DNA from: Dechloromonas sp. H13
Lineage (GTDB): Bacteria > Pseudomonadota > Gammaproteobacteria > Burkholderiales > Rhodocyclaceae
NCBI RefSeq assembly: GCF_009469615.1
Contig: NZ_SSXX01000001.1
Coordinates: 682,001-746,000 of the forward strand
Length of the DNA stretch: 64,000 bases
Direction: 5' to 3'
Part shown: in pieces, positions 1-64,000 of the stretch
Numbering within the stretch: position 1 is the stretch's first letter
Layout of the letters: each line of letters starts with the position of its first letter
The notes under the pieces: model-generated
The model's database searches: none
Told to the model about the DNA's origin: nothing
The model's input: the letters and a program-made list of their open reading frames with translations, nothing else
Position numbers and translations under genes: made by a program

Positions 1-865
1 CGAGTTCCCCGAACTGCAGGGCATCATGGGCCGCTACTACGCGCTGCACGACGGCCTCGCCGCCGATATTGCCGACGCCATCGAGGACCACTACAAGCCG
101 CGCTTCGCCGGCGACAGCCTGCCGCGCGGCCTCGTCGGCACCCTCGTCGCGCTCGCCGACAAGCTGGAAACGCTGGTCGGCATGTTCGGCATCGGCCAGA
201 TTCCGACCGGCGACCGCGACCCCTTCGCCCTGCGCCGCCACGCGCTGGGCGTCATCCGCATGCTGAGCGAAGGCAACCTGAATCTGCCGCTCAACGAACT
301 GTTGACCGCATCCGCCAGCGTGTTCGCCGCGGTCGACGGCTTCAAGCCGGCCGAATCGGCGCTCGCCGACTTCATCTACGAGCGCCTCGCCGGCAGCCTG
401 CGCGAGCAGGGCTACACGGCACAGGAAGTCGATGCCGTGGTCTCGCAGCGCCCACAGCGCCTGGGCGACATTCCCAAGCGCCTGGCCGCCGTGCGCGCCT
501 TCTCGGCCCTGCCCGAAGCCGCCGCGCTGGCCGCCGCCAACAAGCGCGTCGGCAACATCCTGAAGAAGGTCGAGGACAGCGTCGACGCCTGGGTCGATAC
601 CGCGCTGCTCAGGGAGCCGGCCGAAGTCGCGCTGCACGCGGCGCTGGTCGACGTCGTGCCGCAGGCCGACGCCGCCTTCGTCACCGGCGACTACAGCGAA
701 TCGCTGCAAGCGCTGGCCGCGCTACGCGCGCCGGTCGACACCTTCTTCGACGACGTCATGGTCAATGCCGACGACCCGGCCCTGCGCGCCAATCGTCTCG
801 GCCTGCTGGCCACGCTGCACGCAGCGATGAACCAGGTCGCCGACCTCTCCAAACTGTCCGCCTGA
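1..865 (+). CDS. glyS: glycyl-tRNA synthetase beta subunit, C-terminal part (5' truncated)
   Basis: The open frame runs in from the window edge (frame starting at base 2), so only the last ~287 residues are visible and no start is present. GlyS charges tRNA-Gly as the beta partner of the alpha2beta2 glycyl-tRNA synthetase in the cytoplasm. The visible start, [14 protein letters not shown], is a hallmark GlyS motif, and the rest is the alpha-helical tRNA-binding C-terminal region with normal family length to its stop. gmhB begins 13 bp after the stop, and the order glyS-gmhB-plsC is common in Betaproteobacteria. I see nothing abnormal in the visible part. Confidence 0.95.
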
Positions 866-878
866 GAACCCGACCGCC

Positions 879-1430
879 ATGCCGACCAAGCTCGTCATCC
901 TCGACCGCGACGGCGTGATCAATTTCGATTCCGCCCAGTTCATCAAGAGCCCGGCGGAATGGAAGCCGATCCCCGACAGCCTGGAAGCCATCGCCCGGCT
1001 TAACCAGAGCGGCTACAAGGTCGTCGTGGCGACCAACCAGTCGGGCGTCGGGCGCGGCCTCCTCGACATGGACACCCTCAACAGCATCCACGAGAAGATG
1101 CACAAGACGCTGTTCGCCGTCGGCGGGCGCATCGACGCGATCTTCTACTGCCCGCACACCGCCGATGCCGACTGCGCGTGCCGCAAGCCCAAGCCCGGCA
1201 TGTTCAAGCGCATTTCCGAAACCATGAACATCAATCTCAGCGGCGTGCCGGCGATCGGCGATTCGCTGCGCGACCTGCAGGCGAGCGCCACCGTCGGCTG
1301 CGTGCCGATGCTGGTGCGCACCGGCAAGGGCGAGAAGACCCTGGCCGAAGGCAACCTGCCGGAAGGCACCCTGGAATTCGCCAACCTGTCGGCTGCGGTC
1401 GACTACATCCTGGCGGTGAAAAAGAAATGA
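879..1430 (+). CDS. gmhB: D-glycero-D-manno-heptose 1,7-bisphosphate 7-phosphatase
   Basis: A 183-residue HAD-family phosphatase that removes the 7-phosphate in ADP-heptose synthesis for the LPS inner core. The nucleophile motif LDRDGVIN puts the catalytic aspartates at D9 and D11. The zinc-binding residues typical of GmhB are visible as C91, H93, C99 and C101, followed by the basic CRKPKPGM segment. A late GDS-LRD motif completes the HAD set. Length is normal. The stop codon overlaps the plsC start by 3 bases, so the two are translationally coupled. The histidinol-phosphatase paralogue is the only real alternative, and the Cys/His set argues against it. Confidence 0.93.
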   Translation: MPTKLVILDRDGVINFDSAQFIKSPAEWKPIPDSLEAIARLNQSGYKVVVATNQSGVGRGLLDMDTLNSIHEKMHKTLFAVGGRIDAIFYCPHTADADCACRKPKPGMFKRISETMNINLSGVPAIGDSLRDLQASATVGCVPMLVRTGKGEKTLAEGNLPEGTLEFANLSAAVDYILAVKKK

Positions 1431-2176
1431 ACGTCATCCGTTCGACGCTGTTCGCGCTCTGGGCCGCGCTGTGGACCCTGCTCACCGCGCCGCTGGTGAT
1501 CGGCGGCGCCCTGCTCCTGCGCGGCCGCTGGGGCTACCACTTCGGCAAGGTCTGGCGCCTCGGCATCCAGTGGGGCGTCGAACACCTGCTCGGCATCCGG
1601 CCGCAGGTCATCGGCCTCGAGAACATGCCGCAGGAACCCTGCATCATCCTCGCCAAGCACCAGTCGGCGTGGGAAACGATGACCCTGCAGGACTACGTGC
1701 CGAAGGGCGCCTACTGCGTCTTCGTGCTCAAGAAGGAACTGCTGCGCGTGCCGTTCATCGGCTGGGGGCTGGGCGCGATGAAGATGATCTCGATCGACCG
1801 CAGCGCCGGCAAGGAAGCGCTCGACCAGGTCGTCGTGCAGGGGCGCGAGCGCCTCAAGCAGGGTTTCTACGTCATCATCTTCCCCGAGGGCACGCGCGTC
1901 GCGCCGGGCACGACCAAGCGCTACAAGGCTGGCGGCGCCTACCTGGCGACGCGCGTCGGCTGCAAGGTCGTGCCGGTCGCCCACAACTCCGGCGAACTCT
2001 GGCCGCGCCAGGCCTTCGTCAAGAAACCCGGTACCGTGACCGTCAGCATCGGCCCCGCCTTCGATGCGACCGGACTCTCCGAGCACGAAGTCAACCAGCG
2101 CGTCGAGAACTGGATCGAAGCGGAAATGCGCCGCCTTTCGCCGCACCGCTACCCGGATGCCGCTGCCACCAGCTGA
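1427..2176 (+). CDS. plsC: 1-acylglycerol-3-phosphate O-acyltransferase family protein
   Basis: A 249-residue membrane-associated acyltransferase that adds the second acyl chain to lysophosphatidate in phospholipid synthesis. An N-terminal hydrophobic segment (about residues 8-32) is followed by the acyltransferase block I HQSAWE (H78...E83) and block III FPEGTR (151-156). The usual HX4D appears here as HX4E; as far as I know this occurs across a proteobacterial PlsC subgroup, so I do not call it inactive. The start overlaps the gmhB stop, and the next gene begins inside the last codons of this one. The context fits envelope lipid and LPS supply. Confidence 0.9.
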   Translation: MNVIRSTLFALWAALWTLLTAPLVIGGALLLRGRWGYHFGKVWRLGIQWGVEHLLGIRPQVIGLENMPQEPCIILAKHQSAWETMTLQDYVPKGAYCVFVLKKELLRVPFIGWGLGAMKMISIDRSAGKEALDQVVVQGRERLKQGFYVIIFPEGTRVAPGTTKRYKAGGAYLATRVGCKVVPVAHNSGELWPRQAFVKKPGTVTVSIGPAFDATGLSEHEVNQRVENWIEAEMRRLSPHRYPDAAATS

Positions 2177-2888
2177 AACGCCTGCCGCCACCAGCCGCAG
2201 CATCACCCTGGCCGGCCACCTGGTCGCCTACGACCTGCGGCGCAGCCGGCGCCGCACCATCGGCCTCGCCATCGACCAGCGCGGCCTGCGCGTCGGCGCG
2301 CCGCTGCAGGCCCGCCTCGGCGACATCGAAGCCCTGATCCGCGAGCACGGCGACTGGGTGCTGGCCAAGCTCGCCGCCTGGCGCGAGCGCCCCGCCGCCG
2401 AAAAGCTGGCGGTGACCGACGGCCTCGTCATTTCCGTCCTCGGCGCGGCGTCGACCGTAACCGTCACCCCCGCCAGCCGCCAGCGCTGGCTGTTCGCCGG
2501 CGACAAGCTGCACCTGTTCGTGCCGCCCGCCGTCGCCGCCGGCGTCGTCCTCGAAAAGGCCCTGCGCGAGAAGACGCGCGCCGTCTTCGCCGAGCGCCTC
2601 GCCCATTACGCCCCGCGGCTCGGCGTCCCCCCGCCGCCGCTGCGCCTGTCGGCGGCCCGTACGCGCTGGGGCAGCTGCAGCCACCACGGCGGCATTTCGC
2701 TGAACTGGCGCCTGGTCTTCATGCCGCTGCCGGTCGTCGATTACGTCGTCGCCCACGAACTGGCCCACCTGCGTGAAATGAACCACAGCCCGCGTTTCTG
2801 GTCCGTCGTGGAACAGCTCTGCCCGGACTGGCAGGCGCGCCGCCGCGAACTGCGCCAGCAGGCCCGGCAGATTCCCCAATTCCAGTAA
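2157..2888 (+). CDS. YgjP-like metallopeptidase domain protein (DUF45/WLM type)
   Basis: A 243-residue predicted zinc metallopeptidase. The diagnostic site HELAHLREMNH places zinc ligands at H200, H204 and H210, with the nearby WGSC motif and conserved NHSPRFW segment of the YgjP/DUF45 family. The start at 2157 lies inside plsC and makes a 20-bp overlap; it gives a short divergent lead before the conserved RRRTIGL region. The substrate is unknown in this family. It is most likely co-transcribed with plsC and gloA. Function beyond probable metal-dependent proteolysis is inference. Confidence 0.85.
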   Translation: MPLPPAETPAATSRSITLAGHLVAYDLRRSRRRTIGLAIDQRGLRVGAPLQARLGDIEALIREHGDWVLAKLAAWRERPAAEKLAVTDGLVISVLGAASTVTVTPASRQRWLFAGDKLHLFVPPAVAAGVVLEKALREKTRAVFAERLAHYAPRLGVPPPPLRLSAARTRWGSCSHHGGISLNWRLVFMPLPVVDYVVAHELAHLREMNHSPRFWSVVEQLCPDWQARRRELRQQARQIPQFQ

Positions 2889-2903
2889 ATCAAGGAAGAC
2901 AGC

Positions 2904-3287
2904 ATGCGCATATTGCACACCATGATCCGCGTCGGCGACCTCGACAAGTCCATCGCCTTCTACACCGAAGTCCTCGGCATGCAGCTGCTGCGCCGCCAGG
3001 ACTACCCGGACGGCCGCTTCACCCTGGCCTTCGTCGGCTACGGCCCGGAAAGCGAAGGCGCCGTGCTGGAGCTGACGCACAACTGGGACACCCCGGCCTA
3101 CGAGCTCGGCACTGGCTACGGCCATGTCGCGCTGGCCGTGCCGGACGCCGCGGCAGCCTGCGCCGAAATCCGACGGCGCGGCGGCAAGGTGGTGCGCGAA
3201 GCCGGCCCGATGAAGCACGGCAGCACCATCATCGCCTTTGTCGAAGACCCGGACGGCTACAAGATCGAATTGATCCAGCGCGCCTGA
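2904..3287 (+). CDS. gloA: lactoylglutathione lyase (glyoxalase I)
   Basis: A 127-residue enzyme that isomerises the methylglyoxal-glutathione hemithioacetal to S-lactoylglutathione. All four metal ligands of the E. coli type enzyme sit at the expected positions: H5, E56, H74 and E122. Length and the two vicinal-oxygen-chelate repeats are normal for the short, Ni/Co-dependent bacterial class. A good ribosome site (AAGGAAGA) precedes the ATG, 15 bp after the metallopeptidase stop, so it likely shares that transcript. Confidence 0.96.
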
Positions 3288-3304
3288 CCCGGACCCGCGC
3301 CGCC

Positions 3305-3547
3305 GTGCGACGCCCCATCGCCATCCTGGCCTGGATGCTGGCGTCGGCCGGCAGCGGGCTCCTGGTCGGCGCCTCGCTTTTCGGACTGATCGGCGCCATT
3401 CTCTCCGACCCCGGTGCCCGCCCCGCCAGCTGGCCGGGCTGGAATCTGCTGTTTTACGGCTTCGTCGGCGGCCTGCCCGGCGTGCTGGCGGCGCTGGCGC
3501 TCGCCCTCGGCCTCACCGGGCGCCTGCCGGGAACGCGGCGCAACTGA
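3305..3547 (+). CDS. small two-helix membrane protein, unknown function
   Basis: An 80-residue frame beginning with GTG 17 bp after gloA. Two hydrophobic stretches (about residues 5-30 and 46-70) separated by a short polar turn containing WPGW suggest two membrane helices with both ends in the cytoplasm. I do not recognise a family. Codon usage and GC match its neighbours, and it sits tightly behind gloA, which supports a real gene. No clear Shine-Dalgarno site precedes the GTG, so confidence is limited. Confidence 0.5.
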   Translation: MRRPIAILAWMLASAGSGLLVGASLFGLIGAILSDPGARPASWPGWNLLFYGFVGGLPGVLAALALALGLTGRLPGTRRN

Positions 3548-3605
3548 GCGAAATCAAGGTCGTGCCGGCGTCGCCTGCGCATACTGGCGTACCCCGGAGA
3601 CCGCC

Positions 3606-4220
3606 ATGCCATTTCCCGAATTCTTCGCCCGCATTCCCCCCGTCACCCTGCGCGACCCGCTGGCCGAACTGCTTGGCGCGGCGGACGGCGGCCTGATCGA
3701 CTACCGCTTCGCCGACGCTGTCCGCCTGGCCGGACATTCCTGCCCGACGGTCGCCGGCGCCTGGCTGATGACGGTGCGCGCGCTGCGCGCCCTCTACGGC
3801 GATGAAATTCCCGAGCGCGGCAACATCGGCGTCGCGCTGCGCGAGAACCTGGAGGGCGGCGTCGCCGGCGTCGTCGCCAGCGTGGCCGGACTGCTCACCG
3901 GGGCGGCCGGCGCCGGCGGCTTCAAAGGTCTGGGCGGCCGTTACGGCCGGCGCCACCTGCTGCACTTCGGCGTCGCCGGCGTCGGCGGCGTGGCCTTCAC
4001 CCGCCTCGACACGAATGTTGCAGTCGACTGCATTCTGCGGCTCGAAACCGTGCCCGCCGACCCGCGCCTGCCCGGCCTGCTCGCCGCCATCCTGCACGGC
4101 GAAGCGGACGCCGCGACCACCCGCCGTTTCGGCGAACTCTGGCAGGACCGCGTCCGGCGCATCCTGATCGAGCACGCCGATGCCCCGGAGATCGTCGAAC
4201 TGCGCCCTTTGCGGGAATAG
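3606..4220 (+). CDS. FmdE-like domain protein, orphan
   Basis: A 204-residue soluble protein. The segment AGHSCPTVAGAWLM near residue 40 resembles the H-x-C-P metal-binding signature of FmdE-type domains (formylmethanofuran dehydrogenase subunit E family), which also occur as stand-alone bacterial proteins. A glycine-rich stretch (about 80-135) follows. No molybdoenzyme or methanofuran gene is nearby, so any link to C1 metabolism is unsupported. I chose the ATG at 3606 because the upstream extension (to 3414) overlaps the previous gene and is compositionally a shadow. Function unknown. Confidence 0.65.
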   Translation: MPFPEFFARIPPVTLRDPLAELLGAADGGLIDYRFADAVRLAGHSCPTVAGAWLMTVRALRALYGDEIPERGNIGVALRENLEGGVAGVVASVAGLLTGAAGAGGFKGLGGRYGRRHLLHFGVAGVGGVAFTRLDTNVAVDCILRLETVPADPRLPGLLAAILHGEADAATTRRFGELWQDRVRRILIEHADAPEIVELRPLRE

Positions 4221-4304
4221 CCATCGCCGGCGACAAGCCATGACGATCGATTGGGAGTAAGCTGCGAGACAAGAAGTTCGAAGAGCTTCAGCAGGGAGAA
4301 ATCG

Positions 4305-5990
4305 ATGGACAAGATCTGGCTCAGGAATTACCCCGCAGGCATCCCGTCCGAGATCGACGCGGACCAGTTCAGATCCATCCCGGATCTGCTCGACAAGCTG
4401 TTCGCCCGCTTCGCCGACCGGCCGGCCTACCACAACCTCGGCCGCACCCTCAGCTACGCCGAACTGGAACGCTTGTCGCGCGCTTTCGCCGCCTTCCTGC
4501 AGGGGCTGCCGGGCATGACCCGGGGCGAGCGGGTCGCCATCATGTCGCCCAATCTGCTGCAATACCCGGTGGTACTGTTCGGCATCCTGCGTGCCGGGAT
4601 GACGGTGGTCAACGTCAACCCGCTGTATACGCCACGCGAGCTGGAGCACCAGTTGAAGGATTCCGGTGCCCGGGCCATCGTCATCGTCGAAAACTTCGCC
4701 CGGACCCTGCAGCAGGTCATCGCCGGCACGCCGGTCAGGCATGTGATCACGACGCAGATCGGCGACCTGCTGCCGATACCCAAGCGCTGGCTGGTCAATT
4801 TCGTCATCAAGCATGTCAAGAAGATGGTGCCGGCGTGGCATGTAGACGGTGCGATCACGCTCAACGCCGCCCTCGAGCGCGGCCGTTCGGCGCCCTTCGC
4901 GCCGGTCGACGTGAATAGCGACGAGATCACCTTCCTCCAGTACACCGGCGGCACGACCGGCGTCGCCAAGGGCGCGATGCTCACCCACCGCAACATTCTC
5001 GCCAACCTGGAACAGACCGGCGTATGGATTTCGGTCAGCTTCAAGGAAGGCGCCGAAATCGTCATCGCGCCGCTGCCGATGTACCACATCTTCTGCCTCA
5101 CCTCGACGCTGTCGTTCATGAAATGGGGCAGCCTCAGCGTGCTGATCACCAATCCGCGCGATCTGCCGGCCCTGGTCAAGGAAATGGGACAGTGGAAGTT
5201 CACCGCGATGACCGGTGTCAACACGCTGTTCAATGGCCTGCTGAATACACCGGGGTTCGCGCAGCTCGACTTTTCGGCGCTGAAAGTGGTGGTCGGCGGC
5301 GGCGCCGCGGTGCTGAAACCGGTCGCCGAGCGCTGGCAACAGGTGACCGGCCACCATCTCACCGAAGCCTACGGCCTTACCGAGGCGGCGCCCGGCGCCT
5401 GCGCCATGCCGCTCGCCGCGCCGTGGGACGGCACCGTCGGCCTGCCCCTGCCATCGACCGACGTCTCGATCCGCGACGACAATTTCAACGAACTGCCGGT
5501 GTGGACCGGCGCCGGCGAGATCGAGAAGCACACCGGCGAACTCTGCATTCGCGGCCCGCAGGTGATGAAGGGCTACTGGAACAACCCCGCCGAAACCGCC
5601 GAGGTTCTGTGCGCCGGCTGGCTGAAAACCGGCGACATCTGCCACGTGGACGCGCTCGGCCGCGTCACCATCACCGACCGTAAGAAGGACATGATCCTGG
5701 TCTCCGGCTTCAACGTGTACCCCAACGAGGTCGAGAGCATCGTCTCGGCGCACCCGGGCGTCCTCGAATGCGCCGTGGTCGCGGTGCCCGACGACAAAAC
5801 CGGCGAGGCGGTCAAGGTCGTCATCGTCAGGAAAGACCCCGAACTGGCGGCAGAGGACGTGATCGCGCACTGCCGGACGCAGTTGACCAGCTACAAGCTG
5901 CCGCGCCAAGTCGAGTTCCGGGATGTCCTGCCCAAGTCGCCGATCGGCAAGATCCTGCGCCGCGAACTGCGCGACCACAGCACCACCTGA
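4305..5990 (+). CDS. fadD: long-chain fatty acid-CoA ligase
   Basis: A 561-residue adenylate-forming enzyme that activates long-chain fatty acids to acyl-CoA. The P-loop-like motif YTGGTTGVAKGAM starts at residue 213. The A5 motif AYGLTE, the A7 motif GWLKTGDIC and the A10 lysine in KSPIGKILRRELR are all present. Length is typical of FadD. The ATG at 4305 is preceded by GCAGGGAGAAATCG, a good ribosome site; the longer in-frame extension to 4251 has none. It is a single gene facing a convergent glycosyltransferase. A medium-chain or aromatic acid ligase is less likely given the FadD-like sequence throughout. Confidence 0.92.
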   Translation: MDKIWLRNYPAGIPSEIDADQFRSIPDLLDKLFARFADRPAYHNLGRTLSYAELERLSRAFAAFLQGLPGMTRGERVAIMSPNLLQYPVVLFGILRAGMTVVNVNPLYTPRELEHQLKDSGARAIVIVENFARTLQQVIAGTPVRHVITTQIGDLLPIPKRWLVNFVIKHVKKMVPAWHVDGAITLNAALERGRSAPFAPVDVNSDEITFLQYTGGTTGVAKGAMLTHRNILANLEQTGVWISVSFKEGAEIVIAPLPMYHIFCLTSTLSFMKWGSLSVLITNPRDLPALVKEMGQWKFTAMTGVNTLFNGLLNTPGFAQLDFSALKVVVGGGAAVLKPVAERWQQVTGHHLTEAYGLTEAAPGACAMPLAAPWDGTVGLPLPSTDVSIRDDNFNELPVWTGAGEIEKHTGELCIRGPQVMKGYWNNPAETAEVLCAGWLKTGDICHVDALGRVTITDRKKDMILVSGFNVYPNEVESIVSAHPGVLECAVVAVPDDKTGEAVKVVIVRKDPELAAEDVIAHCRTQLTSYKLPRQVEFRDVLPKSPIGKILRRELRDHSTT

Positions 5991-5999
5991 GCCTCGCCT

Positions 6000-7127
6000 T
6001 CAGCCGGCCAGCGCCTCGCGCGCGACGTTCTCGAAGGATTCGACGACCCGCCCCCAGCCGCGCGGCAGCATGGCCTGGCGCGCCAGATGCCCCATCTCGC
6101 GCAGCCTCTCCGGCGCGGCGGCGAGGGCCAGCGCGCCGTCGATGTAGGATTTCTCGTCGCCGGGCGGCACCGTCCGGCCGTCGGCGCCGTCGCTGATCAG
6201 TTCGGCCGCCGCCGCGCTATGGTAGGCGAGCACCGGCACGCCGCTGGCCATCGCCTCGGCGACCACGTTGCCGTAGGTTTCGGTCAGGCTGGGAAAGAGG
6301 AAAAGATCGGCGCTGGCGTAGTGCGCGGCGAGGTCCTCGCCGAGGCGCAGGCCGGCGAAGTGGTGATCAGGGTGTTCGTCGGCCAGCTCTCGGGCCGACG
6401 GCCCGTCGCCGACCCAGACCATGCGCGCCCCCGGCTGGCGGGTGCGGATCGCCGCGAAGCTGCGGCGCACCAGCGCCAGGTTCTTTTCCGGCGCCAGGCG
6501 GCCGACGTAGAGGCAGACCGGCGCCCCGCCCCGGGCGCCCCAGCTGGCGCGCAGCGCCGCCGAACGGCGGGCCGGATCGTAGAGGGCGGTATCGACGCCG
6601 CGCCCGACCACGCGCACGCCGGCCAGTCCCTCGCCGGCCAGATCGGCGGCGAGCGCCGCGGTCGGCACCATGGTCGCCCGCGTGCGCCGGTGCAGGGCGC
6701 GCAGGTAGGCGGCGACCGCCGGACGCATCCAGCCGACGCCGTAGTGCGTGCTGTAGCGGTCGAAATTGGTGTGGAAGCCCGAAGTCACCGGGATGCCGAG
6801 CCGGCGCGCCGTGCTGACCGCCGACCAGCCGAGCGGCCCCTCGGTCACCACATGCACGAGATCCGGCCGCCGGTGCCGCCATTGCCGCGCCAGGCGGCCG
6901 CCGGCCGGCAGGCCGAAGCGCAGGCCGGGGTAGCCGGGCAGCGGCAGCCCGGGCAGCGCCAGTTCATCCTCGGCACCAGCGTCCGACTTGCCCTGGCGCG
7001 GACGGACGACGCTGACGCGATGGCCCAGCTCGCGCAGCCCGGCGACCAGCCGGCCGACCGTCATCGCCACGCCGTTGACCTCGGGCGGATAGGTTTCGCT
7101 GACGAAGGCGATGTCGAGCGGCCTCAT
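6000..7127 (-). CDS. GT4-family glycosyltransferase
   Basis: A 375-residue GT-B glycosyltransferase. The N-domain begins with AFVSETYPPEVNGVAMT and has the acceptor-side HTNFDRYSTHY motif. The C-domain shows YVGRLAPEKN and the donor-binding EX7E segment in FPSLTETYGNVVAEAM. Such sequences include diacylglycerol and mannosyl glycosyltransferases. Its ATG overlaps the dgkA stop by 4 bases (ATGA), so it is translated with diacylglycerol kinase, which suggests a lipid acceptor. It converges on fadD with a 9-bp gap. The sugar and acceptor are not determinable from sequence. Confidence 0.85.
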   Translation of the reverse strand: MRPLDIAFVSETYPPEVNGVAMTVGRLVAGLRELGHRVSVVRPRQGKSDAGAEDELALPGLPLPGYPGLRFGLPAGGRLARQWRHRRPDLVHVVTEGPLGWSAVSTARRLGIPVTSGFHTNFDRYSTHYGVGWMRPAVAAYLRALHRRTRATMVPTAALAADLAGEGLAGVRVVGRGVDTALYDPARRSAALRASWGARGGAPVCLYVGRLAPEKNLALVRRSFAAIRTRQPGARMVWVGDGPSARELADEHPDHHFAGLRLGEDLAAHYASADLFLFPSLTETYGNVVAEAMASGVPVLAYHSAAAAELISDGADGRTVPPGDEKSYIDGALALAAAPERLREMGHLARQAMLPRGWGRVVESFENVAREALAG

Positions 7128-7543
7128 GCCAGGGCCTCCAGCAGCACGCTGCCCCAGGTCACGGCGACCATCAGCAGCGACACCAGCACCGCCGCGCTGC
7201 CGATGTCCTTGGCGCGCTTGGCAAGGCGATGGTTCTCCAGGCCGACGCGGTCGACCACCGCCTCGATCGCCGAATTGAGCAGCTCGACGACCAGCACCAG
7301 CAGGACGCTGGCGATCATCAGGCCGCGCCCCAGCCAGGGCACCGGCAGCAGGCAGGCGGTCGGGATCAGCAGCAGGGCCAGCCAGACCTCCTGGCGGAAG
7401 GCGTCCTCGCACAGGTAGGCCGCCTTGAGGCCGGCAAGCGAATAGTTGAAGGCGTTCCAGACGCGGCGCAGGCCGGTCCGGCCCTTGAAGGGTGATTCGT
7501 GGACCGGGTCGAGGCCCAGTTCGTGCGGTGTCGGTTCTTGCAT
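7124..7543 (-). CDS. dgkA: diacylglycerol kinase (prokaryotic DagK type)
   Basis: A 139-residue integral membrane kinase that phosphorylates diacylglycerol to phosphatidate. The signature VVELLNSAIEAVVDR, with the catalytic and metal-binding glutamates, is followed by KDIGSAAVL. Three hydrophobic helices fit the DgkA fold; a ~25-residue N-terminal tail (MQEPTPHELG...) is longer than in E. coli. It is the first gene of a two-gene operon with a glycosyltransferase and could recycle the diacylglycerol released by the PlcP-like enzyme at 10.2-11.0 kb. Confidence 0.93.
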   Translation of the reverse strand: MQEPTPHELGLDPVHESPFKGRTGLRRVWNAFNYSLAGLKAAYLCEDAFRQEVWLALLLIPTACLLPVPWLGRGLMIASVLLVLVVELLNSAIEAVVDRVGLENHRLAKRAKDIGSAAVLVSLLMVAVTWGSVLLEALA

Positions 7544-7601
7544 CGCGTCTCCGTGAAAGCGCCCACGGTAATCACGCCACGCTAATCCTTGATGACAGCC
7601 A

Positions 7602-7635
7602 CCGTAACCGGCACGTCATATCCGGACAGTAGAAT
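7602..7635 (+). promoter_or_regulatory. candidate Pho box with -10 element upstream of the outer-membrane gene
   Basis: CCGTAAC-CGGC-ACGTCAT (7602-7619) matches 6/7 and 5/7 of PhoB half-sites at the canonical 4-nt spacing. TAGAAT (7630-7635) lies exactly 10 nt further on, the same geometry as at pstS and phoX. The ATG of the next gene is at 7645. A single perfect CTGTCAT on the opposite strand (7592-7598) might serve dgkA, but its second half-site is poor. Confidence 0.5.
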
Positions 7636-7644
7636 CGACGGCTT

Positions 7645-8340
7645 ATGTCCAGCCGCCGCCACCGTCCCTGCCTGCTCGCCCTTCTCGCGCTGGCGCCCGG
7701 CGTCGAGGCGGCGCGGCCGATGATCACCGACGACGCGCGGATCACCGACCCGCAGGCCTGCCAGCTCGAAACCTGGGCGCAGCTGCGCGAACATGATGGC
7801 CGCGAATTCTGGGCGCTGCCGGCCTGCAACCCCGGCGGCAACTTCGAACTGACGCTGGGCGGCGCCTTCGCCCGCCAGGATGGCGCGGCGCAGAGCGGCG
7901 CCGTCGTCGTCCAGGGCAAGACCCTGTTCAAGCCGCTGGAAACCAATGGCTGGGGGTTGGGTCTCGCCGCCGGCTATGCCACCCAGGTCGCCAGTGGCCA
8001 GAGCGGCGGCCCGTATTTCTACCTGCCGGGCAGCCTGTCGCTGGCCGATGACCGCGTCGTGGTGCACCTGAACCTGGGGGCCACCTACTTCGGCGACACC
8101 CGCGAAACGCGCATGACCTGGTGCCTGGGCAGCGAAACGGCCGCCACCGAACGGCTCTACGTGATCGCCGAAACCTTCGGCCTCGACACCGGTCGCCCGT
8201 CGCTGCAGGGCGGCCTGCGCTACTGGGCGGTGCCCGGCCGCGTCCAGATCGACACCACGGTCGGCACCAACCTGGCCGACCCGCACGGCGAGCGCTGGCT
8301 GAGCATCGGCCTGCGCCTCATCAGCCCGCCCCTGTTCTGA
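7645..8340 (+). CDS. predicted secreted/outer-membrane protein, unknown function
   Basis: A 231-residue protein with a short signal-like N-terminus (MSSRRHRPCLLALLALAPGVEA) cleaved probably after A22. The mature part has alternating hydrophobic/polar strands and Gly/aromatic-rich segments (WGLGLAAGYATQ, GLRYWAVPG) and ends in a hydrophobic phenylalanine (SPPLF), as outer-membrane beta-barrels often do. I do not recognise the family. A candidate Pho box and -10 sit just upstream, so phosphate control is possible. Two cysteines in the mature part could form a disulfide. Confidence 0.65.
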   Translation: MSSRRHRPCLLALLALAPGVEAARPMITDDARITDPQACQLETWAQLREHDGREFWALPACNPGGNFELTLGGAFARQDGAAQSGAVVVQGKTLFKPLETNGWGLGLAAGYATQVASGQSGGPYFYLPGSLSLADDRVVVHLNLGATYFGDTRETRMTWCLGSETAATERLYVIAETFGLDTGRPSLQGGLRYWAVPGRVQIDTTVGTNLADPHGERWLSIGLRLISPPLF

Positions 8341-8430
8341 AGCGGGCCGCGCTCACTTGTAACATTCCCGACACGAACGCGTCGGGCGCCATGTGATAAA
8401 AAGTTCACCCCGCCTTAAGGAGATCGCGCC

Positions 8431-8805
8431 ATGGTGTTTTTCGAGCTTTTCGCCAACAACCCGGAAATGGTCCGCCTCGCGGCCGGCGAGGCGCTGTTCC
8501 GGGAAGGCGAGGACGGCCATCTGATGTACGTGCTGACCACCGGCAACGCCGAGGTCATCGTCAACAACCGCGTCGTCGAGACCCTGCAGCACGGCAGCAT
8601 CGTCGGCGAGATGGGCCTCGTCTCGCCCGGCCCGCGCTCGGCCACGGTGGTGGCGACGACCCCCTGCGAGTTCGTCGCGGTCGACGAGAAGCGCTTCCAG
8701 TTCCTCGTCCAGCAGACGCCCTTCTTCGCCACCCAGGTCATGCGCGTGCTGGCCGAACGCCTGCGCCACGCCAATCAGATGGTGACGCCGCTCGAAGACA
8801 TCTGA
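8431..8805 (+). CDS. cyclic nucleotide-binding domain protein (single CNB domain)
   Basis: A 124-residue protein that is essentially one CNB beta-roll: GEALFREGEDGHLMYVL, then HGSIVGEMGLVSPGPRSATVVA, which corresponds to the phosphate-binding cassette G-E-M/L...R-S/T-A. No DNA-binding or catalytic domain follows, so it could be a free-standing ligand sensor. A ribosome site (TTAAGGAGATCGC) precedes the ATG. It overlaps the 3' end of the opposing small Cys protein gene by about 30 bp. cAMP or c-di-GMP binding cannot be distinguished here. Confidence 0.85.
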   Translation: MVFFELFANNPEMVRLAAGEALFREGEDGHLMYVLTTGNAEVIVNNRVVETLQHGSIVGEMGLVSPGPRSATVVATTPCEFVAVDEKRFQFLVQQTPFFATQVMRVLAERLRHANQMVTPLEDI

Positions 8806-8996
8806 GCGGCGCGTGCCGGCAGGAATTCGCCGCACCAGGCGTGCGGGCCGACAAGGGGAAAGCGCCAGTGATGCGCCTCGCGCGGCGAGGCGTCACCGGC
8901 GAAGACGGGCGGAAAGCGGTGGCAGCTGCCATTCACGGCATCGGCCGGCTTGAAGTAGCGGCAATGCTCGCACACGGGTTCGAACGGTAAATTCAT
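8775..8996 (-). CDS. small four-cysteine protein, third gene of the PlcP-like operon
   Basis: A 73-residue protein with cysteines in a C-x2-C ... C ... C pattern: CEHCRYF (residues 9-15), SCHRFPP and WCGEFLPA. This looks like a small zinc- or iron-binding module; similar short proteins with CxxC...C.R.PP...WCGEF are, to my knowledge, widespread and uncharacterised. A GAGGAG ribosome site precedes the ATG, which is only 10 bp after the glycosyltransferase stop, so it belongs to the same minus-strand operon. It overlaps the convergent CNB gene at its 3' end. Confidence 0.65.
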   Translation of the reverse strand: MNLPFEPVCEHCRYFKPADAVNGSCHRFPPVFAGDASPREAHHWRFPLVGPHAWCGEFLPARAAQMSSSGVTI

Positions 8997-9006
8997 GCTC
9001 CTCGGC

Positions 9007-10188
9007 TCAGGCGGTTGCGGTCAACGGCCTTTCCGAGGCAATTTTCAAGCCCGCCAGCTGGCGGTAGAGTTGGGCGAGGCGGCCGGCCAGCGCGGTGTCC
9101 GACCATTCCTCGGCGTAGGCCGGCGCTTCCTGGGCCAGGTGGCGCCAGGCCTCCGGACAGTTGAGGAAATGCCCGAGCATTTCGCCGAAGGCGTGCGGGT
9201 CGGCCGGCGGGCAGAACGCACCACGACCGGGCGCCAGGATGTCGGTCGTCCCCATTTCGGCGAGGGCGATCACCGGCAGACCGGCGGCCATCGCTTCGAG
9301 CAGGACGAGGCCCTGGGTTTCGGTGCGCGAGGCGAAGACGAAGACGTCGGCCGCCGCGTAGCAGTCCGGCAGATCCCGGTCGCGTTCGAGATAGCCGATG
9401 AAGCGCACCGCGCCGGGCAGGCCGAGCGCCCGCACCTGCGTCTGCAGGTCGGCCATCGCCGGCCCCTCGCCGGCGACCACCAGCAGCACGTCGGGGCGCA
9501 GCTGGCGCGCCCGGACCAGGGCTTCGAGCAGGAAGCCGATGTTCTTCTCGTGCGCCACGCGGCCGACGAACAGCGCCACCGGCTGCCCGAGCGGAATGCC
9601 GTGGCGGGCGCGGAAGGCCGGGCCGTCGCCGCGCGCGAAACGGGCGGTCGGGATGCCGGTCGGCAGCACGTGCAGGGGCGTCGTCACGCCGTAGGATGCA
9701 AGACGCTGGTGCATCGCCGTCGACGGCACGACCACGGCATCGAGCGCATTGCACTGGCGGCGCGAGAAGGCGCGTGCCTGGCCCCGGAGCCAGCCGGCGG
9801 GCAGGAAGGAGGCATAGTGCTGCAGGTATTCCTCGAACAGCGTGTGGTAGGTTGCCAGCACCGGCAGGCCCAGCCTGCGCGCCGCGCGCAGGCCGGCGTA
9901 GTGGGCGACAAAGGGGGTCTGGATGTGGATCAGGTCGCAGTCGCGGGCCGCCGCCAGGACCGCGCGCCGCATCGCCCGCCAGCCGACCAGGCGGTCCTCG
10001 CGGTCGCCCGGCACCGGGCGGCCGGGCACGCGCACGACGCCCGCCTCGGCGGCCTCGTCGCCGTAGCGCGGGACGACCAGGCGCACCTCGATGCCGTGCG
10101 CGGCCAGCGTGCCGCGGAAGGTCTCGATCGAGGTCGACACGCCATTGACGCGCGGGAAATAGACATCCGACACCATCAGGACACGCAT
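9007..10188 (-). CDS. glycosyltransferase, diacylglycerol-glycosyltransferase-like (Agt/GT4)
   Basis: A 393-residue GT-B enzyme. The N-terminus MRVLMVSDVYFPRVNGVS and the YHTLFEEYLQHY motif resemble 1,2-diacylglycerol 3-glucosyltransferases. The C-domain has LFVGRVAHEKN and the EX7E region ASRTETQGLVLLEAM. Its start codon follows the stop of the PlcP-like gene with no intervening base, so both are co-translated. Known PlcP-Agt pairs use PlcP-derived diacylglycerol to build glycolipids under phosphate starvation; assigning that role here is inference from the pair, the motif and the upstream Pho box. Sugar specificity is unknown. Confidence 0.85.
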   Translation of the reverse strand: MRVLMVSDVYFPRVNGVSTSIETFRGTLAAHGIEVRLVVPRYGDEAAEAGVVRVPGRPVPGDREDRLVGWRAMRRAVLAAARDCDLIHIQTPFVAHYAGLRAARRLGLPVLATYHTLFEEYLQHYASFLPAGWLRGQARAFSRRQCNALDAVVVPSTAMHQRLASYGVTTPLHVLPTGIPTARFARGDGPAFRARHGIPLGQPVALFVGRVAHEKNIGFLLEALVRARQLRPDVLLVVAGEGPAMADLQTQVRALGLPGAVRFIGYLERDRDLPDCYAAADVFVFASRTETQGLVLLEAMAAGLPVIALAEMGTTDILAPGRGAFCPPADPHAFGEMLGHFLNCPEAWRHLAQEAPAYAEEWSDTALAGRLAQLYRQLAGLKIASERPLTATA

Positions 10189-10974
10189 TCAGGCCTCCGC
10201 CGGTTCAATCGCCGGTGCGGCGAGCGCCGGCACCCGCTGCCGCACGCCCCACGCCACCAGTTCGAGGCGGCCGTCGAAGTGCTCGACGATCGCCGTGCAT
10301 GAATCGACCCAGTCGCCGCAATTGACGTAGCTGAGGCCGTCGACCTCGCGGATCGCGGCCCAGTGGATGTGGCCGCAGATGACGCCGTCCAGGCCGCGCT
10401 CGCGGGCATGATGGACGGCCGATTCCTCGAAATCGAAAATGAAGTTGAGCGCCGTCTTGACCTTGCGCTTGGCGTAGCCGGCCAGCGACCAGTAGCCGGC
10501 GAGGCCGAGCTTGCGCCGCCCCCAGGACAGCCAGTTGTTGAGGCGGACCAGCAGGTTGTAGGCGTGGTCGCCGAGCACCGCGACCCAGCGGTGGTGGCGC
10601 GTCACCTGGTCGAAGAGATCGCCGTGGATGAGCAGGAAACGGCGTCCGTCGGCCGTCTCGTGGACCAGTTCGGCGGCCACCTCGATGTCGCCGAAGACGA
10701 CGCCGCAATACTCACGCAGCGCCTCGTCGTGGTTGCCGGGAATGAACACGACGCGCTCGCCGTGGCGCGCCCGGCGCAGCAGCTTCTGGACCACGGTGTT
10801 CTGCGCGGGCGTCCAGTGGATGCTGCGGCTCATCGCCCAGAAGTCGATGATGTCGCCGATCAGAAAGGTCTGCTCGGCCGAATATTCGCGCAGAAAATCG
10901 AGCAGGCACTCGGCCTGGCACGCCCGCGTGCCGAGGTGGATATCCGAGAGAAATACTGATCTGACCCGTGGCAT
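10189..10974 (-). CDS. plcP: PlcP-like metallophosphoesterase (phospholipase C type; UDP-diacylglucosamine pyrophosphatase family)
   Basis: A 261-residue calcineurin-like phosphoesterase. Metal-binding motifs occur in order: SDIHLG (D11, H13), GDIID (D41), GNHDE (N81, H82), HGD (H117) and CGHIH (H202, H204). The segments HLGTRACQAECLLDFL and NCGDWVDSCTAIVEH are more like PlcP, the phosphate-regulated phospholipase C, than like LpxH of lipid A synthesis. Automated annotation would probably call it a UDP-2,3-diacylglucosamine diphosphatase. A Pho box with two perfect half-sites lies 45 bp upstream and a diacylglycerol-type glycosyltransferase directly follows, both favouring membrane-lipid remodelling. 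Confidence 0.85.
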   Translation of the reverse strand: MPRVRSVFLSDIHLGTRACQAECLLDFLREYSAEQTFLIGDIIDFWAMSRSIHWTPAQNTVVQKLLRRARHGERVVFIPGNHDEALREYCGVVFGDIEVAAELVHETADGRRFLLIHGDLFDQVTRHHRWVAVLGDHAYNLLVRLNNWLSWGRRKLGLAGYWSLAGYAKRKVKTALNFIFDFEESAVHHARERGLDGVICGHIHWAAIREVDGLSYVNCGDWVDSCTAIVEHFDGRLELVAWGVRQRVPALAAPAIEPAEA

Positions 10975-11007
10975 GGCGCCACGATAGCGGGCGCCGGTTA
11001 AGCGCCG

Positions 11008-11036
11008 GTGACGCCCGCGTGACAGCGGGATGACAG
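11008..11036 (-). promoter_or_regulatory. Pho box (three half-sites) upstream of plcP
   Basis: On the minus strand CTGTCAT-CCCG-CTGTCAC (11036 to 11019) is a consensus PhoB site. A third 7-mer, GCGTCAC (11014-11008), continues the 11-bp phase. The start codon of the PlcP-like gene is at 10974. No convincing -10 lies 10 nt after the perfect pair, so the exact promoter is uncertain. Confidence 0.75.
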
Positions 11037-11050
11037 GCCACCATTGACGC

Positions 11051-11086
11051 GGCTGCGGTCGACGCCGGAATTCGGGCAAATTCCGG
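11051..11086 (+). repeat. dispersed intergenic repeat, TGCGGTCGAC family, copy 1
   Basis: Begins GGCTGCGGTCGACGCC and continues into an A/T-richer part, GGAATTCGGGCAAATTCC, which can pair GGAATT with AATTCC. The preceding CCATTGACGCG is shared with copy 2 at 14.2 kb. Confidence 0.7.
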
Positions 11087-11188
11087 AGAGCCCGAGCATG
11101 GTGGAAGCTTGATCCAATGGCCAAAACCAGGCCAGCCGAAACTCAAGCTGGATCAGGCAAGCACCGACCAGGCATGTGCCTACGCGGC

Positions 11189-11221
11189 GAAAAAAAGCCC
11201 GCCGTGCGGCGGGCTTTTCAG
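11189..11221. terminator. bidirectional intrinsic terminator
   Basis: GCCCGCC-GTGC-GGCGGGC flanked by an A-run on the left and a T-run on the right. It lies downstream of the DUF1254 gene (minus) and in the spacer before plcP. It can stop transcription from either side. Confidence 0.8.
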
Positions 11222-11269
11222 ACGGTGCTACGGTTGCCGGCGCAGCATCCGGCCTCTCCGGGCTTCCGA

Positions 11270-12766
11270 TCAGGAAGCCTCCTTGACTCCGGGAACCTTC
11301 CAGCTGCCATCCAGAATCGACGGCGCCTCTTCCTTCGGCCAGTACAGGCGCATCATCAGCACAAAGTCACCCTTGGGCGCCGGCAGCCAGTTCGACTCCT
11401 TGTCCTTGCCCGGCGATTCGTTCTGGATGTAGAGGTCGACCGACCCGTCCGGGTTCGTCTTGAACTTGTTGCGCTGGCTCAGGTTGTACCGGTTCAGCTT
11501 GTTGTCGACGAAGAAGTAGTCCGCGTCGTACATCGTCAGCGACCAGAAGCCGTTGACCGGCGGCAGATGCCCCTTTTCGAAGCGCATGACGTACTTCTTC
11601 TCGCCGCTGTACTTGGCGGCGATGTCCGGCCCCTGGGAGGTCGGATACACGGCGTCCTGCGGCCGGTTGGCGCCGAGGCCGATGGCGGTGACCAATGCGC
11701 GCTGAATGTAATTCGTGCCGTAGAGGCCCGTCTTCGTCGTGAACAACCAGCCGTTTTCCAGCTTCATGTCACCCGCGACGATGCCGGCCTTCATCCAGTC
11801 CATGATCAGTTCCTGAGCCGGCTTGGGTGCGCCGGCAAGGCCCTTGGCGACGGCAGGATCGAGCTTGGCCGCGTCGAAGTCCTGGCCGGGAACGACACCG
11901 ATCTTCGCCAGCTTGGCGACCATCGGGGCATCGTCGGCAGCCGCCGGATTGGTCTTGAGCAATTCGGCGAAGAGCTTGAAGTACGCCGTGGCATCGAGCG
12001 CGTTGACCTGCTCACGCACGGCGGTCTTCATGTCGATGCCCGGATCGACCGTTCCGGGCGCCGGGGTATAGGGCTTCCCGTAGGCCGACAGCGGCACGAC
12101 CGACATCTTGTCCTGCAAGGCATGAACCGCCTTGTAGTCCTCGGGGGTGCCGGTGCAGTAGATGCGTCCGAGAATCCAGACCAGCGCGGTCGGCGACTTG
12201 TACTCGGTCACGCCGGCCGGCAACTCGCCGGACCAGCCGGGGCCGGTGATGGCGTAGGTTTGCGCCTTGGTGCCCGTCGTCCGCTTGCCGGGAACCTGGA
12301 ACACGCTGGTGAAGCCGTCGAGCATCGGGAACAGGGCGTAGCGATCCTTCATATCGGGGATGCTGAGGATCCAGGGCTCCTTGGAGACGTCGATCCAGGT
12401 CGTCGTGTAGAGCGTGTCGGCGTTCGGCGCCGTGACATCGCGGTACGAGGCGTCTGGGTAGCTGCGCATGCGGACGAATTGCCCCATCGGTGCGCGCGAA
12501 CCTTCCGGTGCGGCGACATTGGTCATGACGCGGCGCGTCATCTCCATGGTGACGAGGGGGTAGGCGTAGACGTAGCTTTCGATGGCGATCGCCCGCACTT
12601 CGGCTTCCTTCGATGCCGCTTCGAGCGCCTTGGCTTCGGCTTCGGCCTTCGCCTTGGCCTCCATGGCGACCCGGTCGACCTGTGTTTCCGGCTGCTTGCT
12701 GCAGGCAGCCAGGGTCAGCGCGCACAGGGCGGCCGTCGCCGCCCAGGACAGATGTTTTCTTTGCAT
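11270..12766 (-). CDS. DUF1254/DUF1214 lipoprotein
   Basis: A 498-residue predicted lipoprotein: signal peptide with lipobox LAAC (C22), then an Ala/Glu/Lys-rich helix (about residues 33-62) likely to form a coiled coil. DUF1254 follows (YVYAYPLVTMEMTRRVMTN, PNADTLYTTTWIDVSKEPW) and DUF1214 at the C-terminus (GFWSLTMYDADYFFVDNKL). The biochemical role of this family is unknown. The start at 12766 is the ATG of the signal peptide, preceded by AGGAGAAAAAA; an upstream in-frame extension is a shadow. It is transcribed divergently from an AraC-type regulator. Confidence 0.9.
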   Translation of the reverse strand: MQRKHLSWAATAALCALTLAACSKQPETQVDRVAMEAKAKAEAEAKALEAASKEAEVRAIAIESYVYAYPLVTMEMTRRVMTNVAAPEGSRAPMGQFVRMRSYPDASYRDVTAPNADTLYTTTWIDVSKEPWILSIPDMKDRYALFPMLDGFTSVFQVPGKRTTGTKAQTYAITGPGWSGELPAGVTEYKSPTALVWILGRIYCTGTPEDYKAVHALQDKMSVVPLSAYGKPYTPAPGTVDPGIDMKTAVREQVNALDATAYFKLFAELLKTNPAAADDAPMVAKLAKIGVVPGQDFDAAKLDPAVAKGLAGAPKPAQELIMDWMKAGIVAGDMKLENGWLFTTKTGLYGTNYIQRALVTAIGLGANRPQDAVYPTSQGPDIAAKYSGEKKYVMRFEKGHLPPVNGFWSLTMYDADYFFVDNKLNRYNLSQRNKFKTNPDGSVDLYIQNESPGKDKESNWLPAPKGDFVLMMRLYWPKEEAPSILDGSWKVPGVKEAS

Positions 12767-12904
12767 TTTTTCTCCTATCGATTGCTGGGGCACTGCGTGA
12801 ATTCGCTCCCGGAAGGCATGGAGCTGGCGGAAATGCGTTCATGTGCCGAGCCTCGGTTACTTGTCTGGGGAAACCACAGGGCCTGAGCTCGGAGCGTAGT
12901 CAGT

Positions 12905-12956
12905 ATAGATAATAACGATACGCAATTGCGTGACAGTTTTTTCAATTTCCTGACAT
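12905..12956. promoter_or_regulatory. divergent promoter/operator region between DUF1254 gene and araC-type gene
   Basis: Contains a perfect 12-bp palindrome ACGCAATTGCGT (12920-12931), an AT-rich TATAGATAAT (12904-12913), and two direct TGACA-T/G-TTT repeats starting at 12931 and 12951. The 20-bp spacing, two helical turns, is what AraC-type regulators usually need. Binding of the neighbouring regulator is inferred. Confidence 0.45.
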
Positions 12957-12959
12957 TTC

Positions 12960-14051
12960 ATGCCAAAATTCCAGGGACATTTTTCAGGATGCGCCGTGGA
13001 AAATTCGACTGCAAGCAAACGCGGCCGTCCGCCGATCAGCAACCAGGTCATCCGGGTGGGCGGCGCCATCGCGCTGCCCGCCCTGCTTCGCGAGCGCGGG
13101 ATCGACGCCGACGCGCTGATCGCCGAGGTCGGCCTGCAGGCAGCGGCCTTTGACCATCCCGACAACGTGATTCCGTTCGCCAAGCTGGGGGAGTTGACGC
13201 ATATCGCCGCTGCGCGCACCGGGCTGCCCGACCTCGGTTTGCGCGCCTGCATGCAGACCGGACTCGTGATGCTCGGCACGGTCGGCTACCTGGCGGCCAA
13301 CGCCGCAACGGTCGGGGCGGGGTTGGCCTGCCTCCAGTCCTATCTGCACCTGCACGACGGGGGGGGGGCGGCACCCTACTTCCATCGCGAGGGCAGTCTC
13401 GGCGTGTTGGGTTACGAAGTACTGGAACCCGACCAGGTGGGCGCCGAGCAAATCGTTTTTGGCGCAATCGCCATTGCGGCCAATCTCCTGCGTGAAATCT
13501 GCGGCGCTGATTTCGCACTGCGCGAAGTGAATTTCGCGTACCGGGCACCGTCGGACACGTCGGCATTTTCCGCGCATTTCGCTGCCCCGGTTCGCTTCGA
13601 CACCGACCGCAATGCCGTGATATTCGATGCTGCCTTCCTCGAGCGTCCAATTGCCGGCGCGAAACCCCTTCTCCATGATTTCCTCACGTCGCAACTGCGG
13701 GAGAAAGAGGGCATCGGGGAAGGGGAGGTTGCCAGGGATCGAATCCAGCGGGTGATGCGAACCCTGCTGGCGACGGGGTGCATCAGCCAGGACGAGGTGG
13801 CGCGCGCCTTCGGGATGAACAGAAGAACCTTCGCCCGGCGTTTGCAGGAGCGGGGAACAACCTTCAGGGCGCTTCTCGATGCGGTTCGCTTCGATGCGGC
13901 GCGTGGGGTTCTGAGCAGTTCCGCCGTGTCGCTGGAAGATGTCGCCAACCGCCTGGGCTACGCTGACGTTACCGCCTTTGCACGAGCCTTCCGGCGCTGG
14001 TCCGGGGAATCTCCCGCCGTTTGGCGGCGCAGGCATGTGGCGGTTGTTTGA
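12960..14051 (+). CDS. AraC-family transcriptional regulator (OruR/ArgR-like)
   Basis: A 363-residue regulator: an N-terminal 'arabinose-binding-like' ligand domain (about residues 35-225) and a C-terminal double helix-turn-helix (about 262-360) containing VARAFGMNRRTFARRLQERG and VANRLGYADVTAFARAFRRWSG. It is divergent from the DUF1254 lipoprotein, its probable target. The ATG at 12960 has a poor ribosome site; a GTG at 12996 behind a CAGGA motif is a plausible alternative start. A run of ten G bases (13359-13368) inside the ligand domain is a potential slippage site; the frame is open as given. Confidence 0.88.
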   Translation: MPKFQGHFSGCAVENSTASKRGRPPISNQVIRVGGAIALPALLRERGIDADALIAEVGLQAAAFDHPDNVIPFAKLGELTHIAAARTGLPDLGLRACMQTGLVMLGTVGYLAANAATVGAGLACLQSYLHLHDGGGAAPYFHREGSLGVLGYEVLEPDQVGAEQIVFGAIAIAANLLREICGADFALREVNFAYRAPSDTSAFSAHFAAPVRFDTDRNAVIFDAAFLERPIAGAKPLLHDFLTSQLREKEGIGEGEVARDRIQRVMRTLLATGCISQDEVARAFGMNRRTFARRLQERGTTFRALLDAVRFDAARGVLSSSAVSLEDVANRLGYADVTAFARAFRRWSGESPAVWRRRHVAVV

Positions 14052-14202
14052 TCGCCAGGCTGATGGCCATGCCGCGCCTGTCGCCTCTCTTCTCCCTTTT
14101 CCTGCGTGAAAAACCACCATGAACGGCAGTTGCACCTTGCAACCCGTCCTTCGGGAGACACGGGCGCCAAGCCGGCAGCGGGTCGCGGGTCGCCATTGAC
14201 TC

Positions 14203-14240
14203 GCCTGCGGTCGACACCTAAATTGGCACGATTTTCAAAC
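14203..14240 (+). repeat. dispersed intergenic repeat, TGCGGTCGAC family, copy 2
   Basis: GCCTGCGGTCGACACC followed by an A/T-rich tail (AAATTGGCACGATTTTC). It lies 20 bp before the purT start and shares the leader CCATTGAC-x-CG with copy 1. Confidence 0.65.
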
Positions 14241-14260
14241 GCAAAGGATCGAGGAATTTC

Positions 14261-15475
14261 ATGCAGATCGGCACCCCGCTCTCCCCGTCCGCCCTGCGCG
14301 TCATGCTGCTCGGCGCCGGCGAACTCGGCAAGGAGGTCATCATCGCGCTGCAGCGCCTCGGCGTCGAAGTGATCGCCGTCGACCGCTACGCCGACGCCCC
14401 CGGCCACCAGGTCGCCCATCGCGCACATGTCATCGCGATGACCGACGGCGCCGCCCTGCGCCGCCTGGTCGAGCTGGAAAAGCCGCACCTGATCGTGCCG
14501 GAGATCGAGGCCATCGCCACCGACACGCTGGTCGCCATCGAGGCGGCCGGGCTGGCCGAAGTCATCCCGACCGCGCGCGCCGCGAAACTGACGATGAACC
14601 GTGAAGGCATCCGCCGCCTGGCCGCCGAGGAGCTCGGCCTGCCGACCTCGCCGTACAAATTCGCCGATTCGCTGGACGAGCTGCAGGCCGCCATCGACGG
14701 CGCACATGGCGAAAAGGGCATCGGCTACCCGTGCATCGTCAAGCCGGTGATGTCGTCGTCCGGCAAGGGGCAGTCGCTGCTGCGCGGCGCGGACGACGTG
14801 CGCAAGGCCTGGGACTACGCGGCGAGCGGCGGCCGGGTCGACGCCGGCCGCGTCATCGTCGAGGGCTTCATCGACTTCGACTACGAGATCACCCTGCTCA
14901 CGGTGCGCGCCCGCGATGCCGCCGGCGCCGTGACGACGCATTTCTGCGAGCCGATCGGCCACGTGCAGGTGTCCGGCGACTATGTCGAATCGTGGCAGCC
15001 GCAGCCGATGAGCCCTGCCGCGCTGCACCGGGCGCGCGAAATCGCCGCCGCCGTCACCGGCAACCTCGGCGGCCGCGGCCTCTTCGGCGTCGAACTGTTC
15101 GTCAAGGGCGACATGGTGTGGTTCTCCGAAGTCAGTCCGCGCCCGCACGACACCGGCCTGGTCACGCTCTGTTCGCAGCGTTTCTCGGAATTCGAACTGC
15201 ACGCCCGCGCCATCCTCGGCCTGCCGGTCGACACCGCCCTGCGCGAACCCGGCGCCTCGGCGGTCATCTACGGCGGGATGGAAGCCAAGGGGATTGCCTT
15301 CGCCGGACTGGAAGAGGCGCTCGCCGTACCGCGCAGCGACCTGCGCCTGTTCGGCAAGCCGGAGGCGTTCACCAAACGCCGCATGGGCGTCGCCGTCGCC
15401 AACGGCGACGATGTCGAACAGGCCCGCGCACGGGCGAAGCTGGCCGCCGGCAAGGTTCGGCCGCTGCCGCGCTAA
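14261..15475 (+). CDS. purT: formate-dependent phosphoribosylglycinamide formyltransferase
   Basis: A 404-residue ATP-grasp ligase that uses formate and ATP to formylate GAR in purine synthesis. The N-terminal [14 protein letters not shown] dinucleotide-like fold, the ATP-grasp block [12 protein letters not shown] and the SPRPHDTG metal-binding motif are clear, as is the C-terminal [11 protein letters not shown]. Length is normal. It is a single gene, and its stop overlaps by 4 bp the stop of a convergent 60-residue gene. Confidence 0.97.
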
Positions 15476-15654
15476 CGCGCGCGGACCGGCAGGGCGCTCA
15501 GGTCCGATGCGCACAGGCCGGCCAGTTCGCCGACCACGCGGTTGATGCCGTCGCCGATCAGCCACCACACGTGGCCGTAGGGGCGAACGGTGATGCCGCG
15601 CTCGGCGCACAGTCGCCTTGCCTTGTCACGCAATTGTTCGATCCGGTTTTTCAT
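15472..15654 (-). CDS. hypothetical 60-residue protein coupled to psd
   Basis: A 60-residue basic protein ([20 protein letters not shown]...) with an N-terminal amphipathic helix and a central [18 protein letters not shown] segment. Its ATG overlaps the psd stop (ATGA), so ribosomes finishing psd can start here. I do not recognise a family. The translational coupling is the main evidence that it is a real gene; a role beside phosphatidylserine decarboxylase is a guess. Confidence 0.6.
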
Positions 15655-16583
15655 GTCGCCTCCAAAGCGCATCTGTTTTCCGGAGGATTGTCGTCCGGGC
15701 ATGTTGCAGCGGTATTAAGCGCCGGCGCCTGCAGCAGTGGCTGCCCCATGCGCACCCGGCTGCCTTCGGCGATGCCTCCGCAGAGGGCGAAGCCCGGCGG
15801 GGTGAAGACGATGATCGTCGAGCCGTGTTCGAACCAGCCCATCTCGTCGCCGCGGCGGTAGTCGGCGGCGCAGGCGATGCGGTTGGGGCCGCGATAGCGC
15901 AGGCTCAGCAGGTCGCCGAGGCAGTGCAGGCGGATGCTGGCGACGAGGACGGCGGCGACCGGCACGAGGAGGATGCGCTGGCCGCCAGCCAGGGTCGCCT
16001 CGACGACCGCCCGCTCGTTCCGGCAGAACAGTTTCTCGACGCGCCGCAGGGCAATCGGATTGACGTTCCAGGTATCGCCGGAAATGTAGGTCACCCGGTC
16101 CACGTGGCAGTCGTCGGGAGCGTGGAAGCGGTGGTACATGCTCGACGTCAGCCTTAGTGTGACGTAGCTGCCGTCGCGGTAGCGCTCGACCAGCGCCGGG
16201 TCGCCGAGCAGTTCGGGCAGCGTGTACGGGAAGCCCTTGGCCTGGATCAGCTGCGTGCCGGCGATGCGCCCGCAGGCGCCGACGATACCGTCGCAGGGAC
16301 TGACCAGCAGGCCCGGCGTCGCATCGACCGGCCGCGCGCCGTCCTTCAGTTGCCGGGTGAAGCAGTCGTGCAGGCTGCGGAAGCGCGTCTGCCGCGCCTC
16401 GCCAAGGTCGAGGTCGGCGAAGAGCTTCCAGACGGCGATCGACGCCCGGCAGACCAGCGGCTGCTCGATCTTGCTGAACCAGCCCATGAAATGCGTCAGG
16501 GTCTGGCGCGGAATCCGGTTGGTGAGCAGGAAATTCAGGTCTTCCTGGAGGGCTAAGCGGGCGATCAGTCGGCGCATGGTCAT
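15651..16583 (-). CDS. psd: phosphatidylserine decarboxylase (proenzyme)
   Basis: A 310-residue proenzyme that makes phosphatidylethanolamine at the inner membrane. The self-cleavage site that generates the pyruvoyl group is the GST in WFEHGSTIIVF near the C-terminus. SPCDGIVGACG and the YHRFHAPDDCHV histidine motif are also typical. A TTG at 16619 would give a 12-residue longer product, but the ATG at 16583 (MTMRRL) fits the family better. It is divergent from a class-III aminotransferase with only 46 bp between start codons, so their promoters overlap. The C-terminal tail of ~30 residues after the catalytic domain is variable. Confidence 0.9.
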   Translation of the reverse strand: MTMRRLIARLALQEDLNFLLTNRIPRQTLTHFMGWFSKIEQPLVCRASIAVWKLFADLDLGEARQTRFRSLHDCFTRQLKDGARPVDATPGLLVSPCDGIVGACGRIAGTQLIQAKGFPYTLPELLGDPALVERYRDGSYVTLRLTSSMYHRFHAPDDCHVDRVTYISGDTWNVNPIALRRVEKLFCRNERAVVEATLAGGQRILLVPVAAVLVASIRLHCLGDLLSLRYRGPNRIACAADYRRGDEMGWFEHGSTIIVFTPPGFALCGGIAEGSRVRMGQPLLQAPALNTAATCPDDNPPENRCALEAT

Positions 16584-16629
16584 GTCTTTGTAAAGAGGCT
16601 TGGGTAGAAGGTCGGACAAGGAGAAATCA

Positions 16630-18294
16630 ATGAACGAAACACTTGCGATCTATGCCGGCGGCCTCGGCCTGCTGGCGGCAGCCCTGCCGCGCCTGAAGCG
16701 GCGCCTCGAACTCTCGCGCGCCAAGCACCGCTCGCTGACCGGCCACTCCCGGATGGCGAAGCGGGTGGCGCGCCTGATCCCGTTCTACGAATACGACGAC
16801 GCGACCTTCTTCGCCGTCGACGGTGCGCCGGACGACATCGTCGCCCGGCGCCGCGCCGGCTTCGCGGCGCTGAGTGCGCTGTACGCGGAGAAATTCGCCC
16901 GTTCGGCGGCGTTGACCGCAACTGCCGCGGAAACCATCTCCGACCTGCAGTTCACCGGCAGCTACCGCGTGCCTTACCAGTTCAGCCGCCATGTGCGGCA
17001 ACACCTCAAGGGCGGTAGCATCGTGCAGGCGGCGCACGGCATCATGGTCACCGACCTCGACGGCAACGACTTCTACGACCTGACCGGCTCCTACGGCGTC
17101 AATGTCTTCGGCTACGACTTCTACAAGGAGTGCATCGCCGAGGGGACCCGCCGCGTCGAAGCGCTGGGCCCGGTACTGGGCGCCTACCACCCGCTGGTAG
17201 CGGACAACGCCCGGCGGCTGGCGGCCATTTCCGGGCTCGACGAGGTCAGCTTCCACATGTCTGGCACCGAGGCTGTCATGCAGGCCGTGCGCCTCGCCCG
17301 CTACCACACCGGCAGGCGCCACCTGGTGCGCTTCTGCGGCGCCTACCACGGCTGGTGGGAAGATGTGCAGCCGGGCATCGGCAACCCGCTGCCGCCGCGC
17401 GAAACCTACACGCTCAAGGAGATGGACGACGCCACCCTGCGCGTGCTGGGGACGCGCAGGGACATCGCCTGCGTGCTGGTCAACCCGCTGCAGGCGCTGC
17501 ACCCGAACGCCGCGGCGCCGGGCGATTCGGCGCTGGTCGACAGCACCCGCCGCGCCGGTTTCGACCGCGCCGCCTACACCGACTGGCTGCGCAGGCTGCG
17601 CCAGGTGTGCAGCGAACGCGGCATCGTGCTCATCTTCGACGAGGTGTTCGTCGGCTTCCGCCTCGCCCCCGGCGGCGCGCAGGAATATTTCGGCGTGCGG
17701 GCGGACATGGTCACCTACGGCAAGACGCTGGGCGGCGGCCTGCCGGTCGGCGTCGTCTGCGGCCGGCGCGACCTGATGAAGCGTTTCCGCGACGCGCGCC
17801 CGGCCGACATCTGCTTCGCCCGCGGCACCTTCAATTCGCACCCCTACGTGATGGGCGCCATGGCCGCCTTCCTCGACCGCCTCGAAACGCCCGCGGTCCG
17901 CGTCCTGTACGACGGCCTCGACGAACGCTGGAACGCCCGCGCCGCGGCGCTCAACGAACGGCTGGCGGCGGCCGGCCTGCCGCTGCGCGTGGCCAACCTG
18001 TCGACCATCTGGACCATGACCTTCACGCAGCCGTCCCGCTACAACTGGCTGCTGCAGTACTACCTGCGCGCCGAAGGCCTGGCGTTGTCCTGGGTCGGCA
18101 GCGGCCGGCTGATCTTCAGCCTCGACTACGGCGAGACGGAGTTCGCGGCCGTGGCCGACCGCATCGTCGCCGCCGCGCAGGTCATGGCCGACGACGGCTG
18201 GTGGTGGCAGGCGCCGGGCCTGACCGACAAGGCCATTCGCCGCGGCATCCTGCGCGAAATGCTGGCTCACCGATTCGCTTCCGGAAAAATGTAA
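16630..18294 (+). CDS. class-III aminotransferase with N-terminal hydrophobic extension (GSAM-like)
   Basis: A 554-residue PLP enzyme. Motifs: the SGTEAVM phosphate loop, GAYHGWWED, LIFDEVFVGFR and the PLP lysine K365 in TYGKTLGGGLPVG, all like glutamate-1-semialdehyde 2,1-aminomutase. It differs by about 100 extra N-terminal residues that begin with a hydrophobic stretch (ETLAIYAGGLGLLAAALPRL, 3-22) followed by a basic region, suggesting membrane attachment. True HemL is about 430 residues and soluble, so I do not call it hemL. It is divergent from psd. A ribosome site (AAGGAGAAATCA) supports the start. The substrate is unknown; an aminated lipid head group or amino acid are both possible. 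Confidence 0.8.
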   Translation: MNETLAIYAGGLGLLAAALPRLKRRLELSRAKHRSLTGHSRMAKRVARLIPFYEYDDATFFAVDGAPDDIVARRRAGFAALSALYAEKFARSAALTATAAETISDLQFTGSYRVPYQFSRHVRQHLKGGSIVQAAHGIMVTDLDGNDFYDLTGSYGVNVFGYDFYKECIAEGTRRVEALGPVLGAYHPLVADNARRLAAISGLDEVSFHMSGTEAVMQAVRLARYHTGRRHLVRFCGAYHGWWEDVQPGIGNPLPPRETYTLKEMDDATLRVLGTRRDIACVLVNPLQALHPNAAAPGDSALVDSTRRAGFDRAAYTDWLRRLRQVCSERGIVLIFDEVFVGFRLAPGGAQEYFGVRADMVTYGKTLGGGLPVGVVCGRRDLMKRFRDARPADICFARGTFNSHPYVMGAMAAFLDRLETPAVRVLYDGLDERWNARAAALNERLAAAGLPLRVANLSTIWTMTFTQPSRYNWLLQYYLRAEGLALSWVGSGRLIFSLDYGETEFAAVADRIVAAAQVMADDGWWWQAPGLTDKAIRRGILREMLAHRFASGKM

Positions 18295-18305
18295 CGAGCA
18301 AAGGA

Positions 18306-18327
18306 GCGGGGCGCCGCAGCGCCCCGC
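18306..18327. terminator. possible hairpin between convergent genes
   Basis: GCGGGGCGC-CGCA-GCGCCCCGC is a strong GC stem in the 68-bp gap between two convergent genes. No good T-run follows on either strand, so it may not be a true Rho-independent terminator. Confidence 0.4.
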
Positions 18328-18362
18328 AAAACCTCCCGCACCCGGCGGGAAATACGACCGAC

Positions 18363-18977
18363 TCAGGCGCCGTGGCGGGCGTGATGCATGGGGTCGATCA
18401 ACTGGCCGCGCAGCAGATAGAACGGGGAACGCCAGTAGAGCTTGAGGTCGTGGAAGGGGTCGGTGAGGATCTTGGTCATCCACACCAGGCCGCTCTGCGC
18501 ACCGCGCAGGAAGAACAGATGCACGGTGCGGAACAGCAGCCCGCCGATGCCGAGTGCCAGCCACATCGTGCCGACGTTGTTGATGAAGCCCTGGCGGTCG
18601 GCCGCCGGCTCGAAAATCCCGAACAGGTCCGGCACGAAGTAAATCGCCACCGGGCACAGCGCCCAGAGGGCGATCAGGACGATCTTGCGATTGAGGTTGT
18701 AGCCGACCTTGATTTCTTCCTTGTACTCGTTGGTCGCCTGATTGACGTGGTCGTAGCCCTGCGGCTCGAAGAAGAAATGCCCGGACTGGCGCGTGCCCAT
18801 CGACACCAGCCAGCCGACCAGCGCCGACACCACGGGGTTGATGAACAGCATCACGTAGGCGAACAGGAAACTGAGCGCGCTGATGAAATGCAGCGTCTGG
18901 TTGATACGGCTCTGGTGGTAATAGCGGTGGTCGTCCCAACGCTGTTCCCGGAGTTCTGCAAAGAAGCCCTTGCGCAT
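18363..18977 (-). CDS. Mpo1/DUF962-like multi-spanning membrane protein
   Basis: A 204-residue membrane protein with hydrophobic segments at about residues 33-50, 52-70, 104-122 and 140-160. HQSRINQTLHF near the start and SGHFFFEPQGYD resemble the conserved His/Asn and 'GHffFE' motifs of the DUF962/Mpo1 family (fatty acid 2-hydroxy-acyl dioxygenase in yeast). That match is by eye and moderate. I chose the ATG at 18977 (MRKGFF); nine extra codons are possible upstream. It converges on the aminotransferase gene. A lipid-linked role would fit the neighbourhood but is inferred. Confidence 0.6.
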   Translation of the reverse strand: MRKGFFAELREQRWDDHRYYHQSRINQTLHFISALSFLFAYVMLFINPVVSALVGWLVSMGTRQSGHFFFEPQGYDHVNQATNEYKEEIKVGYNLNRKIVLIALWALCPVAIYFVPDLFGIFEPAADRQGFINNVGTMWLALGIGGLLFRTVHLFFLRGAQSGLVWMTKILTDPFHDLKLYWRSPFYLLRGQLIDPMHHARHGA

Positions 18978-19146
18978 GATGATGTCTCTGGAAAAGTACC
19001 GCACGGCGGCGTGACGCCCACCTTATGCGGCCGATGCTACGAAAGTGTTAAGGAAAGGCAACATTCATGTGACGGGGATGACGATTCATCCCGGCGCAAG
19101 AAAAGCGTCGCACGCGCGTCATGACGGCCGGCCATCATCCCGTGCG

Positions 19147-19716
19147 ATGGACATCCTGGTCATGCAACGCCTCGAACCCGAGCGGCCGCCGTTGCGCATC
19201 CATATCGTCGGCGACGGCGGCGCGGCCCACCCCGACACGCCGCTGCTGCTGCCGCTGGCCGAGGGCCTGCGCGACCGCGGGCACCGGCTGGAAGTCATTC
19301 GTTCGCGGCCCGCCGTCCAGGGCGAGGCCGGGGCGCCGGGACGCTACGCCCGCTTCAAGCGCGTGCTGCACTTCCGCCGCCTGCTCGTCGCCCACTGGAG
19401 CCGCCAGCGGCCCGACCTGGTGCACATCGACAGCCTCGGCCCGCTGGGCTGGGCCGCTCTCCAGGCCGCCGGCAAGCTGCGCATCCCGGTCAGCGCCAGC
19501 TTTCCCGGCGAATTCGCGGCCGTCCCGCTGCCCCTGCTGCGCCGGCCCCTGGCTGCCGAATTGCGCAAGTTCTTCGCCCGCGTGAATGCGGTGCTGGTGG
19601 CCGGCGCGGCGCCGGCCGACGCCCTGCGCAAGGCCGGCCTGCGCAACCTCCACCCGGTCGCCCCGGGCAGCGACCTGGCCGCCATCGAACACGTGCTGCG
19701 CGGCGCCGTGCGCTGA
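19147..19716 (+). CDS. lone GT-B glycosyltransferase N-terminal domain
   Basis: A 189-residue protein that matches only the acceptor-side half of a GT4 enzyme: PLLLPLAEGLRDRGHRLEVI, then PDLVHIDSLGPLGWAALQAA, closely echoing the LVHVVTEGPLGWSAV of the glycosyltransferase at 6.0 kb. The donor-binding C-domain with EX7E is absent: translation stops after a short AIEHVLRGAVR helix. Either a degenerate duplicate or a stand-alone domain. The ATG at 19147 lacks a strong ribosome site, and an in-frame start at 19045 is possible. The reading frame is clean with no internal stop. Confidence 0.6.
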   Translation: MDILVMQRLEPERPPLRIHIVGDGGAAHPDTPLLLPLAEGLRDRGHRLEVIRSRPAVQGEAGAPGRYARFKRVLHFRRLLVAHWSRQRPDLVHIDSLGPLGWAALQAAGKLRIPVSASFPGEFAAVPLPLLRRPLAAELRKFFARVNAVLVAGAAPADALRKAGLRNLHPVAPGSDLAAIEHVLRGAVR

Positions 19717-19734
19717 ACCGCCCGCCGCACCATC

Positions 19735-19770
19735 GGTTGCGGTCGACGCCCAAAAACGGGCAAAAACCGG
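19735..19770 (+). repeat. dispersed intergenic repeat, TGCGGTCGAC family, copy 3
   Basis: GGTTGCGGTCGACGCC followed by CAAAAACGGGCAAAAACCGG. This is the clearest copy in the window and the best model of the consensus. It lies between two convergent genes. Confidence 0.75.
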
Positions 19771-19779
19771 CGCCGGGGG

Positions 19780-20469
19780 TCAGCCCGGCTTCTTCAGGTG
19801 GCGGTCGAGGGCGTCGAGCAGCTCGCCGGGGCGGCCCATCTCGCGCGCCAGCGCCGCCGCCCGCTCGATGTCGGCCGACGTCATGCCGCGCGCCAGCTGG
19901 GCGCGGTGGCCGGCGGCCGGATTGCCCTGCGCCACGCGCTCGACGGAGACCGTGTACAGCGCATAGGCGGCGACGGCATCGCGCGGCACGCCCTGCCCGG
20001 CGTTGTAGAGATTGCCGAGCAGCAGCTGGGCGCGGGCATCGCCGTTGCCTGCCGAGAGGCGATACCAGCGCGCCGCCTCCGCCATGTCCACCGGCACCCC
20101 GGTACCGCCCTCGTACATCACGCCGAGCAGCAGCTGCGCCCCGGGCTGCCCCTGCTCGGCCGCCTTGCGGTACCACCGGAGAGCCTCCTGGAGATCCCGG
20201 GCGACGCCATCGCCGTTCTTGTACATCTCGGCCAACGCAAACTGCGCCGACGCGTGGCCCTGTTCGGCCGCCTTGCGGTACCACTTCACGGCTTCGCCGT
20301 AGTTCTGCGGGACGCCCTCGCCGAGATCGTAGCGGTCGCCGAGCCGGAACTGCGCGCCGGCGTCGCCCCTGGCAGCGGCCTGCTGCAGGATCCTGAGGCT
20401 CTCGGCGGCAACTGCGGGGGAAAGGCAGCTCAGCGCGAGGGCGAGCAGACAGGGAGACAGGCGGCGCAT
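19780..20469 (-). CDS. secreted Sel1-like repeat protein
   Basis: A 229-residue protein with a signal peptide (MRRLSPCLLALALSCLSPAVAA) and four consecutive ~36-residue Sel1 repeats between about residues 30 and 175, each with the AQF-LG-Y--G-GV pattern (GVPQNYGEAVKWYRKAAEQG is the first). Sel1 repeats form alpha/alpha solenoids for protein binding, so a periplasmic scaffolding role is likely. The C-terminal ~50 residues are outside the repeats. It is a single gene, converging with the lone glycosyltransferase domain and followed by repeat copy 3. Confidence 0.88.
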   Translation of the reverse strand: MRRLSPCLLALALSCLSPAVAAESLRILQQAAARGDAGAQFRLGDRYDLGEGVPQNYGEAVKWYRKAAEQGHASAQFALAEMYKNGDGVARDLQEALRWYRKAAEQGQPGAQLLLGVMYEGGTGVPVDMAEAARWYRLSAGNGDARAQLLLGNLYNAGQGVPRDAVAAYALYTVSVERVAQGNPAAGHRAQLARGMTSADIERAAALAREMGRPGELLDALDRHLKKPG

Positions 20470-20605
20470 GACAGACCGATGGTTGGTGACGGGAACCCGC
20501 AGTATAGGGCGTGTTCACCGTCAGCGACGGGTGGCACCGGCTACGGCGGCCATGCCCTGATCCGCCGGCAGCTTACCGGTCCGGCGGCGGGCGCCGGAGC
20601 ACCGT

Positions 20606-21898
20606 TCAGGCGTCGACCACGCGGCTGGCCGGGAAGCGGGCGGCGAAGCGGCTGCCGTGGCCCGGCGTGCTCCGGATGTCGAGCTGCGCCTGGTGGCGGT
20701 TCAGCGAATGCTTGACGATGGCCAGCCCGAGGCCGGTGCCGCCGGCGTCGCGCGAGCGGCCGCGGTCGACGCGGTAGAAGCGCTCGGTCAGGCGGGGGAT
20801 GTGCTTGGCGTCGATGCCGATGCCGGTATCCTCGACCGCGAACTCGGCGCCGGCCGGCGTCGCCTGCCACGACAGGCGGATGCTGCCGCCGGCCGGCGTG
20901 TAGCGCACGGCATTGGCGACCAGGTTGGCGAAGGCGCTGGTCAGCTCGGCCTGCGAGCCGCGCAGGTCGCCGCGCCCGTCGCTGTCGACGACGATGTTGT
21001 GCTTGCCGCCCGAGAGCGCCTCGGCGTCGCGCCGCAGCTTGTCGAGCATGGAGGCCATGTCGACCAGCTCGTTTTCCGGCGGTGGCGCCGATTCGATCGA
21101 GGACAGCGTCAGCAGGTCCTGGACGATGGATTCCATGCGCCGCGACTGCTCGCCCATCAGGGCCAGGTAGCGCTGCTGTTCGCTGCGGTCGACGTCGATT
21201 TCCTGCAGGGTTTCGAGGAAGCCGGCAAGGACGGTGAGCGGCGTGCGCAGCTCGTGCGAGACGTTGGCGACGAAATCGCGGCGCATGCGGTCGAGGCGGT
21301 CGGCCTGGGTGACGTCCTTGATCTGCAGCAGGCGCTGGTTGCGCGCATAGGGCACGACGAAGATCGACAGGACGCGGTCCTCGCCGCGGTCGGAGCGCAG
21401 CGTCAGCGGGCGCGCGAAGTCGCCGGCCTTGAGGTAGTTCACGAACTCCGGCTGGCGCACCAGGTTGACGATGGGCTGGCCGCGGTCGGTGGCGATCACC
21501 AGGCCGAGCTGCATTTCGGCGGTGGTGTTGCAGTACTCGATCGCCCCGTGCTCGTTGAGCAGCACGACGCCGTCGGTAAGCGCCTGGCCGGCGGCGATCA
21601 GCTTGGCGATCTGCGCGTCGCGCTGGGCGATCTTGCCCTGCAGGTCCTTCTCGTGACGGTAGATGCGGGCGAAGACGCCATCCCAGGCGCCCTCGCCTTC
21701 GAGGCTGGGGTCGACCACCGGCGCCCGCGACCAGCGGTCGAGACGGGCGAAATGCCGGAAGTGGAAGGCCATCTGCAGCCCGAAGCCGGAGCAGAAAATG
21801 GCCCAGCCCACCCACGGCTTGACGAAATGGCCGAACGGCACGGCCACCGCGGCCGCCAGCGCGGTCAACAGGAAAGCCCTGATCAGCTGGGGAGACAC
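20606..21898 (-). CDS. phoR: phosphate regulon sensor histidine kinase
   Basis: A 430-residue membrane sensor: two N-terminal hydrophobic segments (about 6-24 and 28-46), a PAS domain (about 105-195), HisKA with the phospho-acceptor H215 in VSHELRTPL, and an HATPase with NAVRY, DTGIGI and GTGLGLAI. It phosphorylates PhoB and is controlled by PhoU and the Pst transporter. There is no ATG at the right place; a GTG at 21898, 5 bp after the phoB stop, gives the expected PhoR N-terminus, and the longer frame upstream is a shadow of phoB. It is last in the phoU-phoB-phoR order. Confidence 0.93.
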   Translation of the reverse strand: MSPQLIRAFLLTALAAAVAVPFGHFVKPWVGWAIFCSGFGLQMAFHFRHFARLDRWSRAPVVDPSLEGEGAWDGVFARIYRHEKDLQGKIAQRDAQIAKLIAAGQALTDGVVLLNEHGAIEYCNTTAEMQLGLVIATDRGQPIVNLVRQPEFVNYLKAGDFARPLTLRSDRGEDRVLSIFVVPYARNQRLLQIKDVTQADRLDRMRRDFVANVSHELRTPLTVLAGFLETLQEIDVDRSEQQRYLALMGEQSRRMESIVQDLLTLSSIESAPPPENELVDMASMLDKLRRDAEALSGGKHNIVVDSDGRGDLRGSQAELTSAFANLVANAVRYTPAGGSIRLSWQATPAGAEFAVEDTGIGIDAKHIPRLTERFYRVDRGRSRDAGGTGLGLAIVKHSLNRHQAQLDIRSTPGHGSRFAARFPASRVVDA

Positions 21899-21903
21899 CA
21901 GGT

Positions 21904-22586
<683 letters not shown>

Positions 22587-22590
<4 letters not shown>

Positions 22591-23279
22591 GCCTTGCTCT
22601 CCTTGTCCTGATGGCGGATGTCGCGCCCTTCGACGATGAACACCACGTGCTCGGCAATGTTCTTGGCATGGTCGCCGATGCGCTCGACGGCGCGGGCGAT
22701 CCAGATGATGTCGATGGACGTCGTGATGGTACGCGGGTCCTCCATCATGTGCGTGATCAGCTGGCGCATGATCGACTTGAACTCGGTATCGACATCGGCG
22801 TCGGCGCGGATCACCTCTTCGGCCAGCTGGGGGTCGAGGCGGGCGAAGGAATCGAGCGCATGGCGCAGCATGCCGAGCGCCGCCTCGGCGATGTGGCGGA
22901 CGCCGATGCCGTACTGCGAGGGCATCTGGCCGGCCTCGTAGATGCGGCGCACGCCCTTGGCGATCTTCTTGGCCTCGTCGCCGGCGCGTTCGAGATCGGT
23001 GACGATCTTGGTGATGCCGAAGACCAGGCGCAGGTCGGAAGCGGCCGGCTGGCGGCGGGCGATCAGGTGGGCGCAGTCGTCGTCGATGGCCTTTTCGAGA
23101 TCGTTGACCTTGCGGTCGGTTTCGACGATGTGCTTGACGCTGCTCACCTCGCCGCTGCTGTAGGCCTCGATGGCGGCGGAAATCTGGGTTTCGACCATGC
23201 CGCCCATCTGCAGCACGTGGGTGCGCAGGCCGCTGAGATCCTCGTCGAACTGGCTGGAGAGATGCTGGGATTCGTTCAT
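22587..23279 (-). CDS. phoU: phosphate transport/signalling regulator
   Basis: A 230-residue all-helical protein of two PhoU repeats, each with an E/D-x3-D metal-binding helix (for example ERAGDEAKKIAKGV and ERIGDHAKNIAEHV). PhoU transmits the phosphate-replete signal from PstSCAB to PhoR and limits uptake. It lies between pstB and phoB. The 111-bp gap to pstB contains a structured repeat. Confidence 0.95.
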
Positions 23280-23299
23280 GTCATTTCCTCATTTCGTTT

Positions 23300-23382
23300 C
23301 GCCCCGTGCCTAAACGCGAAGCTGCGTCGCCGACAGTTCAGAGGCACGGCAAGGCGCAGCGCCGACGTGTCGGCACGGGGCG
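23300..23382. repeat. pst-operon spacer repeat, copy A (stem-loop)
   Basis: Outer arms CGCCCCGTGCC (23300-23310) and GGCACGGGGCG (23372-23382) are perfect inverted repeats. Inside are AACGCGAAG and GCACGGCAAGGCG, both found again with the same spacing in the pstA-pstB gap at 24.2 kb. It lies between pstB and phoU. Confidence 0.6.
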
Positions 23383-23390
23383 GGATGAAA

Positions 23391-24170
23391 TCAGCCCATG
23401 CGGCCGGTGATGTAATCTTCTGTGCGCTTGTCTTGCGGCTTGATGAAGATCTCGTCGGTCTTGCCGAACTCGATCATCTCGCCGAGGAACATGTACGCAG
23501 TGTAGTCGGAGACGCGCGCCGCCTGCTGCATGTTGTGCGTCACGATCAGGATGGTGACGCGCTTCTTCAGCTCGTGCACCAGCTCCTCGATGGCGGCGGT
23601 GGCGATCGGGTCGAGCGCCGAGGTCGGCTCGTCGAAGAGCAGCAATTCGGGGTCGGTGGCGAGCGCGCGGGCGATGCACAGGCGCTGCTGCTGGCCGCCG
23701 GAAAGATTGGAGGCGAGGTCCTGCAGGCGGTCCTTGACCTCGTCCCAGATGGCGCCGCCCTTGAGGGCGTGCTCGACCTTGTCGTCGAGGACGCGCTTGT
23801 TGTTCTCGCCGCGCACGCGCAGGCCGTAGGCGACGTTCTCGTAGATCGACTTGGGGAAGGGGTTGGGCTTCTGGAAGACCATGCCGACGCGCATGCGGAC
23901 CTCGATCGGATCGACTTCCGGCGACAGCAGGTTGGTGTTGTCCGGAAAGAAGCGGATCTCGCCCTCGTAGCGGTTGCCCGGGTAGAGGTCGTGCATGCGG
24001 TTGAAGCTGCGCAGGTAGGTCGACTTGCCGCAGCCGGAGGGGCCGATCAGCGCGGTGACCTTCTTGTCGTAGATCGGCATGTTGATGTTCTTGAGCGCCT
24101 TGGCCTCGCCGTAATAGAAGTTGAGGTTGCGGGCTTCGGCCTTGAGCGCCGGGTTGTCATGAATCTGCAT
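23391..24170 (-). CDS. pstB: phosphate ABC transporter ATP-binding protein
   Basis: A 259-residue ATPase that drives phosphate import. Walker A GPSGCGKS is at residues 43-50, the signature is LSGGQQQR, Walker B is [12 protein letters not shown], followed by the H-loop VTHNMQQA. I chose the ATG at 24170 because GGAGTCTCAG gives it a good ribosome site; an ATG 12 bp upstream is the alternative. The 159-bp gap to pstA holds one copy each of two different repeats, unusual for the middle of a transport operon. Confidence 0.96.
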
Positions 24171-24190
24171 CTGAGACTCCATTTCAATAT

Positions 24191-24222
24191 TCGATTTTTG
24201 CCTGTTTTTCGGGGTCGACCGT
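24191..24222 (-). repeat. dispersed intergenic repeat, TGCGGTCGAC family, copy 4
   Basis: On the minus strand CACGGTCGACCCC continues as GAAAAACAGGCAAAAATCG, matching copy 3 except in the first bases. It lies in the pstA-pstB spacer. Confidence 0.65.
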
Positions 24223-24227
24223 GACAG

Positions 24228-24326
24228 TCGTGCCGCAGGGTGCCGCCAACGCGAAGACGAGCCGAAGACAGTGCGAATAGCACGGCAAGGCGATGTCGAC
24301 AAAGGTGGCGGTGCGCTGCGGCATGA
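24228..24326. repeat. pst-operon spacer repeat, copy B (stem-loop)
   Basis: Arms TCGTGCCGCAGGGTGCCGCC (24228-24247) and the reverse complement of TCATGCCGCAGCGCACCGCC (24307-24326) pair imperfectly. The loop has AACGCGAAG and, 32 nt from its start, GCACGGCAAGGCG, identical to copy A. It fills most of the pstA-pstB spacer. Confidence 0.6.
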
Positions 24327-24329
24327 CGA

Positions 24330-25253
24330 TCACCATTTGATGTTCTTGCGCATCTTGTAGCGCAGGTAGATGGCGACAGCGTTCATCGACAGCACCATGA
24401 CCATCAGCACGAAGCCGGCGGCGGCGGCGTTGACCTCGAAGGCAGGGTCGGGACGCGAGGTCCAGTTGAAGATCTGGATCGGCATCACGGTGAAGGGCGA
24501 CATCACCCAGTCGAAGAGCCCGGCCGGCGGTTCGCCGGTGAAGGGCACGGGCGGCAGGAAGGCGATGAAGGTCAGCGCGCCGATGGTGATGATCGGCGCC
24601 GTTTCGCCGATGGCGCGGGCGAGGCCGATGATGACGCCGGTCAGGATGCCGGGCATGGCGTAGGGGATGATGTGGTAGCGGCAGGTCTGCCAGCGCGTCG
24701 CGCCGACCGCCATCGAGCCTTCGCGGATCATCGCCGGGATGGCACGGATCGCCTCGCGGGTGGCGACGATGATGATCGGCAGGATCAGCAGCGCCAGCGT
24801 CAGGCCGGCCGAGAGGATGCTCTGGCCGAAGCCGAACTGGTACACGAAGATGCCGAGCGCCAGCAGGCCATAGACGATGGACGGCACCGCCGCCAGGTTG
24901 CTGATGTTGACCTCGATGACGTGGGTCAGCCAGTTGCGCTTGGCGTATTCCTCAAGATAGAGGCCGGCGGCGACGCCGAGCGGCACGGCGGCGAGCGCCG
25001 TCACCAGCATGACCAGCAGCGAGCCGACCCAGGCCGAGAGGATGCCGGCCTGCGTGGCGCGGCGCGAGGCGAAGTTGATGAAGAAATCGAGGGTGAAACG
25101 CTCGGAACCTTTCATGAACATGTCGGCGATCAGCGCCACGATGACCAGCAGGGCAATCGCCAGGCAGAACAGGCCGACACCCTTGAAGATCGTATCCTTG
25201 AGCTTGCCGCGCGCGATGACGGCACGGATCTGTTCGTTGGTCAGCGGTTGCAT
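24330..25253 (-). CDS. pstA: phosphate ABC transporter permease PstA
   Basis: A 307-residue inner-membrane permease with about six helices and the ABC-coupling EAA loop in AIPAMIREGSMAVGATRWQT. With PstC it forms the phosphate channel. The chosen ATG (MQPLTNEQ) overlaps the last base of the pstC stop codon, giving tight coupling. Length is normal. Confidence 0.95.
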   Translation of the reverse strand: MQPLTNEQIRAVIARGKLKDTIFKGVGLFCLAIALLVIVALIADMFMKGSERFTLDFFINFASRRATQAGILSAWVGSLLVMLVTALAAVPLGVAAGLYLEEYAKRNWLTHVIEVNISNLAAVPSIVYGLLALGIFVYQFGFGQSILSAGLTLALLILPIIIVATREAIRAIPAMIREGSMAVGATRWQTCRYHIIPYAMPGILTGVIIGLARAIGETAPIITIGALTFIAFLPPVPFTGEPPAGLFDWVMSPFTVMPIQIFNWTSRPDPAFEVNAAAAGFVLMVMVLSMNAVAIYLRYKMRKNIKW

Positions 25254-26185
25254 CAGTAGTTCTCCCGGAATTTGGCGCGCAGCCACTGGCCGAGGATGTT
25301 GAAGACCAGGGTGATGAGCAGCAGCGTGAGGCCGGCGGCGAAGATGGTCAGGTAGCCGATCGAGCCGTGCGGCAGGTCGCCGAGCGCCACCTGGACGATG
25401 TAGGAGGTGATCGTGGCGGCCGGTTCCGTCGGATTCCAGGTCAGGTTGGGCTGCATGCCGGCGGCGACGGCGAGGATCATCGTTTCGCCGACGGCGCGCG
25501 AGATGGCCAGGATGTAGGAAGCGGCGAGGCCCGAGAAGGCAGCCGGGACGACGACGTGCAGCGCCGTGTACAGGCGGGTCGAGCCCATCGCGTAGGCGCC
25601 CTCGCGCAGGCTCATCGGCACCGCGCGCATGGCGTCCTCGGAGAGCGAGGCGATGTAGGGAACGATCATGATGCCCATCACCAGGCCGGCGGAGAGTAGC
25701 GAGAAGCCGGGCAGTTCGGGCAGGATCAGCTGCAGGACCGGTGTCACGACGAGCAGGGCGAAGTAGCCGAAGACGATGGTCGGGATGCCGCCCAGCAGTT
25801 CGAGGATGGGCTTGGCGATTTCACGCACCTTCGAATTGGCGAATTCGGACAGGTAGATGGCGATGATGGTGCCCATCGGGATGGCGACGGCCAGCGCGAC
25901 GAACGACGAAACCACGGTGCCCGAGACCAGCACCATGATGCCGAAATGGGCGTCGTCGAAGAGCGGCGTCCATTGCGTGTCGGTCAGGAAATCGACGATG
26001 CTGACCTGCTGGAAGAAGTGGATGGATTCGCTGACCAGCACATAGACGATGCCGACGGTGGTCAGCACGGACACGGCGGCGGCGGCGAGGAGCAGGGCCT
26101 CGATCATGCGCTCGCTGACGTTGCGCATGGCGTTCTTGGCCAGGCGGTCGCTGACCGTGTGCGCATCGGAATTGTTTGCAGACAT
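25253..26185 (-). CDS. pstC: phosphate ABC transporter permease PstC
   Basis: A 310-residue permease, partner of PstA, with six hydrophobic helices and the coupling loop AMRAVPMSLREGAYAMGSTR. I use the ATG at 26185 (MSANNSDAH); a GTG at 26200 is equally possible and lies behind GGGAATTC. A terminator hairpin separates it from pstS, so pstS is probably made in excess of the membrane part. Confidence 0.93.
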   Translation of the reverse strand: MSANNSDAHTVSDRLAKNAMRNVSERMIEALLLAAAAVSVLTTVGIVYVLVSESIHFFQQVSIVDFLTDTQWTPLFDDAHFGIMVLVSGTVVSSFVALAVAIPMGTIIAIYLSEFANSKVREIAKPILELLGGIPTIVFGYFALLVVTPVLQLILPELPGFSLLSAGLVMGIMIVPYIASLSEDAMRAVPMSLREGAYAMGSTRLYTALHVVVPAAFSGLAASYILAISRAVGETMILAVAAGMQPNLTWNPTEPAATITSYIVQVALGDLPHGSIGYLTIFAAGLTLLLITLVFNILGQWLRAKFRENY

Positions 26186-26218
26186 GGCGTGTGAATTCAC
26201 TTGGAGAATTCCCTATGA

Positions 26219-26253
26219 TAAAAGCCCGACCCCAACCGGGGTCAGGCTTTTTG
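26219..26253 (-). terminator. attenuating terminator between pstS and pstC
   Basis: GCCTGACCCC-GGTT-GGGGTCGGGC flanked by A- and T-runs on the minus strand. In the 94-bp pstS-pstC gap it would let only part of the transcription pass into pstCAB-phoUBR. Confidence 0.75.
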
Positions 26254-26279
26254 TACGACAGGCTTCCGGAACCGGAAAA

Positions 26280-27281
<1,002 letters not shown>

Positions 27282-27321
27282 GGGGAACTCCTGCACATGG
27301 TTGGAATTGACAACGATGTGC

Positions 27322-27355
27322 AGGTTACGCGCGCTTCGTTACAGTCAGATGACAG
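27322..27355 (-). promoter_or_regulatory. Pho box and -10 element of pstS
   Basis: Minus strand CTGTCAT-CTGA-CTGTAAC (27355 to 27338) matches the PhoB consensus in both halves. TAACCT (27327-27322) follows after exactly 10 nt, replacing a normal -35/-10 pair. An extra TTACAGT lies just upstream. Confidence 0.85.
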
Positions 27356-27388
27356 ACTGTAACAATGGCGACAGCGGAGACGAAGCGG

Positions 27389-27943
27389 CTATTTCTTCGC
27401 CGGCCGCCCCGCCTTGATGCGCTCGACGCGGGCCATCGCCGCCGTCAGCTCGACGTTGTCGAGGGCGGACAGCAGGGCGATGCCGGCGCGCAGCAGTTCA
27501 CTGCGCCGGACCTTGCCGCCGAAGTCGGCGATGCGCTTCTTGAGCAGCGCGATCTGCGCGTATTCGGTTTCCGGCATCGAGAAGCTGTGGCGCACCAGCT
27601 TGACCTTCTTCGCCTTGGCCGGTTTCGCGGCCTTCAGGGCTTCGGGCGCCACCGGCTGGGCGGGCGGCGGCGGCAGCTTGACCGCCTGCGCCTTGGCCAG
27701 CGCGTCGGCCAGCGCCTTCTTGTTGCGCGCCTTGGTTTCGTCCAGCTTGCTCGGCTTCCTGGCGGCCGGCTTCTTCGTTGCCGGCTTCTTCGCAGCGCTT
27801 TCGCCCGCGGCGGGCGCTTCTGCAGGCGTCTCAGCCGCCGGCTTCGCCGCCACGCGCGGCTGCAGTTTCTTCGGTGCCTTGGGCGCCGGCGCTGCCGCCT
27901 CGGACGGGGCGACGGTCGACGGCGTGTCCTTTTGTTCCGGCAT
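27389..27943 (-). CDS. Ala/Lys/Pro-rich DNA-binding-like protein with C-terminal RHH-like domain
   Basis: A 184-residue protein in two parts. Residues 1-105 are low-complexity, Ala/Lys/Pro-rich ([17 protein letters not shown] and similar), like bacterial histone H1-like tails. Residues 115-165 ([20 protein letters not shown]...[14 protein letters not shown]) look like a ribbon-helix-helix fold. The combination suggests a nucleoid-associated or regulatory protein, but that is inference. The ATG at 27943 has a GGAGAG ribosome site. It is divergent from rpiA, 108 bp apart. Confidence 0.65.
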
Positions 27944-28051
27944 GACTCTCTCCATGAAAACGGTATGCCGAGTTTAGCGACTTTCCAGCGCCGCGAAGTT
28001 AAACTTTTTTTGACAGGTAAAATGCCCGCCATCCCAACAGCGAGGCGCATC

Positions 28052-28720
28052 ATGACCCAGGACGAACTCAAGCAGGCGGTGGCCCAGGCGGCGGCCGATT
28101 ACGTGGCCGCCAACGCGCCGGAAGGCAGCATCATCGGGGTCGGCACCGGCTCGACGGCCAATTTCTTCATCGATGCCCTGGCGCCGCTCAAGGCGCGCTA
28201 CAAGGGCGCCGTCGCCAGTTCGGAAGCGACGCGCAAGCGCCTCGAAGGGCACGGCATCCCGGTCTTCGATCTCAACGACGTCGCCGAGATTCCGGTCTAT
28301 GTCGATGGCGCCGACGAGATCGACGCCGGCCTCAACATGATCAAGGGCGGCGGCGGCGCGCTGACGCGCGAGAAGATCGTCGCCGCCGTCGCCAGGACCT
28401 TCGTCTGCATCTGCGACGCCTCGAAGCTGGTCGACGTGATGGGCACCTTCCCGCTGCCGGTCGAGGTGATCCCGATGGCACGCGCCCACGTCGCCCGCGA
28501 GCTGGCGAAACTGGGCGGCACGCCGTTACTGCGCGAAGGTTTCGTCACTGACAACGGCAACCTGATCCTCGACGTCCGCGGCCTCTCGATCATCGACCCG
28601 AAGGGGCTCGAAGCGCGCATCAACCAGATCACCGGCGTCGTCACCAACGGCCTGTTCGCGGTGCGCCCGGCCGACGTGCTGCTGCTCGGCACCGCCGAGG
28701 GCGTCAGGACCATCGCCTGA
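28052..28720 (+). CDS. rpiA: ribose-5-phosphate isomerase A
   Basis: A 222-residue enzyme interconverting ribose 5-phosphate and ribulose 5-phosphate in the pentose phosphate pathway. Motifs: [11 protein letters not shown] (phosphate loop), YVDGADEID (catalytic Asp) and [14 protein letters not shown]. Length is normal. Single gene. Confidence 0.97.
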
Positions 28721-28752
28721 TTCATTTTCCTGTCACATGCGGGCGCTAGTCT
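28719..28752 (+). promoter_or_regulatory. weak candidate Pho box upstream of the phasin gene
   Basis: GATTCAT-TTTC-CTGTCAC (28719-28736) has one perfect and one 4/7 half-site; TAGTCT lies 10 nt after it. It overlaps the rpiA stop and is 45 bp before the phasin start. The spacing agrees with the stronger boxes, but the left half is poor. Confidence 0.3.
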
Positions 28753-28780
28753 GGCGGCATCGAAGCACCGGGAGCGCCCC

Positions 28781-29344
28781 ATGTACTTGTCGCAGCAACA
28801 GATCGCCCAGACACGGGAACAGGCACTGAACAACCTGGCCGGCCTGTCGGCGACCTGCCTCGCCGCCAGCCAGCGCCTCGCCGACCTCTTTTCCGCCGCC
28901 GGCCGTGACGCACTGCACCTCGGCAGCAGACAGTTCGCACAGTTCGGCCACGGCCAGCTCGAATCGCTGACCAGCTTTCCCGCCGCCCTGTGGCTGGAAG
29001 GCAGCGCTCGCCACAGCAAGCTGCTCGACGCCGCCTGCGAGATCCTCGGCGAGGCGCACAAGTCGCTGATCCAGTCGGCGGAAGCGCAGGTGCGCGTCTT
29101 CGACGCCATCGTCTTCGCCAGCATCGACCGCGCCGCCCGGAGCAGCCCGTGGGAAGGCGAGGTCGCCCTGGCGGCGCTGCGCACGACGCTCGCCTCGGCG
29201 GAGCAGACGCTGCACGGCGTGAGCGCGGCGGCCATCGAGACTGTGCAGCTGGCCGAGGACGAAGTACATCAGATTTCCGCAAGCCTGACGGAGAACGGCG
29301 AGACAACAAGGCCAACCAGGCGGGGCCGCACGACAACCAGATAA
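28781..29344 (+). CDS. phasin family protein
   Basis: A 187-residue, mostly helical, amphipathic protein of the phasin type (LSQQQIAQTREQALNNLAGL at the start; the FGHGQLESLTSFPAALW region typical of phasin_2). Phasins coat polyhydroxyalkanoate granules. The C-terminal tail is basic and disordered. No PHA synthase is in the window. It sits between rpiA and a patatin-like gene and ends at a clear terminator. Confidence 0.75.
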   Translation: MYLSQQQIAQTREQALNNLAGLSATCLAASQRLADLFSAAGRDALHLGSRQFAQFGHGQLESLTSFPAALWLEGSARHSKLLDAACEILGEAHKSLIQSAEAQVRVFDAIVFASIDRAARSSPWEGEVALAALRTTLASAEQTLHGVSAAAIETVQLAEDEVHQISASLTENGETTRPTRRGRTTTR

Positions 29345-29380
29345 ACATCCCGCGCGAGGGAACGCGAGTCTCTCTCCTTT

Positions 29381-29408
29381 GGCCCGGCGCCGAGCCGGGC
29401 TTTTTTTC
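29381..29408 (+). terminator. intrinsic terminator after the phasin gene
   Basis: GCCCGGC-GCC-GAGCCGGGC type stem followed by seven T. It lies 37 bp after the phasin stop. Confidence 0.8.
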
Positions 29409-29468
29409 GCCCGTCCGGGCGAATGCTGGTAGCCTGTCGCGGTCGACCACCCGCCACGCCCGAATTCC

Positions 29469-30521
29469 ATGCCCACCCTGACACCACCCCGCCGCACCAC
29501 GGTCAGCCTCGCCCTGCAGGGCGGCGGCGCACACGGTGCGTTCACCTGGGGCGTCCTCGATGCGCTGCTCGAAGACGGCAGCCTCGGCTTCGAGGGTGTC
29601 AGCGGCACCAGCGCCGGCGCGATGAACGCCGTCTGCCTGGCGCAGGGCCTGATGACCGGCGGCCGCGACGGCGCGCGCGAGGCGCTGGCGCGCTTCTGGA
29701 CCGCGGTCGGCGAAAGCTCGCCGTTCGCCGATGGCACGCCCGGCGGCGAGGGCGAGCCGCCGACCATCCCGGCGGCGCTCAAGCTGATGCTGCAATGGAC
29801 GGATTACCTCTCGCCCGAGCAGATGAACCCGTTCGACCTCAATCCCCTGCGCGACATCGTGGCGGCGCAGATCGACTTCGAGCGCCTGCGCGTGCACTGC
29901 CCGGTCAAGCTGTTCATCGCCGCGACCCACGCCAACTCGGGCAAGCTGCGGCTGTTCCAGAACCGCGAGCTGTCGGTCGAGGCGCTGCTCGCCTCGGCCT
30001 GCCTGCCCAACATCCACCGCACCGTGACGATCGCCGGCGAACCCTACTGGGACGGCGGCTACAGCGCCAACCCGGCGGTCTTTCCGCTGTTCTACGACTG
30101 CGCGGCGGCCGACATCCTGCTCGTCCTGCTCGCCCCGCTGCACTTCGGCGAAACGCCGGATTCGGCCACCGACATCCGCGCCCGGCTGCGAGAACTGGGG
30201 TTCAGCGCCACCTTCCTGCGCGAGATGCGGATGTTCGCCCACCTGCGCGAGCGGGTCGGCGAATCGCGCCTGCCCGCCTGGCTGCAGGCCTGGATACCGA
30301 TCGGCCAGCTCGAGCAACGGGTGCGCCAAGTGCGCTTCCATGCCGTCAGCGCCGACGCCGTGCTGGGCGAACTGCCGGCCGAGACCAAGCTCGCCGCCAG
30401 CCTGCCGTTCTTCCAGCGCCTGCGCGACGACGGGCGCGAGCACGCGCGCGCCTGGCTGGCCGCCAACCGCACCGCGGTCGGCCGCCGCTCGACGCTCGAC
30501 CTCGCCAAGGTCTATTACTGA
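29469..30521 (+). CDS. patatin-like phospholipase
   Basis: A 350-residue serine hydrolase of the patatin/RssA family. The oxyanion motif LALQGGGAHGAF (about 15-24), nucleophile S48 in SGTSAG and catalytic Asp in WDGGYSANP (about residue 195) are all present. Such enzymes release fatty acids from membrane lipids or other acyl esters. There is no signal peptide, so it is probably cytoplasmic. Single gene followed by repeat copy 5. Confidence 0.88.
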   Translation: MPTLTPPRRTTVSLALQGGGAHGAFTWGVLDALLEDGSLGFEGVSGTSAGAMNAVCLAQGLMTGGRDGAREALARFWTAVGESSPFADGTPGGEGEPPTIPAALKLMLQWTDYLSPEQMNPFDLNPLRDIVAAQIDFERLRVHCPVKLFIAATHANSGKLRLFQNRELSVEALLASACLPNIHRTVTIAGEPYWDGGYSANPAVFPLFYDCAAADILLVLLAPLHFGETPDSATDIRARLRELGFSATFLREMRMFAHLRERVGESRLPAWLQAWIPIGQLEQRVRQVRFHAVSADAVLGELPAETKLAASLPFFQRLRDDGREHARAWLAANRTAVGRRSTLDLAKVYY

Positions 30522-30533
30522 CCCGGCGCCCCG

Positions 30534-30570
30534 GTTTTCGGCTTTTTTCGGGCGTCGACCGCAGCCAACC
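30534..30570 (-). repeat. dispersed intergenic repeat, TGCGGTCGAC family, copy 5
   Basis: Minus strand GGCTGCGGTCGACGCC followed by CGAAAAAAGCCGAAAACCGG. It is directly downstream of the patatin-like gene. Confidence 0.7.
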
Positions 30571-30574
30571 CCCG

Positions 30575-30608
30575 CCTTCATCTTCCTGTAATCCGCCGCC
30601 CGCATGCT
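30575..30608 (+). promoter_or_regulatory. weak candidate Pho box upstream of the small CYCC protein
   Basis: CCTTCAT-CTTC-CTGTAAT (30575-30592) has 5/7 and 6/7 half-sites; CATGCT lies 10 nt later. The next gene starts at 30644. The -10 is weak. Confidence 0.3.
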
Positions 30609-30643
30609 CCCCCGTGCCCATACACCACAGGCCGGAGAGCGCA

Positions 30644-30880
30644 ATGTCGGACATGCTGTTTTGCTACTGCTGCCGGAAACACCACCCGCGCGAGCAGATG
30701 CGCCGCTTCACCACCCGCAGCGGCGAGCGCTGGCGCTGCCTGCGCAGCATCGCGGCAGCGCGCAGCCACCCCGGCGAGCGCGACGCCTTCGGGCGCCGGC
30801 AATCCGAGCAGAACCGGCAGGCGGCGGTCCACGTGGCCGAGCGGGTGGCGCTGTTGCGCCTGCGGCACGAGGCGCCGTGA
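30644..30880 (+). CDS. hypothetical 78-residue Cys-rich basic protein
   Basis: A small basic protein starting MSDMLFCYCCRKHHPREQM; the CYCC cluster with HH and a later cysteine could bind zinc. The C-terminal half is Arg/Glu-rich and helical. A ribosome site (CCGGAGAGC) precedes the ATG. The stop overlaps the GTG start of the next gene, so the two are coupled. I recognise no family. Confidence 0.6.
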   Translation: MSDMLFCYCCRKHHPREQMRRFTTRSGERWRCLRSIAAARSHPGERDAFGRRQSEQNRQAAVHVAERVALLRLRHEAP

Positions 30881-31326
30881 GCAAGCTGCTGATCCGGCCG
30901 CTCGACGTGCATGACATGATTCAGCTCGACGCGGCGATCGACGTCGTCGAACACGCCTTCGCCGATCCCGAACGCTACGGCCGCGAGCGCATCGCGCGCG
31001 AGATGCTGGCCGACGATCCGGTGTTCTACCGCCAGTTCTTCGTCGCCATCAAGGTCGGCAAGGTCGTCGGTGTCGGCGGCGCCAAGGCCGCCGACTGGGC
31101 GGCCAGGACGCACCTGCTGTACCTCTCCGCGGTCGCCCCCGAACGGCGCGGGCAGGGCATCGCCCGGGCGCTCCTCGCGGCGCGCGTCGAATGGCTGGTG
31201 AAGCGCTTCGAATCGGGCCGGATACTGGTTTCCACGGCACGCACGCGGCGCTTCCGCGAACTCGGCTTCACCGAGGTCCGCGCCAGCGAGATCGACGGAC
31301 GCCACCTGATGCTCTACCGCTTCTGA
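30877..31326 (+). CDS. GNAT-family N-acetyltransferase
   Basis: A 149-residue GNAT with GTG start overlapping the previous stop (GTGA). The acetyl-CoA-binding motif A is LYLSAVAPERRGQGIARALL (about residues 80-99). The acceptor is unknown. A longer frame reading through the upstream gene in another phase is a shadow. It is the last gene before phoX. Confidence 0.82.
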   Translation: MSKLLIRPLDVHDMIQLDAAIDVVEHAFADPERYGRERIAREMLADDPVFYRQFFVAIKVGKVVGVGGAKAADWAARTHLLYLSAVAPERRGQGIARALLAARVEWLVKRFESGRILVSTARTRRFRELGFTEVRASEIDGRHLMLYRF

Positions 31327-31344
31327 GCGGCCGCCGCGCCGGCA

Positions 31345-31378
31345 CGGTCACCTTTCTGCAACATCCGGCGGCGATACT
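31345..31378 (+). promoter_or_regulatory. Pho box and -10 of phoX
   Basis: CGGTCAC-CTTT-CTGCAAC (31345-31362), 6/7 in each half-site. GATACT (31373-31378) follows after exactly 10 nt. The phoX start is at 31408. Confidence 0.7.
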
Positions 31379-31407
31379 GGCGCGCATCGACCCCGCGAGA
31401 AATCTTG

Positions 31408-33354
31408 ATGGCCAACTCGTGCTTTGACCCCGCCGACGCGGACGCCCACCCCGGCGCATTCGCCGCGCTGGCCGATCCGTTCCGCCGCCGCCTGCTGTCG
31501 GCCGCCGCACTGACCGCCGCCGGCGGTGCCCTGGCCGGCGTCGGGATCCCGCTGCCCAGCCTGGCCGCCAGCGCCGGCCGGGCGGCCGGCGCGCTCCACG
31601 CCTTCACCGGCATTCCGCCATCGACCGCCGACGCGGTGCTGCTGCCCGACGGCTACGCGGCCAGCCTGCTTTACGCCTGGGGCGATCCGATCTCCGACGG
31701 CCCGCGCGCCCGTGCCGACGCCGGCGACGACGCCACCGCCCAGTTGCAGCAGGCCGGCATGCACCACGACGGCATGCATTTCTTCCCGTTCATCGAACAC
31801 GGCAGGCCGTCGTCGACGCACGGCCTGCTCTGCATCAACCACGAATACACCGACGACGGCCTGCTGCACCGCGACGGCATGCACGACTGGAGCGCCGACA
31901 AGGTGGCGAAATCGAAGGCCGCGCACGGCGTTTCGGTGATCGAGGTGCGCCGCGACAAGGAGGGCTGGCAGGTCGTCCGTCCGTCCCGCCTGGCACGCCG
32001 CATCAGCGCCGACACCCCGTGCCGCGTCGCCGGCCCGGCGCGCAACCACCCGGCCCTGGTCACGGCCGGCGACCGGCGCGGCGAAGTCGTCCTCGGCACC
32101 GTCAACAACTGCGCGATGGGCGTCACGCCGTGGGGCACCTACCTGACCTGCGAGGAGAATTTCAACGGCTATTTCAGGGGCCCGCCGACGCCGAGCGCCG
32201 ACCAGAAACGCTACGGCCTGACCGAGAAGGGCTTCGGTTTTCGCTGGCACGAGCACGACGAGCGTTTCGACGCGACGCGCCACCCCAACGAGGTGAACCG
32301 CTTCGGCTGGGTCGTCGAGATCGACCCGTGGGATCCGCAAAAGCCGCCGGTCAAGCGCACCGCGCTCGGCCGCTTCAAGCACGAGGGCGCCACCTGCACC
32401 CTCGCCGGCGACGGCCGCGTGGTCGTCTACATGGGCGACGACGAGCGTTTCGAGTACGTCTATAAATTCGTCTCGCGCGACCGCTACCGGCCTGGCCACC
32501 CGGACAACGCCAATCTGCTCGACACCGGCACGCTCTATGTCGCGCGCTTCGACAACGACGGCCAGGGCCGCTGGCTGCCCCTGCGCCACGGCGAAAACTA
32601 CCCGAACGGCGCGTTGATCGCAGCCAACGGCTTCGCCGGCCAGGGCGACGTGGCGATCCGCTGCCGCCAGGCCGCCGACCTCGCCGGCGCGACGAAGATG
32701 GACCGCCCCGAGTGGATCGCCGTGCATCCAGAGAGCGGCGAGGTCTATGTCACCCTGACCAACAACGGCAAGCGTGGCACGCCCGAGGTGCCCGGCCTCA
32801 ACGCCGCCAACCCGCGCCCGGAAAACCATTTCGGGCACATCGTCCGCTGGCGCGAAAACGGCCATGACGCGGCGGCGACCGCCTTCGAATGGGACATTTT
32901 CGCGTTGGCCGGCGATCCGCAGAACCCCAACGCGAACAAGCAGGGCAACATCCGTGGCGACGCCTACGGCAGCCCGGACGGCCTGTGGTTCGATCCAGAC
33001 GGCCGGCTGTGGATCCAGACCGACATATCGACCAGCGTACTGAACCAGGGTGACTTCGCCAACCTCGGCAACAACCAGATGCTGGTCGCCGACGTCAAAA
33101 GCGGCGAAACCCGCCGCTTTCTGACCGGGCCACGGGGCTGCGAGTTGACCGGCATCACCGCGACGCCGGACGGCCGGACGCTGTTCGTCAATATCCAGCA
33201 CCCCGGCGAAACGGCCAGCGAGCGCTCCGATCCGGCCAACCCGACGGCTGTTTCCGCCTGGCCGGCCAACCAGTTCCCGCAGGCGGTCGGCGGCCGCCCG
33301 CGCTCGGCAACGATCGCCATCACCCGGCCCGACGGCAAGCCGGTCGCGGCCTGA
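31408..33354 (+). CDS. phoX: PhoX-family alkaline phosphatase (DUF839)
   Basis: A 648-residue phosphatase that releases phosphate from organic phosphomonoesters outside the cytoplasm, using Ca/Fe cofactors. A long N-terminus carries a twin-arginine-like signal (DPFRRRLLSAAALTAAGG, about 24-41), as expected for Tat-exported PhoX. Family motifs: LLCINHEYTDDGL, WGTYLTCEENFNGYF, NEVNRFGWVVEIDPW, GSPDGLWFDPDGRLWIQTD and LTGPRGCELTGI. Length is normal. The Pho box upstream fits phosphate control. A TTG one codon upstream of the ATG is possible but unlikely. Confidence 0.92.
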   Translation: MANSCFDPADADAHPGAFAALADPFRRRLLSAAALTAAGGALAGVGIPLPSLAASAGRAAGALHAFTGIPPSTADAVLLPDGYAASLLYAWGDPISDGPRARADAGDDATAQLQQAGMHHDGMHFFPFIEHGRPSSTHGLLCINHEYTDDGLLHRDGMHDWSADKVAKSKAAHGVSVIEVRRDKEGWQVVRPSRLARRISADTPCRVAGPARNHPALVTAGDRRGEVVLGTVNNCAMGVTPWGTYLTCEENFNGYFRGPPTPSADQKRYGLTEKGFGFRWHEHDERFDATRHPNEVNRFGWVVEIDPWDPQKPPVKRTALGRFKHEGATCTLAGDGRVVVYMGDDERFEYVYKFVSRDRYRPGHPDNANLLDTGTLYVARFDNDGQGRWLPLRHGENYPNGALIAANGFAGQGDVAIRCRQAADLAGATKMDRPEWIAVHPESGEVYVTLTNNGKRGTPEVPGLNAANPRPENHFGHIVRWRENGHDAAATAFEWDIFALAGDPQNPNANKQGNIRGDAYGSPDGLWFDPDGRLWIQTDISTSVLNQGDFANLGNNQMLVADVKSGETRRFLTGPRGCELTGITATPDGRTLFVNIQHPGETASERSDPANPTAVSAWPANQFPQAVGGRPRSATIAITRPDGKPVAA

Positions 33355-33364
33355 CCAAAAAGCG

Positions 33365-33389
33365 GAAACCCCGCCGCAGCGGGGTTTCC
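33365..33389. terminator. intrinsic terminator between phoX and yggX
   Basis: GAAACCCCGC-CGCA-GCGGGGTTTC preceded by an A-run. It is placed between two convergent genes and could serve both. Confidence 0.75.
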
Positions 33390-33407
33390 TCGGGGCCGGT
33401 CCGGCGC

Positions 33408-33680
33408 TCAGGCCTTGGGCGGAACGTAGCCCTGGATCTGGTCGGCGCCTTCGCCGAAGAAATGCTTCTCGACCTGCTCGGTCAGGTACTTGCGGTGGCG
33501 GGCATCGACCAGGTTGAGGCGGTTCTCGTTGATGATCATGGTCTGCATCTTGATCCACTGCTGCCAGGCTTCCTTCGAGACGTTCTCGAAGATGCGCTGG
33601 CCGAGCGCGCCGGGATAGGGCGGGAAATCGAGACCTTCGGCTTCGCGGCCGAGCTTGATGCAATTGACGGTACGTGCCAT
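33408..33680 (-). CDS. yggX: Fe(II)-trafficking / oxidative-damage protection protein
   Basis: A 90-residue YggX-family protein: [20 protein letters not shown] with the conserved C7, then [21 protein letters not shown]. It protects iron-sulfur clusters from oxidation. It normally follows argA in related bacteria; here the original argA 3' end (stop codon at 33711-33713) survives 30 bp upstream, but the rest of argA is 8.9 kb away beyond the integrated element. Confidence 0.94.
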
Positions 33681-33709
33681 GTGAAACTCCGTAGGTGACA
33701 GTGCGGTGG

Positions 33710-33738
33710 ATTATAAAGTCTTGAACAGACTCTTTGAA
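33710..33738 (-). promoter_or_regulatory. candidate hybrid promoter for yggX at the element junction
   Basis: TTCAAA (33738-33733, element DNA) and TATAAT (33715-33710, old argA end) on the minus strand are separated by 17 bp. If functional, the insertion created a new promoter for the displaced yggX. Confidence 0.4.
33718..33728 (-). other. attL core (chromosomal argA end)
   Basis: Minus strand CTGTTCAAGACTTTATAA (33728-33711) still encodes Leu-Phe-Lys-Thr-Leu-stop, the original C-terminus of ArgA, now cut off from its gene. Confidence 0.75.
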
Positions 33739-34130
33739 TCGGCCGCAAAGCCAGTAAACATAATGGTTTGATGTTTTCCGATTTCCTCTAGCTACCAATG
33801 TAGCCACACAAAAACCGGCCGCTGGGGACATTCTACCCAATGCCGGCCGGCCTTCCATCCTACCCCCTCCATTTTTCCCGCTGATACCCCCCCTCCCTTA
33901 TTTCGCGCCGCTGCCCAAAGAGGGGAGCGGCCGGTCTAGGGCCAATGCACCCTAGACTTTTTAACCCCCCCTCCCCATCTGGAAACCCCCGCACGAAAAA
34001 ATCTATCTATGCGCTCGGCGCCCGGAATGGGAAGCCTAGACTTTTATAACCCCCTTGGTGTCGCCCTATAACTAGACAGCAAGCGGGGTGCGAATTACCC
34101 GCAGGATGAAAGGCCAGGAAGGACCCGCAA
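33729..34130. other. left end of the element, non-coding
   Basis: No gene seen. It has TAGCTAC (33789-33795) and TAGCCACA (33801-33808), matching sequences near the integrase and likely arm-type sites. C-runs follow, and a direct repeat CCTAGACTTTT with TAACCCCC is found at 33951-33969 and 34035-34054. Confidence 0.5.
34114..34130 (+). repeat. 17-bp direct repeat flanking the DUF772 gene, left copy
   Basis: CCAGGAAGGACCCGCAA, repeated exactly at 34706-34722. Confidence 0.6.
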
Positions 34131-34628
34131 CTAGGCCAGGGGTTGCCGCCTGAATATCGGCTCCCGAATGTAGCCCGGTCGAAACGCCAAGCCCTGCAAC
34201 AGAAAGGACCGCTCCACAATCACACCGAAGCGCCCCAACACCCCGGCCGCGTCAAGGCTGGTTCTGAATGCCCGCAAGGCGGACGCGGACGGGGGGCGCG
34301 GTTGCCAGGGGTCGGTCCCGACAAACAGGGCCAGGGCGTAGGAATCGAGAATGGCGTTTTCGGTTGCATCGTCGGACAGCTCCCAAACCTCTTGGACAAC
34401 CCGGCAGCGCATCATCATTGCCAGGCTGTACCCCTTCCGGCCGCGCTTACGTTGGTCTGCCTGGTAATGGGGCCGGCATAGCGCCTCAAGATCGGGCCAA
34501 TTCACCGTCTGTTCGATCAAGCCTAGGGCGACCGCTCGGGAAGGCTGGCGGGCTTTCGGCCAGCGCACAGAGCCAAACAGGCTTGGCCGGACTGCACCCG
34601 CTAAATTGTAATTTTCTCGTCTGGTCAT
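34131..34628 (-). pseudogene. IS5-type transposase N-terminal (DUF772) remnant
   Basis: A 165-residue open frame with the DUF772 helix-rich domain found at the N-terminus of IS5/IS1182 transposases: NWPDLEALCRPHY, GRKGYSLAMMMRCRVVQEVWELSDDATENAIL and ALRAFRTSLDAAG. The DDE catalytic domain is missing; translation stops at the 17-bp repeat. It could be a truncated insertion sequence or a domesticated stand-alone DUF772 protein. The intact frame favours recent loss or function, which I cannot decide. Confidence 0.6.
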
Positions 34629-34705
34629 TGTTTTAGAAATTTCACTATGTTGAGAACTTGCCGCCTGAACGTTTCACGCGCGCGAATGGACCCGCCCGCT
34701 TGATC

Positions 34706-34722
34706 CCCAGGAAGGACCCGCA
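34706..34722 (+). repeat. 17-bp direct repeat flanking the DUF772 gene, right copy
   Basis: Exact match to 34114-34130; the two copies bracket the transposase remnant and its upstream region. Confidence 0.6.
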
Positions 34723-34815
34723 AGCCCTGCCCCGCCCTCTGCCTGGTCGTCTTGCCAGGGCTTTTTCTGACGCAAAACAATTTCCGCCGCGCCCCCTACG
34801 CGCGCCCGGTTGCAG

Positions 34816-34975
34816 GGCTTTTCTTCTTACCCCTACCGAAATACGCCGGGACAACCGGGACAACCGGGACAAACGCCGGAAACCCTTGCCAATAGGGCGT
34901 CTAGTGTTTCCATTCTGCATATTTACGCCGGGACACAGCCGGGACACGCCGGGACACTTCAGAATCAGGACGTTG
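34816..34975 (+). repeat. long inverted repeat of the element, left arm, with iterons
   Basis: About 160 bp, nearly identical in reverse complement to 40983-41142. It contains three tandem CCGGGACAA units (34857 region) and, after a unique middle (TCTAGTGTTTCCATTCTGCA), three CCGGGACAC units. Iterons in this form often bind a replication initiator. Confidence 0.8.
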
Positions 34976-35063
34976 CATGACGGGCGCAGGGCTACAAATA
35001 CGGGCGCGCCATCGCGTCCCGCATCGCCCCCCGGCGCGTTCGCTTTGGGGATGTACCGGCAGC

Positions 35064-35402
35064 TCATAAGCCCGGCCATCTGTCCCGCCCTGGTCGCTGG
35101 TCGGGGTCGCCCGGCTGGGGTTTGAAACCCTCGCAGCGGCGCAGCCAATCCGGGGCGGGTGCATAGGTCCGGCTGGCGACAACCTCCCGGCGGGCGACCG
35201 CCAGGCAGCGCCCATTGCCCGCCAGATTGCCGCACTCCGCACAGCGCCGCCGGTTGTCCCCGCGCCGCTCGGGGTCGCCAATGCCAGGCAGTCCGGCCGG
35301 CATGCCCGCCCCCTCGCTTGCTGGCGTCTTTGCCTGTCCCGCATCGGGCAGCGCCGGGGGCCGGGCATCGCCCCCGGATAACATGCCGTCCCAATCAATC
35401 AT
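35064..35402 (-). CDS. small Cys-motif protein after the primase gene
   Basis: A 112-residue protein with CAECGNLAGNGRC (possible zinc site) followed by RRCEGFKPQPGDPDQR. Proteins with a CxxC-x(n)-GRCLA...RRCEGF layout commonly follow primase genes in integrative elements, as far as I recall; the function is unknown. The ATG lies 8 bp inside the end of the primase gene, so the two are coupled. Confidence 0.65.
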   Translation of the reverse strand: MIDWDGMLSGGDARPPALPDAGQAKTPASEGAGMPAGLPGIGDPERRGDNRRRCAECGNLAGNGRCLAVARREVVASRTYAPAPDWLRRCEGFKPQPGDPDQRPGRDRWPGL

Positions 35403-38232
35403 CGTCGGACTCAAACAGCGCCGGCAGGATATGAACCACGCGGGCGCGCCCCTCGGTCGGCAGGCTCTCACGGACCAACCACGGGCGGTCCGTTTCGCTG
35501 CCCTTGCGGCAATACCCCTTGGCGACCAGCAAACGCCCCACGGCCGCCGCGTCGTATCCCTTGCAAACCACGCCGCGCCAAGCCTCGTTAAACAGGAAAT
35601 ACTCTTGGCTCTCGTTGCCCTCGGCATCAAGGCAGCCGCGCCGATAGCCGGCACGGTCCGGCTTGCCCGGCGCGTGTTTGTCCGTGTCGTTCGCCGGCCG
35701 GTCCCAATCCGTGAAAGCCGATTCGCCCTTGCGCCGGATAAATTCGCGGACTTGGCGCAGCATGGCCTTTTCTTCCTGGTTCCCTTGCCCGCCGCGCCGC
35801 GATAGCCAGGCACTAAAACAGGTGCGGGCCGCTTGCAGCGCCTCGCCAGGCTGCCAGCCGGTAATCCCCCATTTGGTCGCCAGCTCACCCGCCGCCCCGA
35901 CCAGGGCAAAGCGCCCGGCAACCCGCCGCGCTTGCCCATGCGCCGCGTCGTTCAGGCAATGCGCCTCAAACTTTCGTTGCGCCTCGCGGACCAGCTCGGG
36001 GACCGCCTCTTGATTGCTTGCCAGCTTCGCAACGAAGGCATGAAACGCCGTTCCGTAATGCCGGCGGGCGGCCCGGTCTAGCGCCATGGCAAACTCGCTG
36101 CCGGTCGCGTAATCATGCAGATTCTCGAACACCCCCAAGCCGGCCCCGGCATCGGCCGGAATCTCTGCCAGGCGTAGTTCCTGCCCGGCTCTCGGGGTCT
36201 TGCCGATTTCCCCCAAATGCTCAGACAGCCCGATTTCACCGCATGACAGGAACAGCAGCCGCCAGCTTGCCCGGTCCCGCGCGCCGCCGGTCCGCGCCGC
36301 CCGGCTCTTGCCGCTGCCGTTCGCCAGCATGTAGCAGGTTTCGCCGGCCTCGCGGGGTTCCATTTGGGCCAGCTCATCAAGCAACAGGGGCGCGTCACAA
36401 TGGGCGCTCGCCAGGGCTTCCAGGCCGTTTGACGTTGCCCGCCAGCGTTGCATGTAATCCGCGCCGCCGCACACCGAAGCGGCAACCCGTAGCGCCGTCG
36501 TCTTGCCGTCGCTGGAATTGCTGCGAAAGTGAAAGCCGCCGGACTCAGCGCCAATCAGGAACAGCAAGGGCGAAGCGAAGCACACGGACACCGCAAACAA
36601 CAGCCGGGAATTGCCGCCGCACAGGCGCGCAACCTCGCGTTGCCATTCGTTCAGGTTGCCGCGCATGGCAAAGGTATGCACCGGCCCGCCCTCGCTTTCG
36701 TAAATCCACGCCCCCGCATTCGGGCCGATAGCGCCGCCAGGCAAGACAAACGCCGCGCCCTCGGGGCCGGCATCATGCCAGCCGGTCCGCTGGGTTACGC
36801 GGGCGCGCGCTTTCGGGCTGGCAGTCTGCAAGTATTCGACCAGCGCCGGCCGGCCGCGCGGCGCGATCCGCAAGCCCTGGTCAAGCAACAGCCCTGCAAC
36901 CTCGGCACCATCGCCGCGAAAAAGCGCCGCCGGAATAATCACCCGGTGCGGCGCGCGGTCGGGGTCGTCAAACTCGCAGAGCAAACCCCAGCCGGCGTTT
37001 TTTGGGTCCCGCACCATTGCGGCAACATGCAGCGGCGCGCACACCCAGCGCCGGGCGTCGTCTTGTCCAACCTGCCAAACGCCCTTGGCGTCCACCTGAA
37101 AGCGCCCGCTCTTGGGGGCCTCGCTGGCGTCCGTCGCCGCTGCCTTGCCGGCGGCCGGCTGCACCGGGCGCAGCGTGTCGGGGTCTTGCATCAATAGCGC
37201 CGCATGGGCAGCGGTCCAACCACGGGCGACCAAATCGGCCGCGTCGTCACCATTGGCCAAGGGTTCGCCATCGGCCAGCGGCGCAACCCCCTCCGCCTCG
37301 ATAGCCCGCCGGGCGAAGGCTGCCAGGTTGAAAACTGACACTTTCCCGGCGTTGACCGCAGCCAGCGCCGCCGCAATATCCCGCATAGCCTTTTCGCCGG
37401 GCGCGTCGGCATCAGGCCAAAGCAAGCATTCACGGCCGGCCAAGGGCCGCCAATCCGCCTTGGCGACCGCTTGCGCCCCGCCTTGCCAGGTAATCACCGG
37501 GTTTTCAGGGAACAGCAGCGCCGCCGCATCGCGGGCTTTCTCGCCCTCCACGATCAGCACCGGGCCGGGCTTCGCCGCCAGATCGGGCAAGCCCAGCAAC
37601 GGACGCGGCGCGGGCGGGGCCTTGAATTGCCATTGCTGCCGGCCATCTGAAAAACGCCACAGGGTCAAGGGCGAAAACTGCTTGCGCTCGCCTTTTGGCT
37701 CATAGCGATCATGGAAGAAGCACAGCGCGCCGGCCGCGTCCGTGTAAGCCCAGCGCGCCGCCGGCTTGCCGTGTCGGGAATGGACAGCCGGCGGGGCCGG
37801 GGCATCCTCGGGGACCGGCATAACGCACGCCGCGCCATCGGTCGGCGGGGCTTCCGGCTGCTTTTTCTCGGGGCTTGATACCCTACCCCGGCCCGCCTCG
37901 CGTTCGCCCGGCTGGCGTTGATTCTGGCGGTCTGATTTGGCGATCCCGAGATAATCCGCCAGCCGTTCCGCCGCTTCGATCTGCCGGCAGTCCAGGACAT
38001 AGGCAGCCAGGGCGACCAAATCCCCGCCCCGGTCGTCTGTAGCGAATTCGGACCACGCCCCGGAATCGCGGTTAATCGACAGGCTGCCGGGCTTGTGGTC
38101 ATTCCTGGTCGGGTTGATCGGTTGATATTCGCGCGCCTGGTTCTTTCCGCCGGACAGGCCAAGCAAACCCATAACCCCGTCGAAGTCCGCCAGCGCCGCC
38201 GCTGCGACCTTGCCGATAAAGTCATTCGCCAT
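35395..38232 (-). CDS. DUF927-type primase/helicase of the element
   Basis: A 945-residue replication protein. An N-terminal region with DRGGDLVALAAYV resembles the primase/CHC-adjacent part. A Toprim-like domain follows (PVLIVEGEKARDAAALL near 228; LLWPDADAPGEKAM near 268). The DUF927 helicase-like domain covers about 400-640, with a Walker-A-like SSDGKTTAL (near 573). This is the architecture of P4-alpha-like proteins that start replication of satellites. It lies between the two iteron-bearing inverted repeats, its likely binding sites. No frameshift or internal stop. Confidence 0.85.
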   Translation of the reverse strand: MANDFIGKVAAAALADFDGVMGLLGLSGGKNQAREYQPINPTRNDHKPGSLSINRDSGAWSEFATDDRGGDLVALAAYVLDCRQIEAAERLADYLGIAKSDRQNQRQPGEREAGRGRVSSPEKKQPEAPPTDGAACVMPVPEDAPAPPAVHSRHGKPAARWAYTDAAGALCFFHDRYEPKGERKQFSPLTLWRFSDGRQQWQFKAPPAPRPLLGLPDLAAKPGPVLIVEGEKARDAAALLFPENPVITWQGGAQAVAKADWRPLAGRECLLWPDADAPGEKAMRDIAAALAAVNAGKVSVFNLAAFARRAIEAEGVAPLADGEPLANGDDAADLVARGWTAAHAALLMQDPDTLRPVQPAAGKAAATDASEAPKSGRFQVDAKGVWQVGQDDARRWVCAPLHVAAMVRDPKNAGWGLLCEFDDPDRAPHRVIIPAALFRGDGAEVAGLLLDQGLRIAPRGRPALVEYLQTASPKARARVTQRTGWHDAGPEGAAFVLPGGAIGPNAGAWIYESEGGPVHTFAMRGNLNEWQREVARLCGGNSRLLFAVSVCFASPLLFLIGAESGGFHFRSNSSDGKTTALRVAASVCGGADYMQRWRATSNGLEALASAHCDAPLLLDELAQMEPREAGETCYMLANGSGKSRAARTGGARDRASWRLLFLSCGEIGLSEHLGEIGKTPRAGQELRLAEIPADAGAGLGVFENLHDYATGSEFAMALDRAARRHYGTAFHAFVAKLASNQEAVPELVREAQRKFEAHCLNDAAHGQARRVAGRFALVGAAGELATKWGITGWQPGEALQAARTCFSAWLSRRGGQGNQEEKAMLRQVREFIRRKGESAFTDWDRPANDTDKHAPGKPDRAGYRRGCLDAEGNESQEYFLFNEAWRGVVCKGYDAAAVGRLLVAKGYCRKGSETDRPWLVRESLPTEGRARVVHILPALFESDDD

Positions 38233-38656
38233 CGCCGGCCGCCCCTCTGGCAGCGCGCCGCGCCTTGCGGGCGCAGCTCCGACAAACCCCGGCGTTCATT
38301 TCCTCCCAATGCTCCGCAAGGTCAGACAAGCCGGACAACAGGGATTCATCAAGGGATTCCAGCCGCCGGTCAAAGACGGTAGCCAGGTCCGACAGCCCGC
38401 GCTCGCTGGCGTCCGCCAGGGCTTCCAGCCCCTCGGAAAAGACCCAGCTCTGATATTCGCGCGCTTGCGCTTCGATCATTGCGGCAACCAACGGGGCGAA
38501 CTGGACAGCAAAGGCGGCCGGCTCATTTGCCAGGGACTTTTCAAGCCCTAGACGCTCGGCAAGCAAACGCAGCGACGCGCAAAGATAATTGCTCGCAGAA
38601 TCGCCGGCTTGGCGCGTAGCATCGGATGCCGCGAAACCAACACGGGCCGCGCTCAT
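38222..38656 (-). CDS. hypothetical helical protein between alpA and primase
   Basis: A 144-residue, mainly helical protein ending in a Cys-containing basic tail (NAGVCRSCARKARRAARG). The start overlaps the alpA stop (ATGA) and its end overlaps the primase start by 11 bp, so alpA, this gene and the primase form one coupled operon. No family recognised. Confidence 0.65.
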   Translation of the reverse strand: MSAARVGFAASDATRQAGDSASNYLCASLRLLAERLGLEKSLANEPAAFAVQFAPLVAAMIEAQAREYQSWVFSEGLEALADASERGLSDLATVFDRRLESLDESLLSGLSDLAEHWEEMNAGVCRSCARKARRAARGAAGDGE

Positions 38657-38877
38657 TTCGCCCCCCCGGCCGCGTTGATTTTCGACTGAATCCAGGCGTC
38701 GACCGCAGCAGCCGGCAAGGCGCTTGCCCGCTCGCCAATCTTGACCAGCGGACCCAGGCGGCCGGCCTTGATCTCTCGATAGACTTGGGAAACCGAAACA
38801 CCCATGCGGCGCGCGGCCATAGGGACGCGCTCGATAGCCGGGCGCGCGGCTGCACTCTCGTTGGTTTGGTTTTGCAT
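38653..38877 (-). CDS. alpA: AlpA-family regulator/excisionase
   Basis: A 74-residue winged-helix-type DNA-binding protein: RVPMAARRMGVSVSQVYREI, then KAGRLGPLVKIGERASALP, then VDAWIQSKI. AlpA proteins act as transcription activators or excisionases in P4-like and other elements. It heads the replication operon. Its ribosome site (AAAGGTGAATC) and ATG lie inside a nested palindrome (38876-38922), suggesting self-repression or RNA folding control. Confidence 0.82.
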   Translation of the reverse strand: MQNQTNESAAARPAIERVPMAARRMGVSVSQVYREIKAGRLGPLVKIGERASALPAAAVDAWIQSKINAAGGAK

Positions 38878-38922
38878 GATTCACCTTTCAATGGCACGGC
38901 AAAGCGCCGTGCGGTGAATCAT
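38876..38922. promoter_or_regulatory. nested palindrome over the alpA ribosome site
   Basis: Outer arms ATGATTCACC and GGTGAATCAT pair perfectly; inside, GCACGGC-AAAGC-GCCGTGC pairs perfectly too. The arm nearest alpA contains its Shine-Dalgarno AGGTG and the A of the start codon. Confidence 0.65.
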
Positions 38923-38958
38923 CCGAATCCGATAGCCGCCCCGAAACGGCCTAAAAAA

Positions 38959-39645
38959 TTATCGGCCGGGCCGAATAATCGAAATAATTTTCGGCCCCCT
39001 ACGGGCTTTCAGCTCCGCCAGCCCGTCGCCCGGCTCAAACTCACCCAGGACAATACGTACAGCAGGAAGGCTAGCTACACGCTCGCCCATTCCCGATTCC
39101 CAGGCAAGCGCCCCATACCCGAGAATTTCCAGCCCCCCGTCTGGCGTTTCGTAAACGGTTGGTCTTTTAATCAGGATGGAACATGCCGGCGGGCCTTCGC
39201 CGGCCGTCGAATCGTCAATGATGCAGTGCAAGTCTTTTTCGAGATCAAGGCCAATTGCCGCCGCAAGCGGATTGCGGATTTTTCGGATTTTGTCGCCCCC
39301 GGAATACTTGAATTCGGCTGCTATCTGGTCGTCAGACTCGCCTTTTTTTTCCCCGAGTTCCGCACATCGCAGCGCCCACGCCAGCAATGCCGCCATATGC
39401 TTTTCATCGGCGCGCGGCCGGCCGGGGCCTTTGGCATCTGGCAGCGCGCTAAGCGGAAATCCATCAATACTTACTTGGCCGATACGCCGGCCGGCTTTGT
39501 TCAACAACGCCCCCGAGATCAACCCCGTTTGCCCTTCACGATGCAGAATTTTGAAGTCGACAGACCCTAAAAAATGGTCAGGCGCGCTAGCTTGCCCTAT
39601 TAAGGAAATTTCAGCCGCCAGGGGGTTTTTCTTGCTCACTACCAC
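38959..39645 (-). CDS. hypothetical element protein
   Basis: A 228-residue soluble protein. The middle part, GRPRADEKHMAALLAWALRC followed by ESDDQIAAEFKYSGGDKIRKIRNPLA, looks like a helical DNA-binding or replication-accessory region. The C-terminal half is beta-rich and ends KIISIIRPGR. I do not recognise it. It begins 8 bp after the upstream 99-residue gene and shares its strand, so likely the same transcript. Confidence 0.6.
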   Translation of the reverse strand: MVVSKKNPLAAEISLIGQASAPDHFLGSVDFKILHREGQTGLISGALLNKAGRRIGQVSIDGFPLSALPDAKGPGRPRADEKHMAALLAWALRCAELGEKKGESDDQIAAEFKYSGGDKIRKIRNPLAAAIGLDLEKDLHCIIDDSTAGEGPPACSILIKRPTVYETPDGGLEILGYGALAWESGMGERVASLPAVRIVLGEFEPGDGLAELKARRGPKIISIIRPGR

Positions 39646-39653
39646 GGCCGGCC

Positions 39654-39953
39654 CTACCGATAAAACCGCGCCGCCGGGTAGCTCTCGCGTATTTTGGCCT
39701 TGACCGCTTCCCGGTCGCCAGCTCGCAGGAACATTTCAACCGGCGCGGAATGGGTCGATTCGTCACACGCCCAAAACAGCGGCGCGCCAAGCCCCCAATA
39801 CGCCCCGCCCTGGTCATAGCCGCCGGCATCAATCCGCAGGCGTTGCAGGTGGAATTTATACGGCAGATCGGCCGGGCCGGGCTTGGCGGCCCTGCCCATA
39901 TCCGCGCCCCGGCTGGAAAAGGCTTTGGCTAGCGTCTTGGTTTGCTCTTTCAT
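39654..39953 (-). CDS. hypothetical 99-residue element protein
   Basis: A small protein with LPYKFHLQRLRIDAGGYDQGGAYWGLGAPLFWA and an aromatic-rich centre. Similar small proteins, as far as I recall, occur beside HigBA in integrative elements, but no function is known. Its ATG overlaps the higA stop by 4 bp. Confidence 0.6.
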   Translation of the reverse strand: MKEQTKTLAKAFSSRGADMGRAAKPGPADLPYKFHLQRLRIDAGGYDQGGAYWGLGAPLFWACDESTHSAPVEMFLRAGDREAVKAKIRESYPAARFYR

Positions 39954-40252
39954 GCCGCCAGCCTCTCGATTCCCTCATACTCGCCCGCCCTAGTCCTGGT
40001 CAGCTCCCACAGGTCTAGCGCCTCTTGCATTCGCAGCCAGCTTTCCGGCGTCGTTCCAGTCAGCTTGCCCAGGCGGATAGCCAGATCAGCGGACAAGCCG
40101 CGTTTTTCGTGCAGCAGTTCGGAAACCGTCAGGCGCGAAACCGCCAGCCGGCGCGCGAATTCGGTTTGGGTCATACCCAGGGCCGGCAACACATCCTCAC
40201 GAAGAATCGCGCCGGGGTGCGTCGGCTTGCGGTTGGGGTTGCGTAGGGTCAT
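39950..40252 (-). CDS. higA: HigA-family antitoxin
   Basis: A 100-residue XRE-type helix-turn-helix antitoxin: HPGAILREDVLPALGMTQTEFARRL, then LTVSELLHEKRGLSADLAIRL. It neutralises HigB and represses the pair. Its start overlaps the higB stop by one base, giving the toxin-first order typical of higBA. It probably stabilises the element in the host. Confidence 0.93.
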   Translation of the reverse strand: MTLRNPNRKPTHPGAILREDVLPALGMTQTEFARRLAVSRLTVSELLHEKRGLSADLAIRLGKLTGTTPESWLRMQEALDLWELTRTRAGEYEGIERLAA

Positions 40253-40530
40253 CAGTGGTAATCCTCCAAATCAACGTCGACGGCATCTTCGCCGTCGAAA
40301 GCGAACGTGATTCGCCAATTACCCGACACGCTCACGGCGTAACGCTTGGGGTCAAAACCCGTCAGTCCGTGAAAGGCGAAGCCCGGCAGGTTCATATCCT
40401 CGGGACGGCCGGCGGAATCCAGGCGGTCTAGCAGGCGCTCGATTCGGGGGCCGTGTTTGGCGTTTATGCCGCGCTTGTCCCCCTCCGAGAAAAACCGCAA
40501 CAGCCCTTTGTGTCGAATGCTGCGAATCAT
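40252..40530 (-). CDS. higB: HigB-family toxin (RelE superfamily)
   Basis: A 92-residue ribosome-dependent mRNA interferase of the HigB/'plasmid maintenance killer' type: MIRSIRHKGLLRFFSEGDKRGI, then RLLDRLDSAGRPEDMNLPGFAFHGLTG and NWRITFAFDGEDAVDVDLEDYH. The C-terminal R/H/Y region is conserved. The ATG at 40530 is preferred over an ATG 18 bp upstream. It is the first gene of the pair. Confidence 0.93.
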   Translation of the reverse strand: MIRSIRHKGLLRFFSEGDKRGINAKHGPRIERLLDRLDSAGRPEDMNLPGFAFHGLTGFDPKRYAVSVSGNWRITFAFDGEDAVDVDLEDYH

Positions 40531-40569
40531 CGGGACATTGTAATGCAATACATTACAAACACAAGCTGC

Positions 40570-40899
40570 TCAGGCTTGCCGGACGCTTACGGCAACCGCC
40601 AGGGCCTCGGCATAGGCCAGCCGGGCGCGATGCACAAGGCGCAGGGCATGGGCAGCCGCAACAGCGGCCGATTCCTGCCGGCATTCCACAGCATCGCCCG
40701 CGAAATCCTTTTCAACCGCCAGGCGCAGCAGGTCTAGCACGGCCTCGGCTGCCATCAGGTCGCCAAGCGGGCCGGCCGGCGGGTAATCCGGGGGCTGTGC
40801 CTCGCTCGCCTTGAACGTGGTCAGCACGGCGTCAAATGACGTTTCGCGGGGGCGCTCGATTGGCGCAACCGGGACAGCCACACGGGCAGCTTTCGCCAT
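40570..40899 (-). CDS. hypothetical 109-residue element protein
   Basis: An Ala-rich, helical protein (AAEAVLDLLRLAVEKDFAGDA...AHALRLVHRARLAYAEAL) with a proline-rich middle. It is the most upstream gene of the left-going cluster, just inside the right inverted-repeat arm. No family recognised. Confidence 0.5.
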   Translation of the reverse strand: MAKAARVAVPVAPIERPRETSFDAVLTTFKASEAQPPDYPPAGPLGDLMAAEAVLDLLRLAVEKDFAGDAVECRQESAAVAAAHALRLVHRARLAYAEALAVAVSVRQA

Positions 40900-40982
40900 G
40901 TTTTCACCCTCTCATTTCATCACCGCGCCGGCCTTCCGGGACGGTCCCGGCAGTGCCCTTGCGCGGCATTTCGCACGGCCTG

Positions 40983-41142
40983 AAACGTCCTGATAACGAA
41001 TTGTCCCGGCGTGTCCCGGCTGTGTCCCGGCGTAAATATGCAGAATGGAAACACTAGACTGCCTATTGGCAAGGCTTTCCGGCGTTTGTCCCGGTTGTCC
41101 CGGTTGTCCCGGCGTATTTCGATAGGGGTAGGGAGAAAAGCC
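40983..41142 (-). repeat. long inverted repeat of the element, right arm, with iterons
   Basis: Reverse complement of the left arm at 34816-34975 with a few mismatches and one small gap. It starts 8 bp beyond the integrase stop. It has the same three CCGGGACAA and three CCGGGACAC units. Confidence 0.8.
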
Positions 41143-41150
41143 GGTGTTTT

Positions 41151-42404
41151 TCATGCGCTGCGCTTGCCGGACTTGATCGGAATAACCTTGTCCGCCTTGC
41201 CCTTTTCACATTGCGCCAATAGATCGGCCAAGGCCCCCAGCGCCGCCCGCCGTTCCTCGAAATAATCATGCACGTTATAGACCGCCTCGATACCCTTGGC
41301 CGGCTTGTGGTTCAGGCACATTTCGGCAATGTAGGGGGCGACACCTAGGGCCGCCAGATGTGTGCGGGCCGTCCGGCGCAGATCGTGCACGGTGAATGGG
41401 TCAAGGTCAGATTTCAGCATGTACAGCGCATGGTTCAGGGTCGTTTCGCTCATGTGTCCGGTCGTCTTGCCGGGCATGGTTCGCTGCATCGGGAAAACGT
41501 AGGCATTGAAGCGGCGCGCCGCCTGTTCTTTCAGGACGGCAAGCACCCAGGGCGACAGCGGAATGCGGATTGCTTCCTCGGTCTTGGTCCGCTCGGCTGG
41601 GATATGCCATTCACCGGCCGCCAGGTCGAATTCGTCCCAGGTTGCTTTCAGCAATTCCATTTTGCGGACGCCGGTAGCCAGCAACAGCTTTAGCGCCGCT
41701 GCCGAATGGGGCGGGAAATTGGGCTGGGTCTGCATGGCCTTGAAGAACTTGACCAACTCGGCACGGGACAAGACACGACTACGCGGCCCAACTTTGCCGC
41801 CAAGGTCTTTCCAGCCATAGGGGGCGGCCGGATTCGCCGCGATGATATGGCGCTTCATGGCGTAGTCGAAAAGCGCCTTGGTCAATTGCAGGGCCTTGCG
41901 GGCGGTCTGCACGATGCCGCGATCCGTCAGGGGGCGCAGCATGGCGTCTACGTCCGCCGGCCTGACTTCCGTTACTTGCAACCGCCCCAGCTTTGGGAGA
42001 ATGTGCAGGGCAAAGACCCCCGAAACCTGTTTCGGCTCTTTCCGCTGCCCTTCGATCTGCCGGCCGTACCAATCATCGTACAGAGCTTGCACGGTTTCCG
42101 TTTTCGCCAAGACCGCCGCCCGCGCCGCCGCCCGCTTCTGGTTCTGTTTGGCCTCGGCAACGTCGATACCCTTGGCAACCTCTACCCGTTTTTCTGCCGC
42201 CAGCTCGCGGGCCTTGGTCAGGGTCAGATCGGGGTAACGCCCCAGGGTCAATTCCTTTGCCTTGCCGGCGAAGCGATAGCGCAGCGTCCACGCCGCCGTT
42301 CCCTTGGCGGAAAGGGTGAAGGTCAAGCCGTCACCATCGGTTTTGGCAATTGGCGCGCCGGCCTTGATCCAATTCCGCAGCTCAACATCAGTCAGCTTTC
42401 CCAC
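41151..42404 (-). CDS. int: tyrosine integrase, P4 type (DUF4102 N-domain)
   Basis: A 417-residue site-specific recombinase. The N-terminal DUF4102 domain (about 1-90) has ELRNWIKAGAPIAKTDGDGL and ELTLGRYPDLTLTKAR. Catalytic residues are R247 (ATGVRKMELL), H340-x2-R343 (VHDLRRTARTH), H366 and nucleophile Y376. I chose the GTG at 42404 because AGGAGG lies 8 bp upstream; a GTG at 42425 is the longer option. It is placed at the argA end of the element and should catalyse integration there. Confidence 0.93.
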   Translation of the reverse strand: MGKLTDVELRNWIKAGAPIAKTDGDGLTFTLSAKGTAAWTLRYRFAGKAKELTLGRYPDLTLTKARELAAEKRVEVAKGIDVAEAKQNQKRAAARAAVLAKTETVQALYDDWYGRQIEGQRKEPKQVSGVFALHILPKLGRLQVTEVRPADVDAMLRPLTDRGIVQTARKALQLTKALFDYAMKRHIIAANPAAPYGWKDLGGKVGPRSRVLSRAELVKFFKAMQTQPNFPPHSAAALKLLLATGVRKMELLKATWDEFDLAAGEWHIPAERTKTEEAIRIPLSPWVLAVLKEQAARRFNAYVFPMQRTMPGKTTGHMSETTLNHALYMLKSDLDPFTVHDLRRTARTHLAALGVAPYIAEMCLNHKPAKGIEAVYNVHDYFEERRAALGALADLLAQCEKGKADKVIPIKSGKRSA

Positions 42405-42599
42405 GGCAAAACCTCCTAGCCACACAGAGTTTCAAAAGCTACACAGCATTTCGTGTAGTCAGATCATTAGCCACCTGCCTAGCTACACACAAATTATGCG
42501 CTGTCTAGCTACGTTACGCAACGAACAGACATAAAAAAACCCGGAAAATCCGGTTGTTAGTTGTTTAGCTGCGATGTTGTGAAACGTCCTGAAACAGCA
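42405..42599. other. right end of the element with putative integrase arm sites
   Basis: Repeats of TAGC(C/T)ACA occur at 42417-42426, 42437-42446 (AGCTACACA), 42468-42474, 42479-42488 and 42506-42512, matching two sites at the left end. These look like arm-type binding sites beside the integrase gene. Confidence 0.55.
42533..42555 (-). terminator. terminator supplied by the element downstream of argA
   Basis: Minus strand CCGGATTTTCCGG followed by GTTTTTTTAT. It stops argA transcription 45 bp past its new stop codon and shields the integrase region. Confidence 0.7.
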
Positions 42600-43919
42600 T
42601 CAAAGGGTTTTGAACAGCACCTTGGAGCGCCGCTGATAGTTGTACATGTCGCGCTTTCTGGCCGGCAGGTCGTCGACCGTGCCCAGCTTGAAGCCGCGCT
42701 CGACGAACCAGTGCTCGGTGCGCGTGGTCAGCACGAACAGGCGCTTGATGCCGGCTTTTTTGGCCCGGCGCTCGATGCGTTTCATCAACTGTTCGCCGTA
42801 GCCCCATTCGCGGTGCTCGGGGCCGACCGCCAGGCAGGCGAGCTCGGCCTCCTCGTCGGAATGACTGTAGAGCGCCGCGCAGCCGACAATGATTCCGTCG
42901 TGCTCGACGATGGAGAAATGCTCGATCTCGCGCTCCAGCAGTTCGCGCGGACGATGGACGAGGATGCCTTCGGCCTCCATCGGCTCGATCAGCGCGATCA
43001 GCGCACCGATGTCGTCCGGCTTGGCTTCGCGGATGCTTTCCAGGGATTCGCGGGTGACGACGGTGCCGACCCCGTCGTGGGTGAACAGCTCGCGCAGCAG
43101 CGCACCGTCCTGCCCGAAGCCGATCAGGTGCACGCGCCCGACCCCGCCGCGGCTGGCGCGCAACGCGCAGGGCAGGTAGCGGCGGATGTCCGGCGACAGC
43201 CATTCGCCGGTCGTCATCAGCTCAGCCACTTCGTCGGCGGTCATCGCGTCGCGCAACTCCCCGGAAGGATCGGTGACGCCCTGGCTGTCGGTCAGGTAGA
43301 CCAGCTTGTCGGCGCGGATGGCGACCGCCACCCCCTCGGCGGCTTCCTCCATCTGCAGGTTGAAGATCTCGCCGGTCGGCGACGGCCCCTCGCAGTTGAG
43401 CAGGACGATGTTGCCGAGGCCGAGCTGGGCGTTGATGCCTTCGGCATCGACCTTGCGCACCTTGCCGGCGTAGTGCATGTCGATGCCGTCGAGGACGCCG
43501 ATCGGCTGGCCGGTGATGAAATTGCCGCCGATCACGCGGATGCGGCTGTTGGCCATCGGCGTGTTGGGCAGGCCCTGCGACAGCATGGCCTCGATCTCCA
43601 GATAGACGCTGCCGACGGCGTCGAGCACGCAGTCGAGCGTTTCGGCATCGGTGATGCGGTAGCCGCGGTGGTATTTCGACTCCAGGTTCTTCTCGCGCAG
43701 CTCCTCCTCGATCTGCGGCCGCGCGCCGTGCACCAGCACCAGGCGGATGCCCAGGCTGACCAACAGGTTGACATCGTAGGCCAGCGTCTTGGCGAACTCG
43801 CTGGCGACCGCCTTGCCGCCGAAGGCGATGACGAAGGTCTTGCCGCGAAAGGCGTTGATGTAGGGCGTGACCGCCCGGAACCAGGAAACGAAGTGTTCGT
43901 CGTAAGGGGTATCGCTCAT
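42600..43919 (-). CDS. argA: N-acetylglutamate synthase (3' end replaced by the element)
   Basis: A 439-residue two-domain enzyme for the first step of arginine synthesis: an amino-acid-kinase-like N-domain (VIAFGGKAVASEFAKTLAYD, GIRLVLVHGARPQIEEEL) and a C-terminal GNAT domain (ELACLAVGPEHREWGYGEQL). The last codons CTG TTC AAA ACC CTT TGA (42617-42600) come from the integrated element; the chromosomal version CTG TTC AAG ACT TTA TAA lies at 33728-33711. Both encode LFKTL, so the protein is unchanged. The ATG overlaps the pap stop by 4 bp (ATGA). Confidence 0.95.
   Translation of the reverse strand: MSDTPYDEHFVSWFRAVTPYINAFRGKTFVIAFGGKAVASEFAKTLAYDVNLLVSLGIRLVLVHGARPQIEEELREKNLESKYHRGYRITDAETLDCVLDAVGSVYLEIEAMLSQGLPNTPMANSRIRVIGGNFITGQPIGVLDGIDMHYAGKVRKVDAEGINAQLGLGNIVLLNCEGPSPTGEIFNLQMEEAAEGVAVAIRADKLVYLTDSQGVTDPSGELRDAMTADEVAELMTTGEWLSPDIRRYLPCALRASRGGVGRVHLIGFGQDGALLRELFTHDGVGTVVTRESLESIREAKPDDIGALIALIEPMEAEGILVHRPRELLEREIEHFSIVEHDGIIVGCAALYSHSDEEAELACLAVGPEHREWGYGEQLMKRIERRAKKAGIKRLFVLTTRTEHWFVERGFKLGTVDDLPARKRDMYNYQRRSKVLFKTL
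42607..42617 (-). other. attR core (element-borne argA end)
   Basis: Minus strand CTGTTCAAAAC, the crossover region shared with attL; the bases that follow (CCTTTGA) belong to the element and rebuild the argA stop. Confidence 0.75.
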
Positions 43920-45421
43920 TTCCGTGCGTATTTTCCGTCGTCGATTTTCAGCGCGCCCTCGAGGCGTTCGCAAATGGTTTTCAGCACCTTGGCGCGTGCA
44001 TAGTTCTTGTCGTTGGCCTCGACCAGGGTCCACGGCGCGAGGCCGGTCGAGGTGCGGTCGACCATGTCGCAGGCGGCATTCACGTAGTCGTCCCAGCGCC
44101 CGCGGTTGCGCCAGTCCTCCTCGGTGATCTTGAAGCGCTTGAAGTCGGTCGCCTCGCGCTCCTTGAAGCGGCGCAACTGCTCGTCGGCGCTGATCTGCAG
44201 CCAGAACTTGACGACCACGACGCCGGCCTCGACCAGCTGGTGTTCGAAATCGTTGATCTCGGCGTAGGCGCGCAGCCAGTCCGCCTCGGAACAGAAGCCC
44301 TCGACCCGCTCGACCAGCACCCGGCCGTACCACGAGCGGTCGAAGACCGCCATCCGGCCGCTGCGCGGAATATGCCGCCAGAAACGCCAGAGGTAGGGCT
44401 GGGCGCGCTCCTCCTCTGTCGGCGCGGCGATCGGGATGATCTGGTACTGGCGGGCGTCGAGCGCCGCCGCCACGCGGCGGATGCTGCCACCCTTGCCGGC
44501 TGCGTCGGAGCCCTCGAAAACCGCCACCAGCGAGCGTTTGCCGATAAAGCGCGGATCGCGCACCAGTTCCGAAAGCTGTGCCTGGTATTTGGCCAGGTCG
44601 CGCTCGTAGGCTTTCTTTTCCAGCTTGCGCGTCAGGTCGAGCTCACTGAGCACGGTCTTCTGGTCGATGGTCTGGATCACCGGCGGCGCCACCGGCACCT
44701 GCTGGCGCCCCTGCTGCAGGCGGCGCTGTATGGCGTCGAGGACGATGCGTCCGACGGTCAGCGAACGGTAGGCGTCATCGGTGCCCTCGACGATGATCCA
44801 CGGCGCCTTGGCGGTGTTGGTCACGCGCAGGACATGGCCGGCGACCTCCTGCAGCTTGTCGTAGGTTTTCAGGCGGTCGTAGCTCTCCTTGGTCACCCGC
44901 CAGGCGGTGCGCGGATTGCTCTCCAGCGCCTTCAGGCGCTTCTTCTGGCCGTCCTTGGAAAGATGGAACCAGAACTTGAGCACCAGCGCCCCCTCGTTGA
45001 CCAGCATCGCCTCGAAGCGGTTGATGTTGTCGAGCTGGTCATCCATCTTGGTGCGCCGCATTTCGCCGGCGATGCGGTCGGTGATCGGCTGCGAATACCA
45101 GGAACCGGCGAAGATGCCGACCTTGCCGCGCGGCGGCAGCGCCCGCCAGTAGCGCCACATGTAGGGCCGCGATCGTTCCTCGTCGCTCGGCGCCGAAAAG
45201 GCCAGGGTCGAGATGTGGCGCGGGTCCATCCACGAATAGAGCAGGTTGATGGTTTCGCCCTTGCCGCTGCCATCGACCCCGCTGATCAGGATGACGACCG
45301 GGAAATCCTTCTTCTCCAGCATGTCGTACTGGACGTCGAGCAGCGCAGCGCGCAGCTTGGGCACCTCCTTCTTGAAGGTTTCCTTGTCGATGGTGTGGCC
45401 CAGTTCCGCCGATTCAAACAT
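43916..45421 (-). CDS. pap: polyphosphate:AMP phosphotransferase (two-domain PPK2, class II)
   Basis: A 501-residue enzyme that makes ADP from AMP and polyphosphate. Two PPK2 domains are in tandem: the first has ISGVDGSGKGETIN (Walker A about 47-56) and the second FEGSDAAGKGGSIRR (about 303-313), each with its RSWY-type lid (FAGSWYSQ; FDRSWYGRVLVER). Fused double domains mark class II PAP. Together with phoBRU-pst this points to active phosphate storage. It is upstream of argA with a 4-bp overlap. Confidence 0.93.
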   Translation of the reverse strand: MFESAELGHTIDKETFKKEVPKLRAALLDVQYDMLEKKDFPVVILISGVDGSGKGETINLLYSWMDPRHISTLAFSAPSDEERSRPYMWRYWRALPPRGKVGIFAGSWYSQPITDRIAGEMRRTKMDDQLDNINRFEAMLVNEGALVLKFWFHLSKDGQKKRLKALESNPRTAWRVTKESYDRLKTYDKLQEVAGHVLRVTNTAKAPWIIVEGTDDAYRSLTVGRIVLDAIQRRLQQGRQQVPVAPPVIQTIDQKTVLSELDLTRKLEKKAYERDLAKYQAQLSELVRDPRFIGKRSLVAVFEGSDAAGKGGSIRRVAAALDARQYQIIPIAAPTEEERAQPYLWRFWRHIPRSGRMAVFDRSWYGRVLVERVEGFCSEADWLRAYAEINDFEHQLVEAGVVVVKFWLQISADEQLRRFKEREATDFKRFKITEEDWRNRGRWDDYVNAACDMVDRTSTGLAPWTLVEANDKNYARAKVLKTICERLEGALKIDDGKYARK

Positions 45422-45424
45422 GGC

Positions 45425-46165
45425 TCATCCCCCCCTGAAATCGCCCCACAAGGCCTGCATCGCCGCCAATGCCGCCAGCGCCGCCGTCTCGGTGCGCAAC
45501 ACACGCGGCCCAAGCCCCACCGCCTGGAAGCCGACCTGCTGCGCCGCGACGATCTCCTGCGGATCGAGCCCTCCTTCGGCGCCGATCAGCATCTGCACAT
45601 TGCGCACCGGCGGCAGGTCGGCCAGCGCCTGCCCGGCGTCCGGCGCCAGGATCAGGCGCAGCGCCCCGTCCGTCGCCGGCCGTGCCAGCCAGCTGTCCAG
45701 TCTTGCCAGCGGCGCCACCTGCGGCACCTGGTTGCGCCCGCATTGCTCGCAGGCCGAAGCCGCCACGCCTTGCCAGTGTGCCACCCGCCTGCCCGCCCGT
45801 TCGCCGGCCAGGCGCGTGACGCTGCGCCGGCTGTCGACCGGCACGATATGGGTGACGCCCAGCTCCACCGCCTTCTGGATCGTGAAATCCATCTTCTCGC
45901 CGGCTTGCACGGCCTGGATCAGTGTTACCGCCAGCGGCGATTCGCGTTCCACGTCGCGCCAGGCGCCGAGTGCCGCCACCACGCGATCCCTTTCGATACG
46001 TTCGATGCGCGCTTCATACTCGCCGCCGCGCCCGTCGAACAGCACCACCGCCGCCCCCGGCGGCAGCCGCAAGACCCGCACGGCATGGCGCGCCACCGGC
46101 TCCGGCAGATCGATGTGAGCGCCCGGTGCGAGGGCTTCCCGGCAGTAAAAACGAGGCAGATTCAT
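45425..46165 (-). CDS. rsmE: 16S rRNA m3U1498 methyltransferase
   Basis: A 246-residue SPOUT-class methyltransferase for U1498 of 16S rRNA. An N-terminal PUA-like part (MNLPRFYCREAL) is followed by the knot region with LIGAEGGLDPQEI and LGPRVLRTETAALAALA. Length is normal. The ATG at 46165 is chosen over an upstream frame extension that overlaps the divergent gene. Only 3 bp separate it from pap, so they share a transcript. Confidence 0.95.
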   Translation of the reverse strand: MNLPRFYCREALAPGAHIDLPEPVARHAVRVLRLPPGAAVVLFDGRGGEYEARIERIERDRVVAALGAWRDVERESPLAVTLIQAVQAGEKMDFTIQKAVELGVTHIVPVDSRRSVTRLAGERAGRRVAHWQGVAASACEQCGRNQVPQVAPLARLDSWLARPATDGALRLILAPDAGQALADLPPVRNVQMLIGAEGGLDPQEIVAAQQVGFQAVGLGPRVLRTETAALAALAAMQALWGDFRGG

Positions 46166-46205
46166 CGGTGCTATTATGGGCGAAATAGATGCCCAGGGGA
46201 AAAAC

Positions 46206-46763
46206 ATGGTTGCCTTGAATCCGCCCGTCTGCGACTTCGGACTGCCGGCCACCGCCTTCGACCTGCCGGGCACCGACGGCAAGCGCCACACGCTGGCCGA
46301 CTGCCGCGGCCCCAACGGCCTGCTGGTGATGTTCATCTGCAACCACTGCCCCTTCGTCCAGGCGGTCATCGACCGTATCGTCCGCGACTGCCGCGAACTG
46401 TCCACCCTCGGCATCGGCAGCGTGGCGATCATGAGCAACGATGTTGCGGTCTACCCCGAAGATTCGCCCGAAAACATGGCGCAACTGGCCAGGCGGCTGG
46501 ATTTCCCCTTTCCCTACCTTTACGACGAATCACAGGCCGTCGCCCGCGCCTACGGCGCCGTATGCACGCCGGACTTCTTCGGCTACAACGCCAAGCTCGA
46601 ACTGCAGTACCGCGGCCGCCTCGACGCCTCGGGCCGCAACCCGGCGCCGCCCGACGCCCCGCGCGAACTGTTCGCCGCCATGCGCCAAATCGCCGAAACC
46701 GGCCTCGGCCCGCGCCAGCAGACGGCGTCGATCGGCTGCTCGATCAAGTGGCGCGCCGACTGA
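46206..46763 (+). CDS. thioredoxin-fold AhpC/TSA-family protein
   Basis: A 185-residue protein: [21 protein letters not shown], then the redox site CNHCPFV in place of CxxC thioredoxin sites, followed by [22 protein letters not shown]. Small cytoplasmic members of this group are common; the substrate is unknown. I use the ATG at 46206; an upstream ATG adds 10 residues without family support. It is divergent from rsmE. Confidence 0.85.
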
Positions 46764-46836
46764 GGCCGCGAGAGCCGCACACCCGCCGCGCGGCGGGGTA
46801 AAATCCACGGCTTTGTCATTGCCGCCGGGAGAAAAC

Positions 46837-47847
46837 ATGGCACAGCGCACGCTGGCTCGCTACCTCATCGAGGAACAGCGCAACAAGGGCGTCATCACCG
46901 CCGACCTCAAATTCCTGATCGAAGTGGTTTCGCGCGCTTGCCAGGCCATCTCCATCGCCATCGGCAAGGGCGGCCTCGGTGGCGTGCTCGGCGAGGCCGG
47001 CAGCGCCAACGTGCAGGGCGAGGCACAGAAGAAGCTCGACGTGCTGTCCAACGAAATCCTGCTCGACGCCAACGAATGGGGCGGCCACCTCGCCGCCATG
47101 GCCTCCGAGGAGATGGACCTGCCGCACACCATCCCGCACCGTTACCCGCAGGGCGAATACCTGCTGCTCTTCGATCCGCTCGACGGCTCGTCCAACATCG
47201 ACGTCGACGTCTCGATCGGCACCATCTTCTCGGTGCTGAAATGTCCCGAGGGCGCCGACCTGTCCACGCCGGAAGCCTCCGAAGCCGCCTTCCTGCAGCC
47301 GGGCACGGCGCAGGTCGCCGCCGGCTACGCCGTCTACGGCCCGACCACGGTGCTGGTGCTGAGCGTCGGCGACGGCGTCACCTGCTTCACGCTGGACCGC
47401 GAACAGGGCGGCTTCGTGCTGACCCAGGAAGCCATGCGGATTCCCGCCGACACCGCCGAATTCGCCATCAACATGGCCAACCAGCGGCACTGGGAAGCCC
47501 CGGTGCAACGCTACGTCGCCGAAATGCAACAAGGCAAGGACGGCGCGCTGGGCAAGGACTACAACATGCGCTGGGTCGGCTCGATGGTCGCCGACGTGCA
47601 CCGCATCATGACGCGCGGCGGCATCTTCATGTACCCGCTCGACGCCAAGACACGCGACAAGGGCGGCAAGCTGCGCCTGATGTACGAGGCCAACCCGATG
47701 GCCTTCCTGATCGAACAGGCCGGCGGCGCCGCCAGCACCGGCCGCCAGCGCATTCTCGACATCGAACCGGATAGGCTGCACCAGCGCGTGCCGGTCATTC
47801 TCGGTTCGAAGAACGAGGTGGCACGGGTCGTCGGCTACCACGGCTAG
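46837..47847 (+). CDS. fbp: fructose-1,6-bisphosphatase class I
   Basis: A 336-residue gluconeogenic/Calvin-type phosphatase. The metal-binding motif [21 protein letters not shown] has D113 and D116; EEMDL and [15 protein letters not shown] are also typical, as is [19 protein letters not shown]. Length is normal. It lies upstream of a glycolysis/gluconeogenesis block but is separated from it by two minus-strand genes. Confidence 0.96.
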
Positions 47848-47871
47848 CGTCCCGTTCTTCGCGCGGCGGCA

Positions 47872-48159
47872 TCACTTCCGCCGCGCAACGTCGTCGATGC
47901 GATCGAGCGCGAACCCGGCGACGACACCGACCAGCCGGTTGCCAAGGCGAATCGAAAAATAAACGCTGTCGGTGATTTTCAGATGCACCTCCTCGATGGC
48001 GCGCACCGGCGCTGCGATCGGCTCGATCCGCGCCAGCAGCGCATAGGGGCGGCGCGTCATTTTCCTGTGCGCGTCGCCGACGGCCACCGCCGCGGCTTCG
48101 ATGGCGTCTTCGAGCAAGTCCTTGGCGCCGCGGATCTGGCGCAGGGTTTCGGGGTCCAT
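47872..48159 (-). CDS. hypothetical 95-residue protein
   Basis: A small protein with an N-terminal helix (MDPETLRQIRGAKDLLEDAIEAAAVAVGDAH) and a basic middle (KMTRRPYALL). It follows the lipase gene by 11 bp, same strand, and ends 24 bp from the fbp stop. No family recognised; the operon position suggests a role with the lipase. Confidence 0.65.
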   Translation of the reverse strand: MDPETLRQIRGAKDLLEDAIEAAAVAVGDAHRKMTRRPYALLARIEPIAAPVRAIEEVHLKITDSVYFSIRLGNRLVGVVAGFALDRIDDVARRK

Positions 48160-48170
48160 GCAAAGTCCTT

Positions 48171-49088
48171 TCAGGCGCTCGCGCACCACGTTCTGATCTG
48201 GTTGTAGACGGCGTCGTCGTGCGCCAGCTGCATGTGGTCGATACCAGGGAACACCCTGACGTTTTCGCCGGCCTGCGGCGGCTGCACCAGGCCATCGCCG
48301 AAAAGCCGGGCAGCCAGATGCTCCGGGTCGTCGGTGACGGTGCCGGCGATCATGTAGTGCTGCGCACTGGCCAGCCAGGGGCCGGCGGCGATGCCGGCGA
48401 CGCCGTCGAGCACGGTGCCGTGGCGCAGATCCTTGATGCCCTGACTGCGCTGGCTGGCGACGTCGCCGAGCAGATGGGTCACCGGATGGGGAACCGCGTG
48501 CAACAGCGAATTCACCAGATGGCCGATCTTTTCCAGCGCCGCACCTTCGTGTGGTGTGCCAATGTAGAAGATGCGGCTGACCTTGCCGACCCAGGCGGCA
48601 CCGCGCTCGGCGCCGAAATGGCAGGCGCCGCGCAGGACCAGCCCGCCCATGCTGTGGCCGAGCAGGACCAGTTCCTCGACCGGGTGCGGATAGGTGGCCA
48701 GCAGTTGTTCGAGCAGCGTGTCGAGCGACTTGCCGTTGTAGGGAATCGGCAGGCCGGTGTTGTAGCGCAGGAAGAAGGGCGTGAAGCCGAGATCGGCGTG
48801 CAGCGCGCTGCCATAGGAACGCCCCGGATTGCCGGGATAACCCCAGGCGCCCTCGTGACAGCACAGGCCATGCACCAGCACGCACAGCCTGGCGGACGGG
48901 GCCGCAATCGCGGCGGCCAGCGCCACCGGCGTCAACGGCAACGGGCGGTTGTCCTGATAGAAGGCCATGTCGATGGCCAGGCCGTTGTCGCGCTGGCTCA
49001 AGTAATCGCCGAAGCAGCCATTGACGATGCTGGCCAAGGTCGCCCCCAAGCCCGGTGCGGCGGCGGGTTTCTCTTCGGCGTCGGCCAT
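48171..49088 (-). CDS. alpha/beta-hydrolase, lipase-like
   Basis: A 305-residue hydrolase with oxyanion HG in CVLVHGLCCHEGAW, nucleophile elbow GHSMGG and a late catalytic His in PGIDHMQLAHDDAVYNQ. It looks like PGAP1-type or triacylglycerol lipase-like esterases. No signal peptide. The ATG at 49088 (MADAEEKPA) follows a GGGGGAAAGAACC ribosome site. It is divergent from tkt. Confidence 0.82.
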   Translation of the reverse strand: MADAEEKPAAAPGLGATLASIVNGCFGDYLSQRDNGLAIDMAFYQDNRPLPLTPVALAAAIAAPSARLCVLVHGLCCHEGAWGYPGNPGRSYGSALHADLGFTPFFLRYNTGLPIPYNGKSLDTLLEQLLATYPHPVEELVLLGHSMGGLVLRGACHFGAERGAAWVGKVSRIFYIGTPHEGAALEKIGHLVNSLLHAVPHPVTHLLGDVASQRSQGIKDLRHGTVLDGVAGIAAGPWLASAQHYMIAGTVTDDPEHLAARLFGDGLVQPPQAGENVRVFPGIDHMQLAHDDAVYNQIRTWCASA

Positions 49089-49288
49089 GGTTCTTTCCCC
49101 CTTTCCGGCAAGCGGCCGGACAGGTGCACCGTACGCCCGAATCCGCAGCTTGAACAGTGGCGGGGGCGCGACACCGTAGTGTCGCCGATTGCGTGCCAGA
49201 CTATCCAAAACACCACCTTTTGAACGATAATTCCACTTTTTTCCGGGCGCCCCCTACAGGCAGGGAAAAGGCGTAACGGATCATCGAC

Positions 49289-51304
49289 ATGAGCTCAAAT
49301 CTCTCGCCGCAGGCCCCCGTTTTCACCCCGCTTACCGGCGCCATCCGCGCCCTGGCCATGGACGCCGTCCAGCAGGCCAACTCCGGTCACCCCGGCGCCC
49401 CGATGGGCATGGCGGAAATCGCCGAGGTGCTGTGGCGCCGCCACCTGCGCCACAACCCGGCCAACCCGCGGTGGGTCGACCGCGACCGTTTCGTGCTCTC
49501 CAACGGCCACGGCTCGATGCTGATCTACGCGCTGTTGCACCTGACCGGCTATGACCTGACCATCGACGATCTCATGAATTTCCGCCAGCTGCACTCGAAG
49601 ACGGCTGGCCACCCGGAATACGGCATCACCGCCGGCGTCGAGACGACGACCGGCCCGCTCGGCCAAGGCATTACGAACGCCGTTGGCTTTGCGCTGGCCG
49701 AGAAGGTCCTCTCCGCCGAGTTCAACAAGCCCGGCCACACCATCGTCGATCACCATACCTATGTCTTCCTCGGCGACGGCTGCCTGATGGAAGGCGTCTC
49801 GCACGAAGCCTGTTCGCTGGCCGGCACGCTCGGCCTGGGCAAGCTGATCGCCTTCTGGGACGACAACCGGATTTCGATCGACGGCCATGTCGAAGGCTGG
49901 TTCACCGATCACACGCCGGGCCGTTTCGAGTCCTACGGCTGGCACGTCATCCCGGATGTCGACGGCCATGACGCCGAGGCGATCGAGCGGGCGCTGCTCG
50001 CCGCCAAGGCAGTGACCGACCAGCCGAGCCTGATCTGCTGCCGGACGACCATCGGCATGGGCGCCCCCAACAAGCAGGGCAGCCACGACGTGCATGGCGC
50101 CCCGCTCGGCAAGGACGAAATCGCCGCCGCCCGCGAGTACATCGGCTGGGAACATGCGCCGTTCGACATTCCGGCCGACGTCTACACGGCCTGGGACGGC
50201 AAGCCGCGCGGCGCCGTCTTCGAGGGAAACTGGAACAACCGCTTCGCCGCCTACCGCGCCGCCTTCCCGACCGAAGCCGCCGAGTTCGAGCGCCGCGTCG
50301 TCAAGGGCGAACTGCCGGGCGGCTGGGAGGCGACCAAGGCCGCCTACGTCGCCGCCTGCCGCGCCAAGGCCGAGAACATCGCCACCCGCAAGGCCTCGCA
50401 AAACGCCATCGCCGCGCTGGTCCCGGCGGTGCCGGAAATCTTCGGCGGCTCGGCCGACCTCGCCGGCTCCAACCTGACCTTCGTCAAGGGCAGCAAGGGC
50501 GTCACCAAAACCGAGGGCGGCAACTACTGCTACTACGGCGTGCGCGAATTCGGCATGACCGCGATCGCCAACGGCATTGCGCTGCACGGCGGCCTGATCC
50601 CCTACACCGCGACCTTCCTGGTCTTCTCCGACTACGCGCGCAACGCCATCCGCATGGCGGCGCTGATGAAGCTGCGCCAGATCATGGTCTACACCCATGA
50701 CTCGATCGGCCTCGGCGAGGACGGCCCGACGCACCAGCCGGTCGAGCACATCCCGTCGCTGCGCGTCATCCCGAATCTGGATGTCTGGCGCCCGGCCGAC
50801 GCCACTGAAACAGCCATCGCCTGGGCTGCTGCGGTCGACCGCCAAAACGGGCCAAGTTTGCTCGCCCTGTCGCGCCAGAACCTGCCGACCGTCACGCAGA
50901 ACGCCGCCGACGCCGACATCGCCCGCGGCGCCTACGTGCTGTCCGACTGCGCCGGCGAAGCGCAGATCACCTTCATCGCCACCGGCTCCGAGGTCAAGCT
51001 GGCGCTCGACGCCCAGGCCGCGCTGGCCGGTGAAGGCATCGCCACGCGCGTCGTCTCGATGCCGTGCAGCAACGTCTTCGACCGCCAGAGCGACGAGTAC
51101 AAGGGCGCGGTCCTCGGCGGCTGCAAGAAGCGCATCGCCATCGAAGCCGCCCACCCCGATTTCTGGCGCAAGTACGTCGGCCTGCACGGCGCCGTGATCG
51201 GCATCGACCGCTTCGGCGAGTCCGCCCCGGCCGGCCAGCTGTTCGAGATGTTCGGTTTCACCGTCGCCAACGTCGTCAAGACGGCCAAGGCGCTGTTGTC
51301 CTGA
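49289..51304 (+). CDS. tkt: transketolase
   Basis: A 671-residue thiamine-diphosphate enzyme of the pentose phosphate and Calvin cycles. TPP-binding [18 protein letters not shown]...DDNRISIDG, transketolase signature [13 protein letters not shown], and RQNLPT are all present. Length is normal. It starts a plus-strand block tkt-gap-epd-pgk-pyk-fba. The segment 50826-50861 resembles the dispersed TGCGGTCGAC repeat but encodes an ordinary AVDRQNGPS stretch. Confidence 0.97.
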
Positions 51305-51328
51305 TTTTTTTGAGAGGGAGTTAGATTC

Positions 51329-52357
<1,029 letters not shown>

Positions 52358-52368
52358 GCGACGCAGTT

Positions 52369-52391
52369 TCCAGGGGGCCGCAAGGCCCCCT
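52369..52391 (+). terminator. hairpin after gap
   Basis: CAGGGGGCC-GCAA-GGCCCCCTG with a weak following T-stretch. It ends where the next gene's GTG begins, so it may attenuate rather than stop transcription. Confidence 0.5.
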
Positions 52392-53459
52392 GTGCTTTCA
52401 ACCCGCCCGGCGCACCGACACTTGCCCGCTTCCGCCCCCCGGCGTCTAGCCATCAACGGTTACGGCCGCATCGGCCGCTGCTTCCTGCGCGCCCTGCTCG
52501 AGGCGCCGGCCGCCCACAATCTCCAGGTCGTCGCCATCAACGAACCGGCCAACCTCGAGAGCATGGCCTACCTGACACGCTACGACTCGACGCACGGACG
52601 CTTTCCCGGCCTGGTCGAGGCAGTCGACGGCCGGCTCCTGATCGACGGCCGGCCAATTCGCATCAGCCACGCGCGAACCCCCGAGGAGACCGACTGGCGC
52701 GGCATCGACCTCATCGTCGAATGCTCCGGCCGCTACGGTCGACGCCCAGAACTGACCCGTTTCCTCGCCGCTGGCTGCCCGCGCCTGCTGCTCTCGCACC
52801 CCGGCGCCAGCGGCGACGACGTCGATGCCACCATCGTCGCCGGCATCAACCAGGACAGCCTGACCGGCGCCGAGCGCCTGGTTTCCGCCGCTTCCTGCAC
52901 GACCAACGCCATCGTCCCGCTGCTCGACCTGCTCGACCGCGAACTGGGCATCGAGCAGGCGCTGCTGACCACCCTGCATTCGGTGATGAACGACCAGCCG
53001 CTGATCGACGGCTACCACCACGACGACCTGCGCCGCACGCGTTCGGCGATGCAGTCGATCATCCCGGTGTCGACCGGCCTCGCCCGCGGCGTCGAGCGCC
53101 TGCTGCCGCAGCTGGCCGGGCGCGTCCAGGCCAAGGCGATCCGTGTCCCGACGACCAATGTCTCGGCGATCGACCTGACCCTCGCCACCCAGCGCCCGGT
53201 ATCCGCGCACAGCGTCAACCTGCTGCTCGCCGCCGCCGCGCGCGGCCCGCTGAAGAAACTGATCGCCTATTCCGAGGCGGCGCACGCCTCGATCGACTTC
53301 AACCACGACCCGCATTCGGCCATCGTCGATGGCAGCCAAACGCGCACCGCCGGCACCCACCTGGTCAACCTCTTCGTCTGGTTCGACAACGAATGGGGCT
53401 TCGCCAACCGCATGCTCGAAGTCGCCGACCATTGGTCGCGCCTGTGGCACAATCACTAA
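52392..53459 (+). CDS. epd: erythrose-4-phosphate dehydrogenase-like Gap homologue
   Basis: A 355-residue GapA/Epd-family dehydrogenase, diverged from the gene before it. [17 protein letters not shown], catalytic C169 in [31 protein letters not shown] and [17 protein letters not shown] are closer to Epd than GapA. Epd starts pyridoxal-phosphate synthesis from erythrose 4-phosphate, which tkt supplies. There is no ATG: GTG at 52392 (inside the preceding hairpin) or TTG at 52422 must be used. A Gap-type function cannot be excluded. Confidence 0.8.
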
Positions 53460-53490
53460 ATATAATCAATCACTAATACTGGAGAAACCC

Positions 53491-54675
53491 ATGAACGTAA
53501 TCAAACTCACCGACCTCGATGTTGCCGGCAAGCGCGTCTTCATCCGCGCCGATCTCAACGTGCCGCAGGACGAGGCCGGCAATATCACCGAGGACACCCG
53601 CATCCGCGCCTCGCTGCCGTCGATCAAGTACTGCCTGGAAAAGGGCGCGGCGGTCATGGTCACCTCCCACCTCGGCCGTCCGACCGAAGGCGAGCTGAAT
53701 CCCGAGGACAGCCTGACCCCGGTCGCCGTCCGCCTCGGCCAGCTGTTGAAGCAGCCGGTGCGCCTGATCGCCGACTGGGTCGACGGCGGCTTCGAGGTCA
53801 AGCCGGGCGAAGTCGTCCTGCTGGAAAACTGCCGCGTCAACAAGGGCGAGAAGAAGAACAACGACGAACTGGCGCAGAAGATGGCCAGGCTGTGCGACAT
53901 CTACGTCAATGACGCCTTCGGCACCGCGCACCGCGCCGAAGCCACCACCCACGGCATCGCCAAATACGCCCCGGTGGCCTGCGCCGGCGTGTTGATGGGC
54001 GCCGAGATCGACGCCCTGTCGAAGGCGCTGCACGAGCCGAAGCGCCCGCTGGTCGCCATCGTCGGCGGCTCCAAGGTGTCGTCCAAGCTGACCATCCTCA
54101 AGTCGCTGGCCGACAAGGTCGACCAGCTGATCGTCGGCGGCGGCATCGCCAACACCTTCCTGCTCGCCGACGGCAAGCGCATCGGCGATTCGCTGGCCGA
54201 GGCCGACCTGGTCAAGGAAGCGCACGCCATCATGGACATCATGAAGGCGCGCGGCGCCGAAGTGCCGCTGCCGGTCGACGTCGTCGTCGCCGACGAAGTC
54301 TCGGCCCTGGCCCGCGCCAACAAGATCCCGGTCGAACAGGTTGCCGCCCACGACCGCATCCTCGACGTCGGTCCCAAGACCGCCGCCAAGCTGGCCGAGA
54401 TCATCGCCAATGCCGGCACCATCGTCTGGAACGGCCCGGTCGGCGTCTTCGAGCTGCCGCAGTTCGCCGGCGGCACCAAGATGCTGGCTTCCGCCATCGC
54501 CCACTCCGAGGCCTTCTCGATCGCCGGCGGCGGCGACACGCTGGCCGCCATCGCCAAGTTCCACATCGCCGAGGACGTCGGCTACATCTCGACCGGCGGC
54601 GGCGCCTTCCTGGAATTCCTCGAAGGCAAGACCCTGCCGGCGATCGCCGTGCTCGAGGAACGCGCGGCAAAATAA
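53491..54675 (+). CDS. pgk: phosphoglycerate kinase
   Basis: A 394-residue kinase: [26 protein letters not shown], and the C-domain [14 protein letters not shown] and [12 protein letters not shown]. Length is normal. The ATG at 53491 has a TGGAGAAACCC ribosome site. It follows the epd-like gene by 31 bp. Confidence 0.97.
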
Positions 54676-54699
54676 GGCCGCACGACACGTCGACCGCGG

Positions 54700-54735
54700 T
54701 CCTGCTGCGGTCGACGGCCTGAAAAGGCCGAAAAT
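54700..54735 (+). repeat. dispersed intergenic repeat, TGCGGTCGAC family, copy 6
   Basis: TGCTGCGGTCGACGGCC followed by TGAAAAGGCCGAAAATCC, where GGCC-TGAAAA-GGCC can pair. It fills the pgk-pyk spacer. Confidence 0.7.
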
Positions 54736-54759
54736 CCAACAATAATCAGGAAGAGACAC

Positions 54760-56193
54760 ATGTCGCGCCACACCAAGATCGTCGCCACGCTGGGCCCCGC
54801 CTCGTCGTCGCCGGAAATTCTCGAACGCATGGTGCGCGCCGGCATCGACGTCGTGCGCATGAATTTCTCGCACGGCAGCACCGAGGACCACCTGGTGCGC
54901 GCAACCAGCATCCGTGAGATTGCCGCCCGCCTCGGGCGCACCGTCGGCATTCTCGGCGACCTGCAGGGACCGAAGATCCGCGTCGGCAAGTTCGCCGACG
55001 GCCGGATCACGCTGGTCGAGGGCACGCCCTTCATCCTCGACGCGCAATGTCCGCTCGGCAACCAGGAGCGCGTCGGCCTCGACTACAAGGAGCTGCCCAA
55101 GGACGTCCGGACCGGCGACATCCTGCTGCTCGACGACGGCCGCCTCAAGCTCGAAGTGACCGGCGTGCGCGGCCCCGAGATCCATACCCGGGTGCTGGTC
55201 GGCGGCGATCTCTCCAACAACAAGGGCATCAACCGCCAGGGCGGCGGGCTGACGGCGCCGGCGCTGACCGCCAAGGACATGGACGACATCAAGACGGCGG
55301 CGCAGATCGGCGTCGATTTCGTCGCCGTCTCCTTCCCGAAAAGCTCGGCCGACATGTACATGGCGCGCCAGCTGCTGCGCGCCGCCGGCAGCAGCGCCGT
55401 GCTGATCGCCAAGATCGAGCGGGTCGAGGCGGTGGAGAACATGGCCGAAATTCTCGATGCCTCGGACGGCATCATGGTGGCCCGCGGCGACCTCGCCGTC
55501 GAAGTCGGCGACGCCACCGTGCCCGCCCTGCAGAAGAAGATGATCCGCATGGCGCGCGACAAGAACAAGCTGACCATCACGGCGACGCAGATGATGGAGT
55601 CGATGATCGCCTCGCCGGTGCCGACGCGCGCCGAGGTTTCCGACGTCGCCAATGCCGTGCTCGACGGCACCGACGCGGTGATGCTATCGGCGGAAACCGC
55701 CAGCGGCAAATACCCGGTCGAAACCGTCGAGTCGATGGCGCGCATCTGCATCGAAGCCGAACGCTCGGCCGAAGTCACCCTCGACCGCGAATTCCTCGAC
55801 CGCGTGTTCACCCGCATCGACCAGTCGATCGCCATGGCGGCGATCTGGACGGCGCACCACCTCAAGGTCAAGGCCATCGCCGCCCTCACCCAGTCCGGCT
55901 CGACCGCGCTGTGGATGAGCCGCCTCAACTGCGGCGTGCCGATCTACGCGCTGACGCCGGACGCCGAATCGCTGGCGCGCATGGTCCTCTACCGCGAGGT
56001 CTACCCGCTGCTGATGAAGCAGCAGCACACCGACCGCGACCTGCTGCTGGCCGAGGCCGAACAACTGCTGATCGAGCGCGGCGTCGTCCAAAACGGCGAC
56101 CTCATCGTGCTCACCATCGGCGAGCCGATCGGCAGCGCCGGCGGCACCAACACCCTCAAGATCGTCCGCGTCGGCGAGCATCAAATCGGCTAG
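54760..56193 (+). CDS. pyk: pyruvate kinase
   Basis: A 477-residue kinase. MSRHTKIVATLGPASSSPEI at the N-terminus, catalytic lysine in VLIAKIERVEAVEN, the MVARGDLAVEVGD metal site, and the C-terminal allosteric domain. Length is typical of the PykA/F group. It is 84 bp after pgk and 49 bp before fba. Confidence 0.97.
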   Translation: MSRHTKIVATLGPASSSPEILERMVRAGIDVVRMNFSHGSTEDHLVRATSIREIAARLGRTVGILGDLQGPKIRVGKFADGRITLVEGTPFILDAQCPLGNQERVGLDYKELPKDVRTGDILLLDDGRLKLEVTGVRGPEIHTRVLVGGDLSNNKGINRQGGGLTAPALTAKDMDDIKTAAQIGVDFVAVSFPKSSADMYMARQLLRAAGSSAVLIAKIERVEAVENMAEILDASDGIMVARGDLAVEVGDATVPALQKKMIRMARDKNKLTITATQMMESMIASPVPTRAEVSDVANAVLDGTDAVMLSAETASGKYPVETVESMARICIEAERSAEVTLDREFLDRVFTRIDQSIAMAAIWTAHHLKVKAIAALTQSGSTALWMSRLNCGVPIYALTPDAESLARMVLYREVYPLLMKQQHTDRDLLLAEAEQLLIERGVVQNGDLIVLTIGEPIGSAGGTNTLKIVRVGEHQIG

Positions 56194-56242
56194 CCGAGTA
56201 GAATAATTACGTTAACCTCACCGTTTCGAACAGGAGTTCCCC

Positions 56243-57307
56243 ATGCCGCTCGTTTCCATGCGCCAACTGCTCGACCACGCCGCCGAAAACGGCTACGGTC
56301 TGCCCGCCTTCAACGTCAATAACATGGAACAGGTCTGGGCCATCTGCGAAGCCGCCAACCAGCTCGACGCCCCCGTCATCATGCAGGCCTCGGCCGGCGC
56401 CCGCAAATACGCCGGAGAGCCCTTCCTGCGCCACCAGATCCTCGCCGCCCTCGAAGCCTACCCGCACCTGCCCATCGTCATGCACCAGGACCACGGCCAG
56501 AGCCCGGCCGTCTGCATGGCGGCGATCCGCTCCGGCTTCACCTCGGTGATGATGGACGGCTCGCTGGAAGCCGACGGCAAGACCACGTCCTCCTATGAAT
56601 ACAACGTCGCCGTATCGAAGGAAACCGTCAAGTTTGCCCACTCGATCGGCGTTTCCGTCGAAGCCGAACTCGGCGTCCTCGGCTCGCTCGAAACCATGCG
56701 CGGCGACAAGGAAGACGGCCATGGCGCCGACGGCCACATGACCCGCGAGCAGCTGCTGACCGACCCCGACCAGGCGGCCGATTTCGTCAAGCAGACCAAC
56801 TGCGACGCGCTGGCCATCGCCATCGGCACCAGCCACGGCGCCTACAAATTCACCAAGAAGCCGACCGGCGACATCCTCGCCATCGACCGCATCAAGGAAA
56901 TCCACGCCCGCATCCCGAACACCCACCTGGTCATGCACGGCTCGTCCTCCGTGCCGCAGGAACTGCTGGCCGAGATCCGCGAGTTCGGCGGCGACATGAA
57001 GGAAACCTACGGCGTGCCGGTCGAGGAAATCGTCAACGGCATCAAACATGGCGTGCGCAAGGTCAATATCGACACCGACATCCGCCTCGCCATGACCGGC
57101 GCCATCCGTCGCTACTTCGCCGAAAACCCCTCCAAGTTCGACCCGCGCGACTACCTGAAGCCGGCCCGCGAAGCCGCCAAGAAGATCTGCCTCGCCCGCT
57201 ACGAAGCCTTCGGCTGCGCCGGCCAGGCGAGCAAGATCAAGGTCATCCCGCTGGAAAAGATGGCCGAGCGCTACGCCAAGGGCGAGCTGAACCAGATCGT
57301 CAAGTAA
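56243..57307 (+). CDS. fba: fructose-bisphosphate aldolase class II (Calvin-type)
   Basis: A 354-residue zinc aldolase. [27 protein letters not shown], metal site [10 protein letters not shown], the Gly-rich [12 protein letters not shown] and the [12 protein letters not shown] phosphate site. Typical class IIA/B length. Codons 294-354 and the following terminator are duplicated downstream of the glutamate dehydrogenase gene at 62.5 kb. Confidence 0.97.
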
Positions 57308-57356
57308 GCAGACTTTTACGTTGCTTGACCGAAGGCCGCGCGATGCGGCCTTTCTC
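57122..57356 (+). repeat. direct repeat: fba 3' end and terminator, original copy
   Basis: This segment reappears at 62496-62727 with about 95% identity in the coding part (10 differences in 186 bases by my count). Confidence 0.85.
57331..57356 (+). terminator. terminator after fba
   Basis: AAGGCCGC-GCGAT-GCGGCCTT followed by TCTCATTT; a strong GC stem with a modest T-run. Confidence 0.7.
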
Positions 57357-57535
57357 ATTTCTGCTCTCGCCGTGCAAATTCCTGCCACGCCCATCATTCG
57401 CAGGTGCCGGGTATTCTCCTGGCAATCCGGGAAGCGCTGGTTCTGCGCCAACTAATGGCCTACGATGGGAAGAAAGCATACGGGCGTCGCTCGGGTTTGC
57501 GCCCTCGGCAATGGGTCCCGTGAACAGGAGACGAT

Positions 57536-60500
57536 ATGTCGCAAGTCGCGGAAGAGGGCAAGGCGGAACAACTGGCTGCGGTCCTGGAGATGGTGCGCGA
57601 GCGCCTGCCGGCCACCGAGGTGCCGCTGGTCGCGGCGTTCGTGCAGCGCTTCTACAGCCAGGTGGCGCCGGAGGACCTGGCCGAGCGGGCGGTCGCTGAC
57701 CTCTACGGGGCGGCGCTGTCGCAGCTGCATTTCGCCCGGCGCTACGTCGCCGGCGCGCCCAAGCTGCGGGTATACAACCCACGTGTGGAGGAGCACGGCT
57801 GGCAGACGACGCACACGGTCATCGAGATCGTGAACGACGACATGCCCTTCCTGGTCGATTCGATCACCATGGAAGTGAACCGCCAGGGGCTGACCCTGCA
57901 CATGATCATCCATCCGGTGATGAAGGTCAGCCGCAGCGGCGACGGGTCCCTGCTGGCGCTGCTCGATGCCGCCGACGCGAGCGACGATGCCGGCGCCTAC
58001 GAATCGGTGATCCATGTCGAAGTCGACCGGCGTACCGAAGCGACACAACTCGAAGCCCTGCAGGCAGGCCTGCAGAAGATACTCGGCGACGTGCGCCTGG
58101 CGGTCGCCGACTGGGCGGCGATGCACGCGCGTATGGCCGAGATGATCGCCGACATCCAGCACACGCCACCGCCTGGCGACGCGGCCGACGTCGCGGAGGA
58201 CAAGGCCTTCCTGGAGTGGATCGCCGACGGCAACTTCACCTTCCTCGGTTTCCGCGAATACCAGCTGGCGAGCGAGAACGGAGAGGACGTGTTGCGCGTG
58301 GTGCCCGGCTCCGGCCTCGGCATCCTGCGCGAGAAAGGCGAGCAGCGCTCGCTGTCGTTCGCCGCGCTGCCGCCCGAAGTACGCGAGATCGCCCATGAAA
58401 AGAGTCTCCTGGTACTGACCAAGGCCAACGCGCGGTCCACCGTGCACCGGCCCGGCTACCTCGATTACCTCGGCATCAAGCGCTTCGACGCCGAAGGACG
58501 CACCATCGGCGAGCGACGCTTCCTCGGCCTGTTCACCTCGACCGCCTACGACGCCAGCCCGCGGACGATCCCGCTCCTGCGGCGCAAGATCGCGACGGTG
58601 GTCGAGCTCGCCGGCTTCCTGCCCAACAGCCACGCCGCCAAGACGCTCTACAACATTCTCGAACAGTACCCGCGCGACGAACTGTTGCAGATCCCGCCCG
58701 CCGAGCTTTACACCATCAGCATCGGCATCCTGCGCCTCGGCGAGCGCCAGCGCACACGCCTGTTCATCCGCCGCGACGCCTTCTGCCGCTTCTTCTCGTG
58801 TCTCATCTACGTACCGCGCGAAACCTACAACACCGAACTGCGCGAACGCATGCAGGCGGTGCTGATGGAGATGCTCAACGGGAGCACGTCGGAATTCAAC
58901 GTCCAGATATCCGAATCGGCACTCGCGCGCATCCACGTCGTGGTGCACACGCGCACCAGCTGCACCACGGACTACGACGTGCGCGAGGTCGAGCGGCGTC
59001 TGGTGCTGGCCGCCCGGCGCTGGCCGGACGAGCTCTACCAGGCGCTCAGCGAGCGCTGTGGCGAGGAGCGCGGCAACCTGCTCTACAACCGCTATGCCGC
59101 CGCTTTCCCGGCCGGCTACCGCGAGGCCTACTCGGCGCGCGCGGCGGTCGGCGACATCGAGCTGATGGAATCCCTCAGCGGCCCCGAAGGCCTGGCCATG
59201 AGCCTCTACCGTCCACTCGAGGCGGCGCCCGGCAGCCTGCGCTTCAAGGCGCTGTGCGAAGGCCAGGCGATGCCGCTGTCCGTGTCGCTGCCGATGCTCG
59301 AACACATGGGCGTGCGCGTGCTCGAAGAGCGCCCCTACGAAATTCGCCGCGACGGCGGCGCCACCGTGTGGCTGCACGACTTCGGCCTGTGGCGGGCCGA
59401 CGCCGAGGAACTCGACATCGACCGCCTGCGCGACAACTTCCAGGCGGCCTTTCTCGCCGTCTGGCATGGCGTCGCCGAGAACGACGATTTCAATCGGCTG
59501 GTGCTGGCGGCCCAGCTCACCTGGCGCCAGGCGATGGTGCTGCGCGCCTACGCCAAATACATGCGCCAGGCCGGCTTCACCTTCAGCCAGGCCTATATCG
59601 AGCAGACCCTGGCGGCCTATCCGGCCATCGCCCGGCACCTGCTCGACCTCTTCCTGAGCCGCCACGACCCGGCCGCCGAGAGCGGGCGCGACGAGCAGTC
59701 GGCATGCCTGGAGGGCGAAATCACCGACGCCCTGGACGGCGTCACCAGCCTCGACGAGGACCGCATCCTGCGCCAGTTCCTGGCCGTCATCCTGGCCACC
59801 GTGCGCACCAACTACTTCCAGCGCCGGGACGGCGACAGCAAGCCCTATCTCTCGTTCAAGCTCGACCCGCACCGCGTCCCGGGGCTGCCCGAACCGCGGC
59901 CGATGTTCGAGATCTACGTCTACTCTCCGCGCGTCGAGGGCGTGCACCTGCGCGGCGGCAAGGTGGCGCGCGGCGGGCTGCGTTGGTCCGACCGCATGGA
60001 GGATTTCCGCACCGAGGTGCTGGGGCTGATGAAGGCGCAGATGGTCAAGAACACGGTCATCGTGCCAGTCGGCTCGAAGGGTGGCTTCGTCGTCAAGACC
60101 CCGCCGCCGGGCGGCGACCGCGACGCGCTGCTGCAGGAAGCCATCGCCTGCTACCGTCTCTACCTGCATGGACTGCTCGACCTCACCGACAACCTCGTCG
60201 GCGGCAGCGTCGTGCCCCCCGCCGGCGTGCTGCGCCGCGACGGCGACGACCCCTACCTGGTGGTCGCTGCCGACAAGGGCACGGCCAGTTTTTCCGACTA
60301 CGCCAACGCCGTCTCGCGCGAATTCGGCTTCTGGCTCGGCGACGCCTTCGCCTCCGGCGGCTCGGCCGGCTACGACCACAAGAAGATGGCGATCACCGCC
60401 CGTGGCGCCTGGGAATCGGTCAAGCGCCATTTCCGCGAATTCGGCATCGACACGCAGGCGCAGGATTTCACCGTGGCCGGCATCGGCGACATGTCGGGCG

Positions 60501-62359
60501 ACGTCTTCGGCAACGGCATGCTGCTCTCGCCGCACATCCGGCTGCTCGCCGCCTTCGACCACCGCCATATCTTCATCGACCCCGACCCCGACGCAGCAGC
60601 GAGCCTCGCCGAGCGGCAGCGGCTGTTTGCGTTGCCGCGCTCCTCCTGGGCCGACTACGACGCCACGCTGATTTCGGCCGGCGGTGGCGTCTATCCGCGC
60701 AGCGCCAAGTCGGTGCAACTCTCGCCCGAGGCCCGCGCCGCCCTCGGCATCGAGGCCGAAACGCTGACACCGCAGGAACTGGCGCGCGCCGTGCTGCTGG
60801 CGCCGGTCGACCTGCTCTACAACGGCGGCATCGGCACCTACATCAAGAGCCAGCGCGAAAGCCACGGCGACGTCGGCGACCGGGCCAACGATGCCATTCG
60901 CGTCAACGGCGGCGAGTTGCGCTGCCGCGTCGTCGCCGAAGGGGGCAACCTCGGCTGCACCCAACTCGGGCGCATCGAATACGCCCTGAAGGGCGGCCGC
61001 ATCAATACCGACGCCATCGACAACTCGGCGGGCGTCGATTGTTCCGACCACGAGGTCAATATCAAGATCCTGCTCAATTCGGTGATCGAAGACGGCGAAC
61101 TGACCGAGAAGCAGCGCAACGCCCTGCTCGTCGAGATGACCGAGGAGGTCGGCCGGCTGGTGCTGCGCGACAACTACTTCCAGACCCAGGTGCTGTCGAT
61201 CACGCGCTCGCGCGGGCTGCACCTGCTGGACGAGCAGCTGCGCTACATCCACTATCTTTCCAACGCCGGCCGGCTCAACCGCCGCATCGAATATCTGCCC
61301 TTCGACGAGGAAATCGCCGAACGCAAGGCGGCCGGCATCGGCCTCACCACGCCCGAGCTGGCGGTGCTGCTGGCCTACCACAAGATGGAACTGTTCGAGG
61401 CGCTGCTCGCCTCCGACGTGCCCGAGGACAGCTACATTTCGACCGCCCTCAGCCGCTATTTCCCGCAGCCGCTGCGCGAGCGCTTTCCGTTGCAGGTCGG
61501 GCGCCACCCGCTGCGCCGCGAGATCATCGCCACCCATGTGGTGAACAGCATGGTGAACCGGGTCGGCCCGAGCTTCATCTTCCGCCTGCAGGAAGAGACG
61601 GGGGCCGCGCCGCCGGACATCGTCCGCGCCTACCTGGCGACGCGCGAGGTATTCGGCGTGGTGCCGCTATGGCAGGACATCGAAGCGCTCGACAACCTGG
61701 TCGCCGACGCCACCCAGACGGCGATGATCCTCGAAGGGCTGCGCCTGATCCAGCGCGGCACCCTGTGGTTCCTGCACCACCGCGACCATCTGCGCGACCT
61801 GGCCGCCACCCTGGCGCGCTTCTCGGGCGGGGTCGAGGCGCTGGCCACCAGCCTGAACGAGGTGGTCGCCCCGCTCTACCGCGCCGAGCTCGACGAAGCC
61901 GTGAACCGCCTCGCCGCCCAGGGCGTGCCGCCGGAACTGGCGCGGCGCGTCGCCGGGCTGGAGGAACTGTACTCGGCGCTGGACATCATCGAAGTCGCCG
62001 GCGAAACCGGCGCCCCGGCCGAACGGGTTGCGCTCGTCTATTTCCGGCTTGGCGGCGAACTCGACCTGCACTGGCTCAGTCGCCAGATCACCGCGCTGCC
62101 CGCCGACACGCACTGGCAGGGCATGGCCCGCGCCGCTCTGCGCGACGACCTGTCGACCCTGGCGCGCAACCTCGCCGCCGAAGTGCTGCGCACCAGCCCC
62201 GGCGAGACGGAGGTCGATGCCCTGATGGCCGCCTGGAAATCGCGGCGCACCTTCCAGTACGAGCGTTGCCGGCAACTCTTCGCCGAGATTCGCGGCAGCG
62301 CCACACCAGACATGCCGATGCTGTCGGTAGCGCTGCGTGAACTGCGCGCGCTGGCATAG
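57536..62359 (+). CDS. gdh: NAD-specific glutamate dehydrogenase, large type
   Basis: A 1607-residue enzyme of the ~180-kDa NAD-glutamate dehydrogenase family, deaminating glutamate to 2-oxoglutarate. The first ~700 residues are regulatory, ACT/PAS-like. The catalytic part has KVARGGLRWSDRMEDFRTE, VGSKGGFVVKTP, the ADKGTASFSDYAN segment and NAD-binding GIGDMSGDVFGNGML. A good ribosome site (CAGGAGACGAT) precedes the ATG. It is a single gene, and long open frames on the other strand and in frame 3 are shadows of its GC bias. It is bracketed by the fba duplication. Confidence 0.95.
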   Translation: MSQVAEEGKAEQLAAVLEMVRERLPATEVPLVAAFVQRFYSQVAPEDLAERAVADLYGAALSQLHFARRYVAGAPKLRVYNPRVEEHGWQTTHTVIEIVNDDMPFLVDSITMEVNRQGLTLHMIIHPVMKVSRSGDGSLLALLDAADASDDAGAYESVIHVEVDRRTEATQLEALQAGLQKILGDVRLAVADWAAMHARMAEMIADIQHTPPPGDAADVAEDKAFLEWIADGNFTFLGFREYQLASENGEDVLRVVPGSGLGILREKGEQRSLSFAALPPEVREIAHEKSLLVLTKANARSTVHRPGYLDYLGIKRFDAEGRTIGERRFLGLFTSTAYDASPRTIPLLRRKIATVVELAGFLPNSHAAKTLYNILEQYPRDELLQIPPAELYTISIGILRLGERQRTRLFIRRDAFCRFFSCLIYVPRETYNTELRERMQAVLMEMLNGSTSEFNVQISESALARIHVVVHTRTSCTTDYDVREVERRLVLAARRWPDELYQALSERCGEERGNLLYNRYAAAFPAGYREAYSARAAVGDIELMESLSGPEGLAMSLYRPLEAAPGSLRFKALCEGQAMPLSVSLPMLEHMGVRVLEERPYEIRRDGGATVWLHDFGLWRADAEELDIDRLRDNFQAAFLAVWHGVAENDDFNRLVLAAQLTWRQAMVLRAYAKYMRQAGFTFSQAYIEQTLAAYPAIARHLLDLFLSRHDPAAESGRDEQSACLEGEITDALDGVTSLDEDRILRQFLAVILATVRTNYFQRRDGDSKPYLSFKLDPHRVPGLPEPRPMFEIYVYSPRVEGVHLRGGKVARGGLRWSDRMEDFRTEVLGLMKAQMVKNTVIVPVGSKGGFVVKTPPPGGDRDALLQEAIACYRLYLHGLLDLTDNLVGGSVVPPAGVLRRDGDDPYLVVAADKGTASFSDYANAVSREFGFWLGDAFASGGSAGYDHKKMAITARGAWESVKRHFREFGIDTQAQDFTVAGIGDMSGDVFGNGMLLSPHIRLLAAFDHRHIFIDPDPDAAASLAERQRLFALPRSSWADYDATLISAGGGVYPRSAKSVQLSPEARAALGIEAETLTPQELARAVLLAPVDLLYNGGIGTYIKSQRESHGDVGDRANDAIRVNGGELRCRVVAEGGNLGCTQLGRIEYALKGGRINTDAIDNSAGVDCSDHEVNIKILLNSVIEDGELTEKQRNALLVEMTEEVGRLVLRDNYFQTQVLSITRSRGLHLLDEQLRYIHYLSNAGRLNRRIEYLPFDEEIAERKAAGIGLTTPELAVLLAYHKMELFEALLASDVPEDSYISTALSRYFPQPLRERFPLQVGRHPLRREIIATHVVNSMVNRVGPSFIFRLQEETGAAPPDIVRAYLATREVFGVVPLWQDIEALDNLVADATQTAMILEGLRLIQRGTLWFLHHRDHLRDLAATLARFSGGVEALATSLNEVVAPLYRAELDEAVNRLAAQGVPPELARRVAGLEELYSALDIIEVAGETGAPAERVALVYFRLGGELDLHWLSRQITALPADTHWQGMARAALRDDLSTLARNLAAEVLRTSPGETEVDALMAAWKSRRTFQYERCRQLFAEIRGSATPDMPMLSVALRELRALA

Positions 62360-62495
62360 GTCGGGGCAGCCTCTCTGGTGGCGACGAGAGGTCTCCCGAC
62401 CCTCCCAACGCCTGGAGTTATCCAACAGTTCCGGGAAGCCTCGACGAGACCCGCTGTCGCCCGTGACAAGGACAACGGCCACGTTACGCTGCCGC

Positions 62496-62681
62496 GAGAA
62501 CCCCGGCAAGTCCGACCCGCGCGACTACCTGAAGCCGGCCCGCGTAGCGGCCAAGAGGATCTGCCTCGCCCGCTACGAAGCCTTCGGCTGCGCCGGCCAG
62601 GCGAGCAAGATCAAGGTCATCCCGCTGGAAAAGATGGCCGAGCGCTACGCCAGGGGCGAGCTGAACCAGATCGTCAACTGA
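62496..62681 (+). pseudogene. duplicated 3' fragment of fba (last 61 codons)
   Basis: Encodes the Fba C-terminus ([20 protein letters not shown]... to the stop) in an open frame but lacks the other 293 residues. Compared with the real gene there are 10 base changes, including a different stop (TGA for TAA). The frame is open upstream to an ATG at 62337, but that lead is not Fba-like. Almost certainly non-functional. Confidence 0.85.
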
Positions 62682-62727
62682 GCCCGCTTTTCCCGCCCCG
62701 ACAAGGCCGCGCGATGCGGCCTTTTTC
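62496..62727 (+). repeat. direct repeat: fba 3' end and terminator, second copy
   Basis: Duplicate of 57122-57356, including the terminator stem at 62703-62727 (AAGGCCGC-GCGAT-GCGGCCTT, with a better T-run). Confidence 0.85.
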
Positions 62728-62844
62728 ATTGCATCCCGCGCGCGCTCCACACGCCTTGACAGGCCCCCAAGGCCAACCCAGAATCAAAATAGAAAGCTTG
62801 CGGCAACCGGCTTCCCCCATCGACCTGCCTCGCCCACTTTACCC

Positions 62845-64000
62845 ATGCCACTCACCCACATCGGTCGCTACGAAATCATCGAAACGCTGGGACTCGGCGA
62901 GATGGGCATCGTCTACAAGGGCTACGACCCGCTGATCGAGCGCGCGGTGGCGATCAAGACGGTCGGCTGGAGCGGACTCACGCGCGCGGAGAGCGACGAG
63001 TTCGAGCAGCGCTTCTTCCGCGAGGCGCGGTCGGCCGGCCGCCTCAATCATCCGAACATCGTCACCATCCACGACATCGGGCGCTGCAACGATCTCGCCT
63101 TCATCACCATGGAGTTTCTCGGCGGCCGCTCGCTGCGCGACATGCTCGACGCGGGCGTCGCGCTGCCGCCCTGGCGCACCGCCGAAATCGTCGCCGCCAT
63201 CGCCGACGGCCTGGCGTTCGCCCACGCCCACGACGTCGTGCATCGCGACATCAACCCTGCCAACATCTTCGTGCTGGACAACGGCACGGTGAAGATCGCC
63301 GGCTTCGCCGTCGCGCTCCTGCCAAGCGCCTCGGCCAGGTACACGGCGCCCGAACGGATGGCCGGCAAAGGCGCCGACGCCCGTTCGGACATCTTCTCGC
63401 TCGGCGTCGTCCTCTACGAACTGCTGACCGGGCAGCCACCGTTCGCCGGCGACAGCGCCCCCGCAACGCCGCCCGCACAGACGCCCGCGAACCCCGCGCT
63501 GCTCCCGCCCTCCGTTCGCATCCCCGACCTGCCGGTCATTTTCGACCGCATCGTCGCCAGCGCCCTGGCCATCAATCCCGAGCAGCGCTATCAGAACGCC
63601 GCCGAGATGGCCGCGGAACTGCGCATCTACCAGAACATTCCCGGCAAGATGCATCCGGAAGCGGCGGCCGATGCCGTGGCAGTAGAGGACGCGACGCCGC
63701 TCCCCGTCACGTCCGCCGCCGACGCCCCGCCGCCGGCCGGGCGGGCGATGCAGTTCCAAGCGCAGCCGCTTGCCCGGGGTTTCGCCACGGCGCTGGTCGC
63801 GCTGGCGCCGCTCGCCGGCCTACTGCTGCTCTACCCCGCCCCGCCGCCGGCCGCGCCCGGGCCGCTGGCAGCCGCCCCGGCACCGGTGATCGTCGGCGCC
63901 AGCCCGGCGCACGTTGCCGCCATGCCCGTGCCGGCGCTTACTCCTGCCGCCACGGTCGACCACGCGGAACCCGCCGCGCCCGCCGTTGCGCAAGGCGGAA
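62845..64000 (+). CDS. Hanks-type Ser/Thr protein kinase homologue, probable pseudokinase (3' truncated)
   Basis: At least 385 residues are visible; the gene runs off the window. The kinase domain covers about 9-270: Gly-loop LGLGEMGIVYKG (15-26), VAIK with K38, and catalytic-loop HRDINPAN (H133-N140), where the lysine of HRDLKPEN is replaced by N137. The DFG motif is AGF (A152), so the metal-binding aspartate is missing. The APE and lobe-C segments DIFSLGVVLYELLTGQPPF remain. A membrane helix (about 312-331) and a Pro/Ala-rich outside tail follow. Catalysis is unlikely; a signalling scaffold is my inference. Confidence 0.85.
   Translation, partial: MPLTHIGRYEIIETLGLGEMGIVYKGYDPLIERAVAIKTVGWSGLTRAESDEFEQRFFREARSAGRLNHPNIVTIHDIGRCNDLAFITMEFLGGRSLRDMLDAGVALPPWRTAEIVAAIADGLAFAHAHDVVHRDINPANIFVLDNGTVKIAGFAVALLPSASARYTAPERMAGKGADARSDIFSLGVVLYELLTGQPPFAGDSAPATPPAQTPANPALLPPSVRIPDLPVIFDRIVASALAINPEQRYQNAAEMAAELRIYQNIPGKMHPEAAADAVAVEDATPLPVTSAADAPPPAGRAMQFQAQPLARGFATALVALAPLAGLLLLYPAPPPAAPGPLAAAPAPVIVGASPAHVAAMPVPALTPAATVDHAEPAAPAVAQGG

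Follow-up and report, generated by a model that had tools for sequence, protein, structure and literature searches.

In Dechloromonas sp. H13, a small integrative element very probably occupies the 3' end of argA; its tyrosine integrase would recombine the short sequence TGTTCAA of the circular form with the last codons of argA in such a way that ArgA is kept whole. All coordinates are positions in the window, i.e., the whole 64,000-nt stretch of DNA that was analyzed. The element lies between argA and yggX and spans 8,889 bp from core to core (42610-42617 versus 33721-33728). On the minus strand, the argA end next to the element reads CTG TTC AAA ACC CTT TGA (42617-42600), and the displaced end, located 30 bp ahead of the yggX start (33680), reads CTG TTC AAG ACT TTA TAA (33728-33711). 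Both encode Leu-Phe-Lys-Thr-Leu-stop; the two endings, their positions and their shared translation were given exactly in an initial annotation of this locus, and the observation is confirmed. A random continuation after ...AA yields Lys-Thr-Leu-stop with p = 1.4e-4, i.e., the match at the argA end exceeds chance. The features at the two ends are as follows.

42600-43919, minus strand: argA, N-acetylglutamate synthase, 439 aa (Pfam AA_kinase and Acetyltransf_1)
42610-42617, minus strand: attL crossover block, CTGTTCAA (comparison with attR and empty sites)
42600-42609, minus strand: replacement argA end carried by the element, A ACC CTT TGA (third base of Lys, then Thr, Leu and stop), the displaced end giving the same peptide in other bases
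33721-33728, minus strand: attR crossover block, CTGTTCAA (comparison with attL and empty sites)
33408-33680, minus strand: yggX, Fe(2+) trafficking protein (Pfam Iron_traffic 1.3e-43)

The initial annotation proposed a shared core of 11 bp with one mismatch. The match is correct, but the stretch capable of crossover is only 8 bp, CTGTTCAA, because the element and host sequences diverge at the mismatch. Likewise, the proposal that a replacement C-terminus keeps ArgA whole holds, but the element supplies only the last base of the Lys codon, followed by Thr-Leu-stop, and the codons described as "rebuilt" are better read as an attachment site whose codons suit the host argA, which is the usual habit of such elements. 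The target is a protein gene, as had been proposed, and the insertion is at the argA 3' end. A tRNA target was ruled out, ARAGORN finding no tRNA or tmRNA gene in 32500-44500. Among 14 loci with related integrases, 13 have no tRNA gene in the stretch examined, the exception being L052, where a tRNA-Gly gene and the integrase are separated by about 6.2 kb.

Comparison with relatives supports site-specific integration at the argA 3' end with a replacement C-terminus, because the genus has empty sites, one empty and one occupied close relative form a pair, and ten relatives of the integrase are found at the same place. We classified 39 argA loci of the genus (G007 and G023, in which no true argA was found, are outside the 39). 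In 25, yggX lies directly downstream (within 50 bp) and uninterrupted, which is the empty site predicted in the initial annotation; an integrase adjoins argA in three (this window, G032 and G024); and 11 are neither empty nor integrase-bearing, some owing to a contig end, with yggX at +107 and +148 in two and no yggX in the downstream stretch, sometimes short, in nine. The 25 empty sites end in TTATAA (23) or CTATAA (2), and 22 of them encode Leu-Phe-Lys-Thr-Leu, the other three encoding Leu-Cys-Lys-Thr-Leu, Leu-Phe-Lys-Ser-Leu and Leu-Leu-Lys-Asn-Leu, one each. None of these 25 element-free sites has the element-type ending. The argA gene of G017 ends exactly in AAAACCCTTTGA; this decides nothing, because the contig stops 112 bp later. 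In G004, argA ends in AAGAACCTTTGA, with no integrase match in 6,967 bp downstream, and in G019 it ends in AAAACTCTTTGA, with a katG-like gene downstream instead; since both have such ends without an integrase element, a TTTGA ending alone is no proof of an element. Loci such as that of G019, one of several genomes in which argA and yggX are apart without an integrase, are what a chance rearrangement placing unrelated DNA between the two genes would produce; for the window, we consider such a rearrangement extremely improbable, given the repeated insertion at one position, the single integrase clade, the matching ends and the empty/occupied pair.

It should be noted that G019 has, in addition to AAAACTCTTTGA, a TTTCAGGACG stretch, so that the locus might be the scar of a lost element, but its gap to yggX is filled by the katG-like gene.

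The closest comparison is between G030, which is empty, and G032, which is occupied by an element measuring 35,061 bp from one core to the other. Their flanks are 96.3% (1,363 bases), 98.1% (365 bases) and 97.8% (867 bases) identical, and the alignment breaks at TGTTCAA. With attB GGTGCTGTTCAAGACCTTATAAT, attL GGTGCTGTTCAAAACTCTTTGA and attR AAAGCTATTGTTCAAGACCTTATAAT, this comparison leaves TGTTCAA alone for crossover. The G032 element, at the same site, is a different one: it is 35 kb long, and five of its 10 proteins scanned have a match (WYL, ResIII, N6_N4 methylase, tubulin/FtsZ and DUF2779 domains). Different cargoes are thus served by one integration module. Ends that match each other were also found in L048, G158, G071 and G024, at spacings of 8.1-9.6 kb, with little core left in G071; in L045, one side has an extra base relative to the prediction of a clean crossover. 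A fuzzy repeat search for displaced ends at 14 loci, in stretches of up to about 39 kb, some ending early, found them in G165 (bamC) and G024 (argA), and did not find them at eight yicC loci, L051 (zapD), G076 (the second bamC), L044 or L046; the yicC loci G125 and G291 were left out of this search (the end pattern did not fix the argument point).

Relatives of the integrase were collected from a sample of 297 genomes of the family (E <= 1e-100), from a pattern scan of genome contigs (9 confirmed loci), and from a sample of 399 genomes of the order (E <= 1e-95); integrases sampled twice were counted once (L050 = G071, L049 = G212, L047 = G024). The initial annotation had suggested looking for such integrases beside other argA genes, and the first two surveys did find them: the 10 distinct integrases that are at least 56% identical are all beside argA and form one clade with support 100/100 in a tree of 28 integrases, in which the long zapD and phage rows are unsurely placed. 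The order survey gave four matches besides the window's own, at 45-47% identity. Thirteen integrases at 43-50% identity are located at the ends of yicC (10), bamC, the NlpB/DapX lipoprotein gene (2), and zapD (1), these target genes being confirmed by Pfam in nine cases and by tblastn with one YicC in four. The yicC integrases fall outside the argA clade, and the yicC 3' end was not seen as a target among the 10 integrases of at least 56% identity. A Klebsiella relative is found after der, and an E. coli relative (L115, 43% identical) at the yicC end; a related E. coli record is circular, with a length of 12 kb. Pattern scans of viral contigs with the integrase or Rep gave no match; 578 phage records and 1,659 plasmid records have a match, all below 60% identity, the best-ranked being 37.6% for phages and about 42% for plasmids, with one partial plasmid match of 45%.

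We then compared the last four codons on the element side with those on the displaced side in six argA pairs and in the bamC pair of G165, omitting from the argA count L045, with its one-base difference between the sides, as well as L044, L046 and L049, for which attL only was available. The window pair (KTL/KTL) has 5 base differences, and the probability that random changes spare the peptide is p = 8.5e-5; the corresponding values are 5 differences and p = 6.5e-5 for G032 (KTL/KTL), 4 and p = 1.1e-3 for L048 (KTL/KTL), 3 and p = 1.3e-2 for G158 (KRL/KRL), and 2 and p = 2.2e-2 for the bamC pair (QLK/QLK). The G071 pair (KPL on the element side, QPL on the displaced side) has 5 base differences with one residue changed (Lys versus Gln), and the G024 pair (KNL/KNL) has none over the 12 bases compared. 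Five of the six argA pairs differ in the bases that spell the ending, and four differ in the variable codon itself; the residue at this codon equals the displaced host residue in all six readable pairs (Thr in three, Arg, Pro and Asn), although these pairs share ancestry and are not independent trials. G102, an empty genome of the genus of G158, likewise ends in Lys-Arg-Leu, whereas two further empty genomes of that genus, G195 and G225, end in Lys-Pro-Leu.

The matching codons could be a by-product of DNA recognition, the integrase requiring similar cores in attP and attB, without selection on the protein. In favor of this, the argA end forms an imperfect inverted repeat, AAGGT...ACCTT, with 7-9 matching positions out of 10 at the four empty sites that were examined; this dyad is uncommon among random synonymous codings at three of the four sites (0.4%, 4% and 4%; 20% at the fourth), and TCAAAG...CTTTGA arms, of the kind expected of core-type sites, are suggested for attP by the junctions. 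Conversely, the 3 to 5 base differences in the window, G032, L048 and G158 alter no residue, including those in the first base of Leu and in the stop codon, and the variable residue tracks that of the host, be it Thr, Arg, Pro or Asn; DNA recognition alone gives no reason to spare the peptide. This counter-evidence is weakened by the relatedness of the elements and by the residue changed in G071. Taken together, recognition of DNA alone seems to us a rather unlikely source of the matching codons. Still less likely is a change after insertion, in which selection during residence would have returned an originally unlike element end to the host C-terminus: the host-specific matches are such as long residence would give, and the G024 ends are identical over the bases compared, but the tail CTTTGA is common to argA elements in different hosts (the window, G032, L048, L044 and L046 among others), which speaks for its inheritance with the element. 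The preferred reading is that of an element bringing with it an attachment site that restores the end of ArgA.

The gene content of the element, from the argA side to the yggX side, is as follows, the integrase starting about 200 bp from attL.

41151-42404, minus strand: tyrosine integrase, 417 aa, GTG start after AGGAGG (Pfam Phage_integrase 1.2e-19, Arm-DNA-bind_3 and Phage_int_M), of the argA-specific clade
40972-41142, no strand: iteron arm A, 171 nt, with GGGACA-type iterons in two sets of three that flank an AT-rich stretch; an inverted copy of arm B (92% complementary)
40570-40899, minus strand: small protein of 109 aa without a Pfam, NCBIfam, PHROGs or PADLOC match
40252-40548, minus strand: HigB-like toxin (Pfam HigB-like_toxin 1.3e-12)
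39950-40252, minus strand: HigA antitoxin (NCBIfam antidote_HigA 2e-29)
39654-39953, minus strand: protein of 99 aa without a family match
38959-39645, minus strand: protein of 228 aa without a family match
38653-38877, minus strand: AlpA/excisionase-type small DNA-binding protein (PHROG 66, "excisionase and transcriptional regulator", 2.1e-6), an assignment weak by score (neither NCBIfam excise, 6e-5, nor Pfam HTH_17, 3.5e-5, reaches its cut-off)
38222-38659, minus strand: possible 145-aa gene, located after the AlpA-like gene and before Rep, without a family match
35395-38232, minus strand: primase-helicase (Rep), DUF927, 945 aa (Pfam DUF927 5.7e-83; PHROG 1139, DNA primase, 3.1e-81)
34816-34986, no strand: iteron arm B (within- versus between-element comparison)
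34131-34628, minus strand: probable fragment of an IS5-type transposase, 165 aa from its N-terminal part (NCBIfam transpos_IS5_4 1.8e-13, positions 5-117 of 285, below cut-off; Pfam DUF772 4.3e-9, above cut-off)

This gene content resembles that of gram-negative PICIs and P4-like satellites. The former likewise combine an integrase, an AlpA-type regulator and a primase/Rep within about 10 kb, and scans of 12 ORFs with Pfam and of 10 proteins with PHROGs revealed no phage structural gene here. Gram-negative PICIs are described as having two iteron sets around an AT-rich stretch (PMC6092414); compared by eye with the legend to Fig. 2 of that paper, a PICI-like layout is present here and marks a putative origin. 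Two complete inverted iteron arrays and the argA target set the present element apart. P4-like satellites, whose core genes are treated in PMC8628076, share with it a P4-style integrase, an AlpA-like protein and a primase-helicase, but they have psu, sid and delta, for which none of the 10 proteins scanned with PHROGs has a match. In contrast to ICEs and IMEs, which have relaxase or conjugation genes, no such gene is present among the 12 element ORFs (Pfam).

The yicC-specific elements (MGIVflInd1, MGIVchUSA1, yicC-type SGI1-like elements and Shewanella GI21/GISpuPO1) likewise have a tyrosine integrase, are located where a conserved protein gene ends (3'), and use short attachment sites, of 9 and 21 bp, whereas their target gene is another one and the integrase clade is distinct, the named published elements being compared by description. 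In GI21, genes for the integrase, a hypothetical protein and an AlpA-family excisionase follow one another in this order (PMC8978831). Several published yicC elements are mobilised by conjugative plasmids or ICEs, whereas neither a transfer gene nor a helper phage was identified for the argA element.

At icd of E. coli, e14 and phage 21 supply a replacement 3' end, as the present element does at argA; the replaced stretch is much longer there, and the integrase and the gene are different. Protein-gene ends as docking sites, and the rebuilding of such ends, are well known, including yicC (PMC8409611, PMC5704250 and PMC8978831): coding sequences hold 43.4% of 1,757,053 mapped islands (PMC12424338), many islands restore the gene that they enter (PMC12884075), and dusA is the subject of PMC4482086. 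In the searchable passages of the open-licence literature, we found no paper naming argA as an integration site, the text matches to "argA" being an author's name, a tool's name and the genotype of a Bacillus strain; argA may be listed in the TIGER/Islander catalogue. Within the literature searched, argA appears to be new as a docking site, and it joins the protein genes used in this way. One integrase clade in hosts with Thr, Arg, Pro and Asn at the variable codon is a natural series, which serves the question of how an element changes its target yet leaves the target gene whole. A defined integrase with a 7-bp core is also offered for Azonexaceae and Rhodocyclaceae. To our knowledge, integration tools for these families are few.

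The proposed mechanism builds on both junctions, the empty site, the empty/occupied pair, the recurrence within one clade and the agreement of the codons with the host residue, as seen in the genomes compared. An active integrase would recombine the short TGTTCAA of the circular form, whose junction is predicted to be GATTCAAAGAGT-CTGTTCAA-AACCCTTTGA, with its counterpart among the final argA codons. Through crossover, the native argA end (G ACY TTA TAA) would come to lie beyond the element, beside yggX. ArgA would stay whole because the element codons past the crossover restore the same C-terminus and stop, followed by a terminator-like hairpin, and yggX could keep its -10 box because the displaced piece retains TATAAT, overlapping the argA stop. 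The AlpA-like protein presumably drives excision, and Rep together with the iterons may replicate the circle.

On the yggX side, 50 distinct upstream regions were compared. An exact TATAAT is present in 45, lies 32-43 bp ahead of the start codon in 40, and also occurs where yggX does not adjoin argA; at the common empty site, it encloses the TAA stop of argA. This conserved TATAAT is likely to be the -10 box of yggX, retained after insertion. The element contributes TTCAAA or TTAAAA (4 of 6 consensus bases) exactly 17 bp before TATAAT at four of seven occupied sites, and this -35-like score is reached by two of 43 other yggX upstream regions.

33710-33738, minus strand: hybrid promoter-like site for yggX, element TTCAAA, 17 bp, host TATAAT overlapping the displaced argA stop (promoter scan and comparison with relatives)
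42541-42553, minus strand: terminator-like hairpin followed by a T-run, shortly 3' of the argA stop (hairpin scan)

The hybrid site, from which yggX may be transcribed, matches 10 of 12 consensus positions and is the best of three sites in 33400-43000, where 1.9 are expected by chance. The role of TTCAAA as a -35 is a conjecture and may be incidental, because the same sequence is also a likely integrase core arm. A broader possibility, which we offer tentatively, is that a single integrase lineage moves among unrelated housekeeping protein genes (yicC, bamC, zapD, der and argA), entering each at the 3' end and each time acquiring an attachment site with host-matched synonymous last codons, and that the core arms of attP in the argA branch serve at once as integrase binding site, as Leu-stop codons for ArgA, and as the -35-like TTCAAA exactly 17 bp before the yggX -10 box. 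Terminator-like sites number 15 in 33400-43000, versus 11.7 expected, which is not significant alone. By eye, a similar hairpin is present at the same place in other elements.

The replication module is flanked by twin inverted iteron arrays in all six of the Rep-bearing argA elements that we compared for this feature, i.e., those of the window and of loci L045, L048, L055, L056 and L063. The pair of the window element, and the copies of a motif found in both of its arms, are as follows.

34816-34986, iteron array, inverted relative to the next
40972-41142, iteron array, the other member of the pair
34966-34977, CAGGACGTTKCA, in one iteron arm
40981-40992, CAGGACGTTKCA, in the other iteron arm
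42580-42591, CAGGACGTTKCA, adjoining attL, the argA-side junction

The two arms of one element are 84-99% alike, whereas the same arm compared between elements is 41-89% alike, and the within-element likeness was the higher in every one of the six. Because the arms are more alike within than between elements, their sequences suggest gene conversion, or evolution jointly with Rep. The three copies of CAGGACGTTKCA in 64 kb compare to 0.02 expected, with two of the three lying inside the inverted repeat and not independent of each other. The motif may be a common site for the integrase, the AlpA-like protein or Rep.

Two argA elements carry a separate stretch encoding an integrase N-terminus between attL and the full integrase (L048, 10004-10426; L046, 10001-10333); that of L048 is an ORF of 140 aa with the arm-binding domain only. 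A 12-kb circular E. coli record labelled "plasmid" (L116, NZ_CP148430.1) appears to be a yicC-type relative in its free, circular form: it has CAGATTCAGAATATCGAATAAGCTATCAG upstream of its integrase, an arrangement shared with the yicC end of E. coli in L115.

In G019 (L057), argA ends in an element-like AAAACTCTTTGA, and the interval to yggX contains a katG-like gene and no integrase; this argA end may be a scar. In G024 (L063), the two ends of the element (1390 and 10557) are identical across 18 bases, and yggX, here without the TATAAT box, lies 3.8 kb past the far end, after a PPK2-like gene.

The 35-kb element of G032 (L053/L069) occupies the same argA site as the window element. The proteins that it encodes include tubulin/FtsZ-like, WYL, ResIII, N6_N4 methylase and DUF2779 ones, which may serve in defence. 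The window element itself contains, close to attR, the yggX-side junction, one further feature.

34131-34628, IS5-type transposase, N-terminal portion
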